Shown: in pieces, positions 1 to 45,911 of the stretch
Layout of the letters: the number at the start of each line of letters is the position of its first letter
Position numbering within the stretch: the stretch's first letter is position 1
Source: Curtobacterium sp. A7_M15
GTDB lineage: Bacteria; Actinomycetota; Actinomycetes; Actinomycetales; Microbacteriaceae
Length of the DNA stretch: 45,911 nucleotides
Direction of reading: 5' to 3'
Assembly (NCBI RefSeq): GCF_030705415.1
Contig: NZ_JAUZED010000016.1
Coordinates: 1-45,911, forward strand
The notes under the pieces: model-generated
What the model saw: the letters and a program-made list of their open reading frames with translations, nothing else
What the model was told of the DNA's origin: nothing
Database searches by the model: none
Made by a program: the position numbers and the translations under genes

Positions 1-56
1 CGACCCCGCGCGCACCAGCCCCGCGCGCAAGCGCGCAAGCGCGCCCGCCGGGCCCG
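1..56. other. Left-edge stretch downstream of the ABC ATPase gene
   Basis: These 56 bases are almost entirely G and C and hold short repeats of the type cgcgcaag. I see no start codon with a ribosome site and no clear hairpin followed by T. It is probably the spacer to the next gene of the siderophore operon, which would lie outside the window. Confidence 0.3.
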
Positions 57-941
57 TCAGGCCGCCGGCCGCCGCGGCACCACGAGCGGCGTCCCCGTCT
101 CGGGGTCGGCCACGACGACGCACGGCAGGCCGAACACGTCCTCGACGAGGTCGGCCGTCACCACCGAGGCCGGCGGGCCCGACGCCACGATCGACCCCTC
201 TCGCATCGCGATCACGTGGGTGGCGTAGCGCGCTGCCTGGTTGAGGTCGTGCAGCACCGCGACGACCGTCCGACCGGCCGCGTGCAACGCCGAGGCGAGC
301 TCGAGCACGTCGTACTGGTGCGCGATGTCCAGGAACGTGGTGGGCTCGTCGAGCAGGACGATGTCGGTCTCCTGGGCGAGCACCATCGCGATCCAGACAC
401 GCTGACGCTGCCCGCCGGACAGTTCGTCGACGCTGCGGTCGGCGAGCGACACGGTCGAGGTCTGCTCGAGCGCGGCCTGGACGGCTCGGCGGTCGGAGCC
501 CGAGGACGGGTGCAGCAGGTCCTGGTGCGGGAAACGCCCGCGGGACACGAGGTCGCGCACGGTGATGCCGTCCGGTGCGATCGGGGTCTGCGGGAGCATC
601 CCGACGCGGCGCGCGACGGCCTTCGGTCGGAGGGACGAGATCGGCGCCCCGTCGAGGTACACGGTGCCGGCCGTCGGCTTGAGCGTGCGCGCGAAGGACT
701 TCAGCAGGGTCGACTTGCCGCACGCGTTCGGCCCGACGATGACCGTCAGCTCACCGTCGGGGATGTCCACGTCGAGGGAGGACACCACGACACGGTCGTC
801 GTACGCGAGCGTCAGGCCGCGGGCACCGAGCGCGGTGACCGGCACCGGCGCCGACCCGAGGGCCGAGCCCGCAGCAGTACCGGCAGCACCCGCCGCACCG
901 GCAGCACCCGCCGCACCCGCCCGCCCGGCAGCACCGCTCAA
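57..941 (-). CDS. ABC transporter ATP-binding protein, FecE/FepC-type (iron-siderophore uptake)
   Basis: ATPase subunit that would power a siderophore or haem importer; its permeases and binding protein are not in the window. Visible motifs, in order: Walker A (VGPNACGKST, with Ala in place of the usual Gly), Q-loop (MLPQTP), signature LSGGQRQR, Walker B VLLDEPT, D-loop LDIAHQ and H-loop Asp-Leu-Asn after VLHD. The spacing is that of FepC/FecE-like ATPases of 250-270 residues. The start is uncertain. TTG at 941 overlaps the stop of the upstream reductase gene as TTGA and has AAGG 8 bases before it; this gives 294 residues with an Ala/Gly-rich N-terminal stretch of about 33 residues. GTG at 845 gives 262 residues, closer to the family length. 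Family call is firm; siderophore specificity is inferred from the neighbouring reductase. Confidence 0.85.
   Translation of the reverse strand: MSGAAGRAGAAGAAGAAGAAGTAAGSALGSAPVPVTALGARGLTLAYDDRVVVSSLDVDIPDGELTVIVGPNACGKSTLLKSFARTLKPTAGTVYLDGAPISSLRPKAVARRVGMLPQTPIAPDGITVRDLVSRGRFPHQDLLHPSSGSDRRAVQAALEQTSTVSLADRSVDELSGGQRQRVWIAMVLAQETDIVLLDEPTTFLDIAHQYDVLELASALHAAGRTVVAVLHDLNQAARYATHVIAMREGSIVASGPPASVVTADLVEDVFGLPCVVVADPETGTPLVVPRRPAA
880..915. repeat. Two 18-bp tandem repeats at the reductase/ATPase junction
   Basis: The unit ccggcagcacccgccgca occurs twice head to tail (880-897 and 898-915), followed by a partial third. Read on the minus strand it encodes the Ala/Gly run of the possible N-terminal extension of the ATPase. 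If translation starts at GTG 845 the repeat is an untranslated spacer. Confidence 0.75.
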
Positions 942-1837
942 TTCTCGGCCTTGCCGTGCCGCCAGTACCCCATGAACGCGACCTGCTTCCGGTCGAGCCC
1001 GACCCCGCGTACGAGGTGCCGACGGAGTTCCTTCACGCAGCCGGCCTCGCCCGCGATCCAGGCGTAGACGGGCCGCGACTCGCCCCCGGTCGGGACGTCC
1101 CAGAGCACCTGCTCGTCGACGTCCACGTCGACGAGGTCGGAGCGGTCGCCGCACGCCGCCGCCCCCGCCGCGACGGTGGAGGCCCAGGCGTGCACCTGGT
1201 CGGTCATGCGGACACCGTGCGAGGCGCCGTTCCGGGCGATCCAGCGGACCTCGACCCCGGCGGGCGCGGTCACCGGCAGCCGGTCGGCGTCGGTCGGGAC
1301 CTCGATGAAGACGTGGCCGACGGTCGCGACGTCGAGGGTCTCGAGGATGGCGCAGATGGCCGGGGCCGCGGTCTCGTCACCGGCGAGCAGGATCCGGTTC
1401 GCGGCACCGGGGTCGAACTCGGCCGCACCGGTCGGGAGCTCCGCGGGCGACGACGGCACCGCCGGCCCGACGATCCGCAGTTCCTCGCCGACGTGGCAGG
1501 ACGACACCCAGCGCGAGGCGGGTCCGGTGTCGCCGTGCGCGACGAAGTCGATGTCGAGTTCACGTGCGTCCGGGCGGAACGAGCGGACCGTGTACGTGCG
1601 GAGCGGGTTGCGGATCGCGTCGGGCAGGGCACGCCAGGCGGCGTACCAGTCCTCGCCGTCCGGCAGGTCCGTGAAGCCGTGCCCGGGGATCGGCAGCACG
1701 ATCTTGATGCGCTGGTCGAGGCCGACCGACGAGAACTCGGCGAGGGCGTCGCCCGTCAGGGTCACCCGGACGAAGTGCGGGGTGAGCGACGTGACGGCCG
1801 CCACGCGGACGGAGAAGACACGGTACCGGGCTGCCAC
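938..1837 (-). CDS. Siderophore-interacting protein (FAD/NAD(P)H ferric-siderophore reductase)
   Basis: Cytoplasmic flavoprotein of the SIP (ViuB-like) family, which reduces ferric siderophores to release iron. The 299 residues run N to C as: FAD-binding barrel with the RTYTVRSFRP motif near residues 100-110 and a downstream DFVAHGDTGPAS phosphate-binding segment; SIP NAD(P)H domain with LLAGDETAAPA; then AWIAGEAG and the typical C-terminal VAFMGYWRHG. The start is GTG at 1837, directly downstream of an iron-box promoter, apparently without a leader. The stop overlaps the possible TTG start of the ABC ATPase, so the two form an operon. Regulation by an IdeR/DtxR-type iron repressor is inferred from the box. 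Confidence 0.93.
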   Translation of the reverse strand: MAARYRVFSVRVAAVTSLTPHFVRVTLTGDALAEFSSVGLDQRIKIVLPIPGHGFTDLPDGEDWYAAWRALPDAIRNPLRTYTVRSFRPDARELDIDFVAHGDTGPASRWVSSCHVGEELRIVGPAVPSSPAELPTGAAEFDPGAANRILLAGDETAAPAICAILETLDVATVGHVFIEVPTDADRLPVTAPAGVEVRWIARNGASHGVRMTDQVHAWASTVAAGAAACGDRSDLVDVDVDEQVLWDVPTGGESRPVYAWIAGEAGCVKELRRHLVRGVGLDRKQVAFMGYWRHGKAEN

Positions 1838-1844
1838 GACGGCA

Positions 1845-1874
1845 AGTATGGCATGCCTTACCTAAGAGCCCCAA
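1845..1874 (-). promoter_or_regulatory. Promoter of the siderophore reductase operon
   Basis: On the minus strand TTGGGG (1874-1869) and CATACT (1850-1845) are separated by 18 bases. CATACT ends 7 bases before the GTG start at 1837, so the transcript would begin at or next to the start codon (leaderless). The iron box lies between and over these elements. Confidence 0.5.
1847..1865. promoter_or_regulatory. IdeR/DtxR-type iron box
   Basis: The minus strand reads TTAGGTAAGGCATGCCATA, agreeing at 13 of 19 positions with the DtxR/IdeR consensus TTAGGTTAGGCTAACCTAA. It covers the spacer and -10 of the reductase promoter, a placement suited to repression by Fe-loaded repressor. It also lies 38 bases upstream of the divergent hydrolase gene at 1903 and could affect both. 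Confidence 0.7.
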
Positions 1875-1902
1875 GGGTCCGCACGGTGCGAGGATCGTCC
1901 CC

Positions 1903-2844
1903 GTGCCCGATGCCGACGACGAATTCGCTGACCTGGCCGACCTCGCCGACGCGAGCGGCGTGACGGCGCCGATGCGCGCCTCCAGGCAGGTGGTCCGCAC
2001 CACGGACGGACAGGAGATCGCCGCGATCCGCTGGGACGCGGACCAGGAGGCGCGGATCACCTACCTGCACGGGCTCGGTATCGACGCCCACAGCTTCGAC
2101 CAGACCGCGCTCGCCGTCGGCGAGCCGGCGGTGGCCGTGGACCTGCCCGGCCACGGCCGGTCCGGATGGCGCTCCGATGCCGACTACGGAGCCGGCGCGA
2201 CCGCACCGAGCGTGCTCGCTGCCCTCGACGCGCTCGGGGTCCGGCCCGGGATCGTCGTGGGGCACTCCCTCGGCGCGATCCTCGCCGCACGGCTCGCCGC
2301 CACCGCGCCGGAGCGCGTCACCGGACTCGTGCTCGTCGACATGTCGCCGGACTTCGCCCAGCGCGCCGTCGACCGGATCGCCCGCGCACTCGAGGCCGAG
2401 GAGCCGTTCACGTCGCTCGACGAGGTCGTCGACCGCGCCGTCGAGGCCCGCGTCGGCGACGACCGTGCGGTGCTCCTGCGCGAGGCACGCCACACGACGC
2501 GGCTCGGGGCCGACGGGCGGCTCGTGCGACGGCACCACTTCCCGCACCTCCCCGCCGGGCACACCTCGTCGGTGGGACGGTTCGCGGACGCGTGGCCGGA
2601 CCTCGAGAGCCTCGACGTCCCGATCCTGCTCGTGCGTGGCGACCGCGGCTACGTGTCGCCGAAGCTGCACGCGCAGTTCGCCGAGCGCCTGCCCGACGCC
2701 GAGATCGTCACGGTCGAGGCGCGGCACGCCGTGCAGAACCAGGCCCCCCTCGAACTGGCCGCAGCGATCCGGGCATGGGCGGAACGTAACGGTTTGTTGC
2801 ACCGGATCGAAGAACCGTCGCCGGACGGCACCCGCCGCCGGTAA
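1903..2844 (+). CDS. Alpha/beta-fold hydrolase
   Basis: Cytoplasmic alpha/beta hydrolase of 313 residues; the substrate cannot be told. The oxyanion-hole region HGLG is at 56-59, the DLPGHGRS strand/turn at 80-87, the nucleophile elbow GHSLGA at 120-125 with Ser122, a probable acid Asp247 in RGDRG, and His275 in the ARHAVQNQ context. The start is GTG at 1903: GAGGAT ends 7 bases before it, matching the leaderless spacing of other genes here, and there is no Shine-Dalgarno site. The first ~25 residues are acidic and outside the fold, so a later start is possible. The gene is divergent from the siderophore reductase across 65 bases that contain the iron box, so a role in ferric-siderophore hydrolysis is conceivable but unproven. 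Confidence 0.85.
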   Translation: MPDADDEFADLADLADASGVTAPMRASRQVVRTTDGQEIAAIRWDADQEARITYLHGLGIDAHSFDQTALAVGEPAVAVDLPGHGRSGWRSDADYGAGATAPSVLAALDALGVRPGIVVGHSLGAILAARLAATAPERVTGLVLVDMSPDFAQRAVDRIARALEAEEPFTSLDEVVDRAVEARVGDDRAVLLREARHTTRLGADGRLVRRHHFPHLPAGHTSSVGRFADAWPDLESLDVPILLVRGDRGYVSPKLHAQFAERLPDAEIVTVEARHAVQNQAPLELAAAIRAWAERNGLLHRIEEPSPDGTRRR

Positions 2845-2901
2845 CCTCGTGCGAGCGCCGCGGCAACCGCCGCCACCGCGCCCGGAAGGAACCCACAACC
2901 C

Positions 2902-4440
2902 ATGAGTCCGCTCCTCCCCCGCCGCACCGCCCGAACCGGACGTGTGGCCCTCGCCGCCACCGCGGTCGCCGTCGTCTCAGCGTTGGCGCTGACCGGCTGC
3001 TCCGGCTCGTCCTCGAACACGGACAGCGGCACCGACGCCACCGTCCGCGTCGGTCTGGTCCTCGAACCGACGAGCCTCGACATCCGCACGCAGTCCGGTG
3101 CCGCACTCGACCAGGTCCTCATCGACAACGTCTACCAGGGGCTCGTGGGTCGCACGGCGGACGGCGACGTCCGCGACGTGCTGGCCTCGAAGCACGAGGT
3201 GTCCGACGACGGCCTGACGTACACGTTCACGCTGCGCGACGGCACGACGTTCCAGGACGGCAAGGACGTCACCGCCGCCGACGTCGTCTGGTCGCTCGAG
3301 CAGGTCAAGTCGAACGCGTCGTACGTCGACTCCGCGCAGCTCGCGAACGTGACGTCGATCACCTCGCCGTCCTCCGGTGTGGTGGAACTGAAGCTCGCGA
3401 AGCCCGACTCCGACCTGCTCTGGAACCTCACGGGCCGCGCCGGTCTCGTGCTCGAGAAGGCGGCGAAGAACGACCTCTCCGACACGGCGAACGGCACGGG
3501 CCCCTACGAGGTCGCGAGCTGGAAGCAGGGCGACTCGCTCACGTTCGAGCGGAACGCCGACTACTGGGGCACGAAGGCCAAGGTCGCCAAGGTCGTCTTC
3601 CGGTACATCACGCAGCCGTCCACCGCGGTGAACGCCATGGCGAACGGCGACCTCGACGTGCAGACCGCCGTGGACGGCACGCTCAAGAGCCAGCTGCAGA
3701 ACACCTCGGGCATCACGCTGCACACCGGCAAGACGACCGACAAGTACACCCTCGCGTTCAACGACCAGAAGGCGCCGTTCACCGACAAGCGCGTGCGCCA
3801 GGCGATCCGGCAGGCCATCGACGCGAAGGCGATCATCAAGGCGATCGGCGGCACCGGTGTCCCGCAGGGCGGCCCGATCCCCGAGCTCGACCCGGGCTAC
3901 CAGGACCTCACGGACATCGACGCGTACGACCCCGACAACGCGAAGAAGCTCCTGGCCGAGGCGGGTCACCCGAAGCTCGACCTGACGCTGACCTACGCGA
4001 ACATCTACTCGGCGACGATCGGCGACGTGCTGAAGTCCCAGCTCGCCGACGTCGGCATCACCCTGACGGTCAAGCGGGTCGACTTCGCCACCTGGCTGTC
4101 GCAGGTGTTCGAGGCGCCGAAGAGCGGCACCCGTGACTTCGACCTGTCCATGGTGAACCACGTCGAGGCGCGCGACTTCGGCAACTGGGCGAACCCGGAC
4201 TACTACTTCGGGTACGACAACGCCGACGTCCAGTCGCTCTACGCCGACTCGGTCGCCGCCACGAACGAGGCCGACAAGGTCGCGGACCTGCAGAAGGCGG
4301 CACGGATCGTCAGCGAGGACGCCGCCGGCGAGTGGCTCTACACGGCGACGTCGATCACCGCCGTGCGGAGCGGCGTCACGGGCTTCCCGTACGACGGCAC
4401 GAACTCGCGCCTCGACCTGTCGAAGCTCGCCGTCAAGTGA
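2902..4440 (+). CDS. ABC transporter substrate-binding lipoprotein, family 5 (peptide/nickel type)
   Basis: Extracytoplasmic solute receptor of the DppA/OppA/NikA family (SBP_bac_5), 512 residues, the usual length. The N-terminus has Arg residues, a hydrophobic stretch and the lipobox LTGC (Cys33), followed by a Ser-rich linker, so it is a membrane-anchored lipoprotein. The mature part shows the family features VRVGLVLEPTSLD, DNVYQGLV, YTFTLRDGTTFQDGKDVTAADV and NGTGPYEV. ATG at 2902 has GGAAGGA upstream. The next four genes supply two permeases and two ATPases, so this is the receptor of a complete importer. The ligand (oligopeptide, nickel chelate, haem or other) cannot be read from the sequence. 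Confidence 0.93.
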   Translation: MSPLLPRRTARTGRVALAATAVAVVSALALTGCSGSSSNTDSGTDATVRVGLVLEPTSLDIRTQSGAALDQVLIDNVYQGLVGRTADGDVRDVLASKHEVSDDGLTYTFTLRDGTTFQDGKDVTAADVVWSLEQVKSNASYVDSAQLANVTSITSPSSGVVELKLAKPDSDLLWNLTGRAGLVLEKAAKNDLSDTANGTGPYEVASWKQGDSLTFERNADYWGTKAKVAKVVFRYITQPSTAVNAMANGDLDVQTAVDGTLKSQLQNTSGITLHTGKTTDKYTLAFNDQKAPFTDKRVRQAIRQAIDAKAIIKAIGGTGVPQGGPIPELDPGYQDLTDIDAYDPDNAKKLLAEAGHPKLDLTLTYANIYSATIGDVLKSQLADVGITLTVKRVDFATWLSQVFEAPKSGTRDFDLSMVNHVEARDFGNWANPDYYFGYDNADVQSLYADSVAATNEADKVADLQKAARIVSEDAAGEWLYTATSITAVRSGVTGFPYDGTNSRLDLSKLAVK

Positions 4441-4464
4441 GGCGGGCGCGGACCACGGCTCCCG

Positions 4465-4470
4465 TAGCAT
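4465..4470 (+). promoter_or_regulatory. -10-like element giving a leaderless start for the permease gene
   Basis: TAGCAT ends 7 bases before GTG 4478, and no Shine-Dalgarno site is present. This suggests an internal, leaderless promoter for the membrane and ATPase genes in addition to the promoter before 2902. No convincing -35 is visible. Confidence 0.4.
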
Positions 4471-4477
4471 CGGTGTC

Positions 4478-5431
4478 GTGACCCGGTTCCTCATCGGGCG
4501 GGTGCTCCTGCTCGTCGTCGGCCTGCTCGTGGCCAGCGTGATCATCTTCGCCACGCTCCGGGTGCTGCCCGGCGACGTGGCGCAGATCGTCGCGGGCACG
4601 CAGGCGTCGCCGGCGCAGGTGGCCGAACTCCGGCAGCAGCTCGGGCTCGACCGACCGGTCGTCGTGCAGTACCTCGACTGGATCGGTGGGCTCTTCCGCG
4701 GGGACCTCGGGCGATCGCTCGTCACCGACGGGCAGGTCGCGCCCGAGATCGCCCAGAAGCTGAGCGTCACGCTGCCGCTCGCGGGCATGTCGCTCGTCGC
4801 CGCGCTCGTGATCGGGGTCCCCCTCGGCGTGCTCGCGGCGGTGCTGCGGCGTCGCCCGGGCGGGGTCGTCATCGCGTTCGTGGCACAGGCCGTCGCGGCG
4901 ATCCCGGTGGTCTGGGCCGGGATGCTCCTCGTCGCACTGTTCGCCGTCACGCTGCACTGGCTGCCGACCCAGGGCTTCCCGCTCGACGGGTGGGACGAAC
5001 CCGGTCGGGCGTTCGCGGCGCTCGTCCTGCCCGCCCTGACGATCGGTGCCGTCGAGGGGGCGGTGATCCTGCGCTTCACGCGGTCCGCGACGCTCGGGGT
5101 GCTCGACGCCGACCACGTCCGCACGGCGGCGGCGATCGGGCTCACGCGGACGCAGTCGCTCGTGCGGCACGGCCTGCCCTCGGTGGCGTTGACCGTGTTG
5201 GCGGTGCTCGGCGTGCAGATCGCCGGGCTCCTCGTCGGGGCCGTCGTCGTCGAACAGCTCTTCTCGCTCCCGGGCGTCGGACGCATGCTCGTCACCGACG
5301 TCGGGCGCCGTGACATCACGAAGGTGCAGTCGGAGCTGCTCGTGCTGACCGGGCTCGTGCTGCTCGTGGGCTTCGCCGTCGACGTCGTCCACCGCACGCT
5401 GGACCCCCGACAGCGCGAGGTGTCCGAGTGA
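4478..5431 (+). CDS. ABC transporter permease, DppB/OppB type
   Basis: Inner-membrane permease of the peptide/nickel importer, 317 residues, about six hydrophobic segments. The N-terminal segment is followed by the family-typical LPGD, an RQQLGLDRPVVVQY stretch and GDLGRS. The EAA loop contacting the ATPases is near residues 208-228 (RTAAAIGLTRTQSLVRHG), followed by EQLFSLPGVGRMLV, typical of DppB. GTG at 4478 is 37 bases after the receptor gene, and the 3' end overlaps the next permease by 4 bases (GTGA), showing translational coupling. Confidence 0.93.
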   Translation: MTRFLIGRVLLLVVGLLVASVIIFATLRVLPGDVAQIVAGTQASPAQVAELRQQLGLDRPVVVQYLDWIGGLFRGDLGRSLVTDGQVAPEIAQKLSVTLPLAGMSLVAALVIGVPLGVLAAVLRRRPGGVVIAFVAQAVAAIPVVWAGMLLVALFAVTLHWLPTQGFPLDGWDEPGRAFAALVLPALTIGAVEGAVILRFTRSATLGVLDADHVRTAAAIGLTRTQSLVRHGLPSVALTVLAVLGVQIAGLLVGAVVVEQLFSLPGVGRMLVTDVGRRDITKVQSELLVLTGLVLLVGFAVDVVHRTLDPRQREVSE

Positions 5432-6327
5432 TCCGCCGTCTCCTCGCCCGGCCGACCGGGGTCTTCGCCGTCGTCGTCCTCGGCCTGCTCGTCGTCCTCG
5501 CTGCGGTGTCGCTCGTGTGGACGCCGCAGGACCCCTTCCGTGCCGACCCCTTCCACCAGTGGGAGCCGCCGAGCCCCGCGCACTGGTTCGGCACCGACGC
5601 CTCCGGCCGCGACATCGCGAGCTACCTGCTCGCCGGCACCCGCACGACCGTGCTCGTCGCGGTGGGCTCGGGTGTGATCGCGAGCATCGTCGGCATGGTC
5701 CTCACCGCGATCGGCTCCCTCACCGCACGGTGGGTGCGCGAGGGCACGGCCGTCCTGCTCGACATCCTCGTGGCGTTCCCGACCCTCCTCACCGCGATGC
5801 TGCTCACCGCGATCGCCGGCGGGTCGCTCGGCGTCGTGATCGTCAGCGTCGGCCTGTCCTTCGGGGTCACGATCGCCCGGGTCGCCCGCGGTGAGATCCG
5901 CCGGATCGCCCGGAGCGACTACGTCACCGCCGCGCGGGCGTCGGGCGTCGGTGGTGCCGGGGTCCTGTTCCGCCACCTGGTGCCGAACGCGGCGCCGCTG
6001 TTCACCGTGCAGCTCTCGCTCGCGATGGCGACCGCGGTCCTCGCCGAGGCCGGGCTGTCGTACCTCGGCTACGGCGCCGGGTCGAACACGGCGTCGTGGG
6101 GCAGCATGCTCTCGGACCTGCAGACCTACATCGGCGTGCACCCGTGGAGCGCCACCTGGCCCGGTGCGGCGATCGCACTGGTCGTCGCGGCGCTGTCGCT
6201 CCTCGGCGACGCCGTCCGCGACGCGACGGACCCGCGCCTGACCACGAACGACCGCGCGTCCGGGGACGCACCGGCGCCCCGCACCCCCGACGACCCCGCC
6301 ACGACGACCACGGGGGTGACCGCATGA
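5428..6327 (+). CDS. ABC transporter permease, DppC/OppC type
   Basis: Second permease of the importer, 299 residues. It shows the DppC hallmarks: an N-terminal membrane segment, then FGTDASGRDI, a cluster of membrane helices, an EAA loop (DYVTAARASGVGGAGVLFRH) and a C-terminal AEAGLSYLGYG segment. A hydrophilic Thr/Pro/Asp-rich tail of about 25 residues follows the last helix. GTG 5428 overlaps the stop of the preceding gene, and the stop overlaps ATG 6324 of the first ATPase, so all subunits are made from one coupled message. Confidence 0.93.
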   Translation: MIRRLLARPTGVFAVVVLGLLVVLAAVSLVWTPQDPFRADPFHQWEPPSPAHWFGTDASGRDIASYLLAGTRTTVLVAVGSGVIASIVGMVLTAIGSLTARWVREGTAVLLDILVAFPTLLTAMLLTAIAGGSLGVVIVSVGLSFGVTIARVARGEIRRIARSDYVTAARASGVGGAGVLFRHLVPNAAPLFTVQLSLAMATAVLAEAGLSYLGYGAGSNTASWGSMLSDLQTYIGVHPWSATWPGAAIALVVAALSLLGDAVRDATDPRLTTNDRASGDAPAPRTPDDPATTTTGVTA

Positions 6328-7142
6328 GCGACGCGACCACCCCGGCTACCGACGCCTCCGGGCTCGAGGTGCGCGGCCTGACGGTCCGCATCGACCGTCG
6401 GACGATCCTCGACGACGTGACGTTCACCGTGCCTCCCGGCCGCCGCGTCGGCGTCATCGGCTCGTCCGGATCCGGCAAGTCGATGACCTCGCTCGCGCTC
6501 ATGGGACTCGAACCGACCGGGGCGACCGTCACCGGCAGCATCCGCTTGGACGGGACCGAGCTCGTCGGCCTGCCCGACCGCGATCGCGCACGCCACCGCG
6601 GCGCCGGCATCGGCATGGTCTTCCAGGAACCCGGCACGGCGCTCGATCCGCTCCGTCGGGTCGGCGCGCAGATCGCCGAGCCGCTGCGGCTGCACCGCGG
6701 GCTCGACCGGCGTGCCGCGGCGGCGGCCGCGCTCGACCTCGCGGTGGGTGTCGGACTGCCGGACCCCGAGTCGCTGCTGCGGCAGTACCCGCACCAGCTC
6801 TCGGGCGGGCAGCGACAGCGGATCTGCATCGCGATGGCGATGGCCGGTCAGCCGTCGTACCTCGTGGCGGACGAACCCACGACCGCGCTCGACGTGACGA
6901 CCGAGGCCCGCATCCTCGAGCTCTTCGAGGGCCTCACCGCGGGCATGGTCTTCGTCACGCACGACCTCGCCGTCCTGGCGCGGATCGCCGACACCGCGGT
7001 GGTCCTCGACGCCGGCCGGGTCGTTGAGCGCGGATCGGTCGCGGAGCTCCTGGCCGCCCCGCAGCACCCCGCGACGGCCGCCCTCGTCGACGCCGCCCGC
7101 GCCACCGCCCGTCGTCCTCGTCCGTCCGGAGGCTCCGCATGA
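6324..7142 (+). CDS. ABC transporter ATP-binding protein, DppD/OppD type
   Basis: First ATPase of the importer, 272 residues. Motifs in order: Walker A (GSSGSGKS), Q-loop in MVFQEPGTALDP, signature LSGGQRQR, Walker B LVADEPT, D-loop ALDV and H-loop VTHDLAV. It is somewhat shorter than most DppD proteins, with little of the C-terminal oligopeptide-type extension (ends QHPATAALVDAARA then Arg/Pro-rich). The start is ATG 6324, overlapping the permease stop as ATGA; the open frame extends further upstream but overlaps the permease gene. The end overlaps the next ATPase gene as ATGA. Confidence 0.92.
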   Translation: MSDATTPATDASGLEVRGLTVRIDRRTILDDVTFTVPPGRRVGVIGSSGSGKSMTSLALMGLEPTGATVTGSIRLDGTELVGLPDRDRARHRGAGIGMVFQEPGTALDPLRRVGAQIAEPLRLHRGLDRRAAAAAALDLAVGVGLPDPESLLRQYPHQLSGGQRQRICIAMAMAGQPSYLVADEPTTALDVTTEARILELFEGLTAGMVFVTHDLAVLARIADTAVVLDAGRVVERGSVAELLAAPQHPATAALVDAARATARRPRPSGGSA

Positions 7143-7921
7143 CCGACGTCCTGCACGCATCCGACCTGCACCGCACCTACCGGCTCCCCCGCCGCGGCCC
7201 GTTCGAGCCCGGCCCGGTCCGGACCGCGGTCGACGGCGTCGACCTGACGGTCGCTCCCGGCGCACGCCTGGGCATCGTCGGCGAGTCCGGGTCCGGCAAG
7301 TCGACGCTGGTGCGGCTGCTCGCCGGTCTGGAGGCGCCTTCCGCAGGCACCGTGACCGCCTCCGGTCGACCGGTGGTGGCGTCCGGGTCCGCGGCCGCGA
7401 TGCGCTGGTTCCGTCGCGAGACCGGGGTGGTCTCCCAGGACCCGTACGCCTCGCTCGACCCGCGGATGCGCGTGGGCGCGATCGTCGCGGAGCCGTTGCG
7501 AGCGCTGCGGATCGACGGGTCGCACGCCGCGCTCGTCCGGGACGTCCTCGCGCGCGTGGACCTGCCGGCCGACGCCGTCGACCGGTACCCGCACGAGTTC
7601 TCCGGCGGGCAGCGGCAGCGCATCGCGATCGCCCGGGCCGTCGTGCACTCGCCGCGCATCCTGTTCGGGGACGAGCCGATGAGTGCGCTCGACGTGGTGG
7701 TGCGGGCCCGCGTGATCGAGCTGTTCCGGTCGCTCGCCGACGACCTCGGGCTGACGCTGGTGCTGGTGTCGCACGACATCGGTGTCGTGCAGCGGCTGTG
7801 CGACACGGTGGCGGTGATGTCCGCGGGGCGGATCGTCGAGCACGGGCCGGTGTCCCTGCTCGACGCGCCGGAGCACCCGGTGACCCGTGCCCTGGTGGAG
7901 GCGGCGCCGACGCTGCCGTAG
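7139..7921 (+). CDS. ABC transporter ATP-binding protein, DppF/OppF type
   Basis: Second ATPase of the importer, 260 residues. Walker A GESGSGKST, Q-loop VVSQDPYASLDPRM, signature FSGGQRQR, Walker B ILFGDEPMSALD and H-loop VSHDIGVV are all present. Walker B has Gly-Asp in place of the common Ala-Asp. The sequence EHPVTRALV near the C-terminus is the family's short tail. The gene closes the operon; 107 bases of non-coding sequence separate it from the next plus-strand gene, which has its own ribosome site. Confidence 0.92.
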   Translation: MTDVLHASDLHRTYRLPRRGPFEPGPVRTAVDGVDLTVAPGARLGIVGESGSGKSTLVRLLAGLEAPSAGTVTASGRPVVASGSAAAMRWFRRETGVVSQDPYASLDPRMRVGAIVAEPLRALRIDGSHAALVRDVLARVDLPADAVDRYPHEFSGGQRQRIAIARAVVHSPRILFGDEPMSALDVVVRARVIELFRSLADDLGLTLVLVSHDIGVVQRLCDTVAVMSAGRIVEHGPVSLLDAPEHPVTRALVEAAPTLP

Positions 7922-7990
7922 CGGCGGAAGTGTGCGACTCCTGTTCGACCGGGCGCGAGTCCTTGCCCACGGCGCGGGACACTCGGGAGC

Positions 7991-8006
7991 ATCGACGTGC
8001 ATCGAT
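7991..8006. promoter_or_regulatory. Inverted repeat upstream of the DUF4832-like gene
   Basis: ATCGA and TCGAT flank CGTGCA, forming a small inverted repeat 23 bases before the start codon. It could be an operator. It does not match the ACGAAACGAAC word found in the rest of the carbohydrate locus. Confidence 0.25.
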
Positions 8007-8028
8007 CGCTTCTCGAAGGGGAGAACGC

Positions 8029-9618
8029 ATGAGCACGTCGAACGACATCACCAGGCGGACGGCACTCGGACTCGGCATCGTCGCCACCGCATCGGCCGCG
8101 AGCGGGGTCCTCGGAGCCGCGCCGGCCTCGGCGCACGGACGGCCTGGTGCCGCCGGGCCCGGACCGGGGCACGGGCACGGCCGTCCACACCTCGCCGCCA
8201 CGGTCTCGAGGGAGTTCGAGGCCGACACGACCACGCTGCTGAAGAACCCGCTCAACGGCTGGGCGCTGTACGGCTCGTCCACCCCGTCGGCCGACTACTG
8301 GACGCAGTACGACGACGTCCCGGTGCCTGACGGCACCGCGATCACCGTCTCGGACCACGCCTCGGTGCTGTACATGCGGGTGTCGTGGACGATCCTCGAA
8401 CCGTCCGAGGGCGTCTACGGATGGGACACGGACGCAGCCTTCGCGGGCATCCTCGCCGAGGCCCGCCGCCGGGGACTCCGGCTGGCGTTCCGCGTGGTCG
8501 TCGACAGCCGCGACAAGGCCTCCGACTTCACACCCGCATGGGTCCGTGCCGCGGGAGCCGCCGGGTACGAAACGCAGACCGGCAGCAAGACGGTCTGGTC
8601 GCCCTACCCGGACGACCCGGTGTTCCAGGCGAAGTACGCCGCGTTCATCGCCGCCTTCGCCGCGGAGTACGACGACCCGGAAACGACGGACTTCATCGAC
8701 GGGTACGGCCTCGGCAAGTGGGGCGAGGGGCACTCGATGCTCTACCGGGACGCCGCGAACCGCGAGCCCGTGTTCGACTGGATCATCGACCTGTACCAGC
8801 GACACTTCACCACGGTGCCGCTGGCGCTGAACTACCACCGGATGATCGGCGGTGCGAAGGACTGGGGCACGCCCGACCCCGAGAGCGAGCGCATGCTCGA
8901 CGGTGCGTACGAGAAGGGCTACGTCCTGCGACACGATGCCTTCGGGATGACCACGTACTACTCCGACTGGGAGAAGTCGATGGCCGCGAAGTGGCGGTAC
9001 CGGCGCCCGATCATCATGGAGGGCGGCTGGGTCACCGGCCAACACGACGTCACCCAGGACCCCCGCGGCTACGAGACCGTCGCCGACGTCCGGCAGGGCG
9101 AGTTCGACGACTCCGTCGAGGCCCACGTCAACATGATGGACCTCCGGAACGGCGAGACGCTCTCGTGGTTCACCGCCGAGACGTACCCGCTCACGCAGCG
9201 CTTCGAGGCCGAGGGCGGGTACCGGCTGTACCCGTCGAAGGTCGTCGCGCCCGCCGTGGTCCGTGCCGGTGACACCGCGACGATCACCCACGAATGGACG
9301 AACCTCGGCTGGGGGTTCCTGCCGACGAACCTGCCCGTGTGGCAGCACAAGTACAAGGCCGCCTTCGCACTGCTCGCGGCGGACGGGACGCCTCTCCGAG
9401 TGTTCGTGGACGCGGCGTCCGAGCCCTCGGACTGGCTCCGTGGTGCACCGACCTCGTACTCGTACACGCCGTCGGTCGCCGGCGTCGCACGCGGCGCCCA
9501 CCGATGGGGCGTGGCGATCGTGGACACGACCCGGTCGGACACGCCGGCGATCGCGCTGGCGGCGCACGGGACGACGACCAACGGCTGGCTCGTCGTCGGG
9601 GACGTCACGGTTTCCTGA
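8029..9618 (+). CDS. Tat-exported DUF4832-like protein (putative glycoside hydrolase-like)
   Basis: Secreted protein of 529 residues. The N-terminus carries a twin-arginine signal (ITRRTALGLG) and an ASA-H cleavage site near residue 35, then a His/Gly/Pro-rich linker. The body resembles DUF4832 proteins: a TIM-barrel-like region with NPLNGWALYG, VSWTILEPSEGVYGWD, RRRGLRLAFR and the conserved block DGYGLGKWGEGHS, then a C-terminal beta domain (ITHEWTNLGWG). This layout is like glycan-active barrel enzymes, but no catalytic pair can be assigned by eye. ATG 8029 is chosen because of GAAGGGGAG just upstream; the frame stays open further upstream but overlaps the ATPase. It converges on the heparinase/ThuA operon, suggesting work on the same glycan outside the cell. 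Confidence 0.8.
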   Translation: MSTSNDITRRTALGLGIVATASAASGVLGAAPASAHGRPGAAGPGPGHGHGRPHLAATVSREFEADTTTLLKNPLNGWALYGSSTPSADYWTQYDDVPVPDGTAITVSDHASVLYMRVSWTILEPSEGVYGWDTDAAFAGILAEARRRGLRLAFRVVVDSRDKASDFTPAWVRAAGAAGYETQTGSKTVWSPYPDDPVFQAKYAAFIAAFAAEYDDPETTDFIDGYGLGKWGEGHSMLYRDAANREPVFDWIIDLYQRHFTTVPLALNYHRMIGGAKDWGTPDPESERMLDGAYEKGYVLRHDAFGMTTYYSDWEKSMAAKWRYRRPIIMEGGWVTGQHDVTQDPRGYETVADVRQGEFDDSVEAHVNMMDLRNGETLSWFTAETYPLTQRFEAEGGYRLYPSKVVAPAVVRAGDTATITHEWTNLGWGFLPTNLPVWQHKYKAAFALLAADGTPLRVFVDAASEPSDWLRGAPTSYSYTPSVAGVARGAHRWGVAIVDTTRSDTPAIALAAHGTTTNGWLVVGDVTVS

Positions 9619-9624
9619 ACCACT

Positions 9625-9674
9625 GTGACCGTTCCGGTTCGAGATCCCCGGGATCTGCGAACCGGAACGGTCAC
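9625..9674. terminator. Bidirectional hairpin terminator between convergent genes
   Basis: A perfect 17-bp stem (left arm 9625-9641, right arm 9658-9674) encloses a loop that is itself nearly palindromic (agatccccgggatct). It lies between the DUF4832-like gene and the ThuA-like gene and overlaps the stop codon of the latter. No T-run follows, as is common in high-GC actinobacteria. Confidence 0.8.
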
Positions 9675-10339
9675 GAGCTCGGCGCGACCAGGAAGCGCAG
9701 CGCCTGTGCGACCAACCGCCGGTGCTCCGGCGAGGCGAACGACGCCCCGGAGTGACCGAGACCGTCGTAGACCGTGACGCCACCGCCGGGCCGGTCGTGC
9801 ACCCAGACGAGCGGGTGTCGGAGGCCGTCGTGCTCGTGGTCGACCAGGACCCGGACCTCCGACGAGACACGCTGGTGGGAGTACCGCTCGTCGTCGAGGG
9901 AGAAGTCGCCGAGACCCGCCGTGACCGGGTGCTGGTCGTCGACGACGTGCACGGTGCACGGTCCGGCCGGCGGGTGCATCGTCCCTCCGCGGACCCACAC
10001 GCCACCGAGGGCTCGTTCCCAGTCGTCGTCGCCGGCGAAGGACGTCGACGACACGTGCACGGCCAGCATCGGCACGCGGCTCCCGAGCATCCGACGGAAC
10101 CCCGGGTCCGCAGCGGGCAACGGCACGGGCAGGCCGTCCCGCGGCAGGCCGAGATCGACGACCACGAGTGACGGCAGCGGGCCGTCCCGGAAGGACTCGA
10201 GCGTCCGGTCGACGTCCGGCGACGACGAGAGCGCGATCCCTGCCTCGGCTGCGATCGCCGTCAATGCAGCGGTCGTCTCCGCGAAGGGGTGCCAGGGGTC
10301 CGTCCACCGTCCGACCCCGCCGAGCAGCACCGCGGTCAC
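9671..10339 (-). CDS. ThuA-like protein (class I glutamine amidotransferase-like fold)
   Basis: Cytoplasmic protein of 222 residues resembling the ThuA family, found in trehalose and other carbohydrate utilisation loci and built on a GATase1-like fold. Supporting features are the early W-x-DPWHPF, LAVHVSSTSF, GG-W-V-RGGTMHP and the distal block HPVTAGLGDFSLDDERY, which matches the HP-T-GL-DF-DE-Y signature. The start is GTG 10339, overlapping the stop of the heparinase-like gene (GTGA), so translation is coupled. Biochemical function is unproven for most of the family; a role in oligosaccharide catabolism is inferred from the neighbours. Confidence 0.8.
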   Translation of the reverse strand: MTAVLLGGVGRWTDPWHPFAETTAALTAIAAEAGIALSSSPDVDRTLESFRDGPLPSLVVVDLGLPRDGLPVPLPAADPGFRRMLGSRVPMLAVHVSSTSFAGDDDWERALGGVWVRGGTMHPPAGPCTVHVVDDQHPVTAGLGDFSLDDERYSHQRVSSEVRVLVDHEHDGLRHPLVWVHDRPGGGVTVYDGLGHSGASFASPEHRRLVAQALRFLVAPSS

Positions 10340-12204
10340 GCAGCGGCCCGGCTGATGCGGACGGTGTGCGACCCCGCGGGCGCGGGCGCGTGTTCGACGA
10401 GCAGGACGCGGTGGAGCGCCGCACCCCAGGCTGACCGCAGCTTCTCGTCGTCGAGCGCGCGTCGCTCGGTACGGACCGCGAACCGCGTGCCGTCGACCCC
10501 GAGGTGCGCCGCTCCGACCCGCAGGCCGCCCGGGACCACGACGGGTTCGTGCAGGGTCAGCAGCACGAGCGTCATCACGCCCGGTGCCGAGAACGCCCAC
10601 TCGTCGTGCAGCTCGACGACCTCGGCGGCCCGGTCGAGCGAGGCGACCCGCACGGCACGCACCAGCCCGGACGCTGCCGGGTACGCCGCGGTGAGGTCCG
10701 TGGACAGCGCTGCTCGATCGCCGTGGTCGACGAACGTGGTGCCGGTGGCCCGGAACGACTCGCCCTCGCGCTGCTCGACCCCGTTCGGCATCGGCACGCT
10801 GTGCCAGCTCGACCGCATGGTCCAGATGCCGTACCGGTGCTCGGGCATGAAGGTCTCGCGTCGGTACACCCCGACACCGGCGTCCACGACGACGGGATCG
10901 CCGTCGAGCGAGACGATGACGGACCCCACGTCGTTGTGGTTGTGGCTGACGGCGTTGTGCCCGCCCTTCGCCGACAGGAAGAAGGCGTCGGAACGGGCGA
11001 CGGCCACCTCGGTGCCGGGCAGGTACAGCGCGGTCGGCATGCCGGGCGCTGCGGGGCCGTCGTCCTGCCAGCCGGGCGTGCGGAGCTCCGCGAGGGTGCG
11101 GCGGAAGAGCGCAGCGAGCTGACCGTCGAAGCGCAGCGCGTGCTGGCGCCCCATCCACCGGGCGTGCCGGACGACCTCGTCGTCCCCGACCCGGGCACCG
11201 AAGCGGGCGAGCAGGTACCAGTTCGCGTTCTCGGGCAGCACCGGCGAGCCGTCGGAGTGGTTGACCTGACGGTGGGCGTCGATCTGCATGCCCATCGGGA
11301 ACCGTGCCGTGGCCGCCACCGGCTCCACGACGAAGCCGTCGAAGGCGCCGTCGGTCAGCTGCTCGACCAGGTCGAGGGCCTCGAACAGGGTCGCACCCGC
11401 CCACCACCAGTACGTCGCACCCTCGTCGCAGCTGCCGTCGGCGTCGTACCCGGCCCGGAACCGGTCGAGGATGACCAGCGCACGGTCGATCGTCGTCTCC
11501 AAGCGTCCGGCCTCGGGTTCCACCACCGCGGCGCAGACGAGCACGTTCGACACGATCCACGGAGCCCAGTTGTTCGGCGGACCGTCGACACCGTGCCAGA
11601 AGTACTCCTCGCGCTCCCACGGGTCGAGGACGCGGCGGCGGATCTCGTGGTGCACGTGCGCGCGGATGCCCGGTGCGTCACGCTCGAGCCGCTCACCGGC
11701 GATCGTGTCGATCACCGCGAGCATGCCGCCGACGTACGCGTCGGACAGGTCGAGCACGTCACGACCGGGCACCGGCAGGAACGGCCGCTCGCCGCTCTCC
11801 GGCAGCGCGTAGTGCGACGGCAGGCACCACGCGCGCAGCTCGCAGATCCGCCAGACCTGGTCGGCGAGGACCGTCGCCCACTCCTCCTCGTCGGTGACGG
11901 CGAGCGCGAGCGCGGCCGTCGCGGCCGACTCCAGCAGGTTCCGCTGCGCGCGCTCGTACGGCTGCCGGTCGCCGTCCCGGCTGTAGCGCGCCCAGAGCGA
12001 CAGGGTCGGGAACGCGACCGCGGCGGCAGCGCGGCGGTCCCTCGCCACGGCGAGCAGCGCCTCCTGGTCCACTGCCGCCACATCAGCCCAGGCAGCGCGG
12101 TCGGTGACGGGAGGCGCGGGTCGCCACGTCCTCGGACGGAGCGCCCGGCGGGCGGTCGCGGTGAAGCGCTCGGTGAAGGTCGGGGCGTCGACGGTGACGG
12201 TCAT
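10336..12204 (-). CDS. Heparinase II/III-like polysaccharide lyase family protein
   Basis: A 622-residue protein with an N-terminal alpha-helical toroid region (about 1-370: LPSHYALPES, GVDGPPNNWAPWI, GATYWWWAGATLFEALD, NHSDGS) and a C-terminal beta-sheet heparinase II/III domain (FFLSAKGGHNAVSHNHNDVGS, with the His-Asn-His-Asn-Asp catalytic/metal motif, then FMPEHRYGIWTMRSSWHSVPMPNG). Such enzymes eliminate uronic-acid-containing chains. No signal peptide is visible, so it would act on imported oligosaccharides. ATG 12204 lies 14 bases after the dehydrogenase stop, with a weak TGGAA ribosome site; the open frame extends upstream inside the dehydrogenase and is ignored. Exact substrate (alginate, rhamnogalacturonan, glycosaminoglycan or other) unknown. 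Confidence 0.85.
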   Translation of the reverse strand: MTVTVDAPTFTERFTATARRALRPRTWRPAPPVTDRAAWADVAAVDQEALLAVARDRRAAAAVAFPTLSLWARYSRDGDRQPYERAQRNLLESAATAALALAVTDEEEWATVLADQVWRICELRAWCLPSHYALPESGERPFLPVPGRDVLDLSDAYVGGMLAVIDTIAGERLERDAPGIRAHVHHEIRRRVLDPWEREEYFWHGVDGPPNNWAPWIVSNVLVCAAVVEPEAGRLETTIDRALVILDRFRAGYDADGSCDEGATYWWWAGATLFEALDLVEQLTDGAFDGFVVEPVAATARFPMGMQIDAHRQVNHSDGSPVLPENANWYLLARFGARVGDDEVVRHARWMGRQHALRFDGQLAALFRRTLAELRTPGWQDDGPAAPGMPTALYLPGTEVAVARSDAFFLSAKGGHNAVSHNHNDVGSVIVSLDGDPVVVDAGVGVYRRETFMPEHRYGIWTMRSSWHSVPMPNGVEQREGESFRATGTTFVDHGDRAALSTDLTAAYPAASGLVRAVRVASLDRAAEVVELHDEWAFSAPGVMTLVLLTLHEPVVVPGGLRVGAAHLGVDGTRFAVRTERRALDDEKLRSAWGAALHRVLLVEHAPAPAGSHTVRISRAAA

Positions 12205-12218
12205 CGGGGTTCCAGTTG

Positions 12219-13295
12219 TCAGGCCTGGACGGCGAAGCCGTCCGGGACGATGGGGTCGGTGAAGGCGCCCGTCGCGGCGAAGGCGATGGTCTCGCGCACC
12301 GCGTTGTCGGCCAGCCTGCGGAGCTCGTTGCCGAGGGAGCCCGCGATGTGGGGCGTGATGAACGTGTTCGGCGTCGAGCGGAGACGAGCGTCCGAGGGCA
12401 GGAGCTCGGGTTCGGTGACGTCGAGCACGGCGGCGAGGTCGCCGCGCTCGAGCCGGTCGGCGAGGGCGTCCTGGTCGAGGATCGCTCCGCGGGCGGTGTT
12501 CACGACGGTCGCCCCCGGTCGAAGCAGCCCGATGACACGCCGGTCGATCAGCCCCCGGGTGGACGGCAGCAGCGGCGCGTGCACCGTCACGATGTCGCTC
12601 GTGGCGGCGAGGGCGTCGAGGTCGACCGCCGTGACGCCGAGCAGCGCGGCCTCCTCGTCGTCGAGGTAGGGGTCGCTGACGAGCACCCGGACGTCGTGGG
12701 ACCGGAGCCGCTCGATCACCGCCCGGCCGACCCGGGACGCACCGACCACCCCGACGGTGATCCCGTGCATGCCGACGACCGGCCACGACCCCTCGACGTC
12801 GACGGGCCCGGAGGCGGACCCGAGGGCGGCGGCGGTCGCGAACGCGCGTTTGGCGGCGAGGACGATCACCGCGACGGTGAACTCCGCGACCGGCACAGCG
12901 TTCGCGCCGGCGCTCGAGGTCACCGCGATGCCGCGGGACCAGACGTCGTCGTCCACCACGGGTTTGACCGACCCGGCGGAGTGCGCCACGGCGCGCAGTC
13001 GCGGCATCCGGTCGAGCCGGCGCGCGTCGAGCTCCGGGCTCCCCCACCCGGTCACGAGGACCTCGACCTCGGCGAGGAGCAGCGCGTCACGCGGGGCATC
13101 GGGGTCGAGCGGGCGATCGGCGAGGAGCCGGACCGCATCGGAGGCGTGGAGCGCAGCGAGGTCCCCGTGGTCGAACACCCGCGCGAAGGTCGTCTCCGGC
13201 ATCACGAAGGCGACGGGCACGCTGCCGGGTTCCCGCGCGGGCGCGGCGTCGGTCGCCCGCGGTTCGGCGCGGTCCGGGCGGGGGTCGGAGGTCAT
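12219..13295 (-). CDS. D-isomer-specific 2-hydroxyacid dehydrogenase family protein
   Basis: NAD(P)-dependent oxidoreductase of 358 residues, first gene of the minus-strand catabolic operon. A ~25-residue Pro/Arg/Ala-rich N-terminal extension precedes the substrate-binding half. The Rossmann half follows, with VGVVGASRVGRAV (GxSxxG variant), HAPLLPSTRGLID, VVNTARGAILDQDAL, catalytic Glu in DVTEPE and catalytic His in TPHIAGS. ATG 13295 has GAGGAG 10 bases upstream. In this context it may reduce or oxidise a keto-acid from lyase products, which is inference. A TTGACA promoter and two copies of an operator-like word lie just upstream. Confidence 0.88.
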   Translation of the reverse strand: MTSDPRPDRAEPRATDAAPAREPGSVPVAFVMPETTFARVFDHGDLAALHASDAVRLLADRPLDPDAPRDALLLAEVEVLVTGWGSPELDARRLDRMPRLRAVAHSAGSVKPVVDDDVWSRGIAVTSSAGANAVPVAEFTVAVIVLAAKRAFATAAALGSASGPVDVEGSWPVVGMHGITVGVVGASRVGRAVIERLRSHDVRVLVSDPYLDDEEAALLGVTAVDLDALAATSDIVTVHAPLLPSTRGLIDRRVIGLLRPGATVVNTARGAILDQDALADRLERGDLAAVLDVTEPELLPSDARLRSTPNTFITPHIAGSLGNELRRLADNAVRETIAFAATGAFTDPIVPDGFAVQA

Positions 13296-13330
13296 CGTCG
13301 GCGGCTCCTCGTGTGCGGTCGGCGATCACC

Positions 13331-13360
13331 ATGCCAGCGCCGGGGCGTGTTCGATGTCAA
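13331..13360 (-). promoter_or_regulatory. Promoter of the dehydrogenase-heparinase-ThuA operon
   Basis: TTGACA (13360-13355) and TGGCAT (13336-13331) on the minus strand are 18 bases apart. The expected transcription start is about 25-30 bases before ATG 13295. The operator-like words lie immediately upstream of the -35. Confidence 0.55.
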
Positions 13361-13365
13361 GGACG

Positions 13366-13391
13366 ACGACACGAACGCTCACGAAACGAAC
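13366..13391. promoter_or_regulatory. Direct-repeat operator for the DeoR/LacI-type regulator (putative)
   Basis: Two 11-base words, acgacacgaac (13366-13376) and acgaaacgaac (13381-13391), differ at one base and start 15 bases apart. The exact second word recurs in reverse orientation at 14501-14511, next to the regulator's start. Sites made of short direct repeats are typical of DeoR-type regulators. The second word overlaps the regulator's stop codon. Confidence 0.55.
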
Positions 13392-14488
13392 ACCGGTGCG
13401 GCCGAGGATCCACGGACGCTCAGCGTCGGGGTGAGGGTCATGTGCCGTCTGGCGAACCTGCTCTGCGCCGTGGCGGAGATGCGTTCGAAGCACATCGTCG
13501 CGGCGAACCGCCCGACGTCGTTCTTCGGCGGTGCGACCGCGGTGAGCGGGACCCCGGCGAGCGCGGCGACCTCGTCGTCGTACGCCACCACGGAGAGGTC
13601 GCCCGGGATCGTCAGACCCATCTCGGTGACGGTCTCGACGAACTCCACGGCGTAGTGGTCCGAGTGCACGAAGACGGCGGTGGTCCCGGTGTCGATGCAA
13701 CGTCGGATGAAGGCTCGTGTGGCGTCCCCGACCGCGTTGGTCTCGTCGATGAGCTCGACGGGTGCGTCGGTGGCGAGGTCGAGCTGGCGGACGCTGCGCT
13801 CGTAGCCGGTGCGGAGCTGCGGGGTCGTCGGAGTCTCGAACACCGCCATGCCGATCCGCCGGTGCCCGAGCGAGGCGAGGTGGCGGAGGGCGAGGCCCGC
13901 TCCGGCCTCGTGGTCGCTCCGGACGGACTCGAGGTGCGTCCCGACGGGTGCCTCGGTGACGGCGCGCTCGACGACGACGACGGGCATCGGTGCCTGGTCG
14001 AGGAGTTCGAGGGTGCCGACCGCGTCCGCGACGGTGGTGGTCACGAGCAGCCCGTCGACCCCGGCGGCGATGAGTCGTTCGACCTGCTGCCGTTCGCGGA
14101 CCGGGTCGTACCGGGACACCCCGAGGACGACGCGCCCGCCGAGGGCCTCGGTGCGCTCGGCGACACCGGCGACGATCTTCGGGAAGTAGTAGCCCGGGTC
14201 GGGGACGACGAGACCGAGGGTGAACAGCGCGTCGGGCTCGGTGGAGTTCCGTGCGGTGGGCTCGGGTCGGGGTGCGGGCCGGTGCGGCGCCCCGGCCGTG
14301 GGGAGTGTCTCGACCGAGACCGCGCCGCCGTGCACCCGTCGCACGAGTCCTCGGTCGGCGAGTTCGGAGAGGTCGCGGCGGACCGTCATCGCTGAGATGC
14401 CCTCACGCTCGGCGAAGTCCGAGGCGGACAGACTGCCGTGGACGCGGAGTTCCGCCAGGATGCGTTCCTGCCGTCTGGTCGGGTGCAT
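13379..14488 (-). CDS. Transcriptional regulator: DeoR-type HTH fused to LacI-type sugar-binding domain
   Basis: A 369-residue regulator. Residues 1-58 form a DeoR-type winged helix (RRQERILAELRVHGSLSA, SAMTVRRDLSELADRGLVRRVHGG). After a Pro/Arg-rich linker comes a periplasmic-binding-protein-like effector domain (LGLVVPDPGYYFPKIVAGV, VDGLLVTTT, SVRSDHEAGAGLALRHLASLGHRRIGM, VFVHSDHYAVEFVETVTEMGLTIPGDLSVVAYDD) as in LacI/GalR repressors. ATG 14488 is preferred because GGGAG stands just before it; ATG 14500 would add four residues but has no ribosome site. It sits between the catabolic operon and the importer genes, both preceded by the same operator-like word, so it probably controls both in response to an imported sugar. 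Confidence 0.9.
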   Translation of the reverse strand: MHPTRRQERILAELRVHGSLSASDFAEREGISAMTVRRDLSELADRGLVRRVHGGAVSVETLPTAGAPHRPAPRPEPTARNSTEPDALFTLGLVVPDPGYYFPKIVAGVAERTEALGGRVVLGVSRYDPVRERQQVERLIAAGVDGLLVTTTVADAVGTLELLDQAPMPVVVVERAVTEAPVGTHLESVRSDHEAGAGLALRHLASLGHRRIGMAVFETPTTPQLRTGYERSVRQLDLATDAPVELIDETNAVGDATRAFIRRCIDTGTTAVFVHSDHYAVEFVETVTEMGLTIPGDLSVVAYDDEVAALAGVPLTAVAPPKNDVGRFAATMCFERISATAQSRFARRHMTLTPTLSVRGSSAAPVFVS

Positions 14489-14500
14489 CGTCGCTCCCAT

Positions 14501-14511
14501 GTTCGTTTCGT
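14501..14511. promoter_or_regulatory. Single operator-like word before the regulator and importer genes
   Basis: gttcgtttcgt is the exact reverse complement of acgaaacgaac at 13381-13391. It lies 13 bases upstream of the regulator start at 14488 and 21 bases upstream of the importer promoter -35, so it could serve autoregulation and control of transport. Confidence 0.5.
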
Positions 14512-14531
14512 GTGCGGGTGAATACGCCCGC

Positions 14532-14561
14532 TTGACCGTCATCATACGGACGTCCCAGGAT
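14532..14561 (+). promoter_or_regulatory. Promoter of the oligosaccharide importer operon
   Basis: TTGACC (14532-14537) and CAGGAT (14556-14561) are separated by 18 bases. The start codon at 14621 is about 55 bases beyond the expected transcription start and has AAGGAG in front. Confidence 0.5.
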
Positions 14562-14620
14562 GACGAAACCGCCGCCCGAGGTCCGGCCGCGGACCCCAGC
14601 CACGTGAGCGAAGGAGCCAC

Positions 14621-15604
14621 ATGAGCGCGACGATGGTCGACCCGACCACCGAGTCGCGGACCGTCCGGTCCGACGGCGTCCCGGTGGCCCGCAAGGTCCC
14701 GTTCACCGCGAGGTTGCGACGGGACTACCCGCTGCTGGTCATGGTCGCGCCGGCGGTGGTCCTGCTGCTGTTGTTCGTGTACGTCCCGATGCTCGGGAAC
14801 GTCATCGCGTTCATGGACTACCAGCCGTACATCCCCATCGCGCAGAGCCCGTGGGTGGGCCTGTCGAACTTCCAGGTGCTGTTCGTGGACCCGGACTTCT
14901 GGCGCGCGACGTTGAACACGCTCGAGATCACGTTCATCCAGCTGGTGTTGTTCTTCCCCGTGCCGATCGCCCTCGCGTTGCTCATCCACTCACTCGTGTG
15001 GCCGTGGCTGCGGGCCACCGTGCAGTCGGTCCTCTACCTGCCGCACTTCCTGTCGTGGGTGATCGTCGTCGGGTTCTTCCAGCAGTCGCTCGGCTCCGGC
15101 GGTGTCGTGAACCACGCGCTCCGGCAGCTCGACGTCGGGACGATCAGCGTGATGAGCGACCCGGGGACGTTCAAGCTGCTGCTGACGAGCCAGGTGATCT
15201 GGAAGGACGCCGGCTGGGGGACGATCATCTTCCTCGCGGCCCTCGCGGCGATCGACGACAACCTGTACGAGGCGGCCGCCATCGACGGCTCGGGCGCGTG
15301 GAGCCGGTTCTGGCACGTGACGCTGCCCGGTATCCGGCCGATCATCGTGCTGCTGCTCATCCTGCGGCTCGGCGAGGCGCTGTCCGTCGGTTTCGAGCAG
15401 ATCATCCTGCAACGGAACGCGGTGGGGGCTGATGCCGCCGAAGTGCTCGACACCTACGTCTACTACCACGGGGTCGTCGACGGGAACTGGTCCGCCGGCA
15501 TCGCCGTCGGCCTGATCAAGGGCCTCGTCGGGTTCGTCCTCATCATGGCGGCGAACAAGGCCGCCCACATGCTCGGTGAACAGGGAGTGTATTCGCGATC
15601 ATGA
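14621..15604 (+). CDS. Carbohydrate ABC transporter permease, LplB/YtcP-partner type
   Basis: First membrane subunit of a CUT1-type importer, 327 residues with about six membrane segments. RDYPLLVMVAPAVVLLLLFVYVPMLGNVIAF near residues 36-67 is characteristic of the LplB group, which handles oligosaccharides such as uronides. The EAA loop is YEAAAIDGSGAWSRFWHV near residues 220-240. ATG 14621 follows AAGGAG by 5 bases. The gene overlaps the next permease by 4 bases (ATGA). No ATPase is encoded here, as is usual where a shared MsmK/MsiK-like ATPase serves CUT1 systems. Confidence 0.92.
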   Translation: MSATMVDPTTESRTVRSDGVPVARKVPFTARLRRDYPLLVMVAPAVVLLLLFVYVPMLGNVIAFMDYQPYIPIAQSPWVGLSNFQVLFVDPDFWRATLNTLEITFIQLVLFFPVPIALALLIHSLVWPWLRATVQSVLYLPHFLSWVIVVGFFQQSLGSGGVVNHALRQLDVGTISVMSDPGTFKLLLTSQVIWKDAGWGTIIFLAALAAIDDNLYEAAAIDGSGAWSRFWHVTLPGIRPIIVLLLILRLGEALSVGFEQIILQRNAVGADAAEVLDTYVYYHGVVDGNWSAGIAVGLIKGLVGFVLIMAANKAAHMLGEQGVYSRS

Positions 15605-16494
15605 GCACCATCGTCCGTCCGGTCTGGGCAGGGAAGCCCAAGCCCGTGGTCCTCGCGCTGAAGGCCGTCGCGATCGTCCTGATCCTCGCCGTGGTGCTGT
15701 TCCCCTTCCTCATCGTCTTCTCGACGAGTGTGTCGAGCCAGGCCGACGTCACCGCAGCGGGCGGCTACGTCGTGTGGCCGCGGTCGTTCGACCTGTCCGC
15801 CTACGTGCAGATCCTGTCCGGTGGGGTCGTCACCCGCGCCGTGGTGGTGACGCTCCTGGTCACGATCGTCGGCACGGCGATCAGCCTCGCGTCCACCGTC
15901 CTCGCCGCGTGGGCACTCAGCCGGCAGGGATCGCTGTTCCAGCGGCCGCTGCTGACGTTCGTCCTCATCACGTTCCTGTTCGCGCCGGGGATGATCCCGC
16001 TCTACCTGATGGTCAAGCAGCTCGGGCTCCTCGACAACTACTGGGCGCTGATCCTGCCGAGTGCGTTCAGCGTGTTCAACATGGTCGTCGTCCGCGGCTT
16101 CATGATGAGCATCCCGCAGGAGCTCATCGACAGCGCGAAGATCGACGGCGCCGGCGAGTTCCGCATCCTCTGGCAGATGGTGCTGCCGCTGTCGCGCGCG
16201 GTGATCGCCGTCGTCGGGCTGTTCTACGCCGTCGGGTACTGGAACGCGTTCTTCAACGCCCTGCTCTACCTGTCGGACTCGACGAAGTGGACGCTCCAAC
16301 TGGTCCTCCGGACGTACGTCCTGCAGGGATCGAGCCTGGTGTCGGGAGCCGGCTCGGACGCGTCCATGCAGCCTCCGGCGGAGTCGATCCAGATGGCGGT
16401 CGTGATGATCGCGATCATCCCGATCCTCGCCGCCTACCCGCTCGTCCAGCGCCACCTCACCAAGGGTGTCCTGACCGGCGCCGTCAAGGGTTGA
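15601..16494 (+). CDS. Carbohydrate ABC transporter permease, LplC/AraQ type
   Basis: Second membrane subunit of the oligosaccharide importer, 297 residues. After a cytoplasmic stretch, the first helix VAIVLILAVVLFPFLIVFSTSVSSQADV is typical of the LplC group, followed by GGYVVWPRSFDLSAYVQIL. The EAA loop is ELIDSAKIDGAGEFRILWQM. The protein ends LAAYPLVQRHLTKGVLTGAVKG, the characteristic C-terminus of this family. ATG 15601 overlaps the preceding stop. Confidence 0.93.
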   Translation: MSTIVRPVWAGKPKPVVLALKAVAIVLILAVVLFPFLIVFSTSVSSQADVTAAGGYVVWPRSFDLSAYVQILSGGVVTRAVVVTLLVTIVGTAISLASTVLAAWALSRQGSLFQRPLLTFVLITFLFAPGMIPLYLMVKQLGLLDNYWALILPSAFSVFNMVVVRGFMMSIPQELIDSAKIDGAGEFRILWQMVLPLSRAVIAVVGLFYAVGYWNAFFNALLYLSDSTKWTLQLVLRTYVLQGSSLVSGAGSDASMQPPAESIQMAVVMIAIIPILAAYPLVQRHLTKGVLTGAVKG

Positions 16495-16543
16495 CCGGCC
16501 CTGCCGACACCACCCTCCACCCGAACGCTTCAAGGGAGAAGCC

Positions 16544-18199
16544 ATGACCGACACGACCACCAGCGGCCTCAGCCGACGCACACTCCTCTCCGGCGCCGCC
16601 TTCGGCCTCGTCGCCATCGGTGCGACGGGCGGACTGACCGGCTGCTCGACCGGCGGCACCGCCGCGACCATCTCCGACACGGTGGCCGCACTGCCGACGT
16701 ACGTGCCGATCATGAAGGGCCCGAAACCCGACCTGCCGGGCAACGACGTCGTGCAGCCCGTGTACTACACCTACCCGCAGGACAGCGAGCTCTTCACCTC
16801 GGTGAGCGGGAAGGTCGCCGACGGATCGAAGACCTCGGGGTTCGTCGTCACCTACACGGCGCCACCGCCCGCCGACAACTCGTTCCTCGACTACATCGGC
16901 GGCCTGACGAACACCGAGTACGACCTGACGTTCGTCCCCGGCGACTCGTTCGACACGAAGTTCGCCACCATGACCGCGGGGAACGACATCCCGGACATCG
17001 TCGAGTTCCTGACCTTCGCGATGCCGCCGCGCTTCCCGCAGCTGCTCGACGCGAAGTTCTCGGACCTGTCGGAGTACCTGTCGGGTGACGCCGTGAAGGA
17101 CTACCCGAACCTCGCGAACATCCCCACCGCGTCGTGGCGGAGCGCCCGCATCAACGGGAAGATCTACGGCGTCCCGGAGCACCGCCCGCCCTTCGGATCG
17201 GTGATGGTCTGTCGGCCTGACCTCATCGAACAGCTCACCGGTGCAGCCCCCGCGCCGAAGGACAAGGACGAGTTCACCGAGCTGTGCAAAGCCGTCACCG
17301 ACACCAAGGCCGGCCGCTACGCGATCGCCGGCGGTGGCGGGTCGAGCGGCGTCGACTGGTCCTACGACTTCATCGGCGCGGCCTTCGGCGTCCCGAACCA
17401 GTGGAAGCAGTCCGCCGGCGGGAAGCTCACGCACAAGAACGAGACCGACGCCTGGCTCGAGACGCTCTCGTACATCAAGAAGCTCTGGAACCTCGGCATC
17501 TACCACCCGGACACGCCGAGCCTCGAGAGCGCCAAGGCGAAGACGTACATCAACAACGGCACTGTGCTGATGCACCTCGACGGGATCTCCGCGTTGCTCG
17601 ACGTCACGATGCCGAAGGGGATCGTGACCGGCGGCATCGTGCCGTTCGGCGCCGACGGTGGGAAGGGCGCGAACTACCAGGGCTCGTCGAGCTTCTCGTT
17701 CGCCGCGCTGAAGAAGACGACCCCGGCGAAGATCCGCTCCCAGCTCCGGTTGCTGGACTACCTGTCGGCACCGTTCGGTTCGCGAGAGGCCTTCACCCTC
17801 ACGCACGGCAAGAAGAACGTGCACTTCACCGGCAGCGGGCCCGACGCGGTGCTGACGAAGAGCGGCGAGCAGCTGATCAACGCCAGCTCCCTCTACCGAC
17901 TCGCCGCGGGCCCGCAGGTGCTCAACACCGCGGTGCGCATCGACGAGCAGCTCCGTCAGTCGCACAAGTGGCAGGTCGCGACCCAGGACATGCTCCTCAA
18001 GAACCCGGTCGACGGCTTCTACTCCCCCTCGGCGACGTCCACGCAGTCCGCCAACCAGGCGTTCAACAGCGTCTGCAACGACTACGTACTCGGTCGGACG
18101 AACCTCGCCGCCGTCAAGGCCGGCGTGACGACGTGGACCGCGGCCGCTGGCGACAAGATGCGCAAGGAGTACACGGAAGCGATGGAGAAGCAGGGCTGA
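16544..18199 (+). CDS. Extracellular solute-binding lipoprotein of the oligosaccharide importer
   Basis: A 551-residue binding protein, the long type paired with LplB/LplC permeases. The N-terminus has a twin-arginine motif (LSRRTLLSG), a hydrophobic stretch and the lipobox LTGC (Cys34), so it is probably a Tat-exported lipoprotein. The mature part holds YDLTFVPGDSFDTKFATMTAGNDIPDI, and further on GKIYGVPEHRPPFGSVMVCR, both typical of this family. ATG 16544 follows AAGGGAG. The gene is 49 bases after the second permease and closes the operon. Confidence 0.92.
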   Translation: MTDTTTSGLSRRTLLSGAAFGLVAIGATGGLTGCSTGGTAATISDTVAALPTYVPIMKGPKPDLPGNDVVQPVYYTYPQDSELFTSVSGKVADGSKTSGFVVTYTAPPPADNSFLDYIGGLTNTEYDLTFVPGDSFDTKFATMTAGNDIPDIVEFLTFAMPPRFPQLLDAKFSDLSEYLSGDAVKDYPNLANIPTASWRSARINGKIYGVPEHRPPFGSVMVCRPDLIEQLTGAAPAPKDKDEFTELCKAVTDTKAGRYAIAGGGGSSGVDWSYDFIGAAFGVPNQWKQSAGGKLTHKNETDAWLETLSYIKKLWNLGIYHPDTPSLESAKAKTYINNGTVLMHLDGISALLDVTMPKGIVTGGIVPFGADGGKGANYQGSSSFSFAALKKTTPAKIRSQLRLLDYLSAPFGSREAFTLTHGKKNVHFTGSGPDAVLTKSGEQLINASSLYRLAAGPQVLNTAVRIDEQLRQSHKWQVATQDMLLKNPVDGFYSPSATSTQSANQAFNSVCNDYVLGRTNLAAVKAGVTTWTAAAGDKMRKEYTEAMEKQG

Positions 18200-18235
18200 G
18201 CAACGCGGGCGAGCGGCCGGTGTGCGGACTCGGAA

Positions 18236-18344
18236 CGACACCGTCGACGTCGTACAACAGCGAGGATGTCGTCCTCCCGCGCCTGCAACTGTTGCGCACG
18301 CGCACGAGCGACGTCACCGATGTCGTACGACGTCGACGATGTCG
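18236..18344. repeat. Large interrupted inverted repeat in the convergent intergenic region
   Basis: The arms cgacaccgtcgacgtcgtac (18236-18255) and gtacgacgtcgacgatgtcg (18325-18344) are reverse complements at 19 of 20 positions, with 69 bases between them. The right arm itself begins in the perfect palindrome gtcgtacgac. It lies in the 224-base gap between the binding-protein gene and the amidase gene, which converge. It may act as a terminator structure or protein-binding site; no T-run follows. Confidence 0.6.
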
Positions 18345-18423
18345 CACCGACTCGTCAGCCCGCCGCTCGCCTCCGACCGCCGACCCCCGCCGGCCCCCGG
18401 CCCGCCCGACGACGGGCCCGGAC

Positions 18424-19863
18424 TCACCACCCCGCCGGGTGCCGCCGCTGCCACCGCAGCCGTCGCTCGAGCTGCGCGCCGATCGCCAGGAGCACCCGCT
18501 CGCCGCCCGGTCGCCCGATGAGCTGCACGCCCATCGGCAGCCCGGCCCCGTCCGGGTGTTCCTCGTCCGTCACCCCGACCGGCAGCGTGATCGCCGGCAG
18601 CCCGGACACGTTCGCCATCGACGTCCACGGCGAGTAGGCGCACTGACGGCGGAAGTCCTCCTCGGGGTCGGACCCGTACCAACCGAGCGGCCTCGGCGTG
18701 AGCGCGAGCGTCGGGGTGAGGACGGCGTCGAACCGGTCGAAAGCGCCGATGAGCGACGCCGAGAACGTGTCGAGCGCCGCCATCGCGTCGAGCACCTGCG
18801 TGCCGGTCAGTGCCCGGCCCCGGTCGACGAGCCACGACACCAGCGGTGTCAGCTCGGAGCGATCGATCCCCGGCACCGTCGGCAGCCGCGCCGCGGAGCT
18901 CTCCCACGCGACGCGGAACGCCGCAGCGTAGGGAGCGCGGGGCATCCGGACGTCCTCCACGCCGTGCCCGACCTCGCCGAGCACCCGGACGGCGGTCTCG
19001 ACGGCGGCACGCGCCGCGGGGTCGATCACCACGTCGACGGTCTCGTCCCACGGGGAGCCCTCGAGGAGGCCGACGACGAAGCGCCCCTCGCCCCGGACGG
19101 CGGCTGCGGTGAAGGGCCCCTCCCCGACGTCGGGCGTGACCAGGGCGTACGGCTGCGGTTCCGGCAGACCGGTCGGCGACACGAGTGCGTCGAGCAGCAT
19201 GCCCGCGTCCGCGACGTTCCGCGTGATCGGCCCCGCGACCGACAGCCCGCCCACGCCGGATCGCCCGGGCATCGACGGCACCCGTCCGCGGCTCGGCTTC
19301 AGCCCCACCAACCCGGTCGCCGCTGCCGGGATCCGGACCGAGCCTCCGCCGTCCGATCCGACCGCGGCCGGCAGGAGTCCGGCGGCGACCGCGACCGCAG
19401 CCCCGCTCGACGATCCACCGGGCGCACGGCTCGTGTCGTAGGGGTTCCGGGTCACCCCGAACCTGGTCTCCGACGACGAGGACATCCCGAACTCGGGCGA
19501 CGCCGTCTTGCCGAGGCTCACCGCACCGGCGGCGTCGAGCGCGGCGACGAGCGGGTGGTCCGCGTCCGCGGGGCGTGCGGGCAGGCTCGTGGTGCCGTTG
19601 TGCGTGGGGACCCCGGCACGGTCGTAGAGGTCCTTGTCGGCGGACGGGAGGCCCCACAGCGGCCTCGACGTCGGCACCCGGTCGCCCAGGTGCTCGGCCC
19701 GGTCGCGCGCGGCGTCCGCGGTGACCGTCACGAAGGCGCCGAGCTCGGGGTCGAGCCGCGCGATCCTCGCCAGGTAGTGGTCGGTCACCTCGAGCGCGGT
19801 CGCCTCACCGCGTTGGATCCAGTCCCAGAGTTCCTGCGCGGTGAGGTGGTGGAGTTCGAACAC
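18424..19863 (-). CDS. Amidase-signature family enzyme
   Basis: Hydrolase of 479 residues acting on C-N bonds of amides; the substrate is unknown. The catalytic triad of the family is visible: Lys77 in LPSADKDLYD, the cis-Ser within GGSSSG (residues 149-154, probably Ser152) and nucleophile Ser175 in SDGGGSVRIPAA. The C-terminal part has NVSGLPAITLPVG and GLPMGVQLIG, as in other members. The length is normal. ATG 19863 is the start; translation ends at 18424. The gene stands alone, converging on the importer operon and divergent from the GH16 gene. An N-terminal signal is absent, so it is cytoplasmic. Confidence 0.92.
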   Translation of the reverse strand: MFELHHLTAQELWDWIQRGEATALEVTDHYLARIARLDPELGAFVTVTADAARDRAEHLGDRVPTSRPLWGLPSADKDLYDRAGVPTHNGTTSLPARPADADHPLVAALDAAGAVSLGKTASPEFGMSSSSETRFGVTRNPYDTSRAPGGSSSGAAVAVAAGLLPAAVGSDGGGSVRIPAAATGLVGLKPSRGRVPSMPGRSGVGGLSVAGPITRNVADAGMLLDALVSPTGLPEPQPYALVTPDVGEGPFTAAAVRGEGRFVVGLLEGSPWDETVDVVIDPAARAAVETAVRVLGEVGHGVEDVRMPRAPYAAAFRVAWESSAARLPTVPGIDRSELTPLVSWLVDRGRALTGTQVLDAMAALDTFSASLIGAFDRFDAVLTPTLALTPRPLGWYGSDPEEDFRRQCAYSPWTSMANVSGLPAITLPVGVTDEEHPDGAGLPMGVQLIGRPGGERVLLAIGAQLERRLRWQRRHPAGW

Positions 19864-20055
19864 GAAACCCCAGCCTAGACACGACCGGAATTCTCCCTGA
19901 GCATCCGTTCAGTGACGTGTCCCTCGTTCGGGGGCCGATCGGGCGGGTTCCCCGAGCCGTCCTCACCCCGAGCCTGGACGATCCACCGGCAGACAGCGGA
20001 CCGGGCGGGTTACGGTTCCGCGTCGCACCACCACACCTCAGGAGGAACGGGCCAC

Positions 20056-21176
20056 GTGTTGACCAGGGACAACGACAGGGAACACCACGGGGGTACGGGG
20101 ACAACAGGGGCAAGAGGCGTCACCGGGACGCTCAGCAGCAGGACGGACGGGTCAGGACACGTCGGATCGTCGCGGGCGTGGCGATCGTCGCGGGCGGTGC
20201 CCTCGTGTTCGGACTCTCGCAGCACGCGAACGAGACCGATGCCGCCACCCGCACAGCGGCGACGGAACGCACGGCGACCGAGGCGCCGAGCAGCGCGCCC
20301 TCCGCCACCACCACGACCCCGGTCCCGACGACCGCTCCGCCGTCGGCGTCTCCGTCGGCTCGGCCGTCGGTCGTGTCGGGTCGGATCACGGCACGGCCGT
20401 CGGCGAGCGCCACCGCCACGCCGGCACCCGCCGCCGCAGCCGCGAGCTCGTCGACCGCCTCGACCACGTCGACCTCGATGCCCCGGGGCGACGTCACGTC
20501 GAACGGGCGGACGTGGAAGCAGACCTACGCGGAGGACTTCACCACGGACGCCGGGCTCGGCAGCGTCCTGGACACCTACCCGCGGCTCGGGGCGTACTCC
20601 GGCTACAGCGACACCAGCGGCCGCGGGTACTACGCACCGGACAAGGTGCTCAGCGTGTCGAACGGGAACCTCGACTTCTGGCTGCACTCGGAGGGCGGGC
20701 AGCCGCTCGTCGCCACGGTGCTGCCGGACGACTACGCCCCGCATACGACGGGCCGCGTCTCGATCCGGTACAAGACCACGAACACGGACGGCTACAAGTT
20801 CGTCGGGATGCTCTGGCCGAGCAGCAACGACTGGAACGAGGGCGAGATCGACTGGCCCGAGGGCGACCTCGGCAGCACGGTCCGGCCGGCCTCCGCGATC
20901 CCGGGCAGCATGAGCGACGGCGTGATGACGTTCGACAGCTCGATCGAGCAGCACACGACGTCGACGCAGAGCAGCGGCTACCACGTCGCGACCACCGAGT
21001 GGGACCACGGCGAGGTCCGGTTCTTCTGGGACGGCACGCTCGTCTCGACGACGCGCAGCGCGGTCCCCACGACCCCGATGCGGGTCACGCTGCAGGCGGA
21101 GACCGCCATCGGCGGCTCCGTCCCGACGTCCGCGAGCGGGCACGTCGACGTCGACTGGGTCTCGATCTGGGACTGA
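20056..21176 (+). CDS. Secreted glycoside hydrolase family 16 protein, apparent 1-base frameshift near the N-terminus
   Basis: Exported endo-beta-glucanase-like enzyme. After a charged N-terminus comes a signal anchor (RRIVAGVAIVAGGALVFGL), a long Ser/Thr/Ala/Pro linker of about 90 residues, then a GH16 jelly-roll domain with the catalytic motif GEIDWPEGD (E-x-D-x-x-E) and the closing VDVDWVSIWD. The good ribosome site AGGAGGAAC (20040-20048) points to GTG 20056, but that frame reads into nonsense after about 12 codons. Adding one G to the G5 run at 20089-20093 joins it to the GH16 frame and gives a sensible 373-residue protein. As written, the GH16 frame is open from GTG 19917 with no ribosome site. 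I favour a sequencing error or a real frameshift over a start at 19917. Substrate within GH16 is undetermined. Confidence 0.75.
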
Positions 21177-21342
21177 CCACGATCTGACGGTCGCAGTGCG
21201 GGACGGGAAGCGGGGGGGCCGCGGGGCGCCCCCCCCCCCCCGGGGGGGGCCCCGGCCACCGCCGGGCAGCCATTAGGCGGAACCCCCCCGCGGGGGGGCC
21301 CGCCTCGGGGCCTCACCACGATCTGTCGGCCGCTGGGCGGGC
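21177..21342. other. Abnormal poly-C/poly-G stretch with partial duplication; probable assembly artefact
   Basis: After the GH16 stop, 33 bases from 21176 are repeated imperfectly at 21315-21347 (both begin accacgatctg). Between them lie 13 C followed by 8 G, further runs of seven G or C, and mirror-like GC-only sequence, unlike anything else here. The second copy runs straight into a strong GC hairpin at 21343. The pattern suggests polymerase or assembly failure at the hairpin rather than biology. Confidence 0.55.
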
Positions 21343-21378
21343 CGGGAGGCGCGGTGCCAGCGGGCACCGCGCCTCCCG
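21343..21378. terminator. Hairpin terminator after the GH16 gene
   Basis: A perfect 16-bp stem (21343-21358 and 21363-21378) with the 4-base loop agcg. The stem core gggaggcgcgg recurs in the terminators at 33256 and 39702, so the same hairpin type is used three times in this window. Confidence 0.8.
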
Positions 21379-21470
21379 TCGTGTGGTCCCGCGTCCACGG
21401 CGGTGCATCCTTTCGGAGGAACCCCGCGGAGTGCGTCCCTTCGCCGGTCGTCCGGCGGCACCGCCGTTCG

Positions 21471-21476
21471 TAGCGT
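21471..21476 (+). promoter_or_regulatory. -10-like element for the CPBP protease operon (leaderless start)
   Basis: TAGCGT ends 7 bases before ATG 21484, the same spacing seen at several genes here, and no Shine-Dalgarno site is present. The -35 region shows no clear match. Confidence 0.45.
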
Positions 21477-21483
21477 CGATGCC

Positions 21484-22434
21484 ATGACGACCACCACCGA
21501 AGACCGGCACACCACCGGCACCGAACCTCCCCGTCGGACGGGGCTCCGCGGCCTCGTCGAACGGCACCCGCTCGCAGCGTTCGCCACCCTCGCCCTCGGC
21601 CTCAGTTGGCTGGCGTGGGTCCCCTACATCCTGTCGCCGCACGGCCTCGGCGTCTGGGACATCCACTTCCCCGAGTTCCTCGGCACGGCGCAGTTCACCG
21701 GCGTCCTGCCCGGAGCGCTGCTCGGCCCCCTCGGCGGCGCCTTCCTCGTGACGGCGATCGCCGACGGCCGACCCGGTCTGCGTCGGTGGGTCGGTCGGCT
21801 CTGGCGCTGGCGGGTGGCCTGGTACTGGTACGCCCTCGCGCTCGTCGGCGTCCCCGCGATCATCGTCGCCACGGGGCTGCCCTTCGCCGGCGGCCAGGTG
21901 CAGGCGCCGAGTGCACTCGCGCTGCTCGCCCTCGTGCCCGGACTCGTCGTGCAGCTCTTCACCACCGGGCTGTCCGAGGAGCCCGGCTGGCGGGACTTCG
22001 CCCTGCCGCGACTGCAGGAGCGCTTCGGTCCGCTGGGCGCTGCCGCCGTGCTCGGTCCGCTCTGGGCGCTGTGGCACATGCCGCTCTACCTCAGCGATTG
22101 GGGCGGGTGGCCGGACGTGCACTGGACGGAGCCGCTCGTGTTCGCCCTCTTCACCATCACCTTCAACGTCGTGATGACGTGGGTGTTCAACCGCACCGGG
22201 GAGAGCCTGCCGGTCGCCTTGCTCCTGCACGTGGGCGTCAACAACACCATCTCGACGCTGTGGGCCGACATGTACCCGGGGATGACCGCGGCGACGATGA
22301 TGCACGGCCTCGCGATCGTGTCGACCGTCGCGGCACTGGTCCTGCTCGTCGCGACTCGGGGACGCCTCGGCTACCCCGGCCCCGGCACCGCCCCGGAGGC
22401 CCGACTCGTAGGATCGAACGATGGCACCCGCTGA
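21484..22434 (+). CDS. CPBP (CAAX-like) family intramembrane metalloprotease
   Basis: Polytopic membrane protein of 316 residues with about eight hydrophobic segments. The CPBP/Abi motifs are intact: motif 1 EEPGWR (Glu165, Glu166, Arg170), motif 2 WALWHMP with His198, and motif 3 HVGVNN with His249 and Asn253. These form the glutamate/histidine metal site of Rce1-like proteases. Bacterial members include bacteriocin self-immunity and processing proteins. ATG 21484 is chosen because of the leaderless -10 spacing; an earlier in-frame GTG would lie in the promoter. The 3' end overlaps the histidine kinase gene by 14 bases, so the protease is probably co-expressed with the two-component pair. 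Confidence 0.9.
   Translation: MTTTTEDRHTTGTEPPRRTGLRGLVERHPLAAFATLALGLSWLAWVPYILSPHGLGVWDIHFPEFLGTAQFTGVLPGALLGPLGGAFLVTAIADGRPGLRRWVGRLWRWRVAWYWYALALVGVPAIIVATGLPFAGGQVQAPSALALLALVPGLVVQLFTTGLSEEPGWRDFALPRLQERFGPLGAAAVLGPLWALWHMPLYLSDWGGWPDVHWTEPLVFALFTITFNVVMTWVFNRTGESLPVALLLHVGVNNTISTLWADMYPGMTAATMMHGLAIVSTVAALVLLVATRGRLGYPGPGTAPEARLVGSNDGTR
22409..22414 (+). promoter_or_regulatory. Internal -10-like element for the kinase/regulator pair
   Basis: TAGGAT ends 6 bases before ATG 22421, inside the 3' end of the protease gene. It could give a leaderless transcript for the kinase and response regulator alone. Confidence 0.35.
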
Positions 22435-23806
22435 CGCGCCCGACCGACGCGATGCCCGTGCGATGCCGACCATCCGCGAGCGCCGCACCGACCTGCTCGT
22501 CGCCGCCGGCACCGCCGTGATCGCGCTCGGGCTCCTGCTCGGCCTGCCTCCGCTCGACGCCCTGGACTCGGACACCGCGGGCGCGGCGGGCACCGGTCCC
22601 GCGTTCCCCGCCGTCGGCGGCAGGGCGTGGACGCTCCTCGCGGTCACCCTCCTCGTGCAGTCGGCCCTGCTGCTCGGCGCCCGTCGAGCACCGCGTCCGG
22701 TGCTCCTCGCCGTCGGTGCGCTGCCGATCCTCCTGGCCCTCGTGTCGACGAGCACCGCGTTCGGACTCACCGCACTGCCCGTCGTCGTGGCCGTCGTGCT
22801 CGCCGCGCTCCGGGTCCCGCTCCCCCGACTGTGGCCGACCGTCGCGGGATCGGCCGTCCTCGTCGCGGTCGGCACGGGGACGACGTGGGCCGTCACGTCC
22901 GGTGCGATGCGCAGCGGCGTCCTCGTCGGGCTCGGCGCCTCGGTCGGGCAGGGCGTCCTGCAGGCGGTCGGCGCGGTCGGCCTGCCCCTCGTGGTCACGC
23001 TGATCGTCCGCTCGCGGCGCGAGCTCCGCGCAGCGCGTCGGGCCGAGTCGGACGCCCGTACCGCGGCAGCCGACGCCCGGAGCGCCGAAGCGGCCGCCCT
23101 CGCACGGGAGCAGGACGCCCGCGTCGAGGCCGCCGTCTCGCGTGAACGCGCCGCGATGGCCCGCGAGCTGCACGACATCGCCGCACACCACCTGTCCGGG
23201 ATCGCGCTGATGTCGGCAGTCGTCGACCGGCAGATCGACACCGACCCGGACAGCGCGCACGAGGGTGTCCGGCAGGTGCGCGAGCAGAGCACGGCCGTCC
23301 TCGAGGACCTCCGCCGACTCGTCGGGCTCCTCCGCGACGACGCCCCCGCCGAGACCGCGGTCGAGACCGTCGCCGGGATCGTCGACCTGGTCGAGCACGC
23401 GCGCAACCGCACGGCGGTCGCCCTCACGGTGCAGCCGGGCGACCACCCGCTCGCGGACGGCATCGGTCCGCTCACCCAGCTCGTCGCCTACCGCACCGTG
23501 CAGGAGGCCCTCGCCAACGTCGCCCTCCACGCCGCGGGCGCGCCGTGCACGGTCACCGTCGACGACCGCGACCCCGACCACCTGACGGTCCGCGTCGAGA
23601 ACGGGGCGCCCGCCGCGCCGTCCGTGGGCAGCTCGCCAGCGGGTGGGAACGGACTGCGCGGCATGCGCGAGCGGGCAGAACTGGTCGGGGCGCGCCTCCA
23701 GGTCGGACCGTCGGCCGACGGCGGCTGGACGGTCCAGCTGGAGGCGGCCCGGGAGGCGCGACCCGACGCCGACACGTCGGCCCGCGCGCCGGAGGTGGCC
23801 GGGTGA
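22421..23806 (+). CDS. Sensor histidine kinase, NarL/LiaS-type (HisKA_3)
   Basis: Membrane sensor kinase of 461 residues. Residues about 22-195 hold several hydrophobic helices with short loops and no large extracellular domain, so it may sense within the membrane. A coiled-coil-like Ala/Arg/Glu stretch (198-240) leads into the HisKA_3 dimerisation domain with phospho-acceptor His251 in RELHDIAAHHLSG. The HATPase_c domain has the N-box QEALANVALHA (361-371) and G-box GNGLRGMRERA (409-419). The C-terminal ~20 residues are disordered. Partner is the overlapping response regulator (GTGA, 4 bases). Confidence 0.92.
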   Translation: MAPADAPDRRDARAMPTIRERRTDLLVAAGTAVIALGLLLGLPPLDALDSDTAGAAGTGPAFPAVGGRAWTLLAVTLLVQSALLLGARRAPRPVLLAVGALPILLALVSTSTAFGLTALPVVVAVVLAALRVPLPRLWPTVAGSAVLVAVGTGTTWAVTSGAMRSGVLVGLGASVGQGVLQAVGAVGLPLVVTLIVRSRRELRAARRAESDARTAAADARSAEAAALAREQDARVEAAVSRERAAMARELHDIAAHHLSGIALMSAVVDRQIDTDPDSAHEGVRQVREQSTAVLEDLRRLVGLLRDDAPAETAVETVAGIVDLVEHARNRTAVALTVQPGDHPLADGIGPLTQLVAYRTVQEALANVALHAAGAPCTVTVDDRDPDHLTVRVENGAPAAPSVGSSPAGGNGLRGMRERAELVGARLQVGPSADGGWTVQLEAAREARPDADTSARAPEVAG

Positions 23807-24477
23807 TCCGCGTACTGGTGGCCGACGACCAGCCGCTGGTCCGCGCCGGCGTCTCCGCCCTGCTCGCCGCCGAACCGGACATCGAGGTCGTCGGGGTCGC
23901 CGCCGACGGCGGCGAGGCGCTCGCCCTCGCCCGGAGCACCCGACCCGACGTCGCGTGCCTCGACATCAGGATGCCGGTGCGGAACGGCATCGAGGTCGCC
24001 CGGGAGCTCTGCGCTCCCGGCGCCGACCCCGCCGTGCCGGTGCTGATGTTGACGACCTTCGACATGGACGACCTGGTGTTCGGGGCGCTCGAAGCAGGCG
24101 CGTCGGGCTTCCTGCTGAAGGACGCCGAGCCGGACGTCATCGTCGGCGCCGTGCGGCAGGTCGCCGCCGGGAACGGCACGATCGACCAGGCGCTCACCCG
24201 TCGCGTGCTGCGCGAGTTCGTCGCACGGCGGAGTCTGCAGCCGGTGTCGGGCGACCGGGCGGACGAGGTGCTCACGGCACGCGAGCGCGACGTGCTCCTG
24301 CTGCTCGCCCAGGGGATGTCGAACGAGGAGATCGCGGCCGCACTCGTCGTCGAGGTCTCCACGGTGAAGTCGCACCTCGCTCGGATGTTGCCGAAGCTCG
24401 GGGTCCGTTCGCGCCTGCAGGCAGTGGTCTGGGCGTACCAGAACCGGATCGTGACGGTGCCGGGGTCCGACGGTTAG
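23803..24477 (+). CDS. Response regulator, NarL/LuxR family
   Basis: Cytoplasmic DNA-binding response regulator of 224 residues. Receiver domain 1-120: acidic pair Asp8/Asp9, phospho-acceptor Asp54 in CLDIRMP, Thr84-Thr85 and Lys106 in FLLKDA. The C-terminal LuxR-type HTH (about 157-215) reads LTARERDVLLLLAQGMSNEEIA and VSTVKSHLARMLPKLGVRSR. GTG 23803 overlaps the kinase stop as GTGA. The gene ends in TAG that shares bases with the TAA of the convergent reductase gene. It probably regulates the upstream protease operon or an unlinked exporter. Confidence 0.93.
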   Translation: MIRVLVADDQPLVRAGVSALLAAEPDIEVVGVAADGGEALALARSTRPDVACLDIRMPVRNGIEVARELCAPGADPAVPVLMLTTFDMDDLVFGALEAGASGFLLKDAEPDVIVGAVRQVAAGNGTIDQALTRRVLREFVARRSLQPVSGDRADEVLTARERDVLLLLAQGMSNEEIAAALVVEVSTVKSHLARMLPKLGVRSRLQAVVWAYQNRIVTVPGSDG

Positions 24478-25082
24478 TTCGTCCGGCGGTACCGGACGTG
24501 CGTCGTGAGCGGCGAGTGCAGCACCTCGACGGGCTCGAAGTCGAACGTCTCGGCGCCGTCCTCGAAGATCCGCTCACCGGAGCCGAGCAACACCGGGGCG
24601 ATGTCGAGTGTGAGCTCGTCGATCACTCCAGCGGCGAGCGCCTGCCGCACCGTCGAGGCGCCGCCGGCGATGTCGACCCCGGCGTCACCGGCCGCCTCGA
24701 CCGCGCGGGCGTAGGCGGCGTCGAAGCCGTCGGTGACGAAGTGGAAGGTCGTGCCGCCGTCGAGTTCGATCGGGTCGTGCGCCCGGTGCGAGAGCACGAA
24801 GACGGGGGCGTGGTACGGCGGCTCGTCACCCCACCACCCCGTCCAGTCGTCAGGCCGCTCACTGCTGGGCGGCCCGAACATGTTCTGGCCCATCACGTAC
24901 GCGCCACGGGGCCGCATGAGCCAGCTGGCCGCCGTGCGGTCCGCCTCGCCGACGTCGGCGCCGGGCATGTGCCACGTGTGCAGCTCCCCGCCGCGGCGTC
25001 CGAGGGGTTGGTCCAGGCGCTGGTCGGGCCCGGCGACGAACCCGTCGAGGGAGATCGACATGTGGCAGGTGGTGTCGGTCAT
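24474..25082 (-). CDS. Dihydrofolate reductase/RibD C-terminal domain family protein
   Basis: Cytoplasmic oxidoreductase-like protein of 202 residues. It begins with the family's MSISLDGFVAGPDQ motif and has RGAYVMGQNMFG, VFVLSHRAHDPIE, FHFVTDGFDAAYARAVEAAG, VDIAGGASTVRQAL and ELTLDIAPVLLGSGERIF, the standard series of the yyaP/yjjF-like RibD_C group. The substrate is unknown; NADPH use is inferred from the fold. ATG 25082 follows GGAAG by 10 bases. Its stop overlaps the response-regulator stop by 4 bases in convergent orientation. The next upstream gene on this strand is the NmrA-like gene 23 bases away, so they may be one operon. Confidence 0.9.
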   Translation of the reverse strand: MTDTTCHMSISLDGFVAGPDQRLDQPLGRRGGELHTWHMPGADVGEADRTAASWLMRPRGAYVMGQNMFGPPSSERPDDWTGWWGDEPPYHAPVFVLSHRAHDPIELDGGTTFHFVTDGFDAAYARAVEAAGDAGVDIAGGASTVRQALAAGVIDELTLDIAPVLLGSGERIFEDGAETFDFEPVEVLHSPLTTHVRYRRTN

Positions 25083-25105
25083 CGCGTGCGCTTCCGTTCG
25101 CGGGC

Positions 25106-26035
25106 TCAGGCTGCGGGTTCGGGCTCGGTCGCGGGCTCGGCTCCCACGTGTGCTGCGAGCACGTCCCGCACCGTCGTCCAGCCCCCTGCACCGTACCGCT
25201 CGTCGTCGACGTGGCGCAGCGTGGCCTCGCCGCTGAACATGCTGACGAAGTACTGCATGCCCTGCCACGCCGGGAACGGCTCGTCGTCGCCCGCCCTCGA
25301 CAGGCGACGGCCCACCCTCGCCATCGCCGACAGCGTCGACGCGGTCCCCGCCCACTGCAGACGGAAGGGCGTGCCGGTGAGCCGGGACATCGTGTCGGCG
25401 ATGCTCCGCGAGGTGACCCGGTCCCCCGCGACCTCGACGATCCTCGGTGCACCGGGATCGAGCGCGACGAGCGCGGTGGTGCGGGCGACGTCGTCCTTCG
25501 TCGTGAAGTCGAGCACCTGGTCCGCCGAGGACCAGTAGAGCACCCGCTGCCGGTCGAACAGGATGAGCGGTGCCTGCCCGGTCAGCATGTCCGTGAAGGC
25601 CCCGTTCAGCACCGAGGTCGCTCGGATGCGAGCGGCGTCGAGGTCGGCGGCGAACTCGCGGCGCAGCTCGAAGTTCCGGTTCGTCCCCGGGGTGATCGAC
25701 CGGTAGTCGGCGGAGTAGTCGGACGGGATGAACCGTTCGACGCCGGCGTCCACCGCTGCCCGGAGCAGGGCACGCTGCGCATCGACGATGACGGAGCGCG
25801 TCCCGCTCACCGCGGAGACGACGACCTCGACGCCGGAGAGCGCCGCGGTCAGCGCCGCGTGGTCGCCGTAGTCCGCCCGCGCCACCTCGACGTGCTCGTC
25901 ACCGTCGGTCGGTGCGGTGGCCGTCGACCCGGGTCGGGTCAGGACGCGGACGTGGGTGTCGTGCCGGCGGAGTGCCCGGACGATGCGGCCGCCGAGGTCA
26001 CCGGTCGCGCCGGCGACGAGGACGGTGGTGGTCAC
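25106..26035 (-). CDS. NmrA-like NAD(P)-binding protein (atypical SDR)
   Basis: A 309-residue protein of the NmrA/isoflavone-reductase-like group. The N-terminal dinucleotide motif is VLVAGATGDLGGRIVRALR (GxxGxxG), followed by VRVLTRPGS, VEVVVSAVSG, VERFIPSDYS and YWSSADQVLDFTTKDDVARTTA. The canonical SDR Tyr-x-x-x-Lys is not evident. Members act either as NADPH-dependent reductases or as redox-sensing regulators; which applies is unclear. GTG 26035 overlaps the stop of the EthD-like gene (GTGA), so the two are translationally coupled and may act together. Confidence 0.88.
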   Translation of the reverse strand: MTTTVLVAGATGDLGGRIVRALRRHDTHVRVLTRPGSTATAPTDGDEHVEVARADYGDHAALTAALSGVEVVVSAVSGTRSVIVDAQRALLRAAVDAGVERFIPSDYSADYRSITPGTNRNFELRREFAADLDAARIRATSVLNGAFTDMLTGQAPLILFDRQRVLYWSSADQVLDFTTKDDVARTTALVALDPGAPRIVEVAGDRVTSRSIADTMSRLTGTPFRLQWAGTASTLSAMARVGRRLSRAGDDEPFPAWQGMQYFVSMFSGEATLRHVDDERYGAGGWTTVRDVLAAHVGAEPATEPEPAA

Positions 26036-26337
26036 GCCTTCTCGACGTCGGAGAAGAGCCCGGTGAAGGTCGCGCCGGTCGCGCCGAGCTGCCCGAAGAA
26101 GGTGCCGGCCTCCTCGCCGGCGACGGCCGCGGAGGCGTCGTCGTAGGAATCGAAGTACAGGTCGAGCGTCCGGTGGGCCGGGGTGGGGGTGCCGTCCTCC
26201 TTCGGCCAGACCTTGCCGGCCTCGAGGCGGCGGAGCTGCGGCAGGGCGGCGGCTGCCTCCTCGAGTGCGGGGTAGGCCTGCTCGAAGGCGGCGGGGTCGG
26301 TCGGGTTGTCGATGATGAGGGTGATCTTGGTCGTCAT
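26032..26337 (-). CDS. EthD-family (Dabb-fold) small protein
   Basis: A 101-residue protein of ferredoxin-like type: TKITLIIDNPTDPAAFEQAYPALEEAAA at the N-terminus, an LRRLEAGKVWPKEDGTPTPAHRTLDLYFDS middle, and a C-terminal GEEAGTFFGQLGATGATFTGLF segment. This order (pair-wise sum of two ligands, residue Asp-Pro-x-x-F) fits EthD domains. Such proteins often accompany oxidoreductases that modify quinones or aromatic compounds. ATG 26337 heads the operon with the NmrA-like gene. GAGGGAGA lies 13 bases upstream, further than ideal. Confidence 0.8.
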   Translation of the reverse strand: MTTKITLIIDNPTDPAAFEQAYPALEEAAAALPQLRRLEAGKVWPKEDGTPTPAHRTLDLYFDSYDDASAAVAGEEAGTFFGQLGATGATFTGLFSDVEKA

Positions 26338-26646
26338 GAGGACAGTGTTCTCCCTCGACGTGGTCGGTGCCCGCGCGGCCGGCGGCTGTCGGTGCGACGT
26401 CCGAGACTGCGTCGGAACCGTTGGCCACAACAGCGTCATCCGATCTCCGGCCCGGTACCCGGATTGCTTGCACCTCCGTTGAACCGATGGTTCGATGTCG
26501 TCGGGGGGGCTCGCGCCGGCCGCGCACGAAGTGTGGCAATGGGGTCTGCGTCGCACAGCGGGGGGAATCGTTCGTCCCGGAGGTGCGCGCTCTCGACGCC
26601 ATGGCGGTGTCGTACTCCTGCCTTTCACAACGAGGAGGAATCGACG
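26338..26646. other. Divergent intergenic region between the EthD-like and peptidase genes
   Basis: This 309-base stretch holds no supported gene. It contains a possible plus-strand promoter, TTGCTT (26464-26469) and GATGGT (26486-26491) with a 16-base spacer, an inverted repeat over the -10, a run of seven G near 26503, and the ribosome site GAGGAGGA before TTG 26647. Confidence 0.5.
26479..26496. promoter_or_regulatory. Inverted repeat over a possible promoter of the peptidase gene
   Basis: ttgaaccgatggttcgat contains GAACC and GGTTC around GAT, a perfect short dyad overlapping the putative -10. Operator function is a guess from position. Confidence 0.3.
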
Positions 26647-28227
26647 TTGACGCATCACAAGGACTCGAGTACGGAGCGCGAGGGTGGCCAGTCGTTCGGC
26701 CTGAGCCGACGAACGGCGCTCGTCGCGGCAGCCTCAGCAGCAGTGGCAACAGTGGTCACGTTGCACCCGGCGCGGGCTTCAGCGGCGACGGTGCCGGCCG
26801 ATCTGCGCGACCTCGACCGTTCCATGCCCGAGGGCGGACCATCCAGCAATGCTCGGAGCGCCGCTGCCAGCACCGCCGCGTGGGGCGGTTACTCGAACGG
26901 GGAGATCCCGCCCACGGCCATGTCTCCCGTCCCCGCCGAGGTAGGAGACCCGTACCTCCGTCCGGACGCAGCCGCTGCCTACTTCGACCTCAGTGATGCC
27001 TTCGAGCGCGCCTTCGGGGTCCCCCTGGTCATCACCGAGGCGTACCGAGGACTCGCGCGGCAACAGCTGCTGTGGGATCGGTACCAGAACGGCGGGAACC
27101 TCGCCGCGTACCCGGGCACGTCCGTCCATGGCTGGGCACTAGCATGCGATTTCGGTGGCGGCGTGCAGACTCCTGGGAGCACCCGGAAGAACTGGATGAA
27201 CGCGAACGCGCCCGCGTTCGGCTGGCAGCCGCGCGGTGATTCGTTCAGCTCGCCCGAAGCGTGGCACTTTGAGTACGACGGTTCCTACTCGCCGCCGCCC
27301 GCCACCGTCGTGGACACGGCGGCAAACCAGGGCAACATCGCCGCGACCGACGGCGCCGCGGTGTACTTCGCCGGCGCGGACGGACGGCTCTGGAATGCCT
27401 ACACCAACCCGGGGTGGAACGTCGCTCCGATCGGCGGGAACGTCCGCGCGCTCTCCCCCGTCGTCGCCAAGGCCGACGGACAGGCCGTGTACTACGCCGG
27501 ACCCGACAACAGGGTCTACAACGCCTACTACAACGCCTCGGGGTGGAACGTCATCGCGATCGGGGGTTCGATCGCAGCGAAGAGCGGTCTGGCGGTCCGT
27601 GACGACGGTACGGCGGTCTACTTCGCCGGGGGCGACGGCCGCCTCTACAACGGGTACCACAACAGCTCGGGGTGGAACTTCGCGGCCATCGGTGGAAGCG
27701 TCCGTTCCGGCTCCCCGATCGCAACCAGTACCGATGGACTGGCCATCTTCTTCGTGAACTCGACCGGGATCCTCACCAACGCCTACTACAACGCCAGCGG
27801 TTGGAACGTCGCGCCGATCAGCGGGGTGACGGTGGACACGGACAGCGGTCTCGCGACGAACGCGGCCGGCACCACCGCGTACTACCGCGGTACCGACGGC
27901 GCGCTCTACAACGCGTACCACAACGCGACCGGCTGGCACGTCGGCAAGATCGGGGGCTCGGTCCGTGCGAAGTCACCGATCGAAGCCTCGTCGGACGGTA
28001 CCGCCGTGGACTTCATCGGGGCGGACGACCAGATCTACAACGCTTACCAGAGCCCAGGGTGGAAGATCGGCGTCGTCGGCGGCTCCGCGCGCGCTGGCAG
28101 TGGTCTGAGCGCGAACTCGGACGGCACCGCCATCTACTACACGGGGACGGACGGTCGGCTCTACAACGCCTACCAGAAGCCCGGGTGGAAGATCGGCGCC
28201 ATCGGCGGCAGCGTCAGGTCCAACTGA
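26647..28227 (+). CDS. Exported M15-type D-Ala-D-Ala carboxypeptidase-like protein with seven propeller-like repeats
   Basis: A 526-residue secreted protein. Residues 18-47 form a Tat signal (LSRRTALVAAASAAV ... ASA). Residues 100-212 are a peptidase M15 (VanY-like) domain: ITEAYRGLARQQLLWDRY, SVHGWALACDFG with zinc ligands His161 and Asp168, and EAWHFEY with His207. From residue 231 to the end run seven repeats of 42-46 residues, each with the pattern A-V-Y-F-x-G-x-D-G-R-L-Y-N-A-Y ... G-W-x-V ... I-G-G-x-V, ending at the terminal Asn. Seven such units suggest a seven-bladed beta-propeller, likely glycan- or wall-binding. TTG 26647 is the start because of GAGGAGGA seven bases before it. Binding role is inferred. 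Confidence 0.87.
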   Translation: MTHHKDSSTEREGGQSFGLSRRTALVAAASAAVATVVTLHPARASAATVPADLRDLDRSMPEGGPSSNARSAAASTAAWGGYSNGEIPPTAMSPVPAEVGDPYLRPDAAAAYFDLSDAFERAFGVPLVITEAYRGLARQQLLWDRYQNGGNLAAYPGTSVHGWALACDFGGGVQTPGSTRKNWMNANAPAFGWQPRGDSFSSPEAWHFEYDGSYSPPPATVVDTAANQGNIAATDGAAVYFAGADGRLWNAYTNPGWNVAPIGGNVRALSPVVAKADGQAVYYAGPDNRVYNAYYNASGWNVIAIGGSIAAKSGLAVRDDGTAVYFAGGDGRLYNGYHNSSGWNFAAIGGSVRSGSPIATSTDGLAIFFVNSTGILTNAYYNASGWNVAPISGVTVDTDSGLATNAAGTTAYYRGTDGALYNAYHNATGWHVGKIGGSVRAKSPIEASSDGTAVDFIGADDQIYNAYQSPGWKIGVVGGSARAGSGLSANSDGTAIYYTGTDGRLYNAYQKPGWKIGAIGGSVRSN

Positions 28228-28239
28228 CTCCTGCTCCCG

Positions 28240-28278
28240 GACGGACCGTCCTCGGGGGCATCCCCGAGACGGTCCGTC
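28240..28278. terminator. Hairpin terminator after the M15/propeller gene
   Basis: gacggaccgt pairs with acggtccgtc and ctcggg with cccgag, with one bulged base and a short loop around ggcat. It begins 12 bases after the stop codon. Confidence 0.7.
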
Positions 28279-28382
28279 GGTGGTCGTCCACCCGCACTCC
28301 TCTGAGTAGCGGCTGAGCGCGAGACGGGAACGGCCAGCAGGATGGATCGGACCACGCGAGTGCGTCGGTCGGAGAGGACACC

Positions 28383-28811
28383 GTGACGAACGACATCAGC
28401 AACGCCGGACTGCAGGCAATGATCGACCGGGCCGGGCAGATCACCGCCGACGAGGCAGAGTCGCTCGACATCGCGTGGAAAGCCGACGAGGCGATCCTGC
28501 TGCCGGAGCCGAGTGCCTCCCTCGCGATCCAGGGTGGCGCTGACGGGCGGATGGTCACGAACGCCGACCTCGTGGCCGCGTGGCAGCATGCGCTCGAGGC
28601 AGCCGGTGCAGCGGGACGCGTCGAGGAGATCGAGGCAGCGCAGGAGGCTGGACGCGCGGTGCGGCACTCGGATGCACGACTGCGGGACCGGGCGGGGGCC
28701 GAGGAAGCAGTCCGATCAGCGGTGCTCGCGAACGGGGTGCGGGACCTCGTCTCGGACGACGAGTACGCCACGCTGACAGCGGTGTGGCGGAAGGTGCTCG
28801 GCGAGGTCTGA
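28383..28811 (+). CDS. Hypothetical small acidic helical protein
   Basis: A 142-residue protein that I do not recognise. It is soluble and predicted largely helical from composition, rich in Ala, Glu and Asp, with no signal peptide, cysteine or membrane segment. Two recognisable stretches are AAWQHALEAAGAAGRVEEIEAAQEAGR and VLANGVRDLVSDDEYATLTAVWRKVL. GTG 28383 has GGAGAGG four bases upstream. It lies alone between two terminator hairpins. Codon use is typical for the window, which supports it being a real gene. Confidence 0.7.
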   Translation: MTNDISNAGLQAMIDRAGQITADEAESLDIAWKADEAILLPEPSASLAIQGGADGRMVTNADLVAAWQHALEAAGAAGRVEEIEAAQEAGRAVRHSDARLRDRAGAEEAVRSAVLANGVRDLVSDDEYATLTAVWRKVLGEV

Positions 28812-28841
28812 CCCGTCGGGTGCTCGTGCTCCGCTCAGCGG

Positions 28842-28863
28842 GCCTCACCACCCGTTGTGAGGC
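28842..28863. terminator. Small hairpin between convergent genes
   Basis: gcctcac (28842-28848) pairs with gtgaggc (28857-28863) around an 8-base loop, in the 58-base gap between the hypothetical gene and the membrane protein gene. It is weaker than the other terminators here. Confidence 0.45.
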
Positions 28864-28869
28864 GGCAGG

Positions 28870-29868
28870 TCAGGGGCGAGCGACGCCGCTGAAGTCCGGG
28901 GAGCCGTCCGGTGCCGCTGGCAGTGGCGTCCCGTCGAGGTACCGCGGCCACGCGAGCGCGCGGGCGCCTTCCGGTCGACGTTCGTAGAGCAGACCATCGC
29001 TTCCCGTGACCGTCAGCGCCGATCCCTGGGGCGTCCCGGTACCGTCCACTCGGGTCGGCGGGGCAACCGCAGCCGGAGGCGCCTGGTGGTCGACAGGCTG
29101 CCCAGGCGCAGCTGGAGGGACGGCAGGTCCGGGTACGCTCGTCCACCCACCGACGGGCGGAACGGCTGCAGCGTGCCTCTCGGAGCCCGACGTCCCTGAT
29201 GTTCCGCCCACACTCACGCGGTCGTGAGCACGCGGTCGGAACAGTGCGTTGCTCAGCGGCACGACGACGGTTCCGAGCAGGTCGAGGATGACAACGACCC
29301 ACACCAGTCGCCAGTACCCGCTGGCGAGGTCGAGGTGGGGAGCGAGCAGGGGCACCGACAACAGCAGGGCGAGCAGCGAGATCACTCCGACCGTCGCCTT
29401 CGCCACGAACTGCAGCAGCGGGGTCGGGTAACGCCGGTGGATGACGAGCAGCAGGTGCACGTGCAGCAGCGCGAAGCGCGCGACGAACACGATGCCGAGC
29501 CACTGCACGAACTGTTCACTGACGAGCCCGATCCCGTCACCGCCGAAGGGGTCGGACGGCACGATCCAGATCTTGGCCAAGCCGGTCGAGAGCAAGTACA
29601 GGGAGACGACGATGCTCGCGAACGCGAACGCTCCGGACCGTCGCGACGAGACGTCGGCGTCGTACCAGGACAGGAGCGCGAACACCACGACGACCACGAC
29701 GGTCAGCAGGAGCTGCACCGCGACCCGGCCGAAGTCCCCGAGGAGCACCGCGACGATGCCGACCAGGCCAGCCGCGACGACAGCACCGATGATCGTCCGG
29801 AATACCAGTGGACGGACCCTCGCCCACCGCGGGTCGATCGTGCTCCCCATGCCGTCGGTGCTCGCCAT
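28870..29868 (-). CDS. Hypothetical membrane protein with Pro/Gly-rich cytoplasmic tail
   Basis: A 332-residue protein of unknown function. Residues about 20-215 hold roughly six hydrophobic segments (for example LVFRTIIGAVVAAGLVGIVAV, LLLTVVVVVVFALLSW, FVQWLGIVFVARFALLHVHLLLVIH, LVWVVVILDLLGTVVVPL). The last ~115 residues are Pro/Gly/Ala-rich and end in an ordered-looking stretch (LYERRPEGARALAWPRYLDGTPLP). ATG 29868 has GGGAGGG five bases upstream, and TAGTGT (29904-29899) is a plausible -10 with a short leader. It converges on the small hypothetical gene. No family recognised. Confidence 0.75.
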   Translation of the reverse strand: MASTDGMGSTIDPRWARVRPLVFRTIIGAVVAAGLVGIVAVLLGDFGRVAVQLLLTVVVVVVFALLSWYDADVSSRRSGAFAFASIVVSLYLLSTGLAKIWIVPSDPFGGDGIGLVSEQFVQWLGIVFVARFALLHVHLLLVIHRRYPTPLLQFVAKATVGVISLLALLLSVPLLAPHLDLASGYWRLVWVVVILDLLGTVVVPLSNALFRPRAHDRVSVGGTSGTSGSERHAAAVPPVGGWTSVPGPAVPPAAPGQPVDHQAPPAAVAPPTRVDGTGTPQGSALTVTGSDGLLYERRPEGARALAWPRYLDGTPLPAAPDGSPDFSGVARP

Positions 29869-30178
29869 GCGCGCCCTCCCTCACGTCGATGTCCCCGAAC
29901 ACTAGCGGCGCTCGATCGTCCGCACAGCACCGTGAACGGGGGCCGTGCTGAGACGCACCGTCGAGTTGCGGAGGAATTGCCCACCGGGCTCCGGGCGTTT
30001 CGAGGGCGTCTGCTCGCCGCTTCGTCGGACTACGATCCCCGAAGAGGTCGTCGTGCACGGCCGAAGCGGGTATTGCCGACGGACGCACCCGAGGTCCGGC
30101 GCGCGGTTGAGTCCCCGCGAGCGCTGCGGCAACCTACTGTACGAGCGGCCTCTGCTCGATCGAGGCATGGCCCGCTGG
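29869..30178. other. Intergenic region downstream of the MFS gene
   Basis: These 310 bases contain the promoter of the membrane-protein gene near 29899-29904. The rest carries no supported gene: the open frames lack ribosome sites and have Arg/Pro/Ser-rich composition expected of non-coding high-GC DNA. It could be decayed coding sequence next to the lower-GC MFS region. Confidence 0.4.
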
Positions 30179-31462
30179 TCAGCGTTGGCCAGGGAGCTTC
30201 CCCACGGCGCGGCGTGTACCGATGACGAGGATCACGCTGGCGAGTCCCATGACCGCTGCGGCCGTCGCGATGGCTGCCGGGAAGCCGGTCGTCGCTGCGT
30301 CGAGGGGATCGAGCGCGCTGAGAACGTTCGAGGTCACTGTCGTGGCAACGAGCGACGAGATGGCGAGGACCGGAGCTGTCAATGATGACACGCGTCCCAT
30401 TGCTCCCGATGGAACCTCGGCTTGCAGGATCGGCCCTTGCGCGACTATGTACACGGAGAAGAGCAGTCCTGCAAGCAGCATCAGACCCGCGGCGGGGACG
30501 AATGAACGCACCGCGGCGTACGCGACGTACGTCACCGCCATCGAGAGCAAGGCGAGAGCGAGTGCACGCTCGGCCCGGAGGCGACGGACGACCGTGGGCG
30601 CAGCGAAGGAACCGACGAGTCCACCCACGGAGAACATTGCGGAAACGATGCCGTACTGCTCCGTGGAGAGCTGGGCAGTCTTCAGTGCGAAGAGGGACAG
30701 CGTTGCGTTGTTGACTCCGAGTGACAGCCCGTACGCAGACATCCCGACGAGAAGGAGCCGAAGTCGTCGCGACTGCCAAGCGATGAGGATGCCAGAGCTG
30801 AGTTCGCGCCAGTAGCGTTCCCGAGCCACCGAGCTGTGCACTCGTCGCTCGCGGACCAACGCGACGAGCGTGGCAGACACAACGAACGATGCCGCGTCGA
30901 TGACGAGCGCCGGACGGGGGCCGACCGCACTGAAGAGCGCCGGCCCCGCCATCGTCGCGATGATCCCGGCGCCCATGCTGGAGAACGTCGACCGCCCCGC
31001 TGCCCCTGCACGTAGATCAGTCGGGACGACCGCCTGGATCAGAGCACTCCTCGCCGGATCGAAGAATTGCGATGCCGTGCTGACGAGCAGCTGCATGACG
31101 ATGAGCGCCAGCGGGAACGCCGCTGCGGGGAGCACTGTCGTTGCGGCGAGCAGGGGCACGTACAGCGCCGCCCTGACGAGGTCCGCCGAGAGCATGACGG
31201 TGCGCGCCGCCCACCGGTCGACGAGCACCCCGGCGAACGGGGCGAGCACGATCCGCGGCAGCGCTGCTGCCGCTACGACTGCCCCGATGTAGATCGGGAG
31301 CTGCGAGTCCGTCGCAGCGAGCGTCGTTGCGAGCCAGACCGTCACCGTCGATGCCATCACGTACTCGCCGAACGACGAGAGCGCTTGCGCACTCCACAGC
31401 AAACCGAACGATCGGTTGATGAAAAGCTTCGCGGCGCGCGGCGCGGGTGCTGTCGTCGTCAC
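30179..31462 (-). CDS. MFS transporter (EntS/MefA-like exporter group)
   Basis: Drug or siderophore efflux permease of the major facilitator superfamily, 427 residues with about 12 hydrophobic segments. The start NRSFGLLWSAQALSSFGEYV and the loop-2 motif APFAGVLVDRWAARTVM are typical of the MFS_3 group (enterobactin exporter EntS, macrolide efflux MefA). FFDPARSALIQAVVP and a GIVSAMFSVGGLVGSF segment in the second half also fit. GTG 31462 is preferred over the upstream GTG 31558, which would add a Gly/Pro/His-rich leader; GTG 31462 overlaps the stop of a 27-codon ORF. Base composition is lower than in the neighbours (38 G/C in 30301-30360), consistent with acquisition. The exported compound is unknown. 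Confidence 0.88.
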   Translation of the reverse strand: MTTTAPAPRAAKLFINRSFGLLWSAQALSSFGEYVMASTVTVWLATTLAATDSQLPIYIGAVVAAAALPRIVLAPFAGVLVDRWAARTVMLSADLVRAALYVPLLAATTVLPAAAFPLALIVMQLLVSTASQFFDPARSALIQAVVPTDLRAGAAGRSTFSSMGAGIIATMAGPALFSAVGPRPALVIDAASFVVSATLVALVRERRVHSSVARERYWRELSSGILIAWQSRRLRLLLVGMSAYGLSLGVNNATLSLFALKTAQLSTEQYGIVSAMFSVGGLVGSFAAPTVVRRLRAERALALALLSMAVTYVAYAAVRSFVPAAGLMLLAGLLFSVYIVAQGPILQAEVPSGAMGRVSSLTAPVLAISSLVATTVTSNVLSALDPLDAATTGFPAAIATAAAVMGLASVILVIGTRRAVGKLPGQR

Positions 31463-31542
31463 CGTGATGGGCGGGCCAAGCGGATCGCGTACAACGCAGA
31501 GATGTGCTCGGGGAACCGGAACATGGCCGCTGCGGTGCTCAT
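31459..31542 (-). CDS. Putative 27-residue leader ORF coupled to the MFS gene
   Basis: ATG 31542 is preceded by a G-rich possible ribosome site and opens a 27-codon frame (begins MSTAAAMFRFPEHI, ends RLARPSR). Its TGA overlaps the GTG of the MFS gene by 4 bases, the same geometry as coupled genes elsewhere in this window. It may be a leader peptide that couples or attenuates translation of the exporter, as known for macrolide efflux and methylase genes. It could also be chance. Confidence 0.3.
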   Translation of the reverse strand: MSTAAAMFRFPEHISALYAIRLARPSR

Positions 31543-31567
31543 CACCCCCCGGCCCCACTGCATTCGG

Positions 31568-31675
31568 TCAGATGTGAACCGGCTTCGATGCCAGGACGTG
31601 ATCCGACGGAAGCGCCTGCGTCTGCAGGTTGCACGTGCTCTCCTGCAGGAGAGCCGCCTTGACAGTTGATTCCAT
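31568..31675 (-). CDS. Putative 35-residue peptide upstream of the MFS gene
   Basis: ATG 31675 follows GGGGAA and opens a 35-codon frame: MESTVKAALLQE at the start, STCNLQTQALPS in the middle with the only Cys, and SKPVHI at the end. Composition is unlike the Arg/Pro-rich shadow frames of this window. It could be a leader peptide or a small precursor peptide exported by the MFS protein; no modification enzyme is encoded nearby. A perfect 18-bp palindrome lies within it. Confidence 0.35.
   Translation of the reverse strand: MESTVKAALLQESTCNLQTQALPSDHVLASKPVHI
31637..31654. promoter_or_regulatory. Perfect 18-bp palindrome upstream of the MFS gene
   Basis: gctctcctgcaggagagc equals its own reverse complement over all 18 bases. 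It could be an operator for a dimeric repressor or, in RNA, a hairpin within the short ORF. No local repressor gene is present. Confidence 0.45.
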
Positions 31676-32017
31676 GATTTCCCCAATCTCAGCAATCAAT
31701 GCACCTCGCGGCTGCGACGTTGCACTTCGCAACGTATTTCCGTTACCGCGAACAGCGCAAGGTCCTCCAGCGAGCATGAGTTGACTCTCAGATTCAGGGT
31801 GGACGCCAGGGCAACTACGTGACTCTCTAGCGCGAACGACGTTCAGCGCACGGACCCACTCGCCCCGACTTCGCGACGCCTGCTGTGGTCGAGTCGCGCG
31901 TCCTCGGCTATCTCCGTGCTGGTCGCACGTCCGCCTCGCACAACGCAACGGGGTGAGCAGCGCAGGAAAGTCGCGAACGTCGTCGATCGGTGCTGCGACC
32001 CCTGAGAGAGTCACCTC
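31676..32017. other. Lower-GC divergent region between the MFS leader ORFs and the GNAT gene
   Basis: A 342-base stretch with visibly lower GC (33 of 60 bases at 31681-31740). It holds the inverted repeat at 31717-31735, a palindrome gaacgacgttc near 31833, and near 32007 GAGAGT ending 6 bases before ATG 32018. No supported long gene lies here; the long minus-strand frame through it is a shadow. Confidence 0.5.
31717..31735. promoter_or_regulatory. Inverted repeat operator candidate for the MFS unit
   Basis: acgttgc (31717-31723) and gcaacgt (31729-31735) form a perfect dyad around acttc, 42 bases upstream of the 35-codon ORF on the minus strand. Its size and symmetry fit a TetR- or MarR-type site. 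Confidence 0.4.
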
Positions 32018-32698
32018 ATGACGTCGGAGTGGAACGGGGCAGACGCTGCGCACCGGTACGGGGCGACACTGCTCGAAGGCGACCTCGTTCGGTTCCGCGC
32101 GTTGGAGGACGCGGACCTGCCCGACCTGGTGCGGTGGTGGCGCGACCCGGAGTGGGCGGTGCTCCAGCAGATCATCGTCCGTCCACGCCCAGCGGATTCG
32201 GTCGTCGAGATGTTCCGCAGCTGGAGCAAGAGCGACGGGAGCGGCGAGGTCGGGTTCAGCGTCGTCGACCGCATGTCGGGCACGCTCGTCGGCCACGTGA
32301 CGCTCTTCGGCGCGAAGCTCCCGGTCCGGGCCGCGACCCTGGCCGTCATGATCGGCAGCGAGCACGTGGGACAGGGGTTCGGCACGGACGCGGTCCGACT
32401 CCTCACGGACTACGGGTTCCGCGAGATGGGACTGAACCGCATCGAGATCCAGGTGCACGCGTTCAACGACCGAGCGCGCGCCGTCTACGCCAAGACCGGC
32501 TACCGCGTCGAGGGCGTGCGCCGCGAGGCGACCTTCCACGACGGGCGCTTCCACGACGAGGTCATCATGTCCGCACTGGCCCGCGACTGGTCGAGCAGAT
32601 CGACCGGCGCCACGCCCGAGCCACCGGACGCGGCCGTGCGAGGATCGAGCCGTGGGGGAAACGAGAGTGTTGCGGGCGGACGTGCCCGAGGCCGCTGA
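32018..32698 (+). CDS. GNAT family N-acetyltransferase (RimJ/RimL-like)
   Basis: Acetyl-CoA-dependent acetyltransferase of 226 residues. It opens with LEGDLVRFRALEDADLPDLVRWWRDPEW, typical of the Acetyltransf_3 group, and has VGHVTLFGAKLPVRAATLAVMIG, the CoA pyrophosphate loop GQGFGTDAVRLL and the closing NRIEIQVHAFNDRARAVYAKTGYRVEGVRREA. The last ~30 residues after ALARDW are a disordered Ser/Pro/Arg tail that overlaps the next gene by 47 bases. ATG 32018 is the start. The acetylated substrate is unknown. Confidence 0.9.
   Translation: MTSEWNGADAAHRYGATLLEGDLVRFRALEDADLPDLVRWWRDPEWAVLQQIIVRPRPADSVVEMFRSWSKSDGSGEVGFSVVDRMSGTLVGHVTLFGAKLPVRAATLAVMIGSEHVGQGFGTDAVRLLTDYGFREMGLNRIEIQVHAFNDRARAVYAKTGYRVEGVRREATFHDGRFHDEVIMSALARDWSSRSTGATPEPPDAAVRGSSRGGNESVAGGRARGR
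32640..32645 (+). promoter_or_regulatory. -10-like element before the second GNAT gene
   Basis: GAGGAT ends 6 bases before GTG 32652, the leaderless spacing found elsewhere here. It lies within the 3' end of the first GNAT gene. Confidence 0.3.
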
Positions 32699-33239
32699 AC
32701 TCGAAGCGCAGGGCTGGAACGTCACCGCACGATCGTTCGGCGCCCAGCTCGACGCCGACCGGGTCGACCGCCAGCGGCTGCAGGCGCTCGTGGACCGCAC
32801 CGCTGACATCGGCGTGACGGGGCCGCTCGGGCCCGACGACGTCGACGCCGTCCTCCGGCTCGACGCCCTGACGGCCGACCACTACCCCGGCGGCATCGCG
32901 ACCCAGCACGAGCCACTCGACCGCGGGGCGGCGACCCCGACGCCGGCACGGCGCGCGTTCGGCACCGTCACACCGGACGGCGAGCTCGTCGCGATGACCT
33001 TCGTCGACACGGACGGCCCCCATGCCGAGACCCACTTCACGGTCGTGCACCCCGCGCTGCGCGGTCGCGGGCTCGGGCAGGCAGTCAAGGCCGCGTCGGT
33101 CCTCGCCCTCGTGACGTCCGGCACCACCCGCTTCCGTACCGGCGGGTCGGCCGACAACTCCGCGATCGCGGCGGCGAACGCCGCCCTCGGGTACGTCCGC
33201 GACGAGGAGTGGGTGACGCTCGAAGCGCGCCGACGGTGA
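32652..33239 (+). CDS. GNAT family N-acetyltransferase
   Basis: A 195-residue GNAT protein, different from its upstream neighbour and closer to the two-domain mycothiol-synthase-like half-repeats. The N-terminal third is variable; the core has AFGTVTPDGELVAMTFVDTD, HFTVVHPALRGRGLGQAVKAASVLAL (CoA loop RGRGLG near residues 137-142) and NSAIAAANAALGYVRDEEW. The start is GTG 32652. The 3' end lies in a 144-bp sequence that is repeated, with the last 18 codons recognisable, at 39629. So this is the complete copy and the distal one a fragment. Substrate unknown. Confidence 0.85.
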   Translation: MGETRVLRADVPEAAELEAQGWNVTARSFGAQLDADRVDRQRLQALVDRTADIGVTGPLGPDDVDAVLRLDALTADHYPGGIATQHEPLDRGAATPTPARRAFGTVTPDGELVAMTFVDTDGPHAETHFTVVHPALRGRGLGQAVKAASVLALVTSGTTRFRTGGSADNSAIAAANAALGYVRDEEWVTLEARRR

Positions 33240-33326
33240 GGACGTGCGCGTCATCGGACGGGAGGCGCGGGCCGGGCCCGCACCGCGCCTCCCGTCCGTG
33301 ACACCAACCGCTGGGTGACGGCGCCG
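33183..33326. repeat. 144-bp direct repeat, copy A (left boundary of the 6.3-kb block)
   Basis: Aligned without gaps to 39629-39772, it differs at 11 positions by hand count. It comprises the last 18 codons of the GNAT gene, the terminator hairpin, and on the other strand a decayed 3' end of the LD-carboxypeptidase gene (ends TQRLV but with the stop lost). Confidence 0.9.
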
Positions 33327-33604
33327 CTCGCCGACCGCGCCCGAAGGCAGGAGCTGAGCGCCCCGCGGGAGACGGTGCGTTCCTGCGCATCGGTCGTGCA
33401 GATTCCCACGAGCAGCCGCGCCGACGCGTGCCTAGAGTCTGAATCGTTCCCGCTCTCAGCGAAGGAAATCGGCGGCATTGCGATCTCTGCTGCTCTGCCG
33501 TGCATTCCCGTCTCATCCGTCACTTTGCGTGTCATGACCCCACGAACCCGGTACCAGCGGGAATGTCGGGGCGATTCTCGGCGCGCGGAAAACGAAAGGT
33601 CACC
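33240..33604. other. Non-coding stretch: terminator, repeat end and upstream region of the SDR gene
   Basis: After the hairpin and the carboxypeptidase remnant come about 280 bases that hold no supported gene. They form the left edge of the inserted block and the promoter region of the SDR-malic enzyme-fumarase genes. No clear -35/-10 pair stands out. GAAAGG (33594-33599) is the ribosome site of the SDR gene. Confidence 0.5.
33256..33297. terminator. Hairpin terminator after the GNAT genes
   Basis: ggacgggaggcgcgg (33256-33270) pairs perfectly with ccgcgcctcccgtcc (33283-33297) over 15 bp, with a 12-base GC-rich loop. The same hairpin is present in copy B at 39702 and a related one at 21343. 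Confidence 0.85.
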
Positions 33605-34492
33605 ATGTCACCGTCCAATTCGCTCAAGAAGGTCCTCATCACCGGCGCCGGCACCGGTTTCGGGCAGGAGGTCGCGTTCCGTCTGGCCGAGAAGGGCTTC
33701 GACGTGCACGCGACCGTCGAGGTCTACGCACAGGTGCAGACCCTCAAGCGTCAGGCAGCCGAGCGCGGCGTGACGCTGCACGTCAGCAAGCTCGACGTCA
33801 CCGTCGAGGGCGACCGCCGCAAGGCCCTCGACTGGGGCATCGAGATCCTCGTCAACAACGCCGGCGTCGGTGAGGGTGGCGCGACCGTGGACATCCCCGA
33901 GTGGAACGTCCGCCACCAGTTCGAGGTCAACGTCACCGGCCCGCTCATGCTCACGCAGGGCATCGCGAAGCAGATGGCGAAGCGCGGCACCGGCCGCATC
34001 ATCTGGGTCTCGTCGCGTGAGGGCCTGAACGTCAACCCGTTCACGGGGATCTACTCGGCATCGAAGCACGCCGTCGAGGCGATCGCGGAGAGCATGAAGG
34101 ACGAACTCCAGGAGTTCGGCGTCGAGGTCGCGACGATGAACCCCGGTCCGTTCCTCACCGGCTTCAACGACCGGATCTTCCAGACCTGGGAAGGTTGGGA
34201 GGACGAGCCGGCGGAGCGTCTGTACGACTACTCGAAGCTCGCCTTCCCCCGGGCACAGTTCAACCCGGAGGCCGTCTACGCGACCCTCACCGCCCTCGCG
34301 GCCGGCGAGATCGACTCCTACCGGAACCTCGAGCCGAAGTCGATGATCGAGGAGACCAAGCAGCTCATCGAGGCGCCGTGGTCGAAGAAGACGACCGACG
34401 GTCTCGGCACCCGGAACGAGAACATCCAGAACGCCTTCGACATGCAGCCCGAGCAGCTCCGCGACGACCAGGACCCGATCCCCGCGCCGTGA
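33605..34492 (+). CDS. Short-chain dehydrogenase/reductase (SDR)
   Basis: NAD(P)-dependent oxidoreductase of 295 residues. Classical SDR motifs: TGAGTGFG (13-20), NNAG (84-87), catalytic Ser137 in VSSREG, and YSASK with Tyr150 and Lys154. PGPFLTGFND after the active site and an extended C-terminal tail (to EQLRDDQDPIPAP) are present. ATG 33605 has GAAAGG five bases before it; an upstream in-frame ATG has no ribosome site. First gene of the block with malic enzyme and fumarase, so a hydroxy-/keto-acid substrate is possible, but this is context only. A hairpin (34500) separates it from the malic enzyme. Confidence 0.9.
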   Translation: MSPSNSLKKVLITGAGTGFGQEVAFRLAEKGFDVHATVEVYAQVQTLKRQAAERGVTLHVSKLDVTVEGDRRKALDWGIEILVNNAGVGEGGATVDIPEWNVRHQFEVNVTGPLMLTQGIAKQMAKRGTGRIIWVSSREGLNVNPFTGIYSASKHAVEAIAESMKDELQEFGVEVATMNPGPFLTGFNDRIFQTWEGWEDEPAERLYDYSKLAFPRAQFNPEAVYATLTALAAGEIDSYRNLEPKSMIEETKQLIEAPWSKKTTDGLGTRNENIQNAFDMQPEQLRDDQDPIPAP

Positions 34493-34499
34493 GCACCCC

Positions 34500-34530
34500 G
34501 TGGGCGCGGCACACGCGCGGCCGCGCCCAC
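34500..34530 (+). terminator. Hairpin between the SDR and malic enzyme genes
   Basis: gtgggcgcgg (34500-34509) pairs perfectly with ccgcgcccac (34521-34530) around an 11-base loop. Lying 8 bases after the SDR stop and 32 before the malic enzyme start, it may attenuate read-through or protect the upstream message. Confidence 0.55.
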
Positions 34531-34561
34531 ACCCCCGTCGACTCGACCGCAAAGGAACGTC

Positions 34562-36235
34562 GTGAGCATCTCCGACCCGAACACACACCTCCCCGTCCTC
34601 CGCGACCCGATCCGCAACCGCGGCACCGCCTTCTCGCACCAGGAGCGCGCAGACCTCGGCATCACCGGCCGACTCCCCGCCGCCGTCGAGACCCTCGACG
34701 AGCAGGCGGCTCGCTGTTGGGCGCAGCTGCAGCGCAAGTCCACCCCGCTCGAGCAGTACACGTACCTCGAACTGCTCCGAGACCGGAACGAGACGCTGTA
34801 CTTCCGCGTCCTCGGTGACCACCTGCGCGACCTCCTGCCCGTCGTCTACGACCCGACCGTCGGCGACGCCATCAAGGACTGGAGCAGGGACTACCGCGTC
34901 TCCCAGGCCGCGTACCTCTCCATCGACCGCATCGACGACATCGAGGCGACCCTGCAGTCCTTCGGGTACGGTCCCGACGACGTCGACCTGGTCGTCTGCA
35001 CCGACGCCGAGGAGATCCTCGGGATCGGCGACTGGGGCGTCAACGGCGTCGACATCTCCGTCGGCAAACTCGCCGTCTACACCGCCGCCGCCGGCATCGA
35101 CCCCGGCCGGGTCATCGCGGTCAGCCTCGACTGCGGGACGAACAACGCGGCCCTGCTGAACGACCCGGCGTACCTCGGCAACCGGCACGCACGCGTCGGC
35201 GGCGACCGCTACGACGACTTCATCCGCCAGTACGTCACCGTCGCCTCGGAGCTGTTCCCGAAGGCGCTGCTGCACTTCGAGGACTTCGGCCCGCAGAACG
35301 CCCGTCGGATCCTCGACGAGTACCGCGACAGCACCCGGATCTTCAACGACGACATGCAGGGCACCGGCGCCATCGTCGTCGCGAGCATCATCTCGGCGAT
35401 GCGTGTCACCGGGCAGACGTTCGCCGACCAACGCCTCGTCGTGTTCGGTGCGGGCACTGCCGGGACCGGGATGGCGGACCAGATCACCGCCGGCATGGTG
35501 CGAGACGGCCTGACCGAGGACGAAGCACGAGCCCGTGTCTGGCTCATCGACAAGCACGGCCTCGTCACCGACGACATGACCGACCTGCCGAACTACCAGG
35601 CCGCGTACGCCCGGCCCGCAGGCGAGGTCGCCGACTGGGATCGGAAGGACGACACGATCGACTTGCTCACCGTGGTGCGCCAGGTGCACCCGACCGTGCT
35701 CATCGGTACGTCGACGGTCCACGGCGCGTTCACGAAGGACGTCGTGGAGGCCCTCTGCGCCGGCGTCGACCGGCCGGTGCTGCTGCCGCTGTCCAACCCG
35801 ACCGAACGCATCGAGGTGATGCCGGAGGACGCGATCGCGTGGTCCGACGGCAAGGCGCTCGTCGCGGTCGGCATCCCGTCCGACTCGATCGAGCACGACG
35901 GGACCACCTTCACCATCGGGCAGGCGAACAACTCCTTGCTGTACCCAGGACTCGGTCTCGGCACCATCGTCTCCCGTGCCACGCACGTCACGGACGGCAT
36001 GCTGCTCGCTGCTGCCACCGCGATCGCCGACCAGGTCGACGCGACCGCGCTCGGTGCGTCGCTCCTGCCGCCGGTGGAGAACCTCCGCGCCTCGTCCGCC
36101 ATCGCCGCGTTCGCCGTCGTCCGAGCCGCCGCGGCCGACGGCGTCGCCACGGTCACGTTCGGCAGCGACTCGGAACTCACCCAGGCGGTCCAGGACGCGA
36201 TGTGGCAGCCCGACTACCCCAGCCAGGAGGGTTGA
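34562..36235 (+). CDS. NAD-dependent malic enzyme (large, MaeA/SfcA type)
   Basis: Converts malate to pyruvate and CO2 with NAD(P). The 557-residue length matches the large malic enzymes. Visible: TPLEQYTYLELLRDRNETLYFRVL, catalytic Tyr96 in VVYDPTVGDA (usual form YTPTVG), Lys169 in VDISVGKL (usual form PIGKL), metal ligands Glu240-Asp241 in HFEDFG and Asp264 in FNDDMQGTGA, and the dinucleotide loop GAGTAGTG from residue 297. Changes in the two motifs (Asp for Thr after Tyr, Ser-Val for Pro-Ile) mark a divergent branch. GTG 34562 follows AAAGGAA. Four bases separate it from fumarase, so malate made by fumarase could feed it directly. Confidence 0.92.
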   Translation: MSISDPNTHLPVLRDPIRNRGTAFSHQERADLGITGRLPAAVETLDEQAARCWAQLQRKSTPLEQYTYLELLRDRNETLYFRVLGDHLRDLLPVVYDPTVGDAIKDWSRDYRVSQAAYLSIDRIDDIEATLQSFGYGPDDVDLVVCTDAEEILGIGDWGVNGVDISVGKLAVYTAAAGIDPGRVIAVSLDCGTNNAALLNDPAYLGNRHARVGGDRYDDFIRQYVTVASELFPKALLHFEDFGPQNARRILDEYRDSTRIFNDDMQGTGAIVVASIISAMRVTGQTFADQRLVVFGAGTAGTGMADQITAGMVRDGLTEDEARARVWLIDKHGLVTDDMTDLPNYQAAYARPAGEVADWDRKDDTIDLLTVVRQVHPTVLIGTSTVHGAFTKDVVEALCAGVDRPVLLPLSNPTERIEVMPEDAIAWSDGKALVAVGIPSDSIEHDGTTFTIGQANNSLLYPGLGLGTIVSRATHVTDGMLLAAATAIADQVDATALGASLLPPVENLRASSAIAAFAVVRAAAADGVATVTFGSDSELTQAVQDAMWQPDYPSQEG

Positions 36236-36239
36236 GCAG

Positions 36240-37736
<1,497 letters not shown>

Positions 37737-37858
37737 CCGGCGGAGCCCGACCGCAACACCCGGGCAGCATGACCCATCGGGGGACACAGCTGTCGCACGG
37801 CGGGCTCCGTCCCAGCACGCCGACCGGCACGCCCACACCGAGCGATGAACTGCTCGAT

Positions 37859-37880
37859 GCGGGCGTGCGCGTGCCCGCGC
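37859..37880. terminator. Small hairpin in the gap between fumC and the LysR gene
   Basis: gcgggc pairs with gcccgc around gtgcgcgt, in the 175-base gap where the two genes converge. A longer-range dyad (cggagcccg 37741-37749 with cgggctccg 37800-37808) lies just upstream. Nothing else is seen in the gap. Confidence 0.4.
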
Positions 37881-37911
37881 GAGCGCCCGCCGGAGCGCGG
37901 TGGAGGAGCGG

Positions 37912-38859
37912 TCAGCCGGAGACGGTCGTCCCGGTGGTGCTCCTGTCGTTCGGCATCCACACGAGCTCGTCGCGCCGGTCGAGGACCTCCCGGTGCAGCG
38001 CCTCACGGATCGCTGCGATGGCCGGCCGGTGGATGGCTTCTCGGCGCATCACCATCGAGACCGGGACGCGGGGAAGCGTCACCGTCGCGTCGACGGGGCG
38101 GATACCGTCGACCGTCCCCGCCATGAACTTCGACAGCAAGCCGATACCGGTACCACCGCGCACGGCTGCGAGCTGAGCGAAGATGCTCGTCGAACTGAAT
38201 GCGAGGTCCGCTGTCTCGACGACCTCGGCGAGGTCGAGCTCGCGGATCTTCTGCAGTGCGTCGATGAAGTACACCAGGCGGTGGTCCTGCAGGTCGGCCA
38301 GTGTCGCCGGGTTGCCGTGGCGGGCGAAGTAGTCGTCGCTGCCGTAGAAATCGCTGTCGTACTCGCAGAGCCGTTCGAGGTGCAGCCGTGTCGCGGGCCG
38401 CCGCCCGGGAGTGATGGCGATGTCGAAGCTGTTGGCCTGCAACCCGAGTTCACGGGAGCCGGTGACGAGTTCGACGGACAGGTCGGGGTGCTCGCGCTGG
38501 ACGCGGCCCACTGCGGGCACCACGAACACCGTCCCGAAGCCCTCGGCGGCGGTGATGCGGACCATGCCGGACACGCTGCCGGGCTCGACGCCGGAAGCGT
38601 ACTGCGCGACGGACTCCACCGAGCGTTGCACCTCGCGTGCGTGTTCGAGGAGGTCCCTGCCGGCGTCGGTCAGCATCCACCCGTCGTCGCTCCGGCTGAT
38701 GATGCGGATGCCCAGCGCGTCCTCGAGCGCGTGCAGACGCCGTGACACGGTCGAGTGGTCGACACCCATCGCCCGGGCAGCGGTGGTGAGCCGCCCGGTC
38801 TCCGCGATCGCGGCGAGGTGTCGCAGGTCGTCGGACCTCAGGTCTCGGGCCTTCACCAT
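37912..38859 (-). CDS. LysR-family transcriptional regulator
   Basis: A 315-residue regulator. The N-terminal HTH (about 10-68) reads DLRHLAAIAETGRLTTAARAMGVDHSTVSRRLHALEDALGIRII, and a linker helix leads to a LysR substrate-binding domain (GMVRITAAEGFGTVFVVPAVGRV, LVTGSRELGLQANSFDIAITPGR, LAAVRGGTGIGLLSKFMAG). It belongs to the group with HST in the recognition helix. Converging on fumC and inside the same flanking repeats, it is the likely regulator of the SDR-malic enzyme-fumarase genes. ATG 38859 is the start. The inducer is unknown; a dicarboxylate would make sense. Confidence 0.9.
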   Translation of the reverse strand: MVKARDLRSDDLRHLAAIAETGRLTTAARAMGVDHSTVSRRLHALEDALGIRIISRSDDGWMLTDAGRDLLEHAREVQRSVESVAQYASGVEPGSVSGMVRITAAEGFGTVFVVPAVGRVQREHPDLSVELVTGSRELGLQANSFDIAITPGRRPATRLHLERLCEYDSDFYGSDDYFARHGNPATLADLQDHRLVYFIDALQKIRELDLAEVVETADLAFSSTSIFAQLAAVRGGTGIGLLSKFMAGTVDGIRPVDATVTLPRVPVSMVMRREAIHRPAIAAIREALHREVLDRRDELVWMPNDRSTTGTTVSG

Positions 38860-39069
38860 GCGGTGCTCCTGTCGGCGGTGGTGCTCTCGGTCGGGCGGAG
38901 GAGGATCTCGCCGTCGACGCCGCGGGCCCGCAGGGAGTGGGCTCGGGCGTCATCGTGAGGCGGCTTCACATCATCGCGTTGCTCGCCACGGGCGTCCAGC
39001 GGCACGGCGCAAGTGGGGACGGGCGCCACCCTCCCCCAGATGCGATGCCCCCCGGGGAGAGCGTCCGTG

Positions 39070-39477
39070 TCAGGGCTCGCGGAGGTCGGCGAGCTCGACC
39101 TGCTCACCGAACATCCCCCAGTCCGACTCGGGCGTCTCGTTGATCACGACGTAGACGGGGATGCCCGCGCCCAGGGACGCGTGCGTCCGGAGGATCTCGG
39201 TTGCCTCAGCGATCAGGTGCTTGCGGGCGCGGTCATCGAGACCTCCCTCCAGCGCGTACACCTCGAGGACGACCGTCGGTGACGGAGCGAGCGAACCGCC
39301 GCGGAACACGCTCTCCGTCTGGTACTCCGAGAACAGCACCCAAACGCCTTCGCGGACCTCCTTCCGTTCCGAGAGCTTCTCGCAGTCGATCCCGAGGTCC
39401 GTCAACGCAGACGCGATACCCCAACGGACGTGCGAGGGGAACGTCCCCTCCGTCGAGCGGACAAACATCTTCGGCAT
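39070..39477 (-). CDS. Tautomerase superfamily protein (MIF/4-OT-like, Pro-1)
   Basis: A 135-residue protein with Pro directly after the initiator Met (MPKMFVRSTEGTF), the catalytic N-terminal proline of the tautomerase superfamily. Two beta-alpha-beta units follow (GIASALTDLGIDCEKL; then TVVLEVYALEGGLDDRARKHLIAEATEILRTHASL and PVYVVINETPESDWGMFGEQV). The length matches the two-unit members (MSAD, cis-CaaD, MIF-like) rather than 62-residue 4-OT. The phrase V-I-N-E-T-P-E-S-D-W-G fits that group. ATG 39477 has AGGAGT six bases before it. It would catalyse keto-enol tautomerisation or decarboxylation of a keto acid; substrate unknown. It lies inside the repeat-flanked block, 210 bases upstream of the LysR gene. 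Confidence 0.82.
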   Translation of the reverse strand: MPKMFVRSTEGTFPSHVRWGIASALTDLGIDCEKLSERKEVREGVWVLFSEYQTESVFRGGSLAPSPTVVLEVYALEGGLDDRARKHLIAEATEILRTHASLGAGIPVYVVINETPESDWGMFGEQVELADLREP

Positions 39478-39612
39478 GACACTCCTGTTCGACGGTGGGT
39501 GGATCGCGGCGCGGATGGACTCCACGGGCTCCACCCGCAAACGCTACGAGTCCAGAGGTGCCCCGCGAAGCGGCAGTTCCCCACACCGGGCGTGCAGCGA
39601 TGCGCCGTCGAC

Positions 39613-39684
39613 GCGATCGCCCGGGCGAGCCCTCGGGTCCGTCCGCGACGAGGAGTGGGTGACGCCCGAAGCGCGCCGACGGTG
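39613..39684 (+). pseudogene. 3' remnant of the GNAT gene
   Basis: The last 18 codons read ALGSVRDEEWVTPEARRR and stop, against ALGYVRDEEWVTLEARRR in the intact gene ending at 33239. A weaker match (gcgatcgc ... ggcga) extends about 16 bases further upstream with a small gap. There is no start codon or CoA-binding loop, so it is a fragment left by duplication. Confidence 0.75.
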
Positions 39685-39772
39685 ACGACGTGCGCACCGT
39701 CGGACGGGAGGCGCGGGTCGGGCCCGCACCGCGCCTCCCGTCCGTCAGACCAACCGCTGGGTGATGGTGCCG
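39629..39772. repeat. 144-bp direct repeat, copy B (right boundary of the 6.3-kb block)
   Basis: This copy matches 33183-33326 at 133 of 144 positions, same orientation. It contains the GNAT remnant, the terminator and the true 3' end of the LD-carboxypeptidase gene with its stop at 39745. The two copies bracket SDR, malic enzyme, fumC, LysR and tautomerase genes. Confidence 0.9.
39702..39743. terminator. Hairpin terminator of the LD-carboxypeptidase operon
   Basis: ggacgggaggcgcgg (39702-39716) pairs with ccgcgcctcccgtcc (39729-39743), as in copy A. It ends 2 bases from the stop codon of the carboxypeptidase gene on the minus strand. Confidence 0.85.
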
Positions 39773-40764
39773 ACCGGTCCGTCGAGCACGACGTCGGCGA
39801 GCGCGCCGTTCACCAGCGGCATCTGTGGCGGCTGGTGGCCGGTGTCGAAGTCGAGGACCACGGGGATGCCGAGGTCGCCGAGGGCTCGGCGGACGGCGTC
39901 GTCCTGGTCCAGCCCGCGCACCGCAGCGCCCTCGGTGCGGCCGATGAGGACGCCGCTCGCGTCGTCGAACCAGCCCGCGAGCCGCAGGGAGGTGAGCATG
40001 CGGAGTGCGGTGACGGCGTTCGACTCCGCGACCTCGAGGTGCACGATGGTGCCCTCGGGTGCGTGCCGTCGCGCGAAATCGGGCACGTCTCCGTAGGGGG
40101 TCGCGGCGAGCAGTGACACCGTCTCGAGGCACCCGCCGATGAGGCGTCCGCGGATCGCGAGCTGGGACGCGCCGTCGAGGGTGCGCCAGCGCGTCGGGGT
40201 GTCGTAGGCGCCGTCGCGGTCGAGGACCTCGTCGGACCACGCACCCCAGGGGCGGCTGCGGCGACGCGGGGCGCTGCGTTGTTCGATCGTCCCGCCCGAT
40301 GGGAGCGCCGCGACGTCGGTCCACCGGGCGAACTCGGTGGGCAGCTCGTACGGCTCGTCCATGAGGTTCGCACCGTGCAGGGTCGCGAGGCCCGTCATCG
40401 TCGTGAGCGGCAGGAGCAGGGTCGAGATGTCGGACCAGCCGACGAACCAGGCGCGTGCGGCGGCGAGGGCGTGCCAGTCGATCGAGCCCACGAGCTCGAT
40501 CGCCAGCTCGCCGCCCCACGGCGGCAGGACCACGTCGGCGCTCCGGAAGGCGTCGTGCAGGTCGGCGACACGCTCGGAGGCGGTGGCGGGGACGAGCCCC
40601 GGCGTGCTGGCGTGCGGCCGGACGTGCACGGAGAGTCCCCCCGCCGTCAGGGCGTCCGCGCCGTCCTGCAGTCGGCGGTGCAGGCGTTCGGGGACGCCCA
40701 TCGACGGAGCCGGCACCTCGATGCGACCGCTGGCGACCAGGGGCCTCGGGTAGGTGATGGCCAC
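39745..40764 (-). CDS. S66 family peptidase (LD-carboxypeptidase/MccF-like)
   Basis: Serine peptidase of 339 residues. S66 enzymes cleave the LD bond of murein tetrapeptides or, as MccF, inactivate microcin-C-like nucleotide peptides. The family triad is visible: Ser111 in VGWSDIS, Glu244 in VHLEVAES and His310 in DFDTGHQPPQMPL; GGELAIELVGSIDW near 84-97 and GRTEGAAVRG also match. The start is GTG 40764, 5 bases after the stop of the small upstream gene; the frame continues upstream only as an antisense-like overlap. The substrate side (murein or antibiotic) cannot be decided. Confidence 0.9.
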   Translation of the reverse strand: MAITYPRPLVASGRIEVPAPSMGVPERLHRRLQDGADALTAGGLSVHVRPHASTPGLVPATASERVADLHDAFRSADVVLPPWGGELAIELVGSIDWHALAAARAWFVGWSDISTLLLPLTTMTGLATLHGANLMDEPYELPTEFARWTDVAALPSGGTIEQRSAPRRRSRPWGAWSDEVLDRDGAYDTPTRWRTLDGASQLAIRGRLIGGCLETVSLLAATPYGDVPDFARRHAPEGTIVHLEVAESNAVTALRMLTSLRLAGWFDDASGVLIGRTEGAAVRGLDQDDAVRRALGDLGIPVVLDFDTGHQPPQMPLVNGALADVVLDGPVGTITQRLV

Positions 40765-40769
40765 GGTGC

Positions 40770-41075
40770 TCAGGCCGCGTCGAGACGAGCGGTGTTGCGG
40801 GGCAGCCAACCGGCGCGGTAGACGAGCCGATCGTCGTCCGGCCGCGCGGTCACGGTGCGGGTCGCGAGGCCGAACCGCCACACGCGGTTGTAGAGGTAGA
40901 CGCCGATCTCGGTGCCGCCGTCGTCCGGGACGGCCCAGGTGCCGGTCCCCCACTGCGCCGGGTGCCCGACGCCGTCGATCGTCACGGTCGGTCGGGCGAA
41001 CCATGTGAGTGGCGGGCGGGTGATCTCGAGTTCCACGCGGCGCTTGGTCGTGCCGGACGGCTGGGTCGTCTCCAC
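40770..41075 (-). CDS. Hypothetical small beta-rich protein
   Basis: A 101-residue protein I do not recognise. It has the pattern of a small beta-sandwich: KRRVELEITRPPLTWFARPTVTIDG, GTEIGVYLYNRVWRFGLATRTV and RLVYRAGWLPRN, with many Trp/Tyr/Arg residues and no membrane segment. GTG 41075 is the start. It sits between the HIT gene (27 bases) and the S66 peptidase gene (5 bases), all on the minus strand, so it is probably co-expressed. The close spacing and codon pattern support a real gene. Confidence 0.7.
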   Translation of the reverse strand: METTQPSGTTKRRVELEITRPPLTWFARPTVTIDGVGHPAQWGTGTWAVPDDGGTEIGVYLYNRVWRFGLATRTVTARPDDDRLVYRAGWLPRNTARLDAA

Positions 41076-41102
41076 CGTCGCAGGATACGGGGCCGCCGTC
41101 GT

Positions 41103-41540
41103 TCAGGACTCGTCACGCAGGCGTTCCGCGATCGCCGCGCGGTCGGCGGGTTCGAGCGGGGGAAGCGGGTAGCGACTCGTGTCCTCACGGAACTCGTACC
41201 CGTCCCCCGAGGCGCGCGGGACGACGTGCAGGTGCGCGTGGGGAACGCCCTGGTCGGCGGCGGCACCGTTCGACATCACCAGGTTCGTCCCCTCGACGGC
41301 CGCACCGAGCACCTGACGCAGCGCGCGGTCCGCTCGCTGCGCGACGAGCGCCATCTCGGTGACCTCGCGGGGGTCCATTGCGGCGAGGTCGGGCGCGTGC
41401 CGGAGCGGCAGCACGAGCAGGTGCCCCGGGTTGATCGGGTGCCTGTCCAACACCGCGAGGACGAGGTCGCCGCGGACGACGACGTCGAAGGAGCCGGCCG
41501 CGAGGGCGGCACAGAAGTCGCACGGTCGATCTCCGGTCAC
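41103..41540 (-). CDS. HIT family hydrolase
   Basis: Nucleotide hydrolase or transferase of the histidine triad superfamily, 145 residues. CDFC at residues 7-10 begins the fold (a possible zinc-binding pair), INPGHLLVLPLRHAPDLA is in the middle, and the triad HAHLHVVPR (His-x-His-x-His) is near residue 110. The start is set at GTG 41540 because TACGCT ends 7 bases before it, the leaderless spacing seen repeatedly here; GTG 41564 would add 8 residues without a ribosome site. It heads the HIT-hypothetical-S66 group. Confidence 0.9.
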   Translation of the reverse strand: MTGDRPCDFCAALAAGSFDVVVRGDLVLAVLDRHPINPGHLLVLPLRHAPDLAAMDPREVTEMALVAQRADRALRQVLGAAVEGTNLVMSNGAAADQGVPHAHLHVVPRASGDGYEFREDTSRYPLPPLEPADRAAIAERLRDES

Positions 41541-41547
41541 CCCGTCG

Positions 41548-41553
41548 AGCGTA
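41548..41553 (-). promoter_or_regulatory. -10-like element of the HIT operon (leaderless start)
   Basis: TACGCT on the minus strand ends 7 bases before GTG 41540. This matches the hexamer-to-start spacing at 4465, 21471, 22409 and 1845. Confidence 0.45.
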
Positions 41554-41577
41554 GCGATCGGCACCGTCCCCGTGACC

Positions 41578-42192
41578 TCAACTGCCCGCGGGACGTGTCT
41601 CGACGACGACCTCCTCGAAGCGGGGCGGCACCCACGTCAGGATGCCCTCGAACAGCTGCGCCGCCGAGAGCAGGACGAGGAAGACCGCACTCGACGCCGT
41701 CGCTGCTCGGACACCGATCGCGGGGTACAGGAGCAGTGCCACGGCGATGCAGATGCAGAGCACGGCGGCGACGAGGGCGAGCGACCGGGCGGACGAGAAC
41801 GTCGAGCCGGTGAGGATGACCGCGGCCTCGAGGAACCAGGCGAGCGAGATCACGAAGACCCAGACGCTCAGCTGTCCGGGTGGGTGGACGACGGCGATGA
41901 CGCCGGCCACGAGCACGAGCACACCGAGGACGCCGTGGATCGTCCGGCGGAGGACCGACATCCCGTCCCCGGCCTGTGCGCGGCCGATCCGGAGCAGTCC
42001 GGCGACCACCATGTACGAGCCGAGGAGGTGCACCTCGGCGTCGAGCGCGGCGGCGGGTCTCGTGAGGACCAGGACGGCCACGACGAACCCGACGACCCCG
42101 AGGATCACGAGGACGACCGACTGTCGCGCCCGGCGTGCCGCGGGTCTCGGACTGTGTGCTGACCAACTCGGTGTCCTCGGTGCGTCCGCCAT
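41578..42192 (-). CDS. HdeD/DUF308-like membrane protein
   Basis: A 204-residue membrane protein with about six hydrophobic segments and an N-terminal Pro/Arg-rich cytoplasmic stretch. The segments VVLVILGVVGFVVAVLVL, GVLVLVAGVIAVVHPPGQLSVWVFVIS and AWFLEAAVILTG are typical of the HdeD family, whose E. coli member is linked to acid resistance. It is a paralogue of the divergent gene at 42366: both have GVLV-V-GV-A--HPP at matching positions. ATG 42192 is the start, with GGGAGG upstream. Function beyond stress association is not known. Confidence 0.85.
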   Translation of the reverse strand: MADAPRTPSWSAHSPRPAARRARQSVVLVILGVVGFVVAVLVLTRPAAALDAEVHLLGSYMVVAGLLRIGRAQAGDGMSVLRRTIHGVLGVLVLVAGVIAVVHPPGQLSVWVFVISLAWFLEAAVILTGSTFSSARSLALVAAVLCICIAVALLLYPAIGVRAATASSAVFLVLLSAAQLFEGILTWVPPRFEEVVVETRPAGS

Positions 42193-42226
42193 GGCCGACC
42201 TCCCTGATCGTCGTCGTGGCGCCCGT

Positions 42227-42301
42227 CTACACCGTGGAACGACTCCGTGCCCGGTCGATGTGCACGCATGGGATCGAACGAGCGCTCACGTTCCGGTGTA
42301 G
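42227..42301. promoter_or_regulatory. Mirrored promoter-like elements between the two HdeD-like genes
   Basis: The plus strand has cgttccggtgtag at 42289-42301, and the minus strand has cgttccacggtgtag at 42241-42227. So each divergent gene is preceded by the same element, GTTCC-(0/2 bases)-GGTGTAG, pointing towards it. Shared control by one sigma factor or regulator is likely. Confidence 0.5.
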
Positions 42302-42365
42302 GCCTGGTCGGACAACCCAGTACGTCGGAGATTCCGCAACCTTTCAGGGAAGGTCGGTGGACATC

Positions 42366-42947
42366 ATGGTCGATGCTCACGGCACGGGAAGCACGACGGC
42401 GATCGGGCGCCGACTGCGGACAGCGTTCGCGATCCTCGGGACGATCGCGCTGCTCGCCGGCATCGCAGCGCTCGTCCTCCCACACGCCACGCTCGTCGCG
42501 GTCGTGTGGGTGTTCGGCATCTACCTCGTCGCCGCCGGCGGGACGCTGCTCGTGCGGGCGTTCTCCGGCGACACGACCACGTGGCACCGTGTCGGCCTCG
42601 TCGTCGTCGGGGTGCTCGTCGTCGTCGGCGGGGTGTTCGCGATCCTGCACCCGCCCGTCGGACTGCGGTGGCTGTCGTTCGCGATCGGCTTCACGTGGCT
42701 CCTCGAGGGCGTCACGCTGCTGTACGCGCCGAGCGTCGGCCCTCGAGCGCTCACCGTCACCGGAGCCGTGCTGAGCTTCCTCAGCGGTCTGCTCCTCATC
42801 AACCTGCCGTACCTCGGCGCGGTCTTCGCCGTCGCCGCCGTCAGCAGCGTCCTCATCGCCGTCGGCGTCGTCCAGCTCGTGATCGCGGTCACGTGGTCAC
42901 GGGCCGGCCTCGACGACGAGAACGACCAGGACGTCGCCGCGGTCTGA
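42366..42947 (+). CDS. HdeD/DUF308-like membrane protein (paralogue)
   Basis: A 193-residue membrane protein with about six hydrophobic segments (FAILGTIALLAGIAALVLP, AVVWVFGIYLVAAGGTLLV, VGLVVVGVLVVVGGVFAILHPP, FAIGFTWLLEGVTLLYA, ALTVTGAVLSFLSGLLLI, AVAAVSSVLIAVGVVQLVIAV). It matches the divergent gene at 41578 in length, helix order and the HPP motif. ATG 42366 is chosen; GTG 42357 would also be in frame but sits too close to AGGGAAGG (42346-42353). It lies 56 bases before the arcD-like gene, so it may be transcribed with the arginine deiminase genes. Confidence 0.85.
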   Translation: MVDAHGTGSTTAIGRRLRTAFAILGTIALLAGIAALVLPHATLVAVVWVFGIYLVAAGGTLLVRAFSGDTTTWHRVGLVVVGVLVVVGGVFAILHPPVGLRWLSFAIGFTWLLEGVTLLYAPSVGPRALTVTGAVLSFLSGLLLINLPYLGAVFAVAAVSSVLIAVGVVQLVIAVTWSRAGLDDENDQDVAAV

Positions 42948-43003
42948 ACCGGACCGCTCCACACCAGGCACGACCCGCACGAGCACCGACAGGGGGCGCT
43001 CAG

Positions 43004-44491
43004 ATGACGGTCCAGGAACACGACGCACCACCGACCACGGAGGGCGACCGCTCACTCTCGGTGATCGCACTCGCCGCCATGGTCGTCGGCTCGATGGTCG
43101 GCGCGGGGGTCTTCTCGCTCCCCCGGAACTTCGCCAGCGGTGCCGGCGTGGTCGCCACGGTCATCGCCTGGGTCGTCGCGGGCGTGGGCATGCTCATGCT
43201 CGTCTTCGTCTTCCAGGCGCTCGCGACCCACCGCCCCGACCTCGACGCCGGGATCTTCGCGTACGCCAAGGCGGGCTTCGGGAACTACGTCGGCTTCTTC
43301 TCGGCGTTCGGGTACTGGGCGAGCGCATGCGTGGGGAACGTCACCTACTGGGTGCTCATCGGCTCGACCCTCGGCTCGGTGATCCCCGCGTTCGGTGAGG
43401 GCGACACCCTGCTGTCCGTCCTGGTCACCTCGGTCCTGCTGTGGGCCTTCCACCTCTTCGTGCTGCGGGGGACGCGGAACGCGGCGGTGCTCAACACGAT
43501 CGTCACGGTCGCCAAGCTCGTCCCGATCCTGTTGTTCCTCGTCGTCGGGGCGGTGGTCGGCACACACTGGGACACGTTCCGTCTGAACCTCTGGGGCGGC
43601 GCGGAGCCGAGCCTCGGTGAACTCTTCGCGCAGGTGCGGTCCACGATGCTCATCACGGTCTTCGTGTTCCTCGGGGTCGAGGGTGCGACCGTGTACTCCC
43701 GCTACGCGCGGCGTCGGGAGGACATCGGGCGGGCGACGATCAGCGGGTTCCTCGGGGTGCTCGCGGTGTTCGCGCTCGTGACGCTCGTGTCGTTCGCCGC
43801 GTTGCCCGCCGCCGAGCTCCAGGGCCTGCGGCAACCATCGATGGCGGGTGTCTTCGGCGAGGTGGTCGGCACCTGGGGCGCGGTCCTCATCAACGTGGGC
43901 CTGGTGGTGTCCGTGCTCGGGGCGTACCTCGCCTGGACGCTGATGTCGAGCGAGGTCCTGTTCCAGGCCGCCCGGCAGGAGGACGCCCCGCGGTTCCTCA
44001 CGGTCGTCAACCGACACGGCACGCCGTGGATGGCGCTCCTGTTCACCAGCGGCCTCATCCAGGTCTTCCTGGTGATCACGATGTTCTCCGACGACGCGCT
44101 CACCTCGATGCTCGAGCTCTGCAGCTCGCTCTCGCTCATCCCCTACTTCCTCACGGCGCTCTACGCGGTGCAGTTCGGGATCCCCCGGTGGTCCCGCAGC
44201 GCACACGGCGGCACCGCGCCGCCCGGCGTGGACGGTGCCCTCACCCGACGGCAGCTGGCGGCGGCCTGCGTCGCCGTCGTGTACACCGTCTTCCTCGTCA
44301 TCGCGGCCGGACCCCAGTACCTGCTGCTCTCCTTCCTCATCTACGCACCCGCGACGGTGCTGTACGTGATCGCACGACGCGAGCGGCGCCTCCGGGTCTT
44401 CACCCGGTGGGAACTCGTGCTCTGCGTGGTCGCGGTCCTCGGCGCCGTCGTCGCCCTCGTCGGGCCCATCACCGGATCGATCACGCTCTAG
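43004..44491 (+). CDS. arcD: APC family amino acid permease, arginine/ornithine antiporter-like
   Basis: Membrane antiporter of 495 residues with about 12 helices. [20 protein letters not shown] (31-50) is the substrate-binding unwound helix 1 of the basic amino acid/polyamine antiporter group. [53 protein letters not shown] and [28 protein letters not shown] are the usual later signatures of ArcD-type exchangers. ATG 43004 follows AGGGGG. Eight bases separate it from arginine deiminase. It would import arginine and export ornithine or citrulline. The specificity rests mainly on the arcA neighbour. Confidence 0.9.
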
Positions 44492-44499
44492 GAGGCACC

Positions 44500-45774
44500 A
44501 TGCACAGCAACACGACGACCGACGACCCGACGGAGCCGGCGTTCGGCGCGTTCTCCGAGGTCGGTCGGCTCCGGAAGGTGCTGGTCTGCGAACCAGGGCT
44601 GGCGCACCGGCGGCTCACGCCGAGCAACAACGACGCCCTGCTGTTCGACGACGTGCTCTGGGTCGAGAACGCGCAGGAGGACCACCGTGCCTTCGTGGAG
44701 AGCCTGCGATCGCGGGACGTCGAGGTCTTCGAGCTGCACCAGGTGCTCGCGGAGACGCTCGCCGTCCCCGGAGCGAAGGAGTGGTTGCTGCAGCGCAAGG
44801 TCACCCCGAACGAGGTCGGGCCGCTCCTGGTGGAGGCGACGCTCGAGCACCTCGCGCGCTACGACGACCGGGAGCTCGCCGAGGCGCTCATCGGCGGCCT
44901 GAACGTCGAGGACCTCGACCCCGGCGAACGCCCGGACATGCTGCGGCTGCACGGCGCCGCCTCGGCCGCGGACTACCTCATGCCGCCGCTGCCGAACATG
45001 CTCTACACGCGCGACACCACGTGCTGGATCAACGGCGCGTTCACGCTCAACCCGCTCTACTGGCCGGCGCGGCACGACGAGACCCTGCTGATGCAGGCGG
45101 TGTACACGTTCCACCCGGCGTTCGCGCCCGCCGCCGACCGGCTCGCGTGGGGCGACCCGGAGCGCGACTGGGGCCTGGCGACGATCGAGGGCGGCGACGT
45201 GCTGCCCGTCGGCGACGGCGTGGTGCTCATCGGCATGAGCGAACGGACCTCGCGGCAGGCGATCACCCAGGTCGCCGCCGCGCTGTTCGACCGCGGGGAG
45301 GCCGAGCGGGTCGTCGTCGCCGGGATGCCGAAGCTGCGGGCGGCGATGCACCTCGACACCGTGCTGACCTTCGCCGACCGTGACGTGGTGACGGTGTACC
45401 GATCGATCGTGGACCACATCCACCCGTTCACCCTCCGACCGGGCGAGGTCGGCTCCGGGTCCGTGCACGTGACCGACGAGTCGGGGTCGTTCCTCGACGT
45501 GGTCGGCGGCGCGATCGGTGTCGACGGACTACGGGTCGTCGACACCGGGGGCGACGAGTACGCGGCCGAGCGGCAGCAGTGGGACAGCGCGAACAACGTC
45601 GTGGCCGTGGAGCCCGGGGTCGTCTACGCGTACGACCGGAACACGCTCACGAACGACCGGCTCGTGGCGGCCGGGATCGAGGTGCTGACGATCCGGGGAG
45701 CGGAGCTCGGGCGCGGTCGCGGCGGCGGGCACTGCATGACCTGCCCACTGCTGCGGGACCCGTTGCCGGCATGA
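44500..45774 (+). CDS. arcA: Arginine deiminase
   Basis: Hydrolyses arginine to citrulline and ammonia in the cytoplasm. The 424 residues are the usual length. Catalytic Cys412 is in GGGHCMTCP, His284 and Asp286 in [10 protein letters not shown], Glu230 in [13 protein letters not shown], and the conserved [12 protein letters not shown] block (169-180) with Asp172 is intact. The N-terminal [19 protein letters not shown] is also typical. ATG 44500 has GGAGG five bases upstream. The stop overlaps the ATG of the next gene (ATGA). Ammonia production fits acid tolerance; arcB and arcC are not seen in this window. Confidence 0.95.
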
Positions 45775-45911
45775 GGACCGGCCGGTGCTGGGCCGCCGTC
45801 GGCGGGTGCACGGTCGCGGTGGTCGCGGCGGGCGTCCTCGCGGGTTGGGTCGCCGCGGCCGGGAGCGGTCGCAGCGAGTCCGGAGCGGCCGGCCGGGTCG
45901 GGTCGGGCACG
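45771..45911 (+). CDS. Start of an exported or membrane-anchored protein, cut by the window edge
   Basis: ATG 45771 overlaps the arcA stop as ATGA and the frame stays open for all 47 remaining codons. It starts [12 protein letters not shown] and continues as a hydrophobic helix ([18 protein letters not shown]) then a Gly/Ser/Arg-rich stretch. This looks like a signal peptide or membrane anchor followed by a linker. It is not arcB or arcC. Its tight coupling to arcA makes its full sequence of interest. Confidence 0.6.

What the first reader, a model, noticed from the sequence alone, without database searches (positions are those of the whole stretch)
33183..39772. A malic enzyme/fumarase gene block flanked by 144-bp direct repeats of a terminator junction
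Copies at 33183-33326 and 39629-39772 match at 133 of 144 ungapped positions. Each holds the GNAT 3' end, a terminator hairpin and the carboxypeptidase 3' end. The GNAT gene is complete only on the left and the carboxypeptidase gene only on the right. This is what results if a ~6.3-kb unit entered a once-simple convergent junction GNAT-terminator-carboxypeptidase and duplicated it, as by single-crossover integration of a circle carrying that junction. No integrase or transposase is present, so terminator hairpins may act as landing sites.
Basis: partly seen in the sequence, partly recalled or inferred. Interest (0 to 1): 0.78.

Follow-up and report, generated by a model that had tools for sequence, protein, structure and literature searches.

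The report
Gene block between duplicated gene ends
A set of metabolic genes in a Curtobacterium chromosome appears to have been spliced in beside an acetyltransferase gene in a way that copied the join on both sides, and some related species show a similar scar at the same gene with different cargo, which hints at a repeated route of gene capture that needs no dedicated recombinase.

Summary
The repeat is real: window 33183-33326 and 39629-39772 match at 133 of 144 positions. GNAT is complete only on the left, the S66 carboxypeptidase only on the right. The genus is Curtobacterium. Of 11 differences, read against sister species G031, right-copy changes lie at or before 33240 and left-copy changes at or after 33250; the six in coding sequence hit the broken copy. 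Three states shared by both window copies look derived relative to relatives, so the duplication probably arose in this lineage. The malic enzyme has a strong match in 2 of 66 genus genomes, at different places. None of 66 shows the exact empty GNAT-S66 junction, but G031 has it duplicated around another gene. In G015 the same GNAT gene's 3' end is duplicated around defence-like genes, and G060 has that empty site. G014 has a third, worn copy. No tyrosine integrase lies near in 10 genomes. Best mechanism, inferred: single-crossover integration of a circularised fragment.

The parts
32652..33239 (+). GNAT2, complete acetyltransferase gene at the left edge
   Evidence: ORF and PF00583
33183..33326 (+). 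left copy of the junction repeat
33256..33297 (.). left 42-bp hairpin
33299..33326 (-). relic of the S66 3' end, stop codon changed
33605..34492 (+). cargo: SDR oxidoreductase
   Evidence: PF00106; NF006776 above cut-off
34562..36235 (+). cargo: malic enzyme (oxaloacetate-decarboxylating malate dehydrogenase type)
   Evidence: PF00390/PF03949; NF010052 above cut-off
36240..37736 (+). cargo: class II fumarase-like lyase
   Evidence: PF00206/PF10415; TIGR00979 646 bits, slightly below its cut-off of 665 (both run from 36249); start codon at 36240 read
37912..38859 (-). cargo: LysR-type regulator
   Evidence: PF03466/PF00126
39070..39540 (-). cargo: tautomerase-like protein
   Evidence: PF01361
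39612..39686 (+). relic of the GNAT2 3' end, with amino-acid-changing differences
39629..39772 (+). right copy of the junction repeat
39702..39743 (.). right 42-bp hairpin
39745..40761 (-). S66 LD-carboxypeptidase-like gene, complete, right edge
   Evidence: PF02016/PF17676
40770..41075 (-). small gene (101 aa, no Pfam match) that borders the GNAT2 hairpin in G009 and G065, which lack S66 there

Best explanation
The block SDR-malic enzyme-fumarase-LysR-tautomerase is an insert, probably gained horizontally, that landed at the 3' end of GNAT2 in an ancestral convergent junction GNAT2-hairpin-S66 and in doing so duplicated about 150 bp of that junction. The duplication, the intact outer genes and the broken inner copies are shown; that the ancestor had the bare junction is inferred. 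The GNAT2 3' end looks like a recurrent landing place in Curtobacterium: G015 carries a defence-like block and G014 a small block between an intact GNAT2 and a displaced GNAT2 3' fragment, and G031 carries a glyoxalase-family gene between two copies of the hairpin-S66 end. Most likely mechanism (inferred): a linear DNA fragment holding a short stretch of the junction plus cargo was closed into a circle, plausibly by the Ku/LigD end-joining system present in these genomes, and integrated by one crossover in the shared stretch. That gives a direct repeat of arbitrary length with no dedicated recombinase. In the window the crossover would lie between 33240 and 33250.
For: Repeat 133/144. All 11 differences polarised with G031: 3 of 3 up to 33240 are in the right copy, 8 of 8 from 33250 on are in the left copy; 6 of 6 in coding sequence are in the broken copy. 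Among 83 columns present in all four copies, 2 group the window copies against the G031 copies and 0 group left with left. Shared states of both window copies that look derived: 33191 and 33225 (G009 and G065 agree with G031) and 33307 (four of four distant S66 genes agree with G031). Malic enzyme strong in 2 of 66 genomes, elsewhere in G086. G031: same junction duplicated, 102 bp at 98%, different cargo. G015: 439 bp at 93%, 6062 bp apart, cargo with AAA_13 and AbiJ_NTD4, empty site in G060. G014: 131 bp at 78%, E 1e-25. Right copies start near GNAT2 codons 178, 75 and 148, so no fixed site. No PF00589 match near GNAT2 in 10 genomes; nearest 88 kb (G031) and 95 kb (G065). Ku in 65 of 66 genomes; LigD_N in 4 of 5 and the ComEC-type Competence family in 5 of 5 tested. 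Experimental precedent, duplications of 109-950 bp in 14 sequenced clones (PMC3240628).
Against: The exact empty junction GNAT2-hairpin-S66 is not seen in any of 66 genomes. A circle carrying part of the junction beside the cargo must be assumed; no such molecule or donor was looked for in plasmid or phage records. Staggered-break fill-in or a tandem duplication with cargo at its joint would give the same architecture. Four of the seven sites shared by the window copies against G031 are not clearly derived: at 33232 G009 and G065 carry the window state, 33224 and 33233 are mixed, and at 33321 the four distant S66 genes encode serine as G031 does but carry the window's base. In G015 polarity is noisy: 9 right, 6 left and 10 unresolved changes in the GNAT2 part, 5 of 5 left in the flank. 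G031's repeat holds no GNAT2 coding sequence. 21 of 24 GNAT2 loci show no displaced GNAT2 fragment. A role for Ku/LigD rests on presence only; the Competence family is also found in E. coli (control), so it says little about transformation.
Confidence: 0.5

Rival explanations
1. A double-strand break with long staggered ends at the junction was filled in and a foreign fragment was ligated between the ends by end joining, so the junction was copied on both sides in one step.
For: Needs no circle and no junction on the donor; Ku and LigD present in G000, G015, G014 and G031; end points differ between cases.
Against: Overhangs of 144-439 nt are long. Changes in noncoding sequence also switch cleanly from right to left copy at 33240-33250, which a crossover predicts; with five noncoding sites this is weak.
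Confidence: 0.25
2. A site-specific element integrated at the 3' end of GNAT2, restored the gene, and later lost its integrase.
For: Intact gene on one side and displaced 3' fragment on the other is the usual look of islands at gene 3' ends (recalled general knowledge).
Against: The duplicated stretches are 131-439 bp and start at different codons; in the window and G015 they run past the stop into the end of the next gene; no tyrosine integrase near GNAT2 in 10 genomes. Serine integrases were not searched genome-wide.
Confidence: 0.1
3. The junction was first duplicated in tandem and the cargo was inserted or exchanged between the two copies later; in G031 and the window this could be one old duplication kept alike by gene conversion.
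For: Both sister species have it, and such widely spaced repeats are rare elsewhere.
Against: Site patterns group copies within each species (2 sites) and never by side (0 sites) among 83 columns. The G031 pair is 98% alike, the window pair 92%. The right copies differ in extent.
Confidence: 0.12
4. The 42-bp hairpins themselves attract insertions, for example by breaking during replication.
For: Both the window and G031 repeats contain the hairpin; hairpin junctions have more indels overall, 7 of 27 against 19 of 247, p = 0.007, and among same-strand pairs, 4 of 13 against 9 of 169, p = 0.008. In the background, near-tandem repeats in G065 (327 bp apart) and G087 (440 bp apart) also hold hairpins in both copies.
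Against: Borderline among spacers of at least 40 bp (p = 0.053), not significant at 80 bp (p = 0.22), 120 bp (p = 0.41) or among convergent pairs (p = 0.54); the G015 and G014 repeats contain no such hairpin; of 134 hairpins in 1.93 Mb only the two at the G031 GNAT2 locus bound a repeat more than 800 bp apart.
Confidence: 0.08

Closest known systems
Single-crossover (Campbell-type) integration of a partly degraded, probably re-circularised molecule in E. coli conjugation (PMC3240628, passages seen)
   Same: Direct duplication of part of the homologous locus (109-950 bp in 14 sequenced clones) around the integrated DNA; no site-specific recombinase.
   Different: A laboratory plasmid in E. coli; here natural inserts in Curtobacterium, the circle is not observed, and the broken copies have decayed.
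Minimal mobile element (named in passages of PMC2649163; the original papers recalled, not seen)
   Same: Different gene cassettes at one site between conserved genes in related strains, without mobility genes.
   Different: Exchange there is by homology in both flanks (recalled); here the junction is duplicated, so one-sided or circular entry is needed.
Homology-facilitated illegitimate recombination (PMC3240628 passages; original papers seen only as references)
   Same: Short homology at one end with an illegitimate joint at the other.
   Different: It generally deletes recipient DNA of similar size, whereas here recipient DNA is duplicated.
Genomic island at a gene 3' end (recalled)
   Same: Intact gene on one side, displaced 3' fragment on the other, accessory cargo.
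   Different: No tyrosine integrase found, no fixed core site, long and variable repeats that run into the next gene in the window and G015.

Membership tests
Single-crossover (Campbell-type) integration | direct repeat of the homologous stretch flanks the whole insert | tested here: met
   144 bp at 133/144; 439 bp in G015
Single-crossover (Campbell-type) integration | differences between copies switch side at one crossover point | tested here: met
   window: right-copy changes at or before 33240, left-copy changes at or after 33250; decay alone would give most of this too. G015 is not clear-cut: 9 right and 6 left changes before the stop, 5 left after it
Single-crossover (Campbell-type) integration | a circular donor carrying the same stretch | not tested
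   no plasmid or phage collection was searched for it
Integrase-driven genomic island | integrase gene in or next to the element | tested here: not met
   for the window block, no PF00589 match near GNAT2 in 10 genomes; serine integrases not searched genome-wide
Integrase-driven genomic island | fixed attachment core | tested here: not met
   right copies start near codons 75, 148 and 178 of GNAT2
Transposon or IS insertion | transposase gene in the block | tested here: not met
   no transposase domain among the scanned proteins
Transposon or IS insertion | short target duplication (recalled: a few to about a dozen bp) | tested here: not met
   repeat of 144 bp
Minimal mobile element | alternative gene content between conserved flanking genes | tested here: met
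   interval from GNAT2 to the small 101-aa gene: hairpin only in G009 and G065, glyoxalase-family gene plus S66 in G031, block plus S66 in the window
Minimal mobile element | exchange by homologous recombination in both flanks | tested here: inconclusive
   the duplicated junction argues against a simple two-flank exchange
REP element mobilised by a Y1 (RAYT-type) transposase, for the hairpin family | Y1 transposase in the genome | tested here: not met
   PF01797 in 0 of 66 genomes

The most novel reading that the evidence does not exclude
G060, the only one of 66 genomes without a Ku match and also without LigD_N, keeps the empty site that G015 has filled.
Probability: 0.2. Interest if true: 0.7.

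Novelty: new variant of a known kind. Interest (0 to 1): 0.45.

Why it matters
Here the scars can be read: intact outer genes, decaying inner copies, variable end points, and one empty site in a related species. If the reading holds, they are natural examples of insertion without a dedicated recombinase at one gene, and they make it testable whether end joining contributes to horizontal gene transfer in a genus with Ku and LigD.

Tried and rejected
Hairpins as insertion hot spots: tested on G031 against G065 over about 337 kb of collinear alignment. Significant overall (p = 0.007) and among same-strand pairs (p = 0.008), borderline for spacers of at least 40 bp (p = 0.053), not for spacers of at least 80 or 120 bp, convergent or divergent pairs; left as not established. 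Hairpins moved by a Y1 transposase: none in 66 genomes. Rfam families in the window at gathering scores: none. Standard terminator scan, which asks for a T run: neither hairpin was called. A malic enzyme donor in the family: 150 genomes drawn; besides the window's own genome only one match at E 1e-100 or better, 46% identical. G086's copy of the block: no repeat of the kind in an 18-kb stretch. Literature on palindromic terminators in Curtobacterium: two searches, listings only, showed nothing relevant; this does not show that none exists. Searches on end joining, mobile elements, merodiploids and Curtobacterium pangenomes gave listings; of these only passages of PMC3240628, PMC3784515 and PMC2649163 were read.

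Counting notes. The Fisher test (2 of 24 other GNAT2 loci against 0 of about 1,490 genes, p = 0.0002) counted one locus twice (L055 and L162 lie on the same 194,101-bp contig at the same place); the true number is 23, which leaves p about the same. It rests on the 800-bp spacing limit chosen after seeing the data. Only the G015 hit has GNAT2 coding sequence in the repeat; with that alone p = 0.016. The G000, G060 and G087 background stretches were picked partly because hairpin or Ku matches were known on them. The 2.40 Mb contain overlaps between loci of the same genomes and one Kytococcus locus; the nine loci were tested only for GNAT2 fragments. G014's repeat (78%) is below the threshold of that scan. 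Two distant GNAT2 relatives (G059, G068, about 40% identity) and a second G009 fragment were not examined; G009's GNAT2 match itself begins at residue 35 and has an in-frame stop. G060 offers only 1.7 kb downstream before its contig ends, so a distant fragment there cannot be excluded. Gene calls in the scripts are a simple composition rule, not a gene finder.
Full report
What was checked. The repeat exists as described: 33183-33326 and 39629-39772, 133 of 144 positions, with gapped similarity from 39612. Each copy holds a GNAT 3' end, a 42-bp hairpin and the end of the convergent S66 gene. GNAT2 (32652-33239) is complete only on the left and S66 (39745-40761, minus) only on the right. Between them lie SDR, malic enzyme, class II fumarase-like lyase, LysR regulator and a tautomerase-like gene. 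No integrase or transposase domain was found among the scanned proteins.

Where it is. Of 66 genus genomes, 6 have a strong S66 match (8 with weak ones included), 35 have some GNAT2 match, and 2 have a strong malic enzyme match, besides two stray matches near E 0.001. In G086 the SDR-malic enzyme-fumarase cluster with its LysR gene sits on another contig than GNAT2.

States of the locus. G009 and G065 have GNAT2, hairpin and then the small 101-aa gene, with no S66 and no block; G009's GNAT2 match starts at residue 35 and has an in-frame stop. G031, the closest relative seen, has GNAT2, hairpin, a fragment of the S66 3' end, a glyoxalase-family gene, a second hairpin and intact S66. Its repeat is 102 bp at 98%. 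So the same junction is duplicated in two species around different cargo. None of the 66 genomes was found with GNAT2-hairpin-S66 and no insert.

Age and origin. Among 83 columns present in all four copies, 71 are invariant, 8 differ only in the window's left copy, 2 group the two window copies against the two G031 copies, 1 is unique to each G031 copy, and none groups left with left. On the GNAT2 side five sites are shared by both window copies against G031 and three differ only in the right copy. Polarity was checked with relatives. The window state looks derived at 33191 and 33225 (G009 and G065 agree with G031) and at 33307 (four of four distant S66 genes agree with G031). At 33232 the relatives carry the window state, 33224 and 33233 are mixed, and at 33321 the four S66 genes encode serine like G031 but carry the window's base. 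So the duplication most simply dates to the window's lineage and G031's is a separate event; gene conversion is the alternative. Right-copy changes end at 33240 and left-copy changes begin at 33250. All six in coding sequence lie in the broken copy. Decay of the dead halves explains this, and so does a crossover with a slightly different donor at 33240-33250.

The wider pattern. A scan of 2.40 Mb (with overlaps) for direct repeats of at least 70 bp and 84%, at least 300 bp apart and within 40-kb pieces, gave three more than 800 bp apart: the window, G031 and G015, all at GNAT2. About 0.47 Mb of that sequence had been chosen for GNAT2, S66, the malic enzyme or the finding; in the other 1.93 Mb (1,491 called genes, 134 hairpins) only the G031 locus scored. 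The 800-bp limit was set after the fact; closer, near-tandem repeats occur in G031, G065, G000 and G087, and those at G065 (327 bp apart) and G087 (440 bp apart, 347 bp at 100%) hold hairpins in both copies. In G015 the stretch from GNAT2 codon 75 to 57 bp past the stop (439 bp, 93%) recurs 6062 bp downstream. Between the copies lie ASCH, Imm8, an unassigned protein, an AAA_13 ATPase (PADLOC PDC-S06) and an AbiJ_NTD4 protein (PDC-S32). The left copy ends in a broken start of the next small gene; the right copy leads into that gene intact. G060 has GNAT2 followed directly by that gene: the empty site. Differences between the G015 copies, read against the rather distant G060, are 9 right, 6 left and 10 unresolved in the GNAT2 part and 5 left in the flank. 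G014 has a worn 131-bp GNAT2 3' fragment (78%) 2.4 kb downstream of GNAT2, past a methyltransferase and a BLUF protein. In all, 3 of 24 distinct GNAT2 loci have a displaced GNAT2 3' fragment, and G031 has the related S66-side scar. No PF00589 integrase lies near GNAT2 in 10 genomes; serine integrases were not searched genome-wide.

Mechanism. Variable end points, repeats that run past the stop codon (window and G015) and the lack of a recombinase argue against site-specific integration. The architecture equals a tandem duplication with cargo at the new joint. A published case fits: in E. coli conjugation, 56 of 60 Lac-minus recombinants gave the PCR product of a duplication, 14 sequenced clones had 109-950 bp of the homologous locus duplicated, and the authors favour single crossover of a molecule that had been linearised, degraded and re-circularised (PMC3240628, passages). 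Small duplications without flanking repeats are also reported in pneumococcal transformation (PMC3784515, passages). Ku is found in 65 of 66 genus genomes, LigD_N in G000, G015, G014 and G031 but not G060, the Competence family in all five tested, though also in E. coli. End joining could close such circles, but this is inference from gene presence. Staggered-break fill-in remains a close rival.

Hairpins. Hairpin junctions show gene-content indels in 7 of 27 cases, other junctions in 19 of 247 (p = 0.007); same-strand pairs 4 of 13 against 9 of 169 (p = 0.008); spacers of at least 40 bp 6 of 25 against 13 of 134 (p = 0.053); at least 80 bp 5 of 24 against 12 of 97 (p = 0.22); at least 120 bp 4 of 20 against 12 of 79 (p = 0.41); convergent pairs 2 of 11 against 5 of 35 (p = 0.54); divergent pairs 1 of 3 against 5 of 43 (p = 0.35). 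The result is mixed and does not establish a hot spot. The repeats in G015 and G014 do not contain the hairpin; in G015 a loose match lies about 190 bp beyond the right copy, and G060 has one 289 bp past the GNAT2 stop. The hairpin is nevertheless notable: 52 copies in 800 kb of G031 against 1 with reversed arms, 49 of the 52 exactly 42 bp long; with a looser pattern 66 against 6, of which 59 of the 66 are 41-43 bp long. Of the 52 copies 22 lie between convergent gene ends, against 119 of 601 neighbouring gene pairs. Exact-arm copies occur in 9 of 10 genus genomes (4 to 169) and in none of 388 genomes of other genera of the family.

Verdict. Insertion with junction duplication is well supported; single-crossover entry is the best of several mechanisms; hairpins as landing sites are not established. 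The wider finding is a recurrent insertion scar, without a recombinase that I could find, at the 3' end of one acetyltransferase gene.

Noticed in passing
window 33256-33297, 39702-39743, one more relaxed match, probably near 21340-21380; also across the genus: A 42-bp near-perfect palindrome (arms GGACGGGAGGC...GCCTCCCGTCC, inner halves variable) is dispersed in Curtobacterium: 52-59 copies in 800 kb of G031, often just after gene ends and between convergent genes. Exact-arm copies were in 9 of 10 genus genomes (4-169 each) and in none of 388 genomes of other genera of the family.
   Followed up: partly
G060 whole genome: The only one of 66 genus genomes without a Ku match, also without LigD_N, has the most exact hairpin copies (169) of the ten genus genomes counted.
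   Followed up: no
L046:5537-10439: A defence-like block (Imm8, AAA_13 / PDC-S06, AbiJ_NTD4 / PDC-S32) sits between two copies of the GNAT2 3' end in G015.
   Followed up: partly
window 29945-32620: The stretch upstream of GNAT2 is also variable: it holds a 459-aa ORF and a second GNAT gene here, but a different 195-aa gene in G031.
   Followed up: no
L032:5257-11222: G086 carries the SDR-malic enzyme-fumarase cluster (84% DNA identity over 4.1 kb) with its LysR gene (76%) at another place, with an extra 217-aa gene between fumarase and LysR.
   Followed up: partly
G031 about 179280-179750 and G065 stretch about 214420-215000: Short repeats of about 95-155 bp, near-tandem, beside or around hairpins, at corresponding places in both species.
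   Followed up: no
G087:C1 about 17017-17803: A 347-bp direct repeat at 100% identity, 440 bp apart, with a hairpin in each copy.
   Followed up: no
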